A DNA stretch of 64,000 nt from Lutjanus erythropterus. Taxonomy: Eukaryota > Chordata > Actinopteri > Lutjaniformes > Lutjanidae. Below the pieces are notes generated by a model, which was given only the letters and a program-made list of their open reading frames with translations, did not search any database and was not told where the DNA came from. Position 1 is the stretch's first letter, and each line of letters begins with the position of its first letter. Made by a program: the position numbers and the translations under genes. The stretch covers positions 1,840,585 through 1,904,584 of the forward strand of contig CM034611.1 of NCBI GenBank assembly GCA_020091685.1. The letters are read 5' to 3'. Below, piece after piece: positions 1 to 64,000 of this stretch.

Positions 1-1092
1 ACGTCATGCAGACAGAATTTTCTGCCTTGTTAGCATGACTGCAGCTAATCAAATTTCTACCTGCCTCTGAGCTTTCAGACAAATCTTGATTGACAGTTGT
101 CACCAGCCAGAACGGTCTGCAGGGCCAATGGGAAAGTTTATTTTGTATTTTACAGCAACGCTTTACTCATTTATAGGAGCTGGAATCAAACATTTGTAAA
201 GTCGATCAGTGTATGCCAGGCTTAACGGAAAACCACACAACACCCCCCCTTCATGTTCACACACTATATTTCAGGATGACAATTAATTTACCTTCACTGC
301 TGGAAACAAGTCGTCCACGAATATTATGGCCTTTGCCTTTAGCTGAGTCTTTTAAATAATAACGTTTTAGTCCAATTAATGAGATTTTTAAATTGGTTTT
401 GCAGTGAAAAATAAATGAATGCACTGAATGACAACATGAAAAAGTATACTGTTGATCCAAGATCCAACTGTGAAGGAAACCTACTTTATTTTAATTATTT
501 TAAAATCAATTAAGTAAGTATGTTCCTCATTAATTTACATGCATGTGTAGGCCAATAGAGAAATAAGATACATCCAGAAACATTTTTATATTAACACAAA
601 GAAATCTGTTGAATTCAAGAAAAGAAACCAATAATAATACTAATAATTTCCATCAGCACACAGTGTATAATGAGCTAACAAAAGCTGTGAAGGTCCCACT
701 TCTCCCCCCTTTAGATCGAATCAGATGAGGCTGTGAGAGCCGGAAGGGCGCCAGGCGACGGCAGCCATTTTGGGCCCCTGGTCAGATCGAGTCATCTGAT
801 CCCGAGTGGCTAACTGCCCTCCATTACGGCTCATATTTCACCGGCGTTGACTGGCAGACTGATTGAATTACAGTGGAGGCGGGGGGGCACAGCGGCCAGA
901 ACAGGCCGTTTAGATGCAGGTAGAGACGAGCAGTGGGGAGAACCAGAGAGACCTCACGCTGCAGAGGCCAAACCATCCGTTCTCCTCCCTCAGCGTGGAA
1001 CGTGTCAGGTCTTTTTTCTAAATGATACTGTTTGTTTTAACGGATCAAATGGTAACAAACATTTCTGTCTTTTTGTTACTTGGTTGTAAAGG

Positions 1093-2090
1093 ATTGGCTG
1101 AGGTTCTACCCAGAACCATTTGCTTCTGAAGAACCCTTTTTCTCGAGAAGGGGTTCGTCAAGACTAGACGAAAGAGTCCATCTAGGACTGTTGAAGAACT
1201 CTTTCATCAAGGGTTCTTTCTACCATAATATAAAAGGGTTCTCAATAGATAAAACCTTTGGAATATAAAAGGGTTCTTGGTAAAATCCCGAGAGGTTCTC
1301 TTGAAATAAAAAAGGGATCTTGGTAGAATCTCCTGGGTGAGATCTTGTTAACACCCTTAGAAGGTGGAAAGGTTCTTGATAGAACCCCTTGAGAGGGTTT
1401 TGGGTGGAACTATTAGGCCACAGGAGGATTCCCTGTAGAACTACTCATAGCAGGTTTTGTGTGGAACCTTTCACAGAAGGTTCTAGGTAAAACCCTAGAG
1501 TTATAGGTTAAACCCTTGGAATATAAAAGGGCTCCTGGTAGAACCCCATGAGTGGGTTCTAGATGAAGCCCTTGGAATATAAAAGGGTTCTTGGTAAAAC
1601 CCCTTGGGGTGGGTTCTTGTTATCTTGTTAGCACCCTTTGACAGTCTGGATAGAACCCCCAGAGAGGGTTCTGTGTGAAACAATTGGGCCTTAGGTGGGT
1701 TCCGTGTAGAACCTTTCATAGGGGGTTTTGTGTGAGGTTCTAATCTTCCCTTGGGATATGCATGAAACCCCTGTAATATAAGAGAGTTCTTGGTAAAGAA
1801 AAAACTCCAGGGTGGGTTCTAGATAAAACCTTTGTAATATAAAAGGGTCCCCCCATGGGTGTTCTTGCTAGCATCCATAGAAGATAGAAACATTCTGGAC
1901 AGAACCCACAGAGACGGTTCAGGGTAGAACCAATACACCATAGAAAGGCTTCTCTGTAAAACCTCCAATAGGGGGTTCTGGTTGGAACCTTTCACAGATA
2001 GTTCAAGGAAGAACCCTTTATGTTGGTTTCAAGGTAGAACTCTCAGAAGGGGTTTCAAGAGAACCAGGAACCAAAAAGAAGAACGCTTCA
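1093..2090 (+). repeat. GGTTCT/AGAACC element, copy 1 (internally expanded)
   Basis: Begins with the family head (ctgaggttctacccagaacc atttgcttctgaagaaccc) and continues as degenerate units of about 55-60 bp built on 'gttctagataaaaccc', 'ttggaatataaaaggg' and 'ttcttggtagaacccc'. Units are partly self-complementary (GGTTCT with AGAACC). One of 14 copies in the window. Confidence 0.85.
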
Positions 2091-2368
2091 GGGCCGCCTG
2101 TGGATTTCAATCCTAGTCTGATTCAGTGCTTTAAAATGAAAGAGAAAGTTCTGATGTTCTTCTTGATGAGGTTCTCATTTCTTTAATGATAATCATCCAG
2201 ATGCTTTTTAATTAACGCAGCGATGATTTATTGACAGAAGAAGAATTTATAAAATGTTGCACCTTTAATGTTGTGAAAATGGCTGACGAGTCTGCTGCTG
2301 CTGGTCTGCTGATGGCGGCCATTAACATGTCATTACACCAGTAATATCAGTAACACAGGGGCGGGCCA

Positions 2369-2468
2369 GTGTGTGTGTGTGTGTGTGTGTGTGGTTGGGG
2401 AGGGTGATGGACTCTGTTACCATGGGAATCCTGACTCGGTAGGAGGGGAGGAGAGCATCAATCAGACA

Positions 2469-2522
<54 letters not shown>

Positions 2523-2834
2523 TTACCGACCATCACTCTGGTTTTAATAAAGCCCGGGTACAGAGGGGTGATGTGTCAGGGGCGGAGTGTGTGTGTGTGT
2601 GTGTTCAGATGTTAAAACTGTGTGTGTCCATGCAGGCTCTATCATGGTATTTTTTGTGTGTACGACCCCATATTTACTTAACATGTTCTCCATCCTCTGT
2701 GTGTGTGTGTGTGTGTGTGTGTAAAGAGGTGACTTATGTGTCCCTGTCCTGCTAAAGATCCATCTGACCGTAGGACGGCCCTCGGTTCAAGGACACACAC
2801 CTACTAACATTGTGTGTGTGTGTGTGGTGTGTGT

Positions 2835-2883
<49 letters not shown>
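2369..2883. repeat. (TG)n microsatellite cluster
   Basis: Tracts at 2369-2393, 2473-2520, 2588-2604, 2699-2722 and 2811-2883; the last is broken by two GTGTGGTGT interruptions. All have TG on the plus strand. Confidence 0.9.
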
Positions 2884-2886
<3 letters not shown>

Positions 2887-2989
2887 CACTGAACGATAGA
2901 CTAACAGATGGGGGATGAGAGACGGAGCAGGTGGAATATTCAAAGTATTTTAAAAGAAAACTGCGCCGGGACGCTGTGTAAAACAAATA

Positions 2990-4160
2990 AACACAGAATG
3001 TAATGATGTGCAAAAACTTTTTGACCTATTTTCAATTGAATGCAGCACAAACTGATAAACTTTATTGTTTTTTGTGTTTATTTGTAAATATACACTCATT
3101 CTGCTGGGATAGGATCCTGTTTCTCTCTGTGATCCATCATCTTTTCTTCTAACACTCAGTCAGTGTTTGTGAACTGAGACACTAACTGTTGAAGTTTTAA
3201 AGGTAAATTCTGTCTCATTCTTTCTTGATATTCGTCTTCAGCTGCTCAACAGTCCACAGTCTCTGTTGTTGTATTTTGTGCTTCATAATGCACCACACAT
3301 TTTCAATGGGAGACAGGTCTGGACTGCAGGTCAGTCTAGTACCTGAACTCTTTTACTATGAAGACACACTGTTGGAACACGTCCACAATGTGTCTCAGCA
3401 TCGTCTCTCTGAAATGATCAGGGACGTCTCTGAAGAAGACGTCAGTGATGGCAGCATATGTCTCTCTGAATCCCTCCATACCATCACAGCTGCTGTCTGT
3501 TGAAGTCAGTGCTGGGAACAATCTGGATGGTCCTTTTCCTCTTCAGCCCGGAGGACACGACGTCCATGATTAGTGAAAACAGTCTGAAATGTGGACTCGT
3601 CAGACCACAGCACACTTTTCCACTTTGTGTCCGTCCATCTCAGATGAGCTCTGGTCCAGAGAAGTCTGCAGTCTGGGTTTTCAGTCTTGCTCCTTATGTG
3701 CAGAGATTTCTCTGGATTCTCTGAATCTTTTAATGATATTATGGATCATAGATGGTGAAATCTATAAAATCCTGCAGTTTTGTGTTGACAAACGTTCTTA
3801 AACTGTTGGACTGTTTGTAGTTTTTCACAGAGTGGTGAATCTGACCCCATCCATGTTGGTGAACCACTGAGTCTTTCCAGGACGCCCCTTTAATACCCAA
3901 TCATGATCCCGTCACCTGTTACCAACTCACCTGTTTACCTGAGGAATGAGAGTTTTTTAAGTATTTGATTACTTTCCTAGTCTTTGGTCCAAACTTTTTT
4001 TGGAACGTGTTGCAGATAACAAACAAAAAAACAATAAATTTAATCAGTTTGAACATTTAATATCTCCTCTTTGTGCTGTATTCAGTTTAATGTAGGTTAA
4101 AAAGTTTTTGCAGATCATTGCATTCTGTTTTTAATTACCTTTTACACAACATTCAAACCT
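2990..4160 (-). mobile_element. Degenerate Tc1/mariner-type DNA transposon with long terminal inverted repeats
   Basis: The ends are inverted copies of each other. The left reads acagaatgtaatgatgtgca followed by aaaactttttgacc (about 2993-3080); the right reads ggttaaaaagtttttgca followed by gatcattgcattctgt (about 4040-4130). The interior, read on the minus strand, holds fragments like Tc1 transposase, including a DDE-region stretch from about 3520 to 3290 and a piece near 3660-3580 resembling the motif before the catalytic aspartate. It is broken by stops, frameshifts and internal deletions, so it cannot encode a working transposase. It lies in a sodium channel intron. Confidence 0.8.
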
Positions 4161-6589
4161 TTTTGGAATTGGTTCTGAAACTGACTCAAAGACTCAATTT
4201 CCCAGAATACCTTTCTCACAGTCACAAGAAGAGGGCTGTAAGTTTTGTACTTTCAGTCAAGGTGGTAAATCAGATAACTTAGTGGTAACTCAGAGTTAAC
4301 ACTAATTTATGGACATTAGTTTTGTTAAAAAATATAATACTTGTAACCTTTTTTAAATTTTATTTAATCTATTGAAGAAAAACGATGATTTAAAGAAAAC
4401 ACCAACAGAAGAGAAGGAGTACAGAGTCTGGGAGCTGTCACAGGAAAAAAGAAATCATAAATTTGTAAATTGCAAGCTAAATTCACTTATTTTCTTCTCT
4501 CAGTTTAGTAATTAATAGTCTCAAATGAGTGAGTAATTGGTGCCTGTGGACTCCTAAATCAAACCCTCCAGTTACTCTATTTAGTCCCTCAAATTAACAG
4601 CTTCATTCATTTGTCTGTATTGTCGTTTCGCCGCGGGCCGCTTAAGTTTGACAGATTCATCTCATTAAGATCTCACATGGTCTGTGGATATTAGGTTATT
4701 AATTTAGGAAAACTGCAGACTCATCAAAGTTTTTATGGCAAAACAACACAGTAAAATCTTCCTATATTATGTTTAAAATAAGAAAATGACATTTTAAATC
4801 CACATCTGAAATCTATCAATGAATAAGTCCAAGAAATTCTCTCTTCTGTCCACAGCTCACTGTTGTCATTCGTCACACAACTATTTCTGTCACTTTTCAT
4901 GTAGTGCAACACTGTGAGTGTCTTCCAGGAGAAACTGTCCAAAGTTGTGAGACGTTATCTTTACATCGTGTCTCCCACCTCTCTGTGACGGCCGGCTCTT
5001 CACCCCACCTTCAACTGTCACCTTTTAGGACGGCTATAAACATTTCTGATTTCTATCTCGGCCGACCAACAGGTTGAACAAACTGTCCAGGCAAAATCCA
5101 AACTTTTAAGTTCTCATGAAACAGTCAGTACAGTTCTTATTGGTTAGATGCTTCCTGTAAAAACGGGCAGCCAGGGTGGGACCTGAAGTTAGCTAACTGC
5201 TAATCACTTAGCCCCAGGGTGGTGGGAGATAAACCCAGCAAGAACACCACCTCGGTATTTCCTGCTGGTCGCGGAGGCTGTGTTCATTACCTGCTAACAG
5301 CTACAGTTAGCTACTTTAGCAACTCGTAAGCTACAGTTAGCTGTCCATCTGGAAACTCTGTAATTAAAGAACTGAAGCTGAGCAGCTGGAGGACATCAGA
5401 GGGGAACTAGAAAATATTTTATGATCCAGTTTCACCCAAATCACTGAATAAGAAACAGTGCAGTCCTCTCCGGTGAACGGATGAGTTCTTCCTCCATAAT
5501 CTGCTGCATCATAAGCGAGTACAAGTTGGGCCTTAGCCTCGCTTAATTTTTACCGTCTTGCTGTCGTAAACTAAAATGATATCCGGTTTGCCATCTACTG
5601 TTATTTTGAGAAGGTCGTGCATCATCTCAAGAGAAAGTCATTATTTTGAGAAATACACACATTTCATAGAGTGTTATACAACAGGAATCTACCTGTTTGT
5701 TCCTGTTAACAGACTCCAGTCTGCAGCCACAGAACAACAACATCAGCAACAGCAACATCAGGCTTCATGATCAAACAAAGTTTACATCACGTCTACACAT
5801 ATTCACACCCTGCGTCTCCTGTGCTCTCTGCTGAGAGTCATCGCACAAAACGAAAGTTTTGCAGCGGTTCATACAGTGCGGGCAGACCGTCAACGCCGCC
5901 GTGGCCAGAGCTGTGAGTGAGGTGTTTTAACTGCAGCTTTTTTACCGGCTGAACTGTGCTGCTCACTTGACGGACCAATGGCAAAACTTCATCACTCAGC
6001 TACCCATCAACACCCTGCTGTCCAGCCAAAAATCTGCTGCACAAAAATCAGCCTTCTCTGTTACTAACAGCCTCATTTATCCCATCATGCAACACTCACA
6101 TATCTGTTCCTTCTTCCTGGAAAAAACAGTGTGAATCAATTAATTTTCACTGTGAATTAGAAAACAGTTGGAGGGCCATTCATTTCAATATTATTTGCAG
6201 CACAATGTCAAAATCAGGCTTCTATTATGTTTAATATGTGCAATGATACTTTTCTATTATGTTTAATTAACATTTTTTAAATTTGTGTGCAATACTACTT
6301 TTCCATATCAGGGGCTGTAGAATTACTGTTACTGTTTTCAACTCAACTTTTTCTTTGCACTTACTCCTTATCCGCTTTATATTTCACTTATTTGTTGCTC
6401 TGTTGTTCTTATTATGTTACTGTAACTTTGGAGCGATCTGGCGGAGGGACTTCCTTCAGGATTAGTTCTGTCTTCCGTCTTATCTTGGAGGCCACAGGGT
6501 TTCCCAGAGGCCGCTAAAAATGTCTGGACAAAAAGTGACGGTGTCTTTATTTGAAGAAGACGCGGGCAGAATGTAAAGTACAACAGCAG

Positions 6590-7090
6590 CAGATGTCTTA
6601 AGAGCTAACTGTTTTAATGGTGAATTTGTCCTTTAAGCGAAGACATTTTTCTCTTTGAGGGATTCGGCGGCGGGTCGTCAGGGTCCAATTATGCAACTCT
6701 GCAGACACACCGTCCCACCATCCGAGGGCACCTTCATCAAGACGCTTCAATTTAGCGGGCGGCCGCGGTGGAGGTGACACCGCTTCATTACACCTCGCGC
6801 TAACCTCAGAGCCGTGCCTTCGGGGTCAGCTATTGATCCGATCGGTTCATTCTGATCGTTTATCTTCCCGGCGGCGTCCCTCCCTGCATGCCTCCCGCTC
6901 CTCGGCTCCCTGATTGATCGCCGCCTGATCGCTAACCAAACCAAACGGCAGCGATTTTCCATCAGTCAGTCAATTACCGGAGTGAACAGGTCACGCTCTT
7001 TTTCTCTGTGAAACAAAACGAGAGGTCGCCGCCGCTCATAGGGTGGGCGTCACTGACGGCGCTCAGAGGGAAAACAGACTCAGATCTGCA
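6590..7090. other. GC-richer unique island in the left intron, possible regulatory element
   Basis: Unusually CpG-rich for this region (ggcggccgcggtgg, cccggcggcgtccc, cgccgcctgatcgc), with several ATTGATC/TGATTGATC motifs and no repeat match to other parts of the window. Frames on both strands are short and unconvincing. Confidence 0.35.
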
Positions 7091-7744
7091 GCTTCTGGCT
7101 CTTTTTTTTCCTGCCTCAAATTGACGGTTTGACAGCAGTTTATGTGCTGAGTGAGTTTAAGGAGCCTTTTCAAACCTGTAATTTGGAAAATGCACGGGTG
7201 TCACTGAGAAAAACACTTTTCTCTTTTCCACGAAAACACAGAGGAAAGTCATCTTATTCATCGAGCGGTTCATCCAGCCAGCAAATGATTCACTCATCCA
7301 ACATTAGACCCGTTTTCTTTTTTTAGTTTTAATTGTTTTTAATTTATATTTATATTCATCTGTTTGTTTTTTGGTGATTTTGCTCATTTTAATGAACTGA
7401 ACATAAAAAGAATTGTGAGATATTCAGCTCTTGTCAGTTATATGTGATATTTTACTTCAATTTTTTTTCTCTTAAATTACAAATACAGATATCCTGTATA
7501 TTAAAGGCATCAGGGTTCAAGGTTAATGTTTTTTTCACTTCACATGGTGATGCAAGTTGCTCAGGAATCTATTTCCCCAAAGTCAAGTTGTACTTGGCCT
7601 TGTACAAATTATTTTATTTATTAACACTTATCAAATGACAACAAAGACTGAAGATAACTGTCTAATAAATCCAAGTCTTCAGCATTAATTTGAACTCAAT
7701 GTGAAATGAATAAACGTGAAAACAGGACATGTGACCCAAACAAA

Positions 7745-8083
7745 CACCTGCCTGCCAAACTCCATTCACATTTTGCTCAGTTTAAGCTTTATAAACATCT
7801 ACTCCTTCTGCAAGATGATTAATGATTTCTTATGACTCCTAAACAGACGCTAACTCACTCAGTGAACATTCAGCATTAATTTTAGCTCCATGTATAAACA
7901 TAAATATGAAAACAGACAATGTGGACCATAATGGACAGTTCAAATGGGAACATGCTGGCTGTAGAATTGGTGTCAGAGAAGCCGGTATTTCAACTTAGCA
8001 TGTGTCTTAATCTGTGATGACATGTCGTGGTCATTTTATGATTTATTACAGTAATTATATTTCATATTTCTCCTTTAAGGTCA
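7745..8083 (+). repeat. TTTATGATTTATTACAGTA repeat family, copy 1
   Basis: Contains tgccaaactccattcacatt, 'ttataaacatctactccttc' and 'ggtcattttatgatttatta', shared in the same order with 12845-13076 and 20735-20985. No coding potential. Confidence 0.75.
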
Positions 8084-8781
8084 GTGCAGAATAAATGTAT
8101 TAGTGACTTTCTCCCACTGCAGACAGAAACATGGATCCTCATCACAGCCCCAAACTTATTTTTACTGTCCAGATTTATGCTTATTAAGTTTATTAATGAT
8201 ACACGATGCTGCAGCCTGAAGTTTGTATTTTTTCTCTCTGTTCTGCGGACTGACAGCACAAAGAGACGAGTTCTGTCGTTAGAGAGCACACGTTCTCCTG
8301 ACTTTGCAAATGTGTCTGAACTTAACAAAAACACTCCTGCTTAGTCTCACAAACTGACGTCAAACTGTAACTTTTCATGTTTCTGCACAGACAGGCCTGT
8401 ATTAGTCTTTATGTTTAATTCCACTGCGGCTCGTTAATCCCGTCACCACAACAGGAACACGTCAACACTCTGCTCCGAGTTCCTCTTTTCAACTCATTAA
8501 ATCCACTCAGCTCGACTTTGCACTTCTGTTCCTGCACAGATGTTTCACAATAAAAGCCCAAACCAGCAGCTGACGTTGCATATAATAACTCCCCTTACCT
8601 GTTGGGCTTTTAATGTGAAACATCTACAGGAAGTGTGCTGGAATTAATTAAGATAATTTAATTCTAAAACACAGAAAAAATGTTCCATATCTCAACGATC
8701 TAGTGGGAACCTGGACCTCTTCTCAGATATCAAATTATATCCATGAGTCATCTATTAATCTGCAGCATGTTCTACCTGTAC

Positions 8782-9165
8782 ATTCTTAGAAATAAGGGTT
8801 CCAACAGGGTTTTTCCTGAAGGGCTGAGGTTCTACCCAGAACCATTTGCTTCTGGAGAACCTTTTTGCTGAATAAAGGGTCTGTCAAGGGTTCATTGTAA
8901 GACTAAGGGTTCCACTAGGAACCCTTTTCATCCAAAGAACCTTTTTTGGAAGACAGTTAGTCAAGGGTTGTTGAAATGGGTTCTTTGTAGAATCTCCCAG
9001 GGAATTCTGGGTAAAACCTTCCACAGCTGATTTTAAGTATCACTCTATATGTTCGGTTCTAGGTAAGGGTTCCAATTGGAAGCTTAATAAAAGGTTCTAC
9101 TAGGAACAAAAATGGGTTCTCCCACGAGGACAAGCTGAAGAACCCTTCATGGTTCTGGAGTGTAT
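8782..9165 (+). repeat. GGTTCT/AGAACC element, copy 2 (both ends present)
   Basis: Starts at attcttagaaataagggtt and ends near ggacaagctgaagaaccc followed by a truncated tail. The head and tail are imperfect inverted repeats of each other (TTAGAAATAAGGGTT versus tail copies reading AACC...TTATTTCTAAGAG), suggesting a mobile unit with inverted termini. Confidence 0.8.
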
Positions 9166-9636
9166 TACTTCCCTCCAACTCTGCCATTTTTGTTCCTTTT
9201 AAATCGTGTCGGTTCTCTTTATGTTTAATTTATTTATCTTTTGTATTTTGTGTTTTCTCTTGATTCATGTAAAAAAAAACATTGAAAACTGAAAATAAAT
9301 TGTGTAACAAAGAAAAAGTTATCAGAATAAGTGAGTGAGAACATCTTTTATTAAAAACAGAAGCTGGTCTTTATTTGAGACCCGGCCTTTATTTAAATAT
9401 TGACATTTTGTAGGAATTTAGTGCATCTAGACTCTTTTTTAGTGCCAGAATCATTTGGAGTTTAGACTTAAATCATTTTGATACAAAGATACGTTGTTAT
9501 TTGTCTACAGCTTTATAATTGATAATTGATTATTATCCATTCTGGTCTATTCATTCATGCAGTTATCACACAGGTGCTTCAGTGTGATTATTGATTATTG
9601 GTGGACAGTAAGTTATTGAGGACAAGCTTTATGAAT

Positions 9637-9638
<2 letters not shown>

Positions 9639-9723
<85 letters not shown>
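9639..9723. repeat. (TG)42 microsatellite beside the fifth-exon donor
   Basis: Uninterrupted 85-bp tract, reading (CA)n in the transcript and starting about 10 nt into the intron that follows the fifth coding exon. Confidence 0.95.
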
Positions 9724-9726
<3 letters not shown>

Positions 9727-9732
9727 ACTCAC

Positions 9733-9861
9733 GCCATGACGATGACGCTGAAGTCGAGCCAGTTCCAGGGGTCCCTCAGGAAGGTGAAGGGCCCCACGCA
9801 GAAACCCCTCGCCAAGATCTTGATGAGGGACTCGAACGTATAGATACCTGTGAAGGTGTAC
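9733..9861 (-). CDS. Fifth coding exon of the sodium channel gene (129 bp; domain I S2 and start of S3)
   Basis: The first base completes E159. Then come [20 protein letters not shown] (S2), [12 protein letters not shown] and [10 protein letters not shown] plus two bases of an alanine codon (S3). The acceptor has a clear branch motif (TCTAAC) and a (TCC)n polypyrimidine tract, ending CGGTCAG. The donor is GTGAGT, and a (CA)n run of about 85 bp begins 3 bases after it. The following exon, which would carry the S4 arginines and exists as alternative neonatal/adult copies in many SCN genes, was not found in 1-9732. Confidence 0.97.
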
Positions 9862-12800
9862 CTGACCGGAGGGGGGAGGAGGAGGAGGAGGAGGAGGAGT
9901 TAGACGAAATGGAGAGGAAAAAAGGAGAATTGAGGTGAGGAAAGGTGACAAGGAGGAGATGAAGAGTCAGAGAGTTTAAGATCAGCAGAGGAGGAGAGGA
10001 GTGGCAGAGAGGATAAATATTCATAAAATCAGCAGAGCCTGTGCAGCCAAACATCCTTCACTTATTTATTTTGTCCCCAGAAACAAGTTTGACCCAACGG
10101 GGCGTCAACTCATCCGTACAAAGACAGACAGACAGAGGGGAGGGAGTCAGTCACGTCAGCTCTGACCGCCGAGCAGCAGCAGCAGCAGCAGCTGCCACAG
10201 CTGGAAGCCAGAGGTGGAACACAATAATTTCCCCCATTAACCCTTCTGGTATCAAGGTGTTCAAATGGTTTGGATTTTGACTGGTTAAGTTTTTAGATAT
10301 GTGTTTTTAAGAACTGGAAACCACCCTCTCCAAATACACCAAACTCCACAGTCATTTGAAACTTGCAGAACACAGGAGTCGCTGCTCTACTGCTGTCTTA
10401 GTTAGTTTGATTGAGTTATTCTGTGATTTCTGTTTTAAAGGGTTCATTCAGAGTCACCACAATCACACAGTAACACAAACAAACTGACTGATCGAGGCAA
10501 CGGCAGAGCAGCAACCTAAATTACTAAATTACTTATTTTGTCAATGGGGTTTGGTGGATTTTGGTGGAAGTGATATTTAACAGCAGTTTCTCGTCAGAAA
10601 AGTCTGTCTGACATCGAGGTAAAGTGGTGAAAATATTCTTATTCTTCTGCCTGTGACTATGGATCAGTTCTTCATACAGGCACACTTCTAAAAATCTGAA
10701 TTGTCCCCCTGACTGGAGAAGAACCGAACATATAAACACACACTCAGAGGACGTCATCACTGCAGGGAGGCAGCGTGTAACAGTACAGACAAAAATAGCA
10801 ACATGATCGCACACAGAGGGAAATTACAGGAAGGTATCTGGTTGTTCAGCTGACTGCCAGCAGGACACACTGGTGAAGAAAATATTTTACCTTTTAGAAA
10901 GTTTGGAAAACAGAAAACAGCCTAATTAGTTTGGAGTTTAGCCAGTAAATGAGTCACCACTTTTTATTTCATCATTCACTACACCAGCAGATCCTTAACC
11001 CAGGGGTCTGGAATATATTAGTTCTTCTAAATAAATAAATATATTTAAAAAATATATCTATAATAAACCTCAAACAGTTGGGAGTCAATAACAGATCACC
11101 ATGAGAACAAACCGTTTTCTCTTTATTTCTACTTTAATACTTTATTTGTGAATGACGCAGAACCTAATTGCACTAATTTGGATAAATTTACAGACATTGG
11201 ATGAAGCTTTTTATACCGATGTGTGGCACAAAATCCTGTGAGTATAATTAAGTTTTATCTTATCTTATTATCATTAAGACAATTATTTTTTGCATTACAA
11301 GTTGCATTACAAAATTCAAATGATGTTCAGGTTTGGTGAATTTAAGAGACAACTACATATGCATATCTATTTAAAAACACAGTAAAATAAACACCTAAAT
11401 GTGTATTTTGATATTTGTATTTTTGCTGAAGGAATCTCTTAAAATTCTCCAGTGCATGAAAGTTATCTTTGTTGGGTTTATTAAAGATCTTTATATCTAG
11501 TGTAAGTGAGATTTTCAGTTGACACAGGTTGAAACAAGAAGAAGAAGAGGTCATGTGTGTCTGTGTGAATCTAAACGGCTCATTCAGTCACTGACAGAGC
11601 AGCAGACAGGTGGTCAGTACCGGCTGTAAACCCAACAAGCATGTGGCAGGAAACGACTGGCATGGAAACAACGTCCGACACAAGATCCTCACATTGTGAT
11701 TCTGTGGCTCAGCATCTGAGGCAACACAACACAGGCAAAAACTTTCTTCATGCTCTGGTCACTTTTGAGATTTGGAGGTATTTAGCTTTAGGTCAGCGCA
11801 GGGGTCTGTGACCTGCAGCTCCAGAGCTGCATGCGGCCCTTCTGCCCCTCTCCTATTCGTTTCAATTTTTTAGTCTGTCTAACTTTATTTTGTGTTCCTA
11901 AATGTAATCAGTTCTTCAGTGTTGGTTCAGGCTGCTGCAGCAACAACACAAAGTGTTTTCAGTCGAGTTAGACAGAAAGACCGGCGCTCTACTCTACTGA
12001 TCTGAATCAAATGTGCTGTGCTCACACAGGGAAATGGCATTAGACCAAAAATTAACTTTCTGTTTGACTTTGATTACAGTTTGTGCAGAACGATCAGCCA
12101 ATTTCTTCCTCCTCCCACCTGCCTCATAAGCTCCTTCCCCCGGATGCCATTGCTCTGTCAGACCACAGCGTGCTGGCATTTCCTGGCAGCGCTACACTCA
12201 ACACGGCCCGTGGGAATCCCCTCTCGTTTTGATTGAGGGATACAAGTGGTCACAGACAGACACACAGACAGGGAAACGGACAGAGAGGGAGACAGAGAAG
12301 TTTCCAGGTGTACTTACTCCAGGTATTTGGCCCAGTACGCCGGCTCGGACATGGCCATGAAGCAACAGTTGGTCAGGATGGTGCACATGATGAACAAACT
12401 GAATAATGTGAGCAGGTTAAAGAAAAACAGGTTTCATGTTATCATGTTCACACCTGCAGTAACAACACAAACATACATGAGTGAAAAAATCTGTGCAGGA
12501 TGTCTCAGAGTCACACAGAACCCATCAGCTTTCATCTGACTACAGTTCAGGTTTTGTTAAGTCTTCTTTTAAAACTTGCCTCACTGGGTGCTTCAGCTAT
12601 CATAGTTGATAAGTTACCTGCACACCACATCTGTCCTACGTTGTAATTGTATGTGAAAAACGAGTGCAGTAGTCTAAATAGTGAGCTGGAGCCGTAGATG
12701 TTATATTAAATAGGTGGAAATCCTCTTCAAAAGACTCGAGGAACCTCATGCAGGCTGCAGGAACACTGCAGGAGTGCAACACACGCAACATCATAAACAG

Positions 12801-13450
12801 ACAATGACAGGTTTTGACTTTAAATGACGTAAAAAGGAGTTACTGACTCACTGCTGCCAAACTCCATTAATATTTTTCTCAATTTAACTGTTATAAACAT
12901 CTACTCCTTTTATAAGAACATTAATGATTTCTTACAACTCATAAATAGACACTTAGTCGTTCAGCGAAACATTCGGCAATATTTCACTTTAATGATTCCT
13001 TGATCTCTGATGACATATCATGGTCATTTTATGATTTATTACAGTACATTTATTACCAATTTCTCCATTAAGTAAAGGATCTGAATATTTCCTCCACCAC
13101 TGCTTCATATTACATAAATATCAGTCTAGAAAACAAGTCATAAAAAGTCAGAAGTTTGACCTGCTACAGTCGAACTTTGTGAGACAGTTTGTTGGGTAGC
13201 ATTTGGAGTTCAGCACGGAGGACAATAAGTACCAGAGGAGAATTAAGAGAGTCAATTTGGAGGACTTCTCTGTGATTTAGTCACCGAGGATAAGAGCAGC
13301 AAGTGAAAAGCAAAATGGAAATGTCCTCAGTGTAACGTTGGCGATCGAGGAACTGAAGCTTTTATGACTTGTTCCCTCATTGTGAGGCTCTCTGGAGAGT
13401 GTCAGCTAAACGCCTCGAATGTAAATGTAAAAAACGTCTCTTTTTGCCAC

Positions 13451-13517
<67 letters not shown>

Positions 13518-13627
13518 CAACTACATGCCGAAGTGATTTTTACATGTGCTTTTTTTAAATACCTTTCACTGATTTCCCATTAGGGCTAAATAAAGACGAA
13601 GTGAACTGAAAGGCTGTGCCAAGTTAG

Positions 13628-13691
<64 letters not shown>

Positions 13692-16600
13692 ATGGCTCCC
13701 CTCCGCTGCCTGCCACATTCAATACAGCAAATTAATATGCCATTAACGGCGCCGATGGGAGAAAGGGCCCACTCTTGTCTAATCATCATATAATGGGGGA
13801 GCGGTAACTTTCCAAACTGTCAGGAGGCAGCAATACATGTTAAATATCACCTTCACCTGCCATGTTGATCACGCTACACGCGATGAGGTGGGAGAGACTG
13901 TGAGCGCGCTCAGCTGTCAATCACAGCTATAAATGAATCATAATTATTGTAATTTGGCAGGGGGAACATACACCCCGTGTGAAAGCGGCCCAAACTCCAG
14001 CTGAAAGTTGTTTGAGCTGCAGGGTAATTGTTGATTGAGTGCCGGCTGTAATGATGTTGCCGGAGCGCGGTGGCGGGCGGCGAGGTAATGCGGTTACCGA
14101 TTGACAAACAACGCAAATGTCCCCCCGCCGCCGCCGCCGCAGAGCCGGGAGCTAATTATGCTGTAATGATAGCCCTGCTGTTATGGACCTCCCAGGCCAC
14201 CGTACCGCTAATGTCATTATACCTCCCACATCCACCATGCACTCCGAGAAGGAAGGGTTCCAAAAGGGTTCTTCCTCAGGGTATGAGGTTCCACCCTCCG
14301 TTTTCCCATTGATGATGACGCTGTTGTTATGATTGACCTCATCTGTAGAATACAAGACTGTTCTTCTTAGAACCCACAGAAGACAAGAGGGTGTGGGTTC
14401 TAGATGAAACCCACAGAATATAGAAGGGTTCTCAATAGAATCTCTTGGCTGAGTTGTAGTTGAAACCCACAGGATATAAAAGGGTTCTCAGTAGAACACC
14501 CAGGTGGTTTCAAGATGAAATCCATGGAATATAAAAGGGTTCTTGGTGGAACCGCCTGTGTGGGTTCTCTTTGAAATACAAAATGGTTCTTGGCAGAAAC
14601 CCATGGGTGGGATCTAGATGATTTATATTATAAGAGGGTTCTCCCCCTGTATAGGTTCTAGATGAAATCCATGGAATATAAAAGGGTTCTTGGTAGAACC
14701 TCCTGTGTGTGTTTTAGATGAGACCTTGTTTAAAGCATTACTGTTAGAACCTTATGGACTGGTTTTAGATGAAACCCTCGGAACATAAAAGAGTTGGAGT
14801 GGGTGGAACAATTACACCAAAGAAGGTTTTTCTAAACAAAAATAGTTACATAAACTCAATTTCTTTAAGTCAGATGTAATCTGATTACTTTCAAATCAAC
14901 AGTTTGAATTGATGCAACTTAAATTTAGGGGAAGTCAAATTAAACTTTTTCAAGTTGATTCAGTTTTTGTAAACTGAACTTGTTCAGTTTGTTAAATCTA
15001 ATCAATATGATTGATAACATTAGCATGACTTAATGTTAGCCTGACTCATCAATAACTGATTCAGTGATTTTAAGAAAGTTTAACCAATTCTGATTGACAG
15101 TCCTGGTGATTTTCTGATCGATTTATTAACTTATTGTTTGGAATAAAATTTGTTTGTTTGTTTTTACTATTTATTGATAAAATATTTCCTTTTATTAATA
15201 ATGATGATCCGATCATCAGATTCTGTCGGAGTAGAACCTCCTGCGGCGCCCAAATATCTCCTGATCAACACACATCAATAACTCCACATTAACATAACGC
15301 TGACTCAGTGCTCACACAGCTGTTATAACAATAAACGATAACACAATATCTAAAACTGGATTAAGGCTCCGGTGCAGAGCTGCTGATCCTGGAGCTGTTT
15401 ATCTGACAGTCCAGCTGTGAGGTTCTGCAACGTTCTGTCTGGAGCTTTTCTTGTTCTTGTATTTTTGCTTCTGCTAAATGAACATAAAGATTTAAAACAC
15501 AGATCAGGGTTCTCAAAGTGGAACACATTCTTGTGATATTAGCTAAAAACTCTAAGAATAAAGGCACCACAGTGGTTCTTCCTGATGGCCTGAGGTTCCA
15601 CCCACAACCATTTGCTTCTGAAGAACTTTGTTTTGAACAAACAGTTTGTCAGAGACTCTTTGTAGGCCTGAAGGTTCCATTTAGAACCCTTTCTGGAAGA
15701 AAAAAGTTCTTTAAGGATTGTTGAAATACTTTAAAACTCTTTTGTAATGGTTTGTGCTACCATAATATAAAAGGGTTCTCGCTAGAACCATTGGAATATA
15801 AAAAAACGTCATCTTTAGGACAGTTTGGGTGGGAACTCTTGGAATATAAACAGGTTCTGAGTTGAACCCCACTAGTGTGTTCTGGATAAAACCATTAGAA
15901 TATGGGTGGGTGAGTCGGAATATAAAAAGGTTCCCAATAAAAACAAAAGAGACTATGAGATCAATAATAATAATACAATAAAAAGTTGAAATAATTATAT
16001 TTAGTCATAAATATGAGATAGAAAAGTTTCGGGAAAAGTCATAACTATCAAATAAAAAGTCATAATTATCAAATAAAAAGTCATAATTATGAGATAAAAA
16101 GTGAAAACTAGTCATCTGAATGTAAAAGCTCTGAAGACAGTGGTGCAGTCTGGGGTGGGGCGCAAGAAAATTTTCCTTATTCTCAAATGCTAATATTGAC
16201 AGGTGAGACAGGTGAGACAGGTGAGACAGTAACGCATCACTAACCCTGCTGTAACCTGCTGCTAGCATGATGCTAACACAGCGTCACCAGATGTTGAAAC
16301 AAAACGAGCTGCTAACATCAGTTCAACCCAGCAGAGACAACTTAGACACGATGAGGCTCAGCTGGTGGCTGTAGGGCGGCTTTGAGGCCGTCTGATGGAT
16401 TAATGTGGTCCCAGAGCAAAGCCTCATGGGATGCAAAGTCCAGTGTGTGTCCTCCAGAAAAAAGCCCTCTGGGAAATGTAGTCAAACATTGTTTTCTGCC
16501 AGAAAAAACTACATAGAGAAAACACACGTGTGTGTGTGTGTGTGTGTCCACCTCACAACACAGCTTGTCACTGTGGCGCCACAGTGGTCGGGCATCACTC

Positions 16601-17781
16601 CAGAACACACTTGATCACACACACACACACACTTATAAAAGCACTCTAACACACACACACACAGTAAAACTCCACTTGACCACCACAACTTGTTCTCTTA
16701 CAGCGACCCCCCCCCCCCCACACACACACACACACACTCGTTTTTGTTTTGTCCCTCATTATAACACACACACTCGAGCAAACACACACCTAGCACATCA
16801 GCAGTGCCACACCTCCACCGCTGACCTCTTCCCCCTCTTATCGTCCTGACAACAGCGGCGTGTCCGCCGGCCCGACGTCTCTCAACACCAGCCGCCGTTT
16901 CCCGAAGTAAAAATAGCCGAGTGTGAGGTGGGGAGGGGCAGGGAGGGGGGGAGGGGGGGTGTCGAGTGGACGGCCGCTGAGTTTTGGGTGTGAAGTAATA
17001 TCTGTCATGTTGGGTTGGCGTCTGCAGCCCGAGGCTGACGCCGGCAGCGTGGCGATGGGCGAGCGGCCAAAATCCCACAACTGGAGCCGCTGGATTTAAA
17101 GCTCCTGGAGGCCTTTACCACAACATCTGGAAATTATTTAAAGGTTTATTGTATGTATTACCCAGTGATGGAAAGAGTACTGAATATCAGTACTCGAGTA
17201 CAAAATATTACAAGTAATAAGTAAAAGAATGGGTGTAAAAAGTAATAAAATCCATAAATAAAAGTAAAAAAATAAATAAATGTTTTAAAAATAAAAAAAA
17301 ATAAAAAAATAGTTTAAAAAAATCTCAAAGAATCTTTGACAAACCCTTTGTTCAAAACAGGGTTCTTCTGAAGCAAATGGTTCTGAGCGGAACCTCAGCC
17401 CTTCAGGAAGAACCCTTTTGGAACCTTAATTTCTTAAAGTGTATAACAAACGGCTTTACAGACCCCAAACAGACTTTACTGATCAAGAGAAAATTTCTCT
17501 CTATAGTTCTGTTCTATATACTTATATTCTGTGCTTTTTAAAAAATATTTTTATATTTTACATTTTATTGTATTTTATATTCTGTATATTCGATTTCCTC
17601 CCAGGGATCAATAAAATATTGTTATGATCAGTTTCTGATTCTAATCGCAGTGAATCTACATGTGTGTCAAAACACGATGAACAAACTGAGGTTCTGAAGA
17701 ACTTTAAGACTAGTTTTAGGTCAAAGGTCAAAGTTCAGCCTGCAGGAGATTCAGTCATCTGGGAGAGTGTGTGTCCCTGTA

Positions 17782-17829
<48 letters not shown>

Positions 17830-17953
17830 GGACCACCTTGATGGGAAATATTTACTGGTCATGTTTATAGCTCGCCAGACAGTCCAAGATGATATCAGGC
17901 TGAGAAATACGACCAGCAGGATGAGCTCTCTGAGTCACACACACCTACACACA

Positions 17954-18003
<50 letters not shown>

Positions 18004-18981
18004 TGCCTGGAAAGCGTCCAGCTGAGATTCAGGTGAAGCTGCCACTCAGTGACGACACGTCCGGAGCTCAAGTGTCGATCAAATGTGTGATTAATAGTAT
18101 CATTAATCAATCAATCGCTGCAATAAATATATTGTGATTTATGCCATGAAGCTCTCTCTGTGAATTAATCAGAGAAAACTACAAACTGTTGTTTCACAGG
18201 GAAAGCAGGTTAGCATGTTTGCTATCACTCAACATAGTGTAAGCTACACAGTTAGCATAAAGCCTTTCACTCAACACTGTGTGGGCTGAACTGTTATTAT
18301 AGAACCCATCGTAGAACATTGTGTATGTTAACCTGTCAGCACAGAGGCCCCAAACCTTTAAACTGTTAGCACAGAGCCCATCAGTCAACACGCTACTGTT
18401 AGCACTGACACAGGGCTGCAACTGGCAATTATTTTCATTATAGAATAATCTATCAATTATTTTCTAAACTAGTGGATCAATCACTCTCAAAGAAAATAAC
18501 TACAAACACTTGTCATATGTTTCCACAGCAGAAGGAAGTTCATCCAAACAGACCAAAAACCCAAAGATATTCAGTTTACTCTCATAATGACGGACAAACA
18601 AAACAAATTCTCACATTTGAAAAGCTGGAACCAACTAATATTTGAATGAACTAATATTAAAAAAATGACTGAAATGATTAATTGATGATGATTCCAATTA
18701 TTTTTTGTTGATTTTGTTGATTGTCAAATAACTTTTGCAGCTCTAAAAAAAAAGAGAACAATCAGCTGAGATCTCATGACTTAAGTATGGGTCAAACTTC
18801 AAAAACACTGGATCCTACACTTCCCATAAGTTCTGATGTGATACAGGATGATGGGATTAACCAGTGAAGCCTCGTCACTGTTTCACTGCTTCAGTCTGCA
18901 GACGCCTGCAGTGATGAAGCACCCAGCCTGCATCTATTTATTTACATTATCACCCATACTGCCGTCAGGGTGGCCTGGATG

Positions 18982-19021
<40 letters not shown>

Positions 19022-21125
19022 GAAGCCCTCCAGGCTGCAGGGATGCTGCTCTGCATCTGACCTCTGACCTGTGTGACCTCCCTGCAGACATTCGCCTGCA
19101 GCAGCAGCATCATGAGCACATACAGCAGACGCAGCGTGAGCGGAAGGATATGAGTGGACCAGGATCTTGATGGCGATTTTGCGGATGGGGTGAAAAGGGC
19201 TGAAGATGTAGAGAGCTGATGTGGCACTGAAACGGAAGATGGCCTTCCCTTTGTTCAGGACTATGAAGGTCTGCAAGAAACACAGAGAGAGAAAAACACT
19301 TTCATTATTCAAACGAATAACAACGACTCTGACGCCATTTCCTTTTTTTTCAGCCGCCATTTGTGGAGCACAGTGAAAGTGAACACATTTACAGTGACAG
19401 AGAAAGCAGAGATGTTTGGGTTTTTTTTCTGTCTCTGAGCAGTAGGAATGAATTAATGAGGACACAGGCTTTGGGGAGAAATAACATCAACGTAGAGCTT
19501 CTGTCCAACCTCCGCAGTGTTGATGTGAAAGTGCTGCGTGGAGCAGCTCATTAAACCCAGCAGGAACCGGCCAGCTCATGAGCTGCAGTTAGAAATGTTA
19601 ATAAGTTGGTAATAAATGGTGTTTTTCAGCCATTAAAGATATTTTTCATTACATATCAACCCCAAACTTGTTCTTATTAATGGCTTATAACTAATCTATA
19701 AAAGCATTAGCTGCATTTATTAGAAAGTGGTTCCATCATGTATAATGTTTTTGAAAAAACAAACACTGCAGAGTCCAAAAAAGTTGGGAAACTGTAAAAA
19801 TAAAAACAGAATGTAAAGATTTACAAATCATTTTCGACTTGTGCTAAACTGAACACAAAACATCATTGTATAAAGGACACTACATGGACTGTTTTGTAGG
19901 GTTTTTTTTTTAAAGCTGTCTAGACATATTGTTGGAAACGACAGGGAGTTGTTCTCATTCTTTGCGTCATCTTTTCATAAATTGAGTCAGCTGTTGTTTG
20001 CTGGTTTGACTGTGGCCTCTCAGTCTCTCTGACCTGAACTCACAAAACCACCGGAGGGGAAATATTTGTGCTTTAGACACAGAAAAGTAGCAACAAATAA
20101 AAGTATTAAGTAACATGCTACATGCTTGAAAGTTTCCCCCAAAACCCTGAAATGCGTCCTTGTGCGCCGTCAGGGAGCTGCGGTCCTGTGGTTATGTCAT
20201 GTTCCTTCCTGTGGAGGAGCTCAGCGGACCAGTTTAATCCTGACTGAACGTTTTAAAGACTTCAGCGTTTTTATTTGTGGTTAAACATCAAAAAGGTAGC
20301 GTACTTTGTTGCAAGTCCAGCTCGGGGCTGGATTTATTGTCCATGTAGCTCCTGTAGGAACAATCGATTTCTCTCAGCCACACCCTGACATGCAGAGTGC
20401 ACCTGCCTGCACAAGACGTTCAGCTCTAACTCGCAGAGTGCACCTCTTAAGCTGAGCTGAAACTACATGAGTTGTGGGCTTTACATTACATTAACTCCTC
20501 CCAACAGTTGGAGGAGAAATCTAGTCAGGAACCTCAGTGTTTGGCCCAGATTACCAGGTGATGTGAGGGGTTCTGACTTCAACCAATCAGATCAACTCAC
20601 CAAAGCCGCCTGGAAGAAGAGCAAAAACTTCTCCATCGATTAAAGCCTTCAGTGTCGTTCTTTGGAAGAAATACTCTCCAGATGCTTCTCGCTATCAACG
20701 CACCTGAAACCACGCCTGTAGCTGCCAGTCACTCCGAAGACGCTGACTCACTCAGTTTAAGAGTTATTATACATCTACTCTTTCTACAAGATTATTAATT
20801 TCTCACGACTCAAAAACAGACACTCATTTAGCAAAAAGTTGGTATTAATTGAACTCTAGCAGCTCCAGCGTTCACGTCAAGTGAAGTGAGTATTTCAACT
20901 TAACGTGTTTCCTTGAACGCTAATGACATATTGTGGTCGTTTTATGATTTATTAAAGTAAATATTTTACAGATTTCTCCTTTAAATTGTAGGTTTGACAG
21001 CAGCCTGAAACATGAAGGAGAAAAAAGACAAAAACAGGGAGAGTGACAGACCTGTGATGTACTGTAGCAGGTGTAAACAAGGTCTGAGAGAGAACAGACG
21101 TGACAGAGACAAACTGTGGAGGAGA

Positions 21126-21208
<83 letters not shown>

Positions 21209-21312
21209 GTCGGTCACCTCCCCTCTGGTCTTCAGTGAAGTAGGCTACCAAAGAGTCAATTTATCTTCCAGGGATTCTCCAAAAGCAGAGACGGGGTGTT
21301 TCCAAAAACCTT

Positions 21313-21362
<50 letters not shown>

Positions 21363-21523
21363 CTGCGGGTTACCTACCCTCTTGTCTTTGAAGTAGTACG
21401 GGTCGATGTCTTCCAGGGGAACGCCCACCAGATGAGACGGGATGTCGGCGAAGATGCGCGGCAGCTGTTTTCCTGCCTCCAGGTCGGGCCGGGGCTGGGG
21501 GAGCACCACGTCGCCCAGGTCCT

Positions 21524-21606
<83 letters not shown>

Positions 21607-21893
21607 CAATACCTCTGAAATACATCTCACATCTGCCTGCTTAAGCTGCCTCACATCTCTTCATTTTATTCTTGTTTTAACTTCCAATATCTCGTCTTCT
21701 GGCTCCTGTTTTATGTTGATTTAATAATAATAATGCTTTCAAGTGTGTGTGTGTGTGTGTGTGTGTGTACCTCCTGGTATTGTTTGTTGAGTCGGGCATG
21801 CTCCTGGGCGATGCGCTGCTCGATGGCCGCCAGGGAGTCCGGCGTGAAGCGCTGAAAGCTCTCTGGTCCCATTGGAAACACACAGCCAGCCAT
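9733..21893 (-). CDS. Voltage-gated sodium channel alpha subunit, N-terminal part (Nav1.5/Nav1.4-like), 5' five coding exons, partial
   Basis: This is the 5' end of a gene for the pore-forming subunit of a voltage-gated sodium channel, a plasma-membrane protein that carries the rising phase of action potentials. Joined exons 21893-21771, 21521-21378, 19270-19152, 12407-12318 and 9861-9733 give one open frame of 605 bases (201 codons plus 2 bases). Residues 1-127 are the cytoplasmic N-terminus with the family signatures [22 protein letters not shown] and [17 protein letters not shown]. Residues 128-148 are segment S1 of domain I, 160-180 are S2 ([20 protein letters not shown]), and 187-202 lead into S3 ([17 protein letters not shown]). 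E169 and D195 match conserved acidic residues of the voltage sensor. All phases agree. Exon lengths 119, 90 and 129 match conserved SCN exons. S4, the pore and domains II-IV lie beyond the left edge. Family identity is certain. The paralogue is not: SPFHPIR, KYxEYTF and DFSVI-MA favour a teleost Nav1.5-like gene, while the extreme N-terminus also resembles Nav1.4. Confidence 0.95.
9862..12317 (-). other. 2456-bp U2-type intron between the fourth and fifth coding exons
   Basis: The donor is GTAAGT. The acceptor has a TCTAAC branch motif followed by a (TCC)n tract. Inside are a foldback element (10318-10641), a short CAG repeat (10172-10191) and otherwise unremarkable AT-rich sequence (10650-12300) in which I see no gene. 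Confidence 0.85.
10318..10641. mobile_element. Foldback short element, copy 1
   Basis: The left arm has 'accaaactccacagtcattt' and cacaggagtcgctgctctac. The right arm has the inverted form, ggcaacggcagagcagcaac and ttttgtcaatggggtttggt. The arms surround an AT-rich centre. It lies in the intron 9862-12317. Confidence 0.65.
12318..12407 (-). CDS. Fourth coding exon of the sodium channel gene (90 bp; domain I S1)
   Basis: The first base completes S129, then [19 protein letters not shown] and [10 protein letters not shown] follow, and GA begins E159. This is the domain I S1 helix and the S1-S2 loop. It starts directly after a non-canonical AC acceptor (CTGCTCAC|ATTATT) and ends at a strong donor, GTAAGT. 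Relative to the usual family pattern NCVFMTMSxPPxW, this copy has CC for CV, A for T and PA for PP. That is a mildly divergent extracellular loop but an intact helix. Confidence 0.96.
12845..13076 (+). repeat. TTTATGATTTATTACAGTA repeat family, copy 2
   Basis: Contains tgccaaactccattaatatt, 'aacatctactccttttataa' and tcattttatgatttattaca. It lies in the AT-AC intron about 440 bp from the fourth coding exon. Confidence 0.75.
13453..13690. repeat. Two direct (TG)n microsatellites
   Basis: Pure tracts at 13453-13515 and 13630-13690, separated by 114 bp of unique sequence. Confidence 0.95.
13695..14170. other. Candidate conserved non-coding island in the AT-AC intron
   Basis: About 470 bp of unique, balanced-composition sequence between a TG tract and a repeat element. 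It is rich in homeodomain-type cores (attaatatgccattaacg, ataattattgtaattt) and has agctgtcaatcacagct, which resembles a Meis/Pbx site. No frame looks like a channel exon. Conservation is inferred only from appearance. Confidence 0.35.
14239..14836 (+). repeat. GGTTCT/AGAACC element, copy 3
   Basis: Head at actccgagaaggaagggttc followed by about eight degenerate 'gaatataaaagggttct' units. It sits inside the AT-AC intron. Confidence 0.8.
15547..15945 (+). repeat. GGTTCT/AGAACC element, copy 4
   Basis: Head ctctaagaataaaggcacca plus the 'aaccatttgcttctgaagaa' motif, then 'ggaatataaa' units; the tail is lost. Inside the AT-AC intron. Confidence 0.75.
15998..16110 (-). repeat. Small 21-bp minisatellite cluster in the AT-AC intron
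   Basis: About five units of 'aaaagtcataattatcaaat', with two consecutive identical copies at 16041-16080. Confidence 0.75.
16529..16737. repeat. Inverted TG/CA tracts with a poly-C run
   Basis: (TG)10 at 16529-16548, short (CA)n at 16616-16632 and 16652-16662, then C13 and (CA)n at 16707-16737. Confidence 0.9.
17331..17442 (-). repeat. GGTTCT/AGAACC element, copy 5 (inverted, head only)
   Basis: The reverse complement reads as the family head: acactttaagaaattaaggt and then ttccaaaagggttcttcctg. It ends after about 110 bp. It has the opposite orientation to the copies at 14.2 and 15.5 kb. Confidence 0.8.
17784..18000. repeat. Inverted (TG)n and (CA)n pair
   Basis: (TG)n at 17784-17826 and (CA)n at 17936-18000, about 110 bp apart; the single-stranded form could make a long stem. 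Confidence 0.9.
18411..18746 (+). mobile_element. hAT-like non-autonomous element with CAGGGCTGCAA ends, copy 1
   Basis: Starts cagggctgcaactggcaatt and ends aacttttgcagctcta, an imperfect inverted terminal pair. The interior has the 'caaagatattcagtttact' segment shared with 28425-28800. Confidence 0.7.
18984..19019. repeat. (CA)18 microsatellite in the AT-AC intron
   Basis: 36-bp pure tract, about 125 bp from the U12 donor; reads (UG)n in the transcript. Confidence 0.9.
19152..19270 (-). CDS. Third coding exon of the sodium channel gene (119 bp; end of cytoplasmic N-terminus)
   Basis: Encodes residues 90-128 plus two bases of S129: [18 protein letters not shown], then [22 protein letters not shown]. 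The acceptor TTTCTTGCAG is a standard U2 site with a CT-rich tract. The exon ends CACTC at 19152, and the next bases are ATATCCTTCC, a U12-type AT-AC donor, not GT. The length of 119 bp and phase 2 exit match the orthologous exon of vertebrate sodium channel genes. No internal GT donor would preserve the VHS-LFS junction. Confidence 0.97.
19768..19855. mobile_element. Solo terminal-repeat fragment of the Tc1-like element
   Basis: Contains AAAAACAGAATGTAAAGA and TTTACAAATCATTTTCGACT, matching the terminal repeats of the element at 2990-4160, preceded by a degenerate AAAAAAGTTGGGAA. Only one end is present. Confidence 0.6.
20735..20985 (+). repeat. TTTATGATTTATTACAGTA repeat family, copy 3
   Basis: Contains tatacatctactctttctac, 'gtggtcgttttatgatttat' and tttctcctttaaa, matching copies 1 and 2. 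Confidence 0.75.
21128..21358. repeat. Two (CA)n microsatellites after the second coding exon
   Basis: 21128-21208 (with a TATA interruption) and 21317-21358; both read (UG)n in the transcript, near the donor of the 2107-bp intron. Confidence 0.9.
21378..21521 (-). CDS. Second coding exon of the sodium channel gene (48 codons)
   Basis: Phase 0 to phase 0, encoding residues 42-89. It begins [20 protein letters not shown] and ends [21 protein letters not shown] and PLEDxDPYY are hallmark N-terminal sodium-channel motifs. The acceptor is (TG)n-TCAG with no conventional polypyrimidine tract; the donor is AGG|GTAGGT. In most vertebrate SCN genes this segment and the preceding exon form one exon of about 265 bp (here 123 + 144 = 267), so the intervening intron looks additional. 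A second long (CA)n tract lies about 20 bp beyond the donor. Confidence 0.95.
21522..21770 (-). other. 249-bp intron with (AC)n at its 5' end and (UG)n at its 3' end
   Basis: On the transcribed strand the intron starts GT followed by about 13 AC repeats (plus 21743-21768) and ends with about 40 TG repeats (plus 21525-21605), then TCAG. The two tracts are reverse complements and could pair, leaving a loop of about 137 bases and placing the splice sites side by side. Complementary AC/GU intron ends are known in teleosts and are reported to reduce dependence on the polypyrimidine-tract factor U2AF2. There is no other pyrimidine tract at this acceptor. Confidence 0.85.
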
Positions 21894-21935
21894 CTTCTCA
21901 TCCTGATCCTGCTGCTGACTGGCCCAGTATACCAG
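21771..21935 (-). CDS. First coding exon of the sodium channel gene (41 codons, plus 42-nt 5' UTR)
   Basis: The exon probably begins at 21935, after a strong acceptor (CTCTCTGTCTGCAG) with a pyrimidine-rich tract, so at least one upstream non-coding exon is expected. The start codon at 21893 lies in a good Kozak context (AAGATGG) and gives [16 protein letters not shown], then [20 protein letters not shown]; sodium channels start with this kind of short M-A-x lead before the FxRFTxESLAAIE motif. The exon ends in phase 0 at 21771, where the donor reads GAG|GTACAC. The frame is open upstream of this ATG to 21995, but family alignment supports 21893. An out-of-frame ATG sits 8 bases upstream, at 21901. 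Confidence 0.92.
21894..21935 (-). promoter_or_regulatory. Proximal 5' UTR with an overlapping out-of-frame upstream ATG
   Basis: This is a 42-nt leader between the presumed acceptor and the start codon. An ATG at 21901 (context AGGATGA) is in the +1 frame relative to the channel and stays open through the rest of the exon. It overlaps the main start and so could lower initiation at 21893, although the main start has the stronger context (A at -3, G at +4). Confidence 0.5.
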
Positions 21936-24217
21936 CTGCAGACAGAGAGCAGAGAAAAGGATCAATAAATGCCTGATAATCAACCAATAGTCCATTTATG
22001 TGGACATACTGTCAACATACTCTAACCTTGATCTACATCTGTGGTTTGTCCCACCAAAGAGAGATTGTGTTGCTCCAGACTGAAGATATTTTAGATGATA
22101 AAGTTCTTCTTTGTGTCAACAGTTTGTTCTGTGCACAGAGCAGCTCCATAAAGAAATGTTTTCCTGGTTTGGTGTGGAAGAACTTTGAATGTTCTGCACA
22201 GAGCTCTGACCACAGCCCCATCCAACACCCGAGTGTGAAGCAGATCTGATCACTAATATCAGTGAGTATCACAACTAAGACCCCTTTTGCGCTGGACAAA
22301 AAACCCACAAACATCTGGATTTTGTGTTTGGGGGGGGGGGGTACAGTCAGCATTCACTCCCAGGTCAAATGACTCTGCAGGAGTCACAGGTATTTATCAG
22401 CAGTGATGGCGGACGTGCTAGTTTCTGCCCCATTTCTGATGCAATGTTTTAAGGCTTGTTGCCTCTGTCTGTAACTTCTGCAGCTCTTTGTCACCTCAGC
22501 CACAAATTCCATCCATCTCTCCGCTCGAGCAGCTCGAACGTCGTTCCAAATTAGTTGGCACTGAGTTTAAAAGAGCAACTGAAGCATAAGATTTAAAAAG
22601 GAAAATGTAAAGCAACATAACGTTGTCACATAGGTCATATAGGATCCATGAGCAGCCAAACTTTCTGTGCAACATGCAGTTTTCCCTCATCAACACAACG
22701 CACGATTCATTAACTTATGTAGGTCACATAGAGGCATCAGTAGTAAACTGTGTGCTCGGGGGTCTGATCGGGATCAAGTCCCTGCAGCAGGTTCAACATC
22801 TGGTGGAAATACTGAGACCTGAAGGAGGCTGTTATATCAGCATGTTAATGAACATGGCAAAGAAACAGTTACACACATTTAACTCTATATGTCAAAGTCC
22901 CTTTGTCCTTTCCGTCCTCTGAGTTCACGCTGTGCTGTGAACTTTGCAGCCACATCTGGACATGTGGGAGTGTTGTCAGTTTATCAGATCAGTTTTCGGT
23001 TCGCCTGCTCTTGAGGCCCTCAGCATGGCCTGATTTCAGCAAAAATGGGCATTTGTCACCAACGCTTCTTTTGATGTCCTCAGGGGTCCTGCAGGCTGGT
23101 GTGACGTCACCCCACACTGGGATGTGAAGGAGTTGTCTCCAGACCTGCCGTAAACTTTAGCAATTGCCACTTAGCTCCCCTGCAAGGTCATCTGTGAGCT
23201 ATGACCCCGACTGTAAGACTTCATCAGCTCTCTGTGGAAGATTTAAAATAGTTCCTCATCATCACCTGCAGCTGCAGCTCCTTCAAACTTCACTATTTCA
23301 ACTTCACTATTCTGTTATTTTTCAGCTTTATTGTTGAAACTGCAAGCTAGTTCAGGCAGTCGACACTGCAATTCAGATGTGACTCTCCATGGTCCAAACA
23401 CATCCGTCCAATCCTGCTGTCTATTTAAAAAGTGCAAAAACCTCCCATCTCTCCCTCTGCCTGTCAGCTCCATTCCTGCACCTACCTGCAGGCTCCGACA
23501 GGACATTTAAGATATTTGCTCATCCTCTCCTCAATCTCAAATCAAATCTCAAATCAAAAATGACTCCAAGGTTTTTCACGTGTTGACAGGATTTTAGTGG
23601 CACGAAAAACACACACGCACATTTACGTTTCCTGTAAAAACAGCCGGCGTCTTAGCTCAGAGAGGGATTTGCCGCAGATATCGATTGGCGTTCACAGTAG
23701 CCAGTAGTGCCAAATGAGCTCCCACAGCCAGACAGCTGCAGACGGCGGTCCATTAACCCGCTTAAATGTTAAATAGGTGCACAGTATGACTGGTGATGTG
23801 ATCTTAAAGGGTTTAATAGACATTTTTCATTTCGTCTCGACTTTCAGGCTGCTCCTGGCTAATGTCTGATCAGGAAAATGAAACTAACAACGGAAACCAG
23901 AGACCTGCTCCACAACAACATCCAACATTCAAAAAATTCTACAAATGCACTATAGAATTATTTCTTGGGTGTATAGGCATGAATGTATATAGGTAAATAA
24001 CTGTTTATATGGTTTCATTTATTTTTTTATTTTATTCTATCTGTTATATGTGTAGAATGAAGGGAGTAAAACTTTGTTTCCGCTGTGTAACCCTGTGTTA
24101 TCTAATGATAATAAATTAACTTTATACACCGACTGTAGTGTCTCATTAACACTCGGAAACAGGATTATAAAGAAGAGACAAGAGTTCGAAGAGAGCAAGA
24201 CTGACAGCGTGTAACAG

Positions 24218-24220
<3 letters not shown>
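21936..24220. other. Sequence immediately upstream of the sodium channel start exon; no gene seen
   Basis: Presumed 5' UTR intron or promoter-proximal sequence. There is no TATA-type or CpG-island signal I would defend, and open frames are short and without family motifs. Unique, AT-leaning sequence. Confidence 0.5.
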
Positions 24221-24308
<88 letters not shown>

Positions 24309-24422
24309 TGTGTGTGTGTGTGTCCAGACCATCTGCCTTGGATCCTAATTGAATGATTAGACAGGCCTCGTTTTTCAACCCTTCATGCATTTATTCTTCA
24401 CAGCTCCCAAATCTGATTTCTG

Positions 24423-24460
<38 letters not shown>

Positions 24461-24524
24461 CCACATCAAAGGAAAATCTAGCTCTGTTTTCCATTCTTAT
24501 CAAAAGCTGTCATCCACTCAGTCT

Positions 24525-24605
<81 letters not shown>
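24221..24605. repeat. (TG)n, (TG)n, (CA)n cluster
   Basis: 24221-24324 (one TATG interruption), 24425-24458 and inverted 24528-24605. Confidence 0.95.
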
Positions 24606-24607
<2 letters not shown>

Positions 24608-24776
24608 ATGTCAAGTACAGTCGGTCCTGATGAGCTGTTCAGTCCTGGTTTCCATTCTGCTCTGACACTCGGTCACGTACACACTTGTTCATACCTCTTT
24701 GGTTGTCGGGGCCCCCGCTGACATAATGCATTCCCCAAGACAGATCTGCAGGGTCGCGAGATGATTAACAGGATTT

Positions 24777-24800
24777 AAAAAAAAAAAAAAAAAAAAAAAA
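24777..24800. repeat. Poly-A run
   Basis: An A run of about 23 after 'caggattta'; there is no adjacent retroelement that I can name. Confidence 0.8.
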
Positions 24801-25129
24801 GAAAATTTCTGCGACACAAAATTCTAAATTTTTTTGCTTTTATCTTGTAATTCACTGTGACTGTCCTCTCATGAATGCAGCACAAAGACAAGATATTTAA
24901 TGTTCAAGTTGACAAACTTTACTACTTGTACTTGTCTCAAAAACCACTCAGAGTATTAGTTACTTTGGTCCCATAATTTCATGGTAAACAGGTGGTAATT
25001 ACTGAGTTATACATTTGAAATTTCTCAGAAATTATCCTCAGATTACCTCCACATTAACCTGTTAACAACGTTACTCCTCATTTTCTTCACTTCTTTAAGT
25101 CCTTTCCCATCTTCTCTCTTAGGTGCTAA

Positions 25130-25730
25130 CTAGTCCTCATAGAAGAACCCTTTTGGGTTCCTGTTAGAACCTTTCTATAAAGGTTTGACTTGAAACCGAC
25201 TCACAGAGTTCTACCTAGGAACCCAACATAAAGGTACTGGAACCATCTGTGAAAAACGAAACCTAGTTGATACATCTCAAGGTGTTTATCCTAAAAAAAT
25301 AAATACAAATATAGAGGTATCATCCAGAAGGCCCCATCAGATGTTCTACAGAGAACCCTTCAATGTTGTAATGGCTCCACCAAGAACACCCTCGGGAACT
25401 TCTATCCAAAACCTTTCCATCTTCTAAACATGCAAACAAAAACCCAACCATGGGGTTCAACTGAGAACCTTTTTATATTCATAGGGTTTTACCTAGAACA
25501 CACCCAGGGGATTCTACAAAGAACCTTTTCATTTTCCAAGGGTTTTATCTAGAACATATCGAGGGGGTTCTACCAAGAACCATTTTATATTGTGGTACAG
25601 AACACTCTTGACAAAAGAGTTGTTCCAATTATCCCTGAAGAACACTGTCAACCAATAAGAGTTCTTTGGAAGAAAAGGCTTCTTAATGGTTCTTAATGGA
25701 ACAACCTTTTGGAACCCTGATCTCTGCAGG
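25130..25730 (-). repeat. GGTTCT/AGAACC element, copy 6 (inverted)
   Basis: Units read ggttctaccaagaacc and ttatattccaagggtttta on the plus strand, which are reverse complements of the usual units. The right end (aacaaccttttggaaccctg) is the inverted head. Confidence 0.8.
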
Positions 25731-26389
25731 TATGGATCAGAGTCAGTTTGACGTGTTTAACAGAAACATTAATCAGCGTCTGAACACTGAGTTCTCTCGT
25801 GTTCCTTCAGGCTGAACGACGACCAACTGCTGCAAACATCAAATTACTGAACAGACGCTTTCAAATCTGTTCGCCTTCAGAACCTTCCACTGGTTTTAAT
25901 GATGTTTCTCTCTGGGTTCTCTCTCATTGTGTCTGTGTTGTTGTTGTTTACTACTTCCTGCTCTTTGTTATGGCCTCAAAGTGCAGCCAGACCTTTAGGT
26001 TTTAATAAAGACTCGGCTCAGCTGACCTATTTTGTGTTGCATTTACGTACGTCTGGATTACAACAGGCTTAACATGATTACTACAGTACAGTCACAGGAA
26101 TATCAGACATTTATTCATGTTTGAACCTTGCCTGTGCCCAGGGCAGGATTCTGCCCACCTGTGGAATTTGTACTCCGAACAAACAGGGGGCAGTAATAAA
26201 GACAATTTAAAGTAACTATTCAAAGTAATTTTAAGTAAAGACTCAAGAAAACCACCGAGTTGTTACAGAGTCAAACAGAATCTCCAGCTCAGACAAGTTT
26301 GCTGGTGGTTCAGTCCAATCAGATCGTGACTCATTTGTTATCAGCCAATCAAAGACCTTGCCTACCCCGAGACTGGTCTCACCTGCTTT

Positions 26390-26620
26390 TAGAGCTGCAA
26401 CAATTAATCGATTATTAAATGAATCGCCAACTGTTTTGCAGTCGATTAATGGGTTTGAGTCACACTTTAAGACAAAATTGAAAATTCTCTGATTCCAGTT
26501 TTTTAAATGTTAATGTTTCATTTATGACAATAAACTGATTCATATTTTTCACCATTTTCTGACGTTGTATAAATCAAACATCTGTTAATCGATTAATCAA
26601 GAAAATAATTGATCGATGCT
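26390..26620 (+). mobile_element. hAT-like non-autonomous element, copy 2 (short)
   Basis: Begins tagagctgcaacaattaatc and ends with 'gttaatcgattaatcaagaa'; the middle is deleted relative to other copies. Confidence 0.6.
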
Positions 26621-27116
26621 AGCTGCTTAGCATGCTAACTTCAGTAGATATTTTATATTTTTGCAAAGTGATCAGATGGGGAAAAAATTTGTTGTAGTTT
26701 TTGTTCATTTCACTTTTATCAGCCTCCATCTTTGTTTAGATTTTTACAGCGAGATAATAACCATGAAGAAAGCGGGTTTCCTCCTAATACAGCTGCCTCG
26801 CAAAACAGCAAATTTAAACTTTAATTCACTCACAACACAAAAAGAAACTGTCTGATGCGAGCAGGACAAGGTTCAACAACAGACTGATTTTAACTACAGA
26901 CACCAAGAGTGAAGAGAAGATGTTACAAAAGAGACACAGAGAGAAGAGCCTGGATGAATTTCTGGGTCAGAACACAAAACGTAGACGACGACCCACCAAC
27001 CAAACAAGCATCGCCCTCAGGAAGGACACACACACAAACACACACGCGCTAATATGCATGCAGAAAGTCACAGACAGACTGAAGCACACTCTGTGGCTTT
27101 GACAGTAAAATGGGCG

Positions 27117-27119
<3 letters not shown>

Positions 27120-27150
<31 letters not shown>

Positions 27151-27316
27151 TGTGTCTGTGTGTGTGTGTCTATAAACCTGCAGCCATATAACACCTCACA
27201 CCAAATTCCTTCATATTTCATGTCGTCATTTCAGGCCTCTGCCATCGACTGTCCTGTAATATAAACATGAATGTGTCCCGTATTATACATGCACCTTTAT
27301 TAACAAACATAAAACA

Positions 27317-27378
<62 letters not shown>
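27120..27378. repeat. Inverted (TG)n and (CA)n pair
   Basis: Imperfect TG at 27120-27169 and pure CA at 27324-27378. Confidence 0.9.
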
Positions 27379-27380
<2 letters not shown>

Positions 27381-28414
27381 TGTTCTACTGTGTCTGATGC
27401 ATAAACATGTCAACAGAATCCACATTCTTAAAAACCAGCCGACCAAGCAGAAGAACTGTAAGTTTTAACTTCATCTCTAATCAGGAGAACATTTTAACAG
27501 ACAGCCCTTGAATGCAACTTAAGATGGCTACCCACAGGAAAGGGAAAGTTAAAAATAAGATCTCGTCTTTGTCCAGCCTGTGTCTCCTAGAAATGAATGA
27601 GCTCAATTTAAGACCAATATGAGACTTTGACCATTTTCTCATGCCTCTTAAATTCGGCCTTTGTCTCGTCTCAGCCTGAGACTAATTTGAGCCCAACTGA
27701 AGATCTTAAAATGTCCTGTTTTTGTCTCACTGCACTGATCTTAAATTTGTCTTTAATGATCAGGATAACAGTGAGGTCTTAAAGAAAACTGAGTTGTCTT
27801 AAATGAGATCTTAAATTTGTCTCAGTGGTCAAATTACAGTCTTGTTGCTCCAAAAAGTCATGAAGGGAGGATCACTGAGACACTGAGCTCAGCAAAAGAT
27901 GTCCCCGAGAGAAACAGGAGACACAGACGAGACTTCAGTGAGCTCAAAATAAGAATCTCATTTATTTCTCATAAGACAAAGAAAAGACAATTGTGAGAAA
28001 CAATTTTCCTCTGGGCACCTGAACCTCAAAACAAAGATGTCGGAGATACACCGCCAACACAAACGGTCAAATCTGTTTCTGTCTCTGCAGAGCACTAAAG
28101 ACGATTCATGAAGCTAGCTAGCTAACAGTATGGTACGTCAGTGTGTCCTCACTGCAGTGATCCTTTGCAAAATGCTGTCAGACACTTATAGAATAACAAT
28201 CTGAGCCTGTCAGTGACAAAAACAAACACAAACAAACAAGCGTCACCTGTCCTGTGTGCTCTGGTGAAGCGTCTGACAGCTGCGCTCCGTTTCTATCACT
28301 CTTCTCTGCTTCTGTCACAGTTAGTTTTGTGGTTTGTGGTGATTTAGAGAAAGTTTACAGCCTGTCATGCTGTTGCATTTCTCTGTGCACAATGACGCAG
28401 AAAAAAAATGAGCT

Positions 28415-28800
28415 GAAATGATTATTTTCATTGCAGATTAATAGTCTGTTATTTTATAAATGAATCAATTAGTTGTTTGGTCCACAAAATGTCAAGAAAT
28501 GTTGCTCAAAGTCCAAGATGACGTCCTCAAATGTCTTGTTTTGTCCTCAACTCAAAGATATTCAGTTTACTGTCAGAGAGGAGGAAAGAAACCAGAAAAT
28601 ATTCACATTTAAGAAGCTGAAATCAGAGAATTTTGACTTTTGTTTCTTGATTAGTCGATGAGTTGTTGTTTGGACCAGAACGTGTCAGAAAATGGTGAAA
28701 AATAATCCAAACTCATTAACTGACTGTCAAAATAGTTTAATTAATTTAATAGTTGATTAATAATCGATTAGTCAATTAATTGTTGTCACCAGTGCATGTT
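28415..28800 (+). mobile_element. hAT-like non-autonomous element, copy 3
   Basis: Contains ttagttgtttggtccacaaa, 'agtccaagatgacgtcctca' and 'caactcaaagatattcagtt', the most complete interior in this window. A 62-codon frame inside is not credible as a gene. Confidence 0.65.
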
Positions 28801-29195
28801 TTTTTTAAAAAACGTATTTATAATTCCTCATTGAAATGTTCTCCCTGTGCGCTTCTGTAAGCTTCTATCTGTTTTATTCTGTTACTGTAGGGCACACTGA
28901 GAAAAACGAACACTCGACTGGAAGAATTAGTCGGCTGATTCTCCACCTTCCAGGGAGCAGCCCTATCGACTGATACTGATCCGATACCAGTACTTTATAA
29001 TAAAAAAATACAGGTGGGAACACAGAGAACGAAGGCCACAGAACGTGGCTCTGTCACCCTACAGGGAAAAAATGACAAACAGGGTCCTGCTGGGGAGTAG
29101 CACGTGTAAAAGAGCAGAATACTCCTTTAGTGAGTTAAAGCAGCGTCTGTTCCTTATTTCCATTTTTTTCAGGCATTCATCAGCCCTGCCTCCTC

Positions 29196-29199
<4 letters not shown>

Positions 29200-29245
<46 letters not shown>

Positions 29246-29350
29246 CACAGCCATGTGCTCAGCGTAGGTGCATGCATATTCTGTCCTCCTTTATTTCCAT
29301 ACCATTTCAGCTATTCATCAGATACAGTATGTGCCTCTCTCGCCCTTCTG

Positions 29351-29405
<55 letters not shown>

Positions 29406-29481
29406 CAGAATGGCCGCACGCTTGGCTTGCTCTTTTCTCCTCTGAGCGTTTCTCCCAACCTCTGGCGAGCTACAAACTCTG

Positions 29482-29532
<51 letters not shown>
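29200..29532. repeat. Three direct (TG)n microsatellites
   Basis: 29200-29244, 29354-29402 and 29486-29532, with spacers of 109 and 83 bp that do not resemble each other. Confidence 0.95.
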
Positions 29533-29533
<1 letters not shown>

Positions 29534-29804
29534 GCATCAGCCATGTTACCACATCAGAGCATGTCTGAAGCATGTGTGTGTGAAAGAACGTCAAAATACT
29601 GGAGCGTTGTGATGTTTTTACAGGAACATCCTGCAGAAAACTGTGTTTTAACTGTTCTGCTGCATTAAACAGTAAACATGTAAACACACAGACTGAGATA
29701 TTATCATGTTCTCTGAGGTTCTATGAGTCAGTGGCTTAACTCTGGTTCATGTGCTTCATTTTGTTTCATGCACTGCTAGTGCTGCTCAGGTGGAAACTAC
29801 AAAC

Positions 29805-30198
29805 TCAGAGAAATAAGGGTTCCAAAAGAGTTCTACCCAGAACAATTTGCTTCTGAAGAACCCTTTTCATCAAGGATTGATTGAGAACCCCCTAGAGTGT
29901 GTTCTAGACAAGAGCCCTCTCTGTGGGTTTGAGATAAAACCCATGGAATAGAAAAAGATTCTAGGTAGAACCTCAGGGGTGGGTTCTTGATAAAACCCTT
30001 AGAGTACAAAAAGCTTCTGGGTAGGTTCTTGTTAGCAAACATAGAAGGTGGGAAGATTCTGGAAATAACCTCCAGAGGTGGAACCTTTCGCAGATAGTTC
30101 TAGGCATAACCCTTTATGTTGGTTTCTATGTAGAACCTAACAACAAACCAAAGAACCCTTTATGATTCTAGTTAGTACCTTTATTTCTAAGAGTGCAG
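29805..30198 (+). repeat. GGTTCT/AGAACC element, copy 7 (nearly full length)
   Basis: Starts cagagaaataagggttccaa and ends ttatttctaagagtgcag, so both inverted ends survive, with four to five internal units. Confidence 0.8.
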
Positions 30199-30554
30199 AA
30201 TGACATGAGAACAGAATGTTGTGTTCTAATCAGGTTATAATTTAGGAATAAGAGAACACACAGGTTAGAACTTGTCTCTGTGTTCTCTCTGCACGGAACA
30301 ATCCAGTCTGTATTTCATGTTTAAGGAAAATAAAAGATTTGTGTCTCTATATTTGATCGAGGACTGGGTTCCTTCGCTCGTGTGCTCTCAGGTTTGTCAG
30401 GTTCTATCCATCACTAACTTTGCTTAGGAGCAAAACACACTCCTTTAGTTTTGACCTGAGAGTGAACGTCAGGGTTCCACCCTGTGAATCAGTTTCTTCA
30501 GTTGTCTAAAACCTCCAAAACATCAAGAACCTTCTCCAGTTGAAATGCTCTGAC

Positions 30555-30765
30555 TTATAACAGAACATTCTTGGTGGAACCATTACACCATAAATTGGTT
30601 CTCTGTAGAATATCTCATCAGTGGTTCTAGGTGGAGCCTTTCACAGTTGGGGTCTAGGTAGAACTCTCTGAAATGGTTCTAATTGTAATCTTTAAAGGAA
30701 GGTTCTACCAGGAACCAAAACGGTTTGTCCGATGGGGACAAACTGAAGAACCCTTGGGAGGAACC
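30555..30765 (+). repeat. GGTTCT/AGAACC element, copy 8 (tail half)
   Basis: Contains ggtggaaccattacaccata, the 'ttctaggtagaactctctga' motif and the ggggacaaactgaagaaccc tail; the head is absent. Confidence 0.75.
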
Positions 30766-31150
30766 TCTCCAGGGACAGCATGGAGGCGGGGAACCAACAC
30801 TTCTCTGAACACAGAGACAGACTTGTAAAAATGTGAGCCTGTCCGCGTTCTTTAAGGGTTCAGGTTCAGTTCAACTTCATTTAAAAAGTTTTTCGGGGAA
30901 CCATGATGATGTAACTGCAGGCTGGTGTGTAATTTATGTCTCCCACATTAAATTTGGACGCGTTCCACACCGACCTGCAGACCCTCATACGTTCTGCCTC
31001 ACTACATAAAAGGAACACTTCCTCACTGCAGCACTGAATGCTGGCAGTCGATGTAAGTCATCTAATGTGGTTCTAAATTAACATGAATCTGGTTTAATTT
31101 AATATTTTTGTTCTACACAGAGTTCTACAAACTGGACTTGAGAACCATGT

Positions 31151-31435
31151 CGGGCTGCAACTAACTATTGTTTTCATTATCTGTCACTGTTTTTCATTTC
31201 ATATTTTCTACATGAATCGGTTCATCAATTGGTCTATAAACTTTCCAAAATACTGAAAATGTCCATCTCAGTTTCTCAAAGTCCAAGGTGATGTCTCTAA
31301 ATGTCTTGTTCTGTCCGTCCAAAACAAAGATATTTAGTTTTTTATGATATAAAATAGAGAGAAGCAGGAAATCTCCATGTTTGAGAGGCTGAAGACTCAA
31401 TATTTAATCGATTATCAGAATAATCTAATTGCAGT
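31151..31435 (+). mobile_element. hAT-like non-autonomous element, copy 4
   Basis: Starts cgggctgcaactaactattg; the interior matches copy 3 ('tctcaaagtccaaggtgatg', 'aaacaaagatatttagtttt'). Confidence 0.65.
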
Positions 31436-32324
31436 TTCTGTAGTTTTGTCATCACAGATCCTCCGTACGAGACAGATGAGAATGAAGAGGAGCAGCTCTC
31501 AGCAGGTGTGGCATCACTCAGGACCAATCCCATCAGCCCCCCAACCCGTTTTTTTTTTTTTGCCTCTCTCTAAAAGCAGAGTGTCCTGTCACAGCGCGGT
31601 GATGGAGAGCGAAAACCCTCACAGAAAACCCTGTCCTCAGAGGACGCTGCTGTCCAGAAGCAGCAGCAGTGAATATGCAGCACCTTCAATTCAATTAGCC
31701 TGAGAGGAGAAAACACATTTTGTCACGGCGCTGCTGCTGCTGCTGCTGTTAACGCAGCCGAGCCGCTGCCCAGCGCAGGAAATGATTCACTGATATCAGG
31801 CACAGAGCCAAGCTGAGCTGGCAGAGGACCACAGGGACCGTTTGGCTTCAGGATGGAGAGGAGGGTGGGGAGGAGAGGGGTGGTGGGGGGGCGACCCTGA
31901 CATGCAGCCGCCTCCGTGCATCATGTCGAAGCTCCATGTTGGATGACAAACGTTCACACCTTCACAAACACGTGAAATCCCTCCTTAGTGGAGCTTCACA
32001 GTGACAGAGACGTTACATCAGACAGGAACACCGATGTTGGGACAGTTCTACTGTGTTCTGGTAATTTTATTCTCCAGTATACAGGTGGGGTTACTCTGGT
32101 GATAGGTTGGAGTTTTAAAACTGCTCTGACAGACATCCTGCATATCTGCAGACTGGATTCAACACTTTGAACCAAACTGAAACATCTCAGCTTCATGCAT
32201 CGTCACAAAATCCTGCACAGACGTTCGTGGTTCCTGCAGGATGGATCCCACTGACCGTGGCGATCCCCTGACCTTTCTGCACCAACAGGTCAAAGAAATC
32301 ACTTAACCTGATAAATCTCTCAAC

Positions 32325-32800
32325 ATGTTTTACTTTGTCAGACTAAAACACGCAGATATTCAGTTCAGTATGAAATAAAACAGAGAAAACAAAAGGAAAT
32401 CTTCATACTTGAGAGGCTGAAAACAGCATTTTCTGCTATTTTTGCATGAAAAAATACTTAAACTGAATCAACTATCAAAAAACTCTGCAATAATTTACTG
32501 AGTGCTGAAAATCTACTACTATTATAATTGGATTACTGAAATATTACTCTACTACAAATAAAACTACTGGTGTTAAAGAACTACTCAAGTAAAAGTACAA
32601 AGTTTTCAAACATTTTTTTCAGCTGTATGTCAGTTTTCATTTGCAGTTGAATAGCTTTATTGACTGAAAAGGTAATTAAGAATTAATCAATTAATTGTTT
32701 GAACTATAAGATGTAAAAATGTCCATCAGAATCCACTGATGTTCTTAAATGTCGTTTTGTCAGTCTGAAACTTTAATATGATATGAAGCTGAGAAAAGCA
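32325..32800 (+). mobile_element. Two fragments of the same hAT-like element (copies 5 and 6)
   Basis: At 32340-32440 'gatattcagttcagtatgaa' and 'ttgagaggctgaaaacagca' match the interior. At 32655-32795 'attaatcaattaattgtttg' and 'gtccatcagaatccactgat' match again. Between them lies a fragment of the common 'tactcaagtaaaagtac' fish repeat. Confidence 0.5.
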
Positions 32801-35493
32801 AACCATTTTCTTTTTTTTTTTTTTTTTTTAGAACATTTTGAATTCATTTAGAACATCTTATTTATTTAGAACATTTTAGAGATATGGGGACTTGATTGTT
32901 TTCCTAGAGAACACTCTCCACTCCACAGTCCTGACAGTCACAGACGACACCACAGGGCGGTCTAACAGCTGATATAATTTACTGGCTGCATGTTCTGTTG
33001 ATCTGTTGATCTGTTGATTTCTGCTGCCATGTCCAAAAATGTTACCGTCGCAGAAGTCAGTAGCACGTCTCGATAGGTAACACAAAACGCCAGAACACCG
33101 GCAACAGCAGCGGTCACCACTCACTGAAAATACCTTCTGTGCTACCTGACTGTTCATATAAGCAGGTAAGATAAAAGATCTGCAGAGATCAGTCAGTGTG
33201 GGATTAATAAAATCTGGACATTTTGCCAAAAAAGAAGCAGATTAACAACAGAGTAAAATAAAGCGTGATGAAACGAGGTGAAGCAGAGAATAAGCTCTAA
33301 CATCACTGTGTACATGCGACTGCAGCAGAGACAAACCAAACGCTCCGTTTAGTCTTTTATAAACTGTAAATGCCTCATTGTCTTAAATCTGAGAGTCTGT
33401 GAATGTATTATTATAGAAACTCCAGTCCCCACTGTTTTTTAAAGCCAGTGCCACAGTGGAGTTTGTGATCTCGTAGGTTAGTAACAAGGCTCCGCTCTCT
33501 CTTCTATTCTTCCTTTCAGACAGTTTGGCCCTAAATTGGCTTCCTGCGTCCCGACCCGTCAGAGGCACTTGGATCAGTCTGCTGCTGAAGGTGCTTTTCT
33601 GTTTCTCGGCGGGGTTGACTGATTGTCCCTGACTGCCAGTAGTTGGTTCATTGTGCTTTGTTGTTGCTCAGGCTGCAGACAGTCCAGGCCCGCTCCTCAC
33701 ACTGAGCCAACCTGACTCATTAGCTTAGCGAGTCCTCTGGCATCGCCCGCTCTGACGCCACTGACTTCACCTCAGAGTCCTCTGCAGGCCGGCGTGGAGC
33801 TCTCTACACGTTAACGTCAAGTCCGTCCTGCTGTTTATGACCTGCTGCTGTCTGTACGCTCCTCCACAGCATTCATGCACAGACAGTCCTGCTCAGCCTC
33901 CTGTCATACTACTAAAAAATACAAGTGTCTAGAAAGACAAATATAACCTAAAATACCAGTATGATTGTTTTAGAGTGTAACTGACTTAATAATCAGATTT
34001 AATAAAACAAAATCTTAAAAAAAAACAAAAACAAATGCACCAAGAATTGTATGCAATGGTTGAATTTAAAAACATTTGAGAAATAGATATGTAATTTTGT
34101 AGCCAAATTATCTAAAAAACTCGAAGCCATCACAGACATCCACCAGGCAACAGTTGGTGAAGCACCTACTGCAATGCCACCACGACTGCCAGATGCAGAT
34201 GTTTGCAGAGTTTTGAATAAAGTGTTTTTGTGTAGTATAATCTCAGTTTTCTATAAGCAACCCTCAGTAACTGATGAAGGTTCCTTTTAGAACGGTGATA
34301 TTAATGTTCTTCGAACGTTTCGCAGTAGTTAGATGAGACGTTGGTTGTGACAACAGATGGATGATGGAGAAGAGAAAAAAAATAACCACCTCTGCCACAT
34401 TTAAGTGAAGTTCTGTGTTATTTATTAAAAATATAAATGAATTCACTTTTTTCATGTGGTATTCAAGATTTTCAGGAACAAAGTTCTTTTCTGTTAATAT
34501 GTTTGTTCCACCATGACAGAGGTTCCCTCAACCCCAAAAACTGCAGCGTTCATACAGGTGCTGGACATCCTTGAAAATTAATTTAATTTTAAAGTTTTCA
34601 GGGTTTGAAAAGTGCTTGAATTTTGGATAAAGTGCTTGAAATGGTAATTAATTCACACTATAATCAGATTACTTTCAAAATAAACTGCTGCCTGACTGAA
34701 TTAATAAGTTAACTTTTTAGATAAAGAAATAAGAAGTCAGATATTTGCTGAGCCAGATTGTAGCCAAGTCTACTTACAGACACGAGACACATTTTGAAAC
34801 TTTCTGTCACAAAACATAATTTTGTTTGATAAAAGCACAATAACATCTGATTTAATGTGATGAAGAGGTGAAATAATCATTTTGTATATAAATATGTTAT
34901 TAACCACAGCTGTGAGGTTCTGCAAAAGAAAAAGTGCTTGAGTTTGACTTTGGTAAAGGTGTGCGAACCGTGACATTATGATTTTAGTCGATGTGCAAAT
35001 CTGATTTTGAGGACGTCAGAGCAAAGTCTCTGGGACTCTCTGTGATTTCTGGCGCCCCCCTGAGGAGGGCCCAGACCCCAGGTTGGGAACCAGTTGTCTA
35101 CACATGGTGGTCCTGTGTTCACTCAGTGAATCAGTGTCTGATCTCAGACAGCAGCTCTCTTCATGAAGTAAAGGTTTGTGTGATTTAAGTTTTGTTGAAG
35201 TTTGACTCGACTGTTGGAGCTGAACTGACACACTGTTGTCGAAAAAAAAAAGTACATTTAAAAATAGAAAATTGCAAACTTCTTATGACGGCTCACATTA
35301 ATTCATGCTCATACTGTAGGGAGGCACCACTGCATTACTTCACCTGATTCGTCTTTATGATCAATAATTATCAATATCGACCGATATTAAACTTCACTAT
35401 CATGAAGCCACATCGCTCAGACCTGCGTTAAAGTGTGATGACATATTTAAGCAGATAAAGAAATAATGTGTTTTGGTTCGTGGTGTGAGAGGA
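32801..35493. other. No gene seen
   Basis: AT-rich unique sequence with a poly-T run at 32810-32830 and repeat scraps ('aaagtgcttgaa' at 34610-34640). Open frames are short on both strands. Confidence 0.5.
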
Positions 35494-35581
<88 letters not shown>

Positions 35582-35665
35582 GACACAAATCATTTCATAA
35601 TTTCCATATTAGCTGTCTCCAGTGTCTCAGTAAGTGTCCCCTCTGAGTGTGTTGGCTGTGGATAT

Positions 35666-35714
<49 letters not shown>
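35494..35714. repeat. Two direct (CA)n microsatellites
   Basis: 35494-35579 and 35669-35714. Confidence 0.95.
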
Positions 35715-35716
<2 letters not shown>

Positions 35717-36060
35717 TCAGTTCATATTCTGGTCAAGGTCGTATTGAAGATAAAGTGTTTTATAGGCGTCGTCAAATCCTCATCAGACAGTAAAGGAAGA
35801 GACTCAACCCTCCAAACCTACTGTCAACCTTTAAAAAACATTTTACACATTTAATTTAATTTAATTACAACAACATATTTTTTCTTCTACTTGGACAGAA
35901 TGTGTTTTCTGCTCTGAGAGGATGAAAACTCAACACCTCTGATGCCAAAACTCTTTCAAAAAACACTGGAATTAATTCATTAATTATACGACATGTTCCT
36001 TTTCACACAAATACAGGTGAAAAATATTCAACTCACAAATGTTTTTCATTACAGTTTTGT

Positions 36061-36690
36061 GTTTCCTTCTCTCCTTGCTCTATTTCTTCCGTCCTTCTCC
36101 CCTTGCTTCGCTCCTTATTTCTCTCCTTCCTTGTCTCCTCTTGCTTCCTTTGTTAATTCTTCCCTCCTTGTCTCTTGGCTTCCTTTACTATTTCCTCCTT
36201 CTTCCATTCTTTCCTTCCTCTCCCTGTTCCTTCCTTCCTTCCCTCCTTCCTCCTCCATTCCTTCCTTCTTTCCTTCCTCCATTCTTTCCTTCTTTCCTAC
36301 TTTCCCTCCTCCTCTTCCTTCCTCCTGTGTTTCCTTCTCTCCTTGCTCTATTTCTTCCGTCCTTCTCCCCATGCTTCGCTCCTTATTTCTTTCCTTCCTT
36401 CTCTCCTTACTTCCTTAGCTATTTCATTCTTACTTCTCTCCTTGCTTTATTTGGTTATTTCTTCCTTCTTCCATTCTTTCCTTCATCCTTCTGTTCCTTC
36501 CTTCCTTCCCTCCTTCCTCCTCCATTCCTTTCTTCTTTCCTTCCTCCATTCTTTCCTATTTTCCCTCCTCCTCTTCCTTCCTCTTTCTTCCCTTCTTCCT
36601 CTCTCCATGTTTACGTTCTTTCCTTCCTTTGTGCGTCCCTTCCTTCCTTCCTTCCCTCCTCGTCCTTCTGTCTCACAGCGTCTCTCGTTG
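36061..36690. repeat. Polypyrimidine (CCTT)n tract with an internal tandem duplication
   Basis: About 620 bp almost entirely C and T on the plus strand. The block starting gtttccttctctccttgctc at 36061 recurs at 36329, and 'ccattctttcctt' at 36204 recurs at 36471, giving a duplication period of 267-268 bp. Long frames here (F, L, P, S only) are artefacts. Confidence 0.9.
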
Positions 36691-37032
36691 TCTTTAACGT
36701 GATTTAACCACCTGACTCATTAGCGTCTCTTGTTTATTTGCTCTTCGTCGTTACATTTCATCCTCGCTGTATTTTTTATCACCTCAGCTGCAGGTTTGTT
36801 GTGTTAATGATTACATTAAACTGAAAATAAAGGAAACAGGCGTCAGGCTGCCAGCTGTCGAGCCCACTGACTTCTTTAATGATGCTCTTAAAATAAATAA
36901 AAAACTACATTAAAGCAGTCGCTTATGGACAGATTTTAAGATCAAGATGGATTGAAACTCTGGCAGCACAAACTGGAGCCTTTAGATTCTGACTGAAATG
37001 TTAAACTTCTGTTTTCAACAAGCCGCCCCACA

Positions 37033-37403
37033 TTAAAGGGATAATTCAGATTTTTCAAAGTGGGGTTATATTTAGAATTATTATTGTACTGCTTATTATT
37101 GTTATTATTGTACTGCTGTCAGACAGGTTTTTCTTGCAGGAAACCTCCAACCCAACCAAACTCCACTGACAAAATCAGTCATTTTAAATCACAGAACACT
37201 GGAGCCGCTGGTTTGCCACTGCCTTGATTGATTGGGAACCCTAAACAGATCGAGGCAGTGGTAGATCAGCAACTCCTGTGTACTGTGAGGTAAAATTACT
37301 AATTTTGCCAGTGGAGTTTGGTTGGTTTGGAAAGAGTGATACTACGGCAATTTCCCTTTAGAAAACATCATCTGAAAACAAAGTAAAGGGGTGAAAATAT
37401 TCT
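37033..37403. mobile_element. Foldback short element, copy 2
   Basis: Begins ttaaagggataattcaga and has arms ccaaccaaactccactgaca and its inverse tgccagtggagtttggttgg. Arms of roughly 150 bp flank a short spacer; no coding capacity. Confidence 0.7.
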
Positions 37404-38171
37404 ACATAAAGCGCAAACTGCCACCAAACAGTCCGTCATGTTAATGGGAAGATGTTGTTTGGGTTTCAAAGAAGCCAGAACTGGAAACACACAACTGGAG
37501 CGTGTCCAAAAATTTATCACGATTTCCTCCATAAAATGTTAAGTTTTACTCTTCCTAGACAAGAGTCATGAATGTATTTCCCAATAAGGTTTCTTGACAG
37601 GAAAGTCTAAGTCTAAGTGAAACACGCACAAAAAATATTGTTGTTTTTTTTCCCACAAAATCTCATGAGCACTTTTCACATGCATACTATTTTTTTTTTC
37701 TATCCAGAGCTGTAAAACCGCAGGGCTCCAAATCAAACATCTTAGTAAACATGTTCAGGCTGATGTGTCAGTGATGAAGACAGACACACAGAGCTGAGAA
37801 CGGACAGTTGTTTCCAGATATTTGTCACTTTTCACACATTTCCTATTTCTCTCAAAAAGCCACAAATTCAAACTGTCTCACAGTGACAGTGAACACATCA
37901 GGTACATTATGTCGAACCTGTCATTATTCAGTCCAAAAAATCTACATATCAAGCTATATTACAAGAATTCCTTTCAACAAAATCCACCTGAAGTAAAAAA
38001 CATTTATAAGTTGATGATTTACCACCTTGTAGATAAAAGTATGCAGCTGAAATCAGGAGAAGTGAATTGATAAACAGAGAACAACAGGGTGAAATAAGAG
38101 ATACAGACACAGAAATAGAAAGCTATGTGTCCTTGCATGTGTCTGCATGTGTGCACGCTGTTAGCATGCAT

Positions 38172-38172
<1 letters not shown>

Positions 38173-38217
<45 letters not shown>
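38173..38217. repeat. (TG)n microsatellite
   Basis: Pure 45-bp tract about 110 bp before the GGTTCT element at 38327. Confidence 0.9.
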
Positions 38218-38220
<3 letters not shown>

Positions 38221-38326
38221 ATCTTGTGTTTGTTAATGTGCTCATAAAGAAAGGAAGTTTCAACAGTGGAAAAGATTATCACGTTAAAAATGATATATTT
38301 AGTTTTATGTGTTTTACTTTTAAAAT

Positions 38327-38876
38327 ATTAAAAATGTTCTTGTGGGACCCCCTGAGTATGTTCTTGATAAAACCCTTGGAAGATAAAAAGGTTCTTGGTA
38401 AACATCCTTGGTAGGGTCTAAATAAAATCCTCAGAATTAGAAAGGTTCTCTGTAGAATCCCCTGGGTGAGTTCTAGATAAAACCCTTGAAATATTGCTAA
38501 TGTTCTCATGGGACTCCCTGAGAATGTTCGTGACGAAACCCTTAGAATTTAAAAAGGTTCTTGGTAGAACCCACTCAGTGGGTTCCTGTTGGCATCATTA
38601 GAATGTGGAAAGACTCTGGGTGGAACGTGCAGAGAGAGTTGTGGGTGGAACCATTACATAGAAAGGTTCTAAGTAGAACCTCTCACCTGAGTGGAACCTT
38701 TCACAGATGGTTCCAGGTATTACCCTTTATGTTGGGTTCTAGGTAGAACTCTCTGAAAGGGTTTCAAGTAGAACCTTTATGAAATGTTCTAACTGGAACC
38801 AATAAGGGTTCTCCTATGGGGACAAGCCAAAGAACCCCTTCTTGTTCTAGTTGGCACCATTATTTCTCTGAGTGTA
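38327..38876 (+). repeat. GGTTCT/AGAACC element, copy 9
   Basis: About nine internal units, including an internal duplication around 'atgttcttgtgggacccc' and 'atgttctcatgggactcc'. It ends at the typical tail, caccattatttctctgagtg. Confidence 0.8.
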
Positions 38877-39912
38877 TAAGGTTGACAGAGAACGAGTATA
38901 AAACTTGTATCATTTCCACGTGTGACAACAACAAACACGATGTTAGCGAGGGCTAGCTAACATAAGCTAATGCTAATGCTTGACCTCCTTGAGTGAGCTG
39001 ACATGTCTGTCTCCAGGGGATTTTTAATGTTTCCACCTGACACATTTTAAAACGAGAACCCTGTGAAATTGTTTTAAACATGTAAAGTTATTTAACAGCT
39101 AATGCTAATGCTAACAGAGGCTAAAGCTAGCTTACATCCTCCTCAAACTTCCCACATAACAAATCCCTGTTAATTCAGTGGTTTCTAACACGAGACTTTC
39201 TGGAGGTAATGTTACTGCAGCTACAGTACTAAGCTAGTTAGCTGGACATGCTAACGTTTGCAGCAGATAAAGTTTAGTCCATTCCTCATGTGTGCAGTCG
39301 TGTTTTAGGCTTTTGAAAAACCGATACAAAATATTTGGGCCAAAATAAATGATTCTAAAATGAGATTATTGAAGACAAAATTATGAAGGAGTTTTTTAAT
39401 GTTATGTTTTCAATCACACGTTCATCTTTTTTTACTTTTGAGCGGCCCACAGCTCAGGCAAACCTTCTGGCAAACGTCCACCCTGCCAGATGGCCAGTCA
39501 GTCCGTTTCTGGGTAGATTTTTTACACATCAGACCCCTTTTCTTTCTCCCCTCGTTCCCTGTCTGCCTCTTCACCGTCAGCTGTCTAAAACAGGTGAAAA
39601 TCCCCACAAAAATACTCACGAATACATGAATGAAGATGCATAAAAGGAACCATTTCAGGAGAAAAGGATATGTGGTTTTTTTTTTACTTCATCCTTAAAG
39701 GACAGCACTTCAGGATGTATAATGATTAAAGCCACACTTGTACACGTTTTATGTCACTGTAGCTTGTTTTGGGGTTGTTGTTTTTCCCTTCACTTGAAAC
39801 AAAATTAGAAAATCCTATTTAAAATGTGATTTTTGAGCTCATTTTTCCCAGTGTCCTCGGCTCAGGTCGGGTCAGACCAGGTCAGGTCAGGAGGAAGAAG
39901 TGTGCATGGTCT

Positions 39913-40370
39913 CACACTCTTAAAAATAAATATAATGACGCTAGTAATGCGAACTAGAACCATAAAGGGTTCTTCAGCTCTGCATAGGAGAACCCTTTTT
40001 GGTTCCCAGTAGAGCCGTTTTTAAAGGTTCCACTTGGACCTATTTCAGAATTCTAGCCAGAACCCAACATAAAGGGGTACACCTAGAACCACCTGTAAAA
40101 GGTTCCACCCAGAACCCACTATGAGAGGTTCAGAGAATCCTTCTGTTATGAACCTTCTCGGAAGGTTCTACACAGAACCTTTACACCACCAGCCCAGGGG
40201 GCTCTTCCAAGAACCTTTTTTATATTCCAAGGGTTCAATCTAGAACACACTGAGGGGCTCCACAGAAAACCTTTCTATATTCCAAGGTTCAATCCGTACC
40301 ACTTTGAGGAAGTTCTACTGAGAACCTTTTTAAATTCCAAGACATTTATCTAGAAAACACTGACGGATTT
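39913..40370 (-). repeat. GGTTCT/AGAACC element, copy 10 (inverted)
   Basis: Begins cacactcttaaaaataaata, the inverted tail, then aaccataaagggttcttcag and plus-strand 'ttctatattccaagg' units; the head is lost. Confidence 0.75.
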
Positions 40371-41119
40371 ATAGTAAAATGTAAACTTGATGCACAGTAA
40401 AATGTAAATTTCTGCAGTAGTTACTCAGCTGTTTCAGGGCTTCACTGCCTCTGGAAGCTGTGAACTGAAAACACGACTTATTAAAAGCCTCAGTTTGACT
40501 CAGTGGGGAACTAAAAGCAGCTAAAAATGTTACAGGTCGTGTCCCTGTTTCCTCTCATAGTTTATGTCGTTTCCGTGGCAACAGATGGAGTCCAGGTGTT
40601 GTGCCATTAGAATTCAGAGCAGGAGTGACTCTGTTAGTTTTCACAGAACACAGCCACATATAGACAGTACAGAACACACCAGGAACATTGTGTCAGACCT
40701 GTGTCATTGTTCAGTGACAATAAAATACACATCAGAATCTGTTTGAAGTAAGAAACATTTACATCTGTGTATTCTTGGGTTATTTGACTCAACACGTCAC
40801 TGTGTTCTGATAACGCTGTGGGATGAAGGGTCAAAAAAAGACAATATACTATCACTCACTTTCACAAGTCTCAACACCACTCTGGTCTCAGTGAAACCAG
40901 CTAATCTGAACGTTACTTATTCAATCTCTCTTTAAAACACCAGTTGGTAACTTCACCATTAACTTCTACCTACACAGAACAACCACTGACAGTAGCTACA
41001 GAGGCTAACTGCTAACATGACCTACAAAGAACAGCCACCAACATTAGCTGCACAGAACAACCACTAATGTTAGCTACACAGACTAAATGCTAACGCTACA
41101 TAGATCAGCCACTAACGCT

Positions 41120-41182
41120 ACCCAAAAAGGTTCTCGGTAGAACCTCCTGGGTTTTCTAAATGAAACCTTTGGTATATAAAAT
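41120..41182 (+). repeat. GGTTCT/AGAACC element, copy 11 (single unit)
   Basis: One unit, ggttctcggtagaacctcct followed by a 'tggtatataaaatt' segment, directly before the 12-bp minisatellite at 41200-41320. Confidence 0.6.
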
Positions 41183-41199
41183 TATTTAATGTACAACTC

Positions 41200-41320
41200 C
41201 CCAGTCTTTGTCCAGTCTGAGCCCAGTCTGAGTCCAATATTAGTCCAGTCTGTGTCCAGTCTGAGTCCAGTCTGAGTCTGGTCTTAGTCCAGCCTGAGTC
41301 CAGTCTCACTCAGGACCAGA
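41200..41320 (+). repeat. 12-bp minisatellite, unit GTCCAGTCTGAG
   Basis: About nine to ten units of 11-12 bp (GTCCAGTCTGAG, GCCCAGTCTGAG, GTCCAGTCTGTG). On the minus strand it reads as a periodic frame rich in LDSDWTQT, which is a by-product. Confidence 0.85.
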
Positions 41321-41379
41321 ACTCTGTTGTTCTTTCTGCTGGCTGAAGGTGCGGGACTCAACCACAGCTTTAATTAAAT

Positions 41380-41439
41380 ACACACACGCACGAACGCGCG
41401 CGCACGCACACACGCACACACACACACACACACACACAG
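41380..41439. repeat. Imperfect (CA)n microsatellite with CG steps
   Basis: Mixed CACACGCACG and CGCGCGCACG repeats, then pure CA; the alternating purine-pyrimidine run could adopt Z-DNA. Confidence 0.85.
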
Positions 41440-41711
41440 GTTCCCAGGGGAAATCAGAAATCAGGAGGACATGGACGGAGAGGACTCGGACACCTGTGGC
41501 TCACTGCTGTCGGCCAATCAGGGGGCTGGGAAAGATTCAGGAAACATCCAGCTGATCAGGATGAGTGGAAGTGTGTTTGGATAAATGGAGTGATAAATGT
41601 TTCAGAGCGGAGGAGAGAGAAGGAGGTGGAGGAGAGAACGGACAACAAGGTGGAGGAGAGGAGAACGAACGACGAGGCAGAGAGAAGACGAGGGAGGAGA
41701 ACCAGTGAGGA

Positions 41712-41980
41712 TTAGAATATAAATTGGAATATAAGTTCTCAGTGGAACCCCCTGGGTGGACTCTTGATAAAACCCTTAGAATATGAAGAGTTCTCAGAGG
41801 AACCCCTGGGTGGGTTCTGGGTGGAAGCATTACACTGTAGAAGAGTTCTCTGTAGAACCTCTCACAGGCAGGTTTTGAATGGAACCTTTCACAGATGGCT
41901 TTTTATGTTGGGTTCTAGGTAGAACTCTCTAGAACTAAAAAGGGTTCTCCAATGGGGACAAGCTGAAGCACCCTTATTTC
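41712..41980 (+). repeat. GGTTCT/AGAACC element, copy 12 (tail half)
   Basis: Three units followed by the diagnostic tail 'caatggggacaagctgaag' and ttatttctaagaggg. Confidence 0.75.
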
Positions 41981-42114
41981 TAAGAGGGAACATTGTACAT
42001 CCCAGTATTTTGTATTTTATCTTAAATACAATCAGAGATCAGTTATTTGTCGTTTGTAACAAGAATCTTTGTGATGTGTTTGTGCCGATGATCTCCGTGA
42101 GAACAGAAATGTGT

Positions 42115-42650
42115 CGGGAAAAATAGAGTAGAAAATAAAAGAGAAAAGAAAAGAATAAAGTAGGAAAAAGGAAAAGACATGAAAATAAAAGGAGTGAAGA
42201 GTTAAAGACACAAGAAACAGCTGCATGAAAGAGCCGAAGAGAAAAGACACAAGAAGACCAAGATGACCAGAAGCAAAAAGAGTAGAGACAAAAAAAAAAC
42301 AAGAATAACAAGATGACATGAAAAAAGTTTGGTTTTTTTAAAAAAAAAAATCCAAAAAAGATCATAGAAATGAAAAGAAATGAGACAAATGTGGAAAGAA
42401 AGAAAAAGAAAAATGAGGAGCAGAGATGAAGGTTGCAAAGACATTAACAAGAAGTAGAGAAGAGAACAAGACTGGAGGACAAAAAAAGGAAGAAGAACAA
42501 TAAAGAAGATGAAAGGAAATAAAGAAAACCATTGAGAGGACAAGAAAAAGAAAAAAGAAACAATACGAAGAAAAAAATGACAAGACGAATAAAAAAAAGG
42601 ACAAAAAACGAGGGGGGGAAGAAAAGATTGAAGAGGAGGTCTTGAATTAA
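42115..42650. repeat. A/G-rich polypurine tract
   Basis: Purine-rich (aaaagaaaag, gaagaacaataaagaaga) for more than 500 bp. The F/S/L-rich minus-strand frames here are judged non-coding. Confidence 0.75.
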
Positions 42651-42702
42651 CCAACAGCTTCTCTGTCATCAGCTGCTGATTTTGGAGAACGACTCTCCAA
42701 AA

Positions 42703-42878
42703 GACACACACACACACACACACACTGAGAGCCAGCCAGACGGCATTGTGGGTAATTAGCACCATCATGTCCAAAAGCAGCGGAGGGAGAGGAGATGGAG
42801 AGTCGATGAAAATGTAAATCTGCATGAAGAGATTTCTTCTGTTTGACTGCAAGTCTGCTCCAATCCACTTCAAACTCT

Positions 42879-42921
<43 letters not shown>

Positions 42922-43030
42922 TGTGTGTGCATTGATTACTCCAGTTGCGTGTTGCTGCAAACAAGTTGCGTTGATAATGACATTTGTGTTATTCGTATTT
43001 CTTCTCTTGTGCTTTACCATATTCTAAATG

Positions 43031-43107
<77 letters not shown>

Positions 43108-43217
43108 AGGCAGCTGCCAGAAGGAATGACCCTGACACAGAAAAGGGGGATAAACAAAGCTTGGCAACTACGTCCGCCTGGCAACCCGGTACTGCAGCTG
43201 TTTGTTTGTTCACACAC

Positions 43218-43272
<55 letters not shown>
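42703..43272. repeat. (CA)n/(TG)n cluster
   Basis: (CA)n at 42703-42725, then (TG)n at 42878-42929, 43033-43106 and 43219-43272. Confidence 0.95.
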
Positions 43273-43273
<1 letters not shown>

Positions 43274-43386
43274 CGGTGGCAGGAAGTAACCACAAACCTG
43301 GCGCCCACGCCAACCTGGCAACCCACCACCACCTTTCTGTGTTTAGGTTTCAGTGACAGCAAAACGCTAATGTTATTTATCAGTAC

Positions 43387-43865
43387 ATTCTTAAACAATT
43401 ACGGTTCCAAAAGGGTTCTTCCTCAGGGACTGAGGTTCCACCCAGAACTATTTGCTTCTGAAGAACTCTTTTTTTTGAAGAAAGGGTTTGTCTGGTAGAA
43501 CCTCTAGTGTGGGTGCTAGAAAAAAAACCTTTGGAATATAAAATAGAACCCCCAGTGTGGAGAACTCCCTGCATGGGTGCTAGATAAAACCTATAGAATA
43601 TAAAAGTGTACTTTGTAGAACAGAATGGGGATGGGTGCTACCAGGAACCCTCTGACTACTGAAAGATTCATGGTAGAACCCCCTGGCTGGGTTCTTGATA
43701 AAACCCTTGGAATATTAAGAGGTTCTTGGTAGAATCCCTTGGATGTGTTGTTGTTGGCTGACAACTAACCTTAGAACCTTGAATGGTTCTGAATAGAACA
43801 TGGTAGGTTGATGAAAACTCTGAAAGATGGTTCTAGTTATAACCCTTTATTCTGGGATCTCTGCA
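43387..43865 (+). repeat. GGTTCT/AGAACC element, copy 13
   Basis: Head acggttccaaaagggttctt, 'ctatttgcttctgaagaact', then about six units ending at ataaccctttattctggga. Confidence 0.8.
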
Positions 43866-44377
43866 CAGTAAATATATGACAGATTTTGTCAATAATCAAT
43901 ATATTTATGATAAAACGTGTGACCTGTGAGTGTTCAGTGTTCAGGTTGAGGTTTTGTGTGTTTGTTGGCTCCTCAGGTGTCAGATGAGCAGGAAGAGATC
44001 AGCGGAGGGTGAAACAGTCTCTCCTTCCCGCGGACAGAGTCACCTTTCAGCTGGGGTTACACCGTGACATCATCACGGCCGCCTCCCAGTCAGGGCCGAG
44101 CCGCTCCGGGCCGCTCCGGGCCCGGTGAGCGGTGCTTAAACATACTGACACACATTCACACATTCATTATTCATCCACTCACTCTCTTATTCACTCACTC
44201 GCTTTTTCCCTTCGGTCAGTGTTTTGGTTTTGTCCTTCAGACGTTCACTGACCTGAACACTTAAAGGAGCAGTCCACACAAAAAAAAACAAGTTCGGCTC
44301 CTCCGTCAGCACCGACAGCGTCACACTGTCATGTTCCTCACAGGAAGTAAATGTACCATCTTACTGACTCCACAGAC

Positions 44378-45165
44378 AACCTTCTGAGGGTCTATCCAGA
44401 ACCGTTCCACCCTCTAAAGGTGCAAACAAGAACTCACACAGGGTTTTAGCTCAAACTCACTCAGGGGGTTCTACAGAGAACCTTTTTATATTTAAACAGT
44501 TTTATCTAGAACACACTGGGGGGGTTCTACCAGGACCCTTTTTATATTCCAAGGGTTTTTAATCTAGAATCCACCTCAGGGGTTCTATCAAGAACCTTTT
44601 TATATTTCAAGGGTTTTATTTATAACACAGCCAGGGGTTCTACCGAGAACAATTTTATATTCCAAGAGTTTTATTTATAACACACCTAGAGGTTCTACCG
44701 AGAACCTTTACATATTCCAAGAGTTTGACCTAGAGGACACTGCCAATAACCTTTTTATATTCCAAGAGTATTATTTATAACACACCCAGGGGTTCTACTG
44801 AGAACTTTTTTATATTCCAAACGTTTTATTTATAACACATCCAGGGGTTCTACAGAAAACCTTTTTTCATTCCAAGGGTTTTATCTAGAACTCACTCAGT
44901 GAGTCCAACTGAGAACTCTTTTAAATTATAGCACCAAAAAGACAAAAGAGTTCTTCCAGGATTTCAACAATCCTCTATAAACTCTAAAAAGGGTTTTTTG
45001 GATAAAAAGCGTTCTTAGTGGAACCCTAAAAGGCCACCCACACCAAGAAGTTTACCTATACCTACAAAAAATATGGTCTGGTTATATAGTTCTTGGTGTC
45101 GGCGGCCCTTTAGTCTTACAAAGAACGCTTGTTAAACGCTTTCTTCAAAAAAAGGGTTCCTCACA
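44378..45165 (-). repeat. GGTTCT/AGAACC element, copy 14 (inverted, strongly expanded)
   Basis: At least ten inverted units of the form 'ttatattccaagggtttta' plus 'ggttctaccgagaacc'. The middle units (44590-44880) are nearly regular at about 60 bp, suggesting local tandem expansion within the element. Confidence 0.8.
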
Positions 45166-45439
45166 AACAAACAGTCTCTCAAAAGTGTAGTTCTGCCACA
45201 AAGATAATTAATTAAAAAGTCCAGATGTTAATGAGATAAAGGACACCAGATTCAGTCCTAAAAATAAAGATCGAAAGTAAAAGTTCTGTGTGTGAAAAAT
45301 GTTCTGTGTCAGAACGTTAAATTATTGATGTGTTGACCTGTAAACTGTTTTTGTTGTGGGTGTTTCCTGCACAGTCGGTGACATCACAGCTGTTCTGTCC
45401 TCAAACATCTGGACTTTCAGTTGATGGAGACGTGGATGT

Positions 45440-45715
45440 GATGCACCTCCAAACATCTCCTCCTCCTCGTTTATCTGCTCCTTCTCTCCCTCTTACTATC
45501 AGCTCGTCTTCCTCTTCACCTCCTGCTCCTCCTCCTCTTTACTGTCCCTGCTGTACCTCAGCTGTTCCTCCTCCTCTTTCTGTCTCTTTTGTTCTTCACC
45601 TCCTCTTGCTGTTGTTTCTTCCTCCTCCTTTTCTATCTGTTCTTTCCCTCTCTTCCTCTCCTCCTTCTCCTCCTCCTTCCTGGCATATCTGTCGTTCCAC
45701 CTCTCCTGTGTCAGC
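45440..45715. repeat. CTCCTC-rich pyrimidine tract
   Basis: About 275 bp rich in ctcctcctc and cttcctc, followed within 50 bp by (CA)n. Confidence 0.7.
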
Positions 45716-45758
45716 GCTCTGTCGCTCAGCTGTCACTTTCAAACTGGGACGCGCGCAT

Positions 45759-45759
45759 G

Positions 45760-45833
<74 letters not shown>

Positions 45834-45922
45834 CAGTCAGAAAATTATCAGCCTGTGGCTCGCAGGGCCTCCCATCTTTCACCCCCGATGTTGTTTCAGC
45901 CACTCTCACACCATGCCGACCA

Positions 45923-45958
<36 letters not shown>

Positions 45959-46035
45959 ACACAGATCGTTATGCGTCTGTGGACTCCCATGAAGGGACAA
46001 AGCTAAGTGTAGATATTATTAGAGCACTGTTTAGT

Positions 46036-46083
<48 letters not shown>

Positions 46084-46144
46084 ACTGACAGGTGTCCCAT
46101 TGCAGTGACTGCTCAAAGCAACTGCAGGTTGGATGCCGTTCTTC

Positions 46145-46188
<44 letters not shown>
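45759..46188. repeat. (CA)n cluster ending in inverted (TG)n
   Basis: (CA)n at 45759-45831, 45924-45960 and 46040-46081; (TG)n at 46149-46188. Confidence 0.95.
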
Positions 46189-46189
<1 letters not shown>

Positions 46190-46224
46190 AGGTCAGTACT
46201 TTATCTCTGACCACAGACCTCTGC

Positions 46225-46790
46225 AGGGTTCAAGCTACTAAGAAAGAAAGACAGAAGGAAACACGGATGGATGATGGATGGAAAGAGGAACAAAACAAAA
46301 AGAAAGAGGAAGGAAGTTAGGAAGAAGGGAAAAAGTAAAGAGGTAGGAAGGAGGGAAGGAAGGATGGATGATGAATGATAAGAGGAAGGGAACAACAAGA
46401 AAGAGGTAGAAAGGAAAACAAAAGGAAGGAAGGACGGAAAGAGAAAGAAAGGTCAGAAGAATGGACGGATGGTAAGAAAAACGAAACAATAAAAGAAGAT
46501 GAAAGGAAGGAAACTAAGGAAGAAAGAAGGAAAAAAGAAAGAGGGTGAGAGTTGGATAAGACAGACAGAAGCAGGAAGTCAGGAAGGAAGGAAAAAGAGA
46601 AAGAAAAAGCTAGGAAGGATGGTAGAGAGGAAGGAAGGAAGGGAAGGATGTATAATGGAAGGAAGGATGGATGGATGATAAGGGGGAGGAAACAAGAAGA
46701 AAGATGAAGGAAGGTTGTTACGAAAGAAAAGAAAAGGAAGGAGGGGAAAAAAAAGTTAGGAAGGAAAGGATGGATGGATGATAAGAGACT
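46225..46790. repeat. Polypurine (GGAA)n tract
   Basis: About 560 bp nearly all A and G on the plus strand, with 'ggatggatgat' interruptions. It is immediately followed by the Tc1 fragment at 46795. Confidence 0.85.
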
Positions 46791-46794
46791 GTGA

Positions 46795-47165
46795 AAGTAG
46801 TGGAACGCTCCAAGAACAGCTGTTTGGAACGTTCCACAGGTGAACAGGTATGTTGGTAACAGGTGACAGGATCATGATTGGGTTTCAAAGGGGCGTCCTG
46901 GAAAGACTCAGTGTTCACCAGCATGGATGGGGTCAGATTCACCACTTTGTGAAAACAGTTTAAGAATGTTTCTCAACACAAAACTGCAGGAATTTATAGA
47001 TTTCACCATCAACAATCCATAATATCATTAAAAGATTCAGAGAATCCAGAGAAATCTCTGCACGTAAGGAGCAAGACTGAAAACCAACACTGAATGTCTG
47101 TGACCTTTGACCCTCAGGCAGCACTGCATTAAAAACTGCATTCATTCATGTTTTCACAACTTTTT
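46795..47165 (+). mobile_element. Partial copy of the same Tc1-like element, opposite orientation
   Basis: The reverse complement of 46860-47080 matches about 3680-3930, including the strings for GGGGTCAGATTCACCACT and TAATATCATTAAAAGATTCA. The half corresponding to the N-terminal transposase region is kept; the DDE half is missing. Non-coding remnant. Confidence 0.75.
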
Positions 47166-48429
47166 GGGAATTGAAGCTGTATTCAAAAATTATCTCGTGT
47201 AAAATAAAAAACTTCAGGACAGGAACAGACACAGAGGGGAGAAAGAGAGGGAAGGGAGGAGAAAAAGGAGGTAGAGAAGGAGTGAAGGAGACAAATGAGA
47301 CGACAAACAGGGTGAGAGGTGGAATAATGTGGAGAGAGAACAACTGAATAAATCCATTAAACTGCAGTGTACAGTTACAGTGTGACAGGTTCTAATCTAA
47401 TCACATGTAAGTGACTCCCTTTAAACTGTAATCAGTGTTTAAAAAAACAACTTGTCTCTGGAGCAAATCAATGAAAATGAAATTTCATCTCAAACTGACA
47501 GCTAACATCATCATCATCATCATCATCATCATCGTCGTCGTCGTCGTCTTCACAGCTTGGTCTCTTTAAACAGAGAAGATGACTGACAGCTCTAAACAGC
47601 CATGTGTCAGATGTTTGTCAGATTAAGTGAAGTGACACCACCAACATCTGATGATACTGATGATTACACATCTCTCTGTCTGTCTCTCCGTCTATTTATC
47701 ACTCTATGTGTTTATCCATGCATCCATCTATCTATCATCCATCCATCCATCCATCCATCTGTATTCATCATTTTGCTCTGTCTTTCCTTCTTCTTAAAGT
47801 GCAGTCAAATTGGATTTTGATCAAACATTTTCCTGTGATTAACTTCTGTCATTATCTTTTAACTCAGTGCAGCCAATCAGCATCCCTCCCTCTCTGCTGC
47901 TTGGATTATTTCAGCCTGCAGCAAAATAAACACAAATACAAACCATCAATATTTCCTGAATGAAAGACTAATAACACCTCCCCTCTTTCAAACTGGACAT
48001 TGGACGTCCTCGTGTCCCAGGTCCCTTTGCCATGTTGTGCTCAAACTTTCACTTTTACCACACAACAAAATTAAACTGTTAAAGTAGTTGTGTGTAAAGG
48101 GGACAACAGCCCCATGAAGCATCCACAAATACAGCACCCTAAAAATCTGAAGCAATGCAGCGTGTTTGATGAAACTGAAACAAACTAAAAATGCAACAGT
48201 CTCGACCTCTTGGGCATTTCTTGTGCACACAAACACACAAAACCCACAAAACCCAGGTACTCTGCGATTTAAACCTGCAACATGATAATCAGTCATATGA
48301 CTGAAAATCCAGGTTCAGGGGACCACGATCGTCATGGTTACATGATCTTAACTTTTTTCATACGTTTCATATGAATGGTTGAATGTCCTTATTGTAGCAA
48401 AACATGATTTCATTTTCTATAAGACGTGT
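47166..48429. other. No gene seen; simple repeats only
   Basis: A purine-rich stretch at 47220-47290 and the CAT/CGT/ATCC repeats at 47506-47757; the remainder is unremarkable. Confidence 0.5.
47506..47757. repeat. (CAT)n/(CGT)n and (ATCC)n short tandem repeats
   Basis: CAT repeats turning into CGT repeats at 47506-47548, then ATCC repeats at about 47718-47757. Confidence 0.85.
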
Positions 48430-48760
48430 AGTCTTTCTGTTAGAAAGAAAGTAGATCCGGTAGACTCTGCTGCAGAGAGAAAGTAGATCCTGCATGAAAC
48501 TGCTCACAACAAAGTCTGTGGATTATCTTCACTTCATGATTTCCGGACAGAGACGCTGGTTTTGAATGTTTCAAATGTATTTTTTGGTGATTTGAGCCCC
48601 ACGAGCCGACTGTCATTTAATCCCATTATACTGGAGAGCAGTCAGACATCTCTACAGCTGATATCTCCAAAACTCTGCAACTCGCAACAAAACTATCTAG
48701 AAGGAATTACAGCACTGCAGGCCAGGGGGAAAATATCTATTTTTGATTTTGGGGTGCGCC
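48430..48760 (+). repeat. Dispersed fish repeat with TGATTTGAGCCCCACGAGCC core, copy 1
   Basis: Contains catgaaactgctcacaacaa, 'gtctgtggattatcttcact', the core and 'tcccattatactggagagca'. I recognise the core as a common teleost dispersed sequence. A 94-codon frame across it is not treated as a gene. Confidence 0.6.
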
Positions 48761-49130
48761 GTGTCTTCAATAGTTTCAGGAACCCTCTCCGCTCTCACCT
48801 CTCCCACAGCAGAATGCCTCCGATCATTTCTGTAACTTTCACGTGAACAGCCGACTGAAACTGTGTGAAAATGTGCACCATTATCCACATATTTATTTAT
48901 TTATTCATCGCATCTCCCCCCTTTATACGACAGCAGATGAGGCAGACCAAAACGAGGATGTGTCAGTCGTAGTAAGAATATTTAAGGTTTCCTGAAAGTT
49001 GGTCGGGACAGGTGTTTGCCATATCTACACAGATCTACACCTGTGAAGAGCTGTGAGCGTCAACATGACTCAGTCTGCATCAACATTTAAATCCAAAGAA
49101 AATGTGACACCGAATTTTTATAAAACTCGA

Positions 49131-49353
49131 CGTGTGTGTGTGTGTGTGTGTGCGTGTGTGTGCGTGTCCTCTCCCTCCAAACTCATATTGAGGTAATCTC
49201 CCAGAGTGGCCGGCTTTAAGCCTCGTCATCGCTCAGTCTCACACACACACACCTTCCTTCATTAGGCATCAATATTCAGGTTCATTTTAATTTAGCACCA
49301 AAGGAGGTCAGACGAGCGAGCTCATCACCCTGTTATAGCTTCGTCACGCGTGC

Positions 49354-49410
<57 letters not shown>
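49131..49410. repeat. TG tract and inverted (CA)n tract
   Basis: Imperfect TG at 49131-49168, a short CACACAC at 49239-49251, and pure (CA)n at 49356-49410. Confidence 0.9.
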
Positions 49411-49415
<5 letters not shown>

Positions 49416-49894
49416 CATCCATTCTGCTCTACTTCTGCAGCAGATAGTGGAGGAGGCTGTAAATCGACTGCGGCCGTCACAGTCTGACTGGCTGCTACTA
49501 CTGGAGAGAAAGAGACACAAAGTAAAGATGGAAACTGTTCAATAAAACTATCAGACCTGCAGGAACGTGTCGCTAATGACGTCTCATCATCCTGACTGAG
49601 AGACGTCATGAAACGAGGTTCCTGTTGGTGACCGACTCCAACGAGGAGGCGGCAGAGACAAAAGCTTCTCTTTGACCTTATAACACCAAATACCTCCAAA
49701 TTCTACTTAAGTACACGACTCAAGTAAATGTACTTAGTTACGTTCCACCACTGGTCAATGCACATCCTCACTGTAAAAGCAAACTATTTGTTTTAACCTA
49801 AAAAAAGTTAGTGTCTTAGCACCTTAAATTTTTAGGCTGACTGAATTTGAAAAGACAAGCTGAGGTAATTTGTAATGATTCCTCACATAATGTA

Positions 49895-50060
49895 ATGATT
49901 TCTTTCTACTAGAAAGAAAGTAGTTCCTACATGAAACTACTCAAAACAAGGTCTGCGGATTATCTTGAGAGTTTTTACTTCATGACTTGATAAGAGAAAC
50001 TCAAGGTGAACAGACTTTAGCCCTGCAACTGTTTTAAAGTTTTTCTTTGAGAGCTGGAGG
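49895..50060 (+). repeat. Dispersed fish repeat, copy 2 (5' part only)
   Basis: 'catgaaactactcaaaacaa' and 'ggtctgcggattatcttgag' match 48495-48530; the TGATTTGAGCCCC core is absent. Confidence 0.55.
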
Positions 50061-50102
50061 AAACAAATCGTTGTCACTCCTTAAATGACTTTCTTAGCTC
50101 TC

Positions 50103-50573
50103 TTAAAGGGATAGCTCAGATTAATCAATATCAATATCAGTTTGAGTGTACACTACATTTTGAATATTTTTACCTTACTTTGCTGTCAGACAGACTTTTC
50201 TGACAGGAAATCGCTGTTATATCAGCCAAATATCGCTCCCTCCAAACCAACCAAACTCCATTCATAAAATCAGTGATTTTAGCTGACAAAAGACAGGAGC
50301 TGCTGGTCCACTGCTGCCTCCATCTGATAGGTACTTTCTGTTATTGTGTGACTTCTGTGTCTTGAAGGCTGAGTTCAGATTCACTAAGGTCACACAATAA
50401 AACAAACTAACAGATCAAGGCAACAGGAGACCAGATACTTCTGTGTTATGTGAGATAAACTTGCTGTGTTTTTTTAAAGGAATTTTGCAGAGAGCCATAT
50501 TTGGCTTATATAACTTCACTTTCCAGTCAGAAAAGGCTGTCGGACAGCAAAGAATAGCAGTGAAAATATTCTA
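50103..50573. mobile_element. Foldback short element, copy 3
   Basis: Begins ttaaagggatagctcagatt. The left arm has aaccaaccaaactccattca and aggagctgctggtccactgc, which recur inverted near 50420-50480 with decay. Its outer end, gtgaaaatattctaaat, is shared with copies 1, 2 and 4. Confidence 0.7.
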
Positions 50574-51278
50574 AATTTATTACATGGCTTTGTTAAATAC
50601 TTAATTTTGATTGGCCAGTAACAGGTATTCTAAGGTCTGATATTTTTGCAAAACAGACAGTTATATGGGATTAATTCTAGGCTACAGAGGAGCAATAAAA
50701 TCATTTTTAAATCCATAAAATCATTTTTAAATTAATATTTTGTATCATAAGTGCAAGCAGGTCATTGCTTAGCTTCCTGCACTGGTACTCCTGCTGCTTC
50801 TCCAGACTGGGAGCTTTTCGACCGCCACCTGCTGCAGGTAATACACTGACTGTGGAGAACAATCCCTTTAATTCTATTTAATTATTTTCTGTTTTTGTTC
50901 CGTTTCGGTCCCTGCGGTCAGATCACATGTCGCTGTGACGAGCTGTTCAGAAAAGTAATCGTGGAACATTGACCCAGAAGCTGAAAACCTGGAAGTAGCT
51001 TGATGATCACAGCTTTACAAACATTATGTTCTGCACATGTGAAGACACGGCGAAGCAACACGTCCTCGCGCCCCCCCCCCCCCAACACCACCACCACCCC
51101 GGGGGGTTCAAAGACACGAGGAGGAAGAGAAGAACGGAGGAACTGAAGAGAAAACAAACACAAACTGTGCAACACAAAGAAGTGAAGTGTGTGTGCGCCT
51201 CCACTCTCCTCTCGTCACAAACCTGGCATGACGCTGATCAGTTTAATAGGCTTTCTATTGATTCTGCCTGTCTGTTCT

Positions 51279-51289
51279 CACACACGCAC

Positions 51290-51363
<74 letters not shown>

Positions 51364-51432
51364 CGACCCAGTTAGATTTATCCTATTTGAGTCTCTCTCC
51401 TCCCCACCTTGTCTCTTCAATTCTGTTATTCC

Positions 51433-51484
<52 letters not shown>
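51279..51484. repeat. Inverted (CA)n and (TG)n pair
   Basis: (CA)n at 51279-51359 and (TG)n at 51436-51484, with a loop of only 76 bp. Confidence 0.95.
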
Positions 51485-51485
<1 letters not shown>

Positions 51486-51889
51486 ATGCTGTTCTCTTGT
51501 TCTTCTCACTGTCGTCCCTCGTGGCTGATTAAATCAGTTTCTATTAGGACCACACTCTCTGTCTCTCTCTGGTTTTGTCAACACGTCCCAGCTGCCAGTG
51601 TTTTTATTCAAATCTGTGTTTGTAAAGATTTAAATTCCAGTTTTAAGTTTAAAAGTTCACAGTTTTGGTGTTTAATGTGGTGAATTTGTGATTTTAAAAA
51701 GACACATACTCGCCACCCCTTCCAGTTTTCCCAGGAGACCTGAGTTTTTCACTGCCCTCCTCCAGTGTCCTCCTGGGGACACATTTCTCCTGTATTTTTC
51801 CCAATTTTGACACATTTCTGGAACTATACAGCCTGTATCAGTCCCACAACTAAAGACACCTAAAAGAAATCAATAAGAGTGTGAGCATA

Positions 51890-52283
51890 TGCCATACTCA
51901 GAATATTCTTACTACTTTACCTGCATTCTCTGATATGAAACTGAAGCCAAAGACCAGACTCCATTGGCAAAATCAGTCATTTTACCTCACAGAACACAGG
52001 AGTTGCTGGTCTTCTGCTGCCTCGATTGGTTAGTTTATTTGTGCTATTGTGTGATTTTAGCAAATCTGAACTAAACTTTCAAAACACCAAAGTCGCACAA
52101 TAACACAAACAGATCATGGCAGCAGCAGACCAGCAGCTCCTGTGCTCTGTGAGTAAAAATCACTGATTTTGCCAGTGAGTTTGGTTGGTTTGGAGAGAGT
52201 GATATTTGGCTTATATAACAGAGGTTTCCCATCAGAAAAGTCTGTCGGACAGCTGTGTAAAGTGGGGAAATATTCTAAATATG
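51890..52283. mobile_element. Foldback short element, copy 4
   Basis: Left arm cagaacacaggagttgctgg and tcttctgctgcctcgattgg; right arm 'gcagcagcagaccagcagct' and cctgtgctctgtgag. The outer ends are cagaatattcttac and gggaaatattctaaat, also inverted. Confidence 0.75.
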
Positions 52284-53021
52284 GACCTGAACACTTAAAC
52301 TGATCCTCAAGGAAATATTCCATTGTGGAAAGTTTCTTGCAGAAAGTTTTAAAGCAGCTGATCTGGAATACCCTCAGAAAAACATTTCATTTTATTGTTT
52401 TCACAATCAAATTTGGACTAGATGAGGCTAAATGCTGTGGTCCCTTTGTGTTTTCCAGCTAATGGCTAAATTCCAATTCTTTCGCACAACGGCTGCGATT
52501 GCAACAACTAACGCAAATTAAACCAAACCCTGTTAATTCTGCAAAACCTTTTTTTTTTGCAATTTTTTTTCTACAAACTGCGCAACTTTTCAAATCAGGC
52601 ATGTTAGGCTGCAACAATTCCAACAAAAAGCCTGTAAAATCCTGGAGGGACTGATTTAAGGAGACGACTAGTCCTGACACTGACCACTGACCTGAAATCA
52701 GCTGAAATCTAGACACTCAGTTTCTCCATAATTATCCCGTGATCTCAAGAAAAAAGAAGTGGTTTTCTCATAATAAATTATCTCACTGCTGAGAAATCTG
52801 CCTTTTGTTTGTTGAGATATGAGATGAATTATTAATTATCACGATAAAGAAAACATTGTTGTCTTGAGATAAAAAAAAAATTAACTGAGGATCTCGAGAT
52901 AACAGCATCTTAGAAAATAATCACAAGCTTCTGTAGAGACTCAGATAATCAGAGGTGATAAAAACCATGAAAAACCACAAGTCTCATCCAGTCTCTCCGT
53001 TTTCTTTTCCCTCGGATGCAC

Positions 53022-53048
53022 ACTCACACACACACACAGAGACAGACA

Positions 53049-53088
<40 letters not shown>

Positions 53089-53290
53089 CTCTCTCTGTAG
53101 TGATACAAGGCCGTGTCATCAGTCTGTAAGAGAGCTGATGGATTATGTGCAGGTCTCTGGACTGTCTGACTGACTGGTTCCCGTCTGTTCAGGCTGCTGT
53201 TGAACCAGTAAACAGATGAAGCTGCACATGAGCCCCAAGGACACTTTATAACACACACACACACACACACTCACACACACACACACACAC
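53022..53290. repeat. (CA)n cluster
   Basis: 53022-53085 with CAGAGACAGACAGA interruptions, and 53252-53290. Confidence 0.9.
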
Positions 53291-54394
53291 TGACTGTGGC
53301 CTTGTCTATCACATGCTGATGAACATGACGGTCTGTTATCGATCTCTGTCTCTCTCACTTCATCATCTCTGATCATCCAGTTGTTTTCCGAAGTCGGTTT
53401 GTTTCTGACGGATTCAAACCAAAAATCAAACCAGCTGTACGAGGTGTGTCAGGTTTAAAGGCACATGTATGTTCATGCATCTTAACTGGTGATTATTCAC
53501 ACTTTTGTGTGTGTGTGTGCATGTGTGTGTGCACGTGCAGGTGGTTAGCCTGTTAGCTCGCTGCTTCGATCTGAACGATGTTTTTTCTTGCTATGAACCT
53601 CCAGCAGCTTATTCTGGTCCTGAGGGACAACTAGCGAGCTTAACCCCCGACGACCCCGCCAAGCGACCCGGGATCGACCCCGTGACCACACACTCCAAAC
53701 ACACACACTCACACACAGACACACACACGTGCCGCCAGCTGAAACCTGTCCATCACTGCCAACAAGGACAGGAAGACACACAAGGACAAGCTAACAATAT
53801 TTAATCAAACATTTGTACATTTGTTCATTTATTTGTTTGTCAGTTGGTTTGATGTTATTTTGTTCTTTCCAGGACATTATTTTAACATATTTCAACTCTT
53901 ATAGTAGTTTCCTTTACTGTTTTAGATAATTAATTACTGTATTTATTGTTTTTAAATACATTGCCGGAGTTTTAATTGTACTTTACTTCTTAAATTAGCC
54001 TTCATTTTTTCTCTTCTTGCCTTTTACACTGTATTTTGGTTTTTATTCACAAATCATTTTAATTTTTTAACCCTTTTCTTTTAAAATCTGATTGAATAAT
54101 CTTTATATATACTTTTCAAAATGTATTAAAACAATTTCCACATAAAAATATCTAAAAAGACTGGATGTCTGTTATATATTTTGTTGAGTTGTGTACTCAT
54201 AGTATCTCAGATATTTTCATCAATGTTCAAAGCATTACAGTTTTCTAAAATACATTTAAAATTGTGACGTAGTGCTAATTTTTGATGTCTGAACCAAAGA
54301 AACATGTTTTCTTTCATCTGGAAAAGAAGATTTTTAGACCAGAACATCTCTGCAGCTCTACAGCACCTCATTATAATGCTCTTTTCTCACATAT

Positions 54395-54500
54395 TCCTCG
54401 TTTTTTTTTTATTGCAAATTGGTTCTCATTCTGCAATTTTGTTATTGCACTTGACCGTGTTGCAATTTTGATAATATTGCATTTAATTGTGCAGCCCCAC
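54395..54500 (+). mobile_element. Short element ending TTAATTGTGCAGCCC, copy 2 (3' end only)
   Basis: The end catttaattgtgcagcccca matches 59450-59467, preceded by repeated 'attgcaattttg' stretches; the 5' end is not recognisable. Confidence 0.5.
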
Positions 54501-54654
54501 ATATAATATTTAATTTTTCACTTTTTCTGTGGTTATGATTGTTGATTTACAGAGTTGTGTGCTGCCTTTACTTTCCAATATTTTATTACTGCAGTCATGT
54601 TTGTTTCAGTTTTGTTCTCAGGTCTCCAGGGTCAAAACAAAAAGGTACAGCTGA

Positions 54655-54662
54655 ACACACAC

Positions 54663-54703
<41 letters not shown>
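54655..54703. repeat. (CA)n microsatellite
   Basis: 49-bp tract with one CG step. Confidence 0.9.
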
Positions 54704-54706
<3 letters not shown>

Positions 54707-54949
54707 CCGTCTCTTCGTGTTATGTCCTCCCTGAGCAGCTTCAGAGAGGCTGCTGTTAATTCTTTATTTTGTTGCAGTTTTTATTTTTAATCAGACTCTC
54801 AGACCGCAGCAGGAAGTGATGTCATCTTTACTTCAGGGTCACTGCATCGACATCTGAAGGACACGTTTTCTCCTGGTCGTTAAAATCCCTCAGTGTTTTC
54901 TGAGCAACATTTATTTTGTAACGTTTCAACACCTAAAAAAGTTCATATC

Positions 54950-55200
54950 GCTTCAAGTATTATTTTCACTGCTTCATAAGACAAATCTCACTCCCTCCAA
55001 ACCAACCAAACTCCTTTGACAAAATCAGTCATTTTAGGTCTGCTGTTGCCACAATTGTTTAGTTTGAGTTTTTTGTGTAAGTTCTGTGAATCAGAACATT
55101 TTAAAACACAGAACAACAGATTGAGGCCATGGTAGAACAGAAACACCTGTGTTCTGAACAGTAAAATGTCTTTGGTCAGTTTGGTTGGTTGTCGTCATTT
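54950..55200. mobile_element. Foldback short element, copy 5 (shortened)
   Basis: Contains ctccctccaaaccaaccaaa, ctcctttgacaaaatcagtc and the inverted arm ccatggtagaacagaaacac. Parts of both arms are deleted. Confidence 0.65.
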
Positions 55201-55734
55201 ACATTTAAAGGTAAAACCGCCTGCTAACATTAGCAACACAGACCAACCACTAATGTTAGCTACACAGGGTCAGGGTGCTAAAACATCATCACATTATTTC
55301 CACTTCAAACAAAATTAAAAGTGAAGTAAATAAAGATCAGTTTGGTTTTCAGTCAAAGATGTGACACCAGAACACAATCAGACAACTCTGAGTTTTACTA
55401 AACTGCAGACTTAAAACTAACTGTGTGAAAGTTCGGCTCTGAGGCTGATTTTGGTGCATAAAAGATTCAAACAGTCATATAAAAGTTTTAAGAAGCCAAA
55501 CAAACAGACACTCTGTTGCTGACAGCCGTGACTTTTTCCCTCTTTTGTAGCTCAAACACACACAAAACACAAACGACACATCCAACTATAAAAGACTCCT
55601 GCCTCAGTCCTGAGACAGACCTGTCCGCGGTGTTTCCCTGCCTTTCATCCGGTGCATGCTGGGATATGCTCCAGCCACACCACGACACCCCCCCCATCCG
55701 AGCTGGAATGTTTTCTATAGGATGTTTTTCTACT

Positions 55735-56065
55735 GAAACACAATCAGCTGTTCGCAGGGCCGAGGACCTCCATCGCGGCTGCCAGCGGGGTGACTTACAT
55801 CACCTGGAAGTCCTCTTTAGGACTCCAAATGATGGCTGGGGAGCCGCCAAAGTGGCCGCCGGAGAAGAATGGATCGACCGCAGCCAAAAGCGGACCAGCG
55901 CTTGGCCGGCGCCAGTCTGTGCAGGAGCCAGCAGAGACACCGGCCCCTACACATGGGACCAAAAAAAAAACAAAAAAAACACAGGAGCTTCAAAATACCA
56001 AAGTACGGATCGACAGCATTACTGGCAAGACGATCCACCTGCCTCACTCAGATAGCTTAAAATAA
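55735..56065 (+). other. GC-rich unrecognised open region, possibly a transposon or gene remnant
   Basis: High GC around 55755-55950 with overlapping open frames on both strands (91 codons in one plus frame, from 55790). A poly-A-rich stretch follows at 55962-55980. Just upstream, 'gcatgctgggatatgctcca' resembles a common teleost dispersed repeat. I do not recognise the protein, and no splice signals settle it. Most likely non-coding or decayed. Confidence 0.3.
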
Positions 56066-57167
56066 AACGCATGCGAGGCTCAGAGACCAATCATTTGATC
56101 GTTCTTTATGAGCACTTTTTATCCATGACTGTTACTGTGATCTGAAGGTTTTATTGTTATTACTCTTCCTGTATAATTAGGCAACATAAATGTATTGATA
56201 TGTGCTGTAATGGCACAAACAGAAAGGTCAAAAACTGGAGAGCTACAGGCTGATGGAGAAAAGGATGGAGGCAGACATCTGATACCACTTTTTATATCCT
56301 TTTATCTTTTCCTTTAAATAACTTTGTGCACATTAATGCCAATGATATATTGTATATTTACAGATGATGAGGCGGTTTTAAAAGTGAAGCACAGAGACGG
56401 AGGAAAGGTGGAAGACAAAGCTGCGATCAAACAGTTTTTAGACTGATTTTTGTGTCTTTGCTTGAATTGGAACACTGGAGTAATTTTGCATTTTGTGTTT
56501 ATTGGCCACACAAACAGCCAATGGATGTTCAGTGCTGAAACTTAGACAGCAGTCTGTGGTAAAACTCTGAGGTAAAACAAGGTGACATGTAAATCTAACA
56601 CTGTGATATCTATTAAATACATGACTTTTAAAACACTTTCCACAGCTTTATCAGCATGTTTTAAGAAACATAAATAAATAAATAAATGACTTAGTGTCCA
56701 AAAATAATGACTTAGTATAATAAAATACTGACTTATTATCTCAAAATGAAGACATTTTTGTTGCTTTAAGAAATGTGTCAGAGAAATACCATCAAAATAA
56801 AGCTTGTAATCTAAAAATACTAAACTTTTCAACAAAGTTTGGTCCAGTTCCAGACGGAGAAATGTTTCTATCAGCTGCTCCAACAATAAACTTCGACTTT
56901 GGGAAATAAATGAAAAGCAAAAACCCCCGAGCCTCTGTTGCATGAAATTAATTTCACTTTAACTCGTCTCCATTAAATCCTCTGTTCTGTAAAACCATCC
57001 TCACTGCATGTTTTCTGACTGAAAATCCACTTTTACAATTTCATGTGTTTCAGGTTTTTATTAAATGATTCATTTCTTTACAATGCAAAAAAAATTATCA
57101 TGTATTGCAAGTTTGATTATTATGGCAGTCCGTTTCCATTTCTACATCATTAGAATGAGAAACTTCC

Positions 57168-57365
57168 TGAAACAATGACTTAGTATCTCAAATTATGGAC
57201 TTAGTATGGCAAAATATTCACTTAGTATGCTAAAATATTGATTTAGTATGCTAAAATAATGACTTGATATGCCAACATCTTCTCTTAGTATGCTAAAATA
57301 ATGACTTAGTGTCCCAAAATAATGAGAAGTCTTCTCAAAATAATGATTTAGTATCTCAAAATGCA
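57168..57365 (+). repeat. 21-bp minisatellite, ATGACTTAGTATCTCAAAATA variant, array 1
   Basis: About nine units of 'atgacttagtatgctaaaat'. The unit aligns base for base in length with the reverse complement of the 62-kb unit, so the arrays look like oppositely oriented relatives. A smaller cluster is at 56685-56770. Confidence 0.8.
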
Positions 57366-57529
57366 TAAATTTCTTTCTAGTCTTTCTGTTGCATATTGCA
57401 CTTAAGTTATAAGATAGGGGTAAATTTCATCGGTGGTGTCAAAGAACAACATGAAATTAATAAATAAAGAGAAATGACTGTCAATGTGAGGCTACTTTAC
57501 GGAACATGTGATTCAGAGAGATTCATGAG

Positions 57530-57690
57530 GGGTGGCAGAGCGAGGAAGAGGAGAACGGAGCGAGACAGAGGAAGCATGAAGGACATGAAAATAAAGAGAC
57601 GGGGGAAAGAAAGCACTAAGACAGGAAATATAGAGACAGGTGAGGAAGATGAGACAGAGGAGAGAAGAAGAAGAGAGAGAGATGGAGGTC
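57530..57690. repeat. GA-rich purine tract
   Basis: About 160 bp dominated by gaggaag, agagac and aagaagaaga. Confidence 0.65.
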
Positions 57691-58234
57691 TTTGACATGG
57701 CCGCCCGTCGTCAGAATAAATCACGAGCTGCAAAGTGTTTTAAAATGCCGGCCTGCTGCTGAGAGCAGAGCAGCGGTGATTTACTGCAACAAGCGTCGTT
57801 TTTAATCATCAGCAGGTCTGAGTCACATTTAATGTTTCACTCAGTGTTCAGAGACGACTGTAAACCCACCACAGCTACACTCACACACAGAGACCACCAC
57901 TGAGAGGGTTCTTTATCCACATCAAGACCACATTTCCCATCAGTCCTGCTGCTTCCTGCCTCACTGCCTTCTACTTAAAGAGAATTAAGATTTTCTTAAT
58001 GATTTTTATTCTCTCACTGCTTTAACAATCAACTGACACCTCACTTAAAATGGTAAGAATATATTTTTAGATATTTTTTTATTTCATCTGACAAAAAATA
58101 TTAACATACTATACAATTATGTGTACCTGTGTAAATATCAGAAATGTATATAATAGATTTTGATAGATAGATTTTGCTTTTACCACTTTCATAATCAGCT
58201 GTGACCTCATCCCAAAATAAGAATAACACATATA

Positions 58235-58480
58235 TTATTTCTGACTTAGTATGTCAAAATAATGACTTAGTTTGTTAAAATAATAGGATAGTTATAGTCT
58301 TAGGATGCCAAAATGATGATGTAGCATCATAAAACAATGACTTTGTAGCCAAAATAATGATTAGTATGCCAAAATATTGACTTAGTATGCCAAAATATTG
58401 ACTTAGTATGCCAAAATAATGATGTAGTATACCAAAATATTGACTTAGTATGCCAAAATAATGACTTAACGATGACTTTG
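58235..58480 (+). repeat. 21-bp minisatellite, ATGACTTAGTATCTCAAAATA variant, array 2
   Basis: About eleven units; the stretch 58360-58465 has almost perfect copies of 'ttgacttagtatgccaaaat', implying recent amplification. Confidence 0.8.
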
Positions 58481-59245
58481 TAACTCTTATATTACAGAAG
58501 TTATATTTCTCAGTTTCAAGTTCACCTTCACAATAAAAACAGACCTTTTTTTTTATAGTAACGCTGTAGACAGACCTTTTGTGTTCTTGTGTATTGGAGA
58601 AAACAACACAAAAACAAAAGTTATCCAACTCTTTACTTGTGTGTACTTTTCACACCTCGCAGAGGCTAAACGTGACACCGACACTGCACTCTTTAGTGGA
58701 TTTGCGGATCTCTTACATGCTTTGCCTTGAGACTGGGCTGGCTGCTGGTGGCAGGTTCTCTGCTGAGGATTGTTAGAGCTTTTTCTCAGAAAACAGCCGA
58801 CCAAAACAAACATGAGAGCGGCGACAGTGAAGTTATAAAGTCACTGTAGAGCTACATAAAGCCAAGTGGAGCTGCAGATTCAGCCATCATTTCTTAGACA
58901 TTATAAAAGCAGCTCAAGACCCACCTGTGCTGCTTTTTCTTAGCTCTACCTGTGTATTTCATCTTTATTTTATTTATTACGTTTCTACTGATCTCTTTCT
59001 GCATGTCTTTCCTTTGTCTTTTAATGTGACATCTGGATTAATTAGCTCATATTGTGTTCAGATGATTTATATTAAAGTGTTGGTGTCTAAAGGGCTGGTC
59101 TGTGTTTGTGTCTGGGTAAATAATGAAGCTGACAAACCAAACTTTAAACTGTTCACAGTTCTGTCCCAGGACCCTCAACCAGGTTCCTCCAGCCGTACAG
59201 AACCCATTCTACTGTCATGAAACTGCTTTTTATGTTCTCAAAATT

Positions 59246-59470
59246 AGGGCTGAATGATTCTGAATAAATATCTAACTGTAATTATTTTGACTGATTGATC
59301 ATTATTCTTATATTGATTGAAATGAGTGATTGGGTTTTTTGCAGGAATCTGTACCCAATAAATTTGTTTTCAAAGTCTCTAGGATCTGATTCGCACCTCC
59401 TGCGATGTGAAAATTGCAGAAAGCCGTACTGCAATTGAGAGAAAATTTCATTTAATTGTGCAGTCCAATT
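59246..59470 (+). mobile_element. Short element ending TTAATTGTGCAGTCC, copy 1
   Basis: Begins ttagggctgaatgattctga and ends atttaattgtgcagtccaat, so the termini (AGGGCTGAA / TGCAGTCC) form an inverted pair like those of hAT-type short elements. Confidence 0.55.
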
Positions 59471-60112
59471 AAAAATGCATGATTGTGACATTTTCAGTTT
59501 GTTTGGAAACAGAATATGTCACAAATCTATCAAAACTTTAGCACCACCTTGCTGTTTTGTGCTGCAAAGCGATTGAGTTGATTTCTTCCCAAATGCAACT
59601 GAATGCAATTATCCTCTTTTTTACTTAATTTGATGCATCTTTATGGATCAAACCACATTTCTCTTTCACTGTTGTTCTGAAGTCACAGAAATAAATGTGT
59701 CAAAATTAGCGTTTCTGTGGATGGAGTCTGGCGGGTTTCTAGCGAGAGCCATAAATCATCTGTTTCTGTCCCTCGGTACTGGACCAATCTCAAAATCTGT
59801 TGTTCCCCTTAATTACTGTTTTTGTTTTAAAATCCTAATAATAATTTATTCCAGTTAATTTAATTATGAGATTACATGTCAATCATGCATGGTAGACAGT
59901 CAGTTTGTTCTGAGCGGAAACAGGAAGCAGAAGAAGAAGAAGAAGAAGGAGGACCTGGAGGGGAAACAGATGGAGCAGGTGTGTGAGGCTGAACAGGTGG
60001 AGGAGGAGCAGGAGTGTTGATGGTGTCAACAGGAGGTCGAGTGACTTCATGTGTCTCTGATAAATCATGAGACCTCTGAGCAGACGAACTGTCTCCAAGG
60101 TCAGCTGACCAC

Positions 60113-60116
<4 letters not shown>

Positions 60117-60166
<50 letters not shown>
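60117..60166. repeat. (TG)n microsatellite
   Basis: Pure 50-bp tract, followed by GGTGGGGGG. Confidence 0.9.
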
Positions 60167-60167
<1 letters not shown>

Positions 60168-60299
60168 TGGGGGGTCGTGACGGCTTGTTAAACGTGCACT
60201 CAGACCTCAGCTACAGTAAATCTGTCACATCACTGTCAGTTCTGCAGGTTCAGAAAGTAGCACTGACGGAACATAAAACAGTTTGTTGTTTGTTGTTTA

Positions 60300-61540
60300 C
60301 TAAACAATAAAGTAGAGATGCACCGATCTCAATTTTCTTCTTCCGATTTTTTCAAGTGTCTGATTTGCCAATTCCAAGAATTATAATTGACAGCATTCGC
60401 AAACATTTTTACAACTTTTCTTGCAAAATGAAATTGGATGCTCACAATAAAACACTGACTGTTAAATAACTTTTACATTTCCTCCAAAAGCCAGGCCTCA
60501 TTAGATTATTATGTTAAGATTATGTACTAGAGGGAGAACGATCTGACGAGATCTCGTGAACAAGCAGAGGTAAACAAACCGGAGACTGACGCCGTGAAAC
60601 AGAGAAAAACAGAAGCAGAAGTTAAACAAGTCTGGATGATAAAAATGTTTGAGGAGACGCAGGTTGTTTATTCTTCAGTCAGAACAGGAGGTGAGATTTT
60701 AACTGTCAGTCTGTGGACAGCAGTCTGCTGCTCGCTAACATTAGCATGAAGAGCTACAAAGTTTATTGAGGTTTGGCGACACCGTCAGCTGCTCGGCTGC
60801 TACGTCTCCTTGCAGACTGTCTGTCTTCTCTTTATCCTGTTGTTGGAATCTGTCGCTAACGCCGGCTTCATGCCAGCGTGTGTGTGAGTGTGACGTTACC
60901 GTCTGTGTTGCTGCACACGTGACGTGACCATCGTGCAGAGCAGGTGTATGAATTTGACCGGCTCTGGTCTCTGGGTGGTTGATCGGTTACGGTCACAGCG
61001 TCCTCAGAGGGACTACTGGCAGCTTTAGGCATAGTTTTAGGTTTCAAAATTTAGACTTTTTATTTTTTACCTCATAGTTTTGACTTTTTATCTCATACTT
61101 TTTAAACTGATCCTATAATGATGATGTTAAACATGACCTTCATGAGCTTTCAATCTTCAGCACGTTAATTTTATCCAATCATAAAGGTTCTGGTGTTCGA
61201 TGGACCCCTCAGACCCTTCAGGGGACTCTGACAGGATTACAGAGGGAACAACAGAGACTGTGGGTGAAGTTTAGTGAAGTGACTGAACTTCATTTAAAGT
61301 CAAGAAAACCCCAAAGTCTCCACTGTAATCAAAACAAACATGGTCGACTTCCTCGACGCCGCCGCTGCACTCATCCCAAATTATCTGAAACTCTCCCAGA
61401 CAGAATGTAAAGAAAGACTCCACCGAGGCTGCTGTTGATGGTGACACTGGTCGCTATGGTTCTGCTGTTGCTATGGTTACTGCTGTGAGTTCTGGTCCCA
61501 AAGCACCGGGTGGTGATCCTGATGAACAGGTGAAATCACA
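60300..61540. other. No gene seen; repeat fragment at left
   Basis: Starts with 'tagagatgcaccgatctcaa', which resembles the end of a common fish short element. The rest to 61540 has no convincing frame. Confidence 0.5.
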
Positions 61541-61672
61541 GCGCGTGTGTGTGTGTGTGTGTGTGTGTGTGTTCGTGTTCTACATTTCAATGATTTTGTG
61601 ATGATTGAGAAGAAGACACATCCTCAGAGTGTGATTGATAACACTGCCCTGCACCTCTGAAGCAATAAAACA

Positions 61673-61711
<39 letters not shown>

Positions 61712-61780
61712 CTAATGAAAAGATGGAGGAATATTCTGTCACCAGCCTCTCTTTCACTCCACACACACACACACACACAC
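61541..61780. repeat. (TG)n then two (CA)n tracts
   Basis: (TG)n at 61541-61572, (CA)n at 61674-61709 and 61760-61780. Confidence 0.9.
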
Positions 61781-62264
61781 TCCGGCCAATCGTCTCGTTG
61801 CTAAACACAGACGTGGAGGCATGTGAACGACTCGAGGTGCGTTTGATTTACGCTCACAGACGCTTGAGGAGAAGTGGACGTGTCGCTGAGAGGGTGGAGA
61901 TAAATCAGCTGCCGAAAAATCCCAACACCTCTCCATCACAGGCCTGATGTCATCACGCTGCGACCTCTGACCTTTGACCAGGGTGATGATGTCACTGGCT
62001 GCCCGTTGTGTGGGAGATGTGAAGCTTCTTCTGCTGCTGAACTGAAGCTTCACATACATGAACTAAATGTTCAGAGCAGCACATTTTACGAGAAAAGAAG
62101 AAAAACCACAGAAGAAGACTTGGTGCAGTTTCACCTCATAGAGAAGAGGCAAAACTACGGAAACCTGGATGTGTCAAGAAAATACTACAGTCAGCTGTTC
62201 TACTGTGCATCATGTGACACCTGAAAGCTGATCTCCACCAGTGAAAGAAAAGAAATATCTCCAT

Positions 62265-63040
62265 AATCAGTCATAATCACGAGATATAAATTCAGAACTA
62301 TGAGAATTACGAGATAAAGAGAGAAATTATGAGACAAATTGTCCTAATTATGAAGTAGAAAGTCATAATGAGATTAAAAGTTTAAAATTATTTTAAAAAA
62401 ATCAGAAATATGAGGTAAAAAATCAAAGTTATAAGATAAAATGTTATAATCATGAGATAAAAAGTCAAATTTATGCAATAAAATGTCTTAGATATGAGGC
62501 TCAAGCTCATAATAACATTAAAAAGTTGACTTTATGAAGTACAACATCATTATTATAAAATAAAAAGCCACATTTATGAAATAAAATGTCATCATTATAC
62601 ATTATAAATGTAAAAATTATTAAGAAAAAGTCAAAATTATGAGTTAAAATGTCCTGATTATAAAATAAAAAGTCATAATAGCTTTAAAAAGTCTAGATTA
62701 TGAAATAAAAGGTTATAATTATGAGGTAAAAAGTCAAAATTATTAGATAATGGTAATAAATTACATAAAAAGTCAAAATTATTAGATAAAATGTCATATA
62801 TCAGATTAAAAAGTCAATATAATCACAATATAAATCATGAAATAAATATATAATATCAATATAAATGTTATCATTATGAGATAAATGTAAAAATAATTAA
62901 ATAAAAAGTGAATTATAAGACAAAAAGTCATAGTAAGTCACAGTGAGATCAAAAGTTATTATGTATATTTCATAATTCCAACTTTTTAATTCATAATTTT
63001 GACTTTCAACTCAGTTTTGACATTTTATCTAATAATGACT
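62265..63040 (-). repeat. 21-bp minisatellite, unit ATAATTATGACTTTTTATCTC (minus strand)
   Basis: About 770 bp of degenerate units reading 'aaaagtcataattatgagat' on the plus strand, with frequent 1-4 bp changes and small deletions. AT content is very high. No gene is seen. Confidence 0.85.
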
Positions 63041-63764
63041 CATGATGAGGATGTTTTTTTTTTCTTGTTTTTTCTGGCAGGTTAAAGGTGTGACGCACCT
63101 GAAAACTGAAATACAGAAACAAAGTGAGGTGCAGAAGGAGATCATTTAAAGAAAATAAACATCCTGTTTTTCCTCCGATGTGAAGTTTCAGATTTGTCCT
63201 CGTGTTGTATTATTGTGTATTTTGTCCCCGTTGTCGCGGCAGCAGCGATCTGGCCTCTTTGTTCCTCTGTAAGCTGCCTTATGTTGCCTTGAACAGTCAC
63301 TTAAGAAAAATGTTGACTGTCAGAGCTCGATTAAAGCCGACACATGCTGCTCTTTGGTATTTTACTTTACATGAGTCACCGCTGCAGCTGCCTTTAGAGC
63401 TCCGACTAAAGAATATCACAAAACCACAGTCCTGTAAAGAATGACTCAAAGAGATACAAAGAAAGTATTTACACTTTATTTACTGGAGTACACGACATGA
63501 TTTTATTGTTACTACACTAAAATCTACAAGTCTCACTTTTTATGATAAAAAAAATAATAATATAACAATTTTACAGTAACGCAAAAACAGACCAAAATGA
63601 GCACTTTCTTTCTAAGTATGAAACAAAAAATAGTGACTGTAGTTGTAGTGTAATCTGATTATTGGCAGCAGAGTATTTGTACTTTATCATCAGGCTGATC
63701 ATAAAAACCTGATTTTATGTTTTATGATTTGACACGAGGACGAAAAGCTGCTCTCATCTCTGTC

Positions 63765-64000
63765 ATAATGAAATTAAAAGGTTGAAATTATGACAAAAAA
63801 TGTAAGTAATATGAGATAAAAAGTCAAAACTATAAGATTAAAAGTCATAATCATGAGATAAAAAGTAAAATTATGAGATAAAATGTCACTGTTATAAAAT
63901 AAACAAAGATTTATGAAATAAAAAGTCTAAACTATGAGATAAACTGTCCTAATTATGAGGTATAAAGTCAATATGAGATTAAAAAGTCAAAATAGAGAGC
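63765..64000 (-). repeat. 21-bp minisatellite, second array (runs off the window)
   Basis: Same unit and orientation as 62265-63040 ('gagataaaaagtcaaaact', 'ataaaaagtaaaattatgag'). It continues past base 64000. Confidence 0.85.

Follow-up and report, generated by a model that had tools for sequence, protein, structure and literature searches.

A short sodium channel intron with complementary (AC)n and (TG)n tracts at its two splice sites: a candidate AC/GU-bridged intron in a fish genome

A 249-nt intron near the start of a voltage-gated sodium channel gene opens with GT(AC)13 and closes with (TG)40-TCAG on the transcribed strand, so placed that the two repeats abut the two splice sites. The reading that we favor, and regard as probable on balance, is that this is a U2-type intron in which a hairpin between the 5' (AC)13 and the 3' (UG)40 aids splicing and offsets poor binding of U2AF2. 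The two tracts would pair in the pre-mRNA; the hairpin would set a weak donor beside the acceptor, pairing these two splice sites; and it would make up for the poor U2AF2 binding, as in the published (AC)m-(GU)n introns of zebrafish. On that analogy, the pairing would favor splicing and ease the dependence on U2AF2.

The window, the whole 64,000-nt stretch of DNA that was analyzed, is C21:1840585-1904584 of a 937.6-Mb genome, and the gene holding the intron lies on its minus strand. The features on which the argument turns are as follows.

Before 21935, minus strand: presumptive acceptor ...TGTCTGCAG/ at the start of the first coding exon, placed from the sequence.
21771..21935, minus strand: first coding exon, with 42 nt of 5'UTR, an ATG at 21893 and a translation ending in NKQYQE; identified by translation and by homology to human Nav N-termini.
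21522..21770, minus strand: candidate bridged intron, 249 nt, phase 0 (GAG/GAC), GT-AG, its boundaries taken from the gapless homology at the junction.
21743..21768, minus strand: (AC)13 tract right after the GT, read directly from the sequence (donor GAG/GTACAC).
21606..21742, minus strand: intron core, 137 nt, matched nowhere else in the genome; contains the putative yUnAy-type branch site.
21525..21605, minus strand: (TG)40 T tract, read directly from the sequence, where a polypyrimidine tract would be expected.
21522..21524, minus strand: CAG acceptor, read directly from the sequence.
21378..21521, minus strand: second coding exon, 144 nt, 48 codons, with a translation ending in YYFKDKR and donor AGG/GTAGGT.

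An earlier, sequence-only reading of this DNA had proposed the intron at 21522..21770 with these same repeat-bearing ends, which are exactly as it described them, and its exon boundaries agree with the homology. The spliced reading (...NKQYQE/DLGDVV...YYFKDKR, 129 aa) aligns to human SCN2A at E=2.9e-45, gapless across the junction, and the frame stays open on through exons 3, 4 and 5. An exon boundary at another place is ruled out, since homology to human Nav fixes the junction, and stop codons rule out in-frame retention of the 249 nt: if retained, the intron leads to an in-frame stop after 19 codons. With GT-AG ends and a conserved spliced frame, it is most likely a U2-type spliceosomal intron. 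Exon 2 is 144 nt long, so its skipping would keep the frame and yield an isoform minus 48 residues.

The same reading had placed the intron in the N-terminal coding region of an ion channel, and homology bears this out. All 31 PDB sequences that match the spliced N-terminal reading are named as sodium channels or fusions thereof, and more domain-I exons of the Nav gene were found to the left of the window in a search with six probes, five of which (D1a, D1b, D2, D3, D4) were Nav consensus pieces; of these, only the D1 probes gave matches in the DNA searched. Pfam returned no family for the N-terminal piece of the gene. The best human match is SCN2A for the N-terminus, and SCN9A, then SCN3A and SCN5A, for the D1 exons, with no single Nav type favored. 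The Nav genes of zebrafish are described as four named gene pairs, eight genes in all (PMC12467315), and on the strength of elimination among these pairs the window gene is most likely a voltage-gated sodium channel alpha-subunit of the scn5L type.

Two further features of this gene may be recorded here. Its intron 3 (19151-12408, minus strand, 6744 nt) is AT-AC and U12-type in look, with donor ATATCCTT and acceptor CTTTAACCTGCTCAC; the donor ATATCCTT follows exon 3 in eight of the nine Nav loci of the genome, with ATATCTTT in the ninth (C12). AT-AC introns are known in Nav genes. Two alternative domain-I S3-S4 exons (IKVGNLQALRTFRV / VDLGNVSALRTFRV) lie to the left of the window at about -3070 and -4514 on the minus strand (about 6930 and 5486 of L002), and look like the mutually exclusive pair known in Nav genes.

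The splice signals of the bridged intron are poor at both ends. Its donor, GAG/GTACAC, agrees with the U1 consensus at five of nine places. The last 20 nt before its CAG are 50% pyrimidine with a longest pyrimidine run of 2 nt, as against 60-90% and runs of 5-32 nt at six other acceptors of the same gene, the weakest of which, that of exon 7, shows 60% with a longest run of 5; it is the sole acceptor without a run longer than 2 nt among the seven compared, a set that takes in neither the AT-AC acceptor nor the one of exon 6a. The polypyrimidine tract that had been said to be missing is therefore missing. Intron 5 of the same gene carries (AC)42 from +10 of its donor (window 9732-9639, minus strand), and the acceptor compared for it, that of exon 6b, has ordinary pyrimidines, so that the lack of pyrimidines goes with the presence of both tracts. 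The nearest AG upstream of the bridged acceptor is 91 nt away, and within this AG-free zone there is one good yUnAy-type branch site, TTGAT, whose presumed branch-point A, at 21606, lies 84 nt upstream of the exon. Such a branch-site-to-exon distance counts as long, and fits with a structure that shortens it.

The earlier claim that the repeats adjoin both splice sites and are complementary is borne out. With 60 nt of exon included on each side, the AC bases are predicted to pair with the TG tract at a mean probability of 0.999, and in this model the branch site lies partly in paired sequence. As its centroid fold, the intron is predicted to form an AC-TG stem of 26 bp with a few inner pairs. 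The register of the pairing is not sharply set: it ranges along the TG tract, with 27 exact registers available. Cross-pairing accounts for about 42 kcal/mol in the model (-74.6, vs -32.5 with the AC tract replaced by TG). Taken as a whole, the intron folds in no extreme way: of 200 dinucleotide shuffles, 9 do as well, and of 300 random pieces of 249 nt, drawn from 12 background 10-kb stretches of the genome and averaging -55.5 kcal/mol, 31 are as low as -74.6. The model also has the donor G 51% and the donor U 89% paired, so that helicase action or invasion by U1 would be needed; a paired donor could hinder U1.

Could the length of the TG tract tune expression of the channel, as the earlier reading suggested of repeat length? 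The energy model argues against fine tuning of this kind, because the AC tract stays fully paired when (TG)40 is cut to (TG)20, the paired fraction falling only at 10 TG units (0.77) and 5 (0.38). Predicted pairing also persists with the AC tract shortened to 3 units.

One alternative is that the (UG)40, half of which is U, acts alone, via TDP-43 or CELF proteins that set the inclusion of exon 2, with the AC tract as a bystander or an hnRNP L site. CELF proteins bind UG, and hnRNP L binds AC repeats. By analogy, the (UG)40 tract is a likely TDP-43 site: upstream of the acceptor of CFTR exon 9, TDP-43 is described as binding UG repeats, many UG units with few U's repressing the exon (PMC12171016). 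This precedent makes the alternative a serious one, and the in-frame exon 2 would give it a product in the shortened isoform; we nevertheless consider it a possibility of the minority kind. The CFTR effect is repressive, whereas exon 2 here encodes conserved N-terminal channel residues, whose constant repression would be costly. Moreover, the AC tract occupies 26 of the 81 bases of the TG tract in the model and leaves the remainder free, so that UG binding and the hairpin of the favored reading could coexist.

A second alternative is neutral microsatellite growth: two arrays grew by chance against the splice sites, and ordinary factors splice the intron. The surroundings lend themselves to this, as (AC)n/(TG)n arrays with at least 10 units occur at 0.53/kb (76 arrays) in a 144-kb gene region (window 1-64000 plus an 80-kb flank), about five times the 0.10/kb (12 arrays) of 12 other 10-kb stretches taken as background. 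Among array pairs spaced 20-500 nt apart in the region and stretches together, those with AC before TG are the least frequent of four types (10, vs 16, 26 and 31). Genome-wide, the pattern GT(AC)6..(TG)6TNAG was counted in three length bands against a reversed-pattern control, all counts being lower bounds: there were 13 matches vs 19 at 221-251 nt, 2 vs 7 at 101-131 nt, and 8 vs 9 at 281-311 nt, or 23 vs 35 in sum, with one place on C18 (L029) falling in two bands. As bare DNA, then, the AC...TG arrangement is unremarkable (13 vs 19 reversed). When the flanks of all 13 matches in the 221-251 nt band are joined, only those of the window intron stay open for 100 of 100 codons in one frame; the flanks of one other match (L023) are open for 95 codons and the rest for at most 80, and the upstream flank of another (L028) is coding-like. 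Given these counts and the near-uniqueness of joined open flanks, the strict abutting arrangement is rare and without enrichment in this genome over the three length bands, and a thriving class in this strict form is ruled out here by the same comparison with reversed controls.

These counts, of pair types and of genome-wide matches, speak for chance growth. Against it stands the position of the arrays: the expectation for AC within 2 nt of the GT and TG within 4 nt of the AG is about 1e-6 per intron at local array density, which for an assumed 250,000 introns comes to 0.26 such introns at local and 0.009 at background density, by a crude estimate that assumes the arrays to be independent. Furthermore, if an ordinary pyrimidine signal gave way to the growing TG tract, its loss has to be made good in some way. 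We judge neutral growth unlikely.

Other repeats in the window are of different kinds. A 600-bp pyrimidine-rich, TTCC-like stretch with a 267-bp repeat unit lies at 36058-36660. A 54-56 bp unit related to AGAACCTTTTTATATTCCAAGGGTTC forms short tandem arrays at 14393, 25464, 38320, 40210, 41734, 43646 and 44465; these arrays occur in both orientations, as a dispersed repeat.

The sodium channel paralogues of the same genome offer a comparison for the bridged intron. A search of the genome gave 22 matches and, with C8 (E 0.46) and C18 (E 7.8) left out as weak, nine Nav loci, the others among which we take, from N-terminal motifs, to include scn1L, scn4 and scn8 types. In six of them (C13, C24, C10, C6, C2, C20) the first coding exon runs uninterrupted across the intron site, and C13, the sister gene, is gapless against the window gene across the junction. 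Human SCN genes are not known to have an intron at this place. C19 and C12 carry phase-0 introns of 783 and 204 nt within about one codon of the window's, and AC and TG runs in the two do not exceed 4 nt; among the three split Nav genes, only the window's intron bears repeats. Predicted folding energies per nt are -0.30 kcal/mol for the window intron (-74.6 in all), -0.26 for that of C19 (-205.8) and -0.15 for that of C12 (-31.1). The C12 locus has peculiarities of its own.

C12:397950-398750 (L036): additional Nav-like locus; its first coding exon is split, and its second part diverges (DLEAEK, HRFNAEPSCY).

This locus may represent a decaying copy, or else a ninth Nav gene, additional to those eight that are named in zebrafish.

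In a tree of the N-termini (125-134 residues from nine fish loci plus two shorter human pieces), the window gene groups with C13 (100/99) and C19 with C12 (98/99), C20 joining the latter pair (99/98), while four of the eight inner branches are weakly supported. The presence and absence of the intron over the nine loci implies that it was either gained twice or is old and was lost several times; on this tree, by a hand count, two gains explain the pattern, and an ancestral intron calls for roughly three losses or more. As the source of the intron, an insert of transposable or introner type is ruled out, as a 140-nt query from the core matched only itself genome-wide in a search that skips very common words. 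A bolder scenario, which we put forward as quite improbable, is that the intron was gained after the duplication that separated this gene from its sister, that pairing of its complementary repeats allowed the new and weakly marked intron to be spliced at once, and that the same spot was used independently in another Nav clade. If true, this would mean that repeat bridging is one way in which fish genes come to keep new introns.

Whatever its origin, the intron offers a test of structure-dependent splicing in compact natural form: it is 249 nt long, its donor is weak, a pyrimidine tract is missing and its repeats abut the splice sites. Readouts are built in: retention would bring a premature stop, and skipping of exon 2 an in-frame isoform. 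Since the sister gene lacks an intron at this place and two paralogues have repeat-free introns at nearly the same codon, the absent, unbridged and bridged states are all found within one gene family of one genome. New here are the paralogue comparison, the self-only match of the core and the absence of genome-wide enrichment of the strict form.

Three known systems invite comparison. The introns of C19 and C12 share with the window's their phase 0, their position in the same variable linker to within about a codon, and a preceding Glu codon; they differ in being repeat-free (AC/TG runs of 4 nt or less) and in belonging to another Nav clade. The (TG)m(T)n acceptor of CFTR intron 8/exon 9 likewise has a UG repeat right upstream of a pyrimidine-poor acceptor. 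Unlike CFTR, as far as its description in PMC12171016 goes, the window intron has an AC partner; it also has no T run after the TG tract, and 40 units as against about 11-13.

The closest likeness is to the (AC)m-(GU)n introns of zebrafish and other vertebrates, which are reported from about a tenth of zebrafish genes. In these, an AC repeat close to the donor and a GU repeat close to the acceptor are described as folding across the intron, with splicing that has no need of U2AF (PMC9198270; PMC9508853; PMC9024468); intron 5 of cep97 is one example, and the folding energy of such bridged introns is given as 50-100% lower than that of conventional introns of like length (PMC9024468). The window intron differs in that its tracts abut both splice sites directly, in a TG tract three times longer than its AC tract, and in a strict form that is not enriched in its genome. 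It shares with them AC at the donor, GU at the acceptor, a predicted hairpin and a branch site that is partly paired in the model. The earlier suggestion of a resemblance to teleost AC/GU-bridged introns is thus well founded in anatomy, insofar as the class is described in PMC9198270, PMC9508853 and PMC9024468, and by that anatomy and its predicted pairing the window intron is plausibly a member of this published class, a kind of intron already known.
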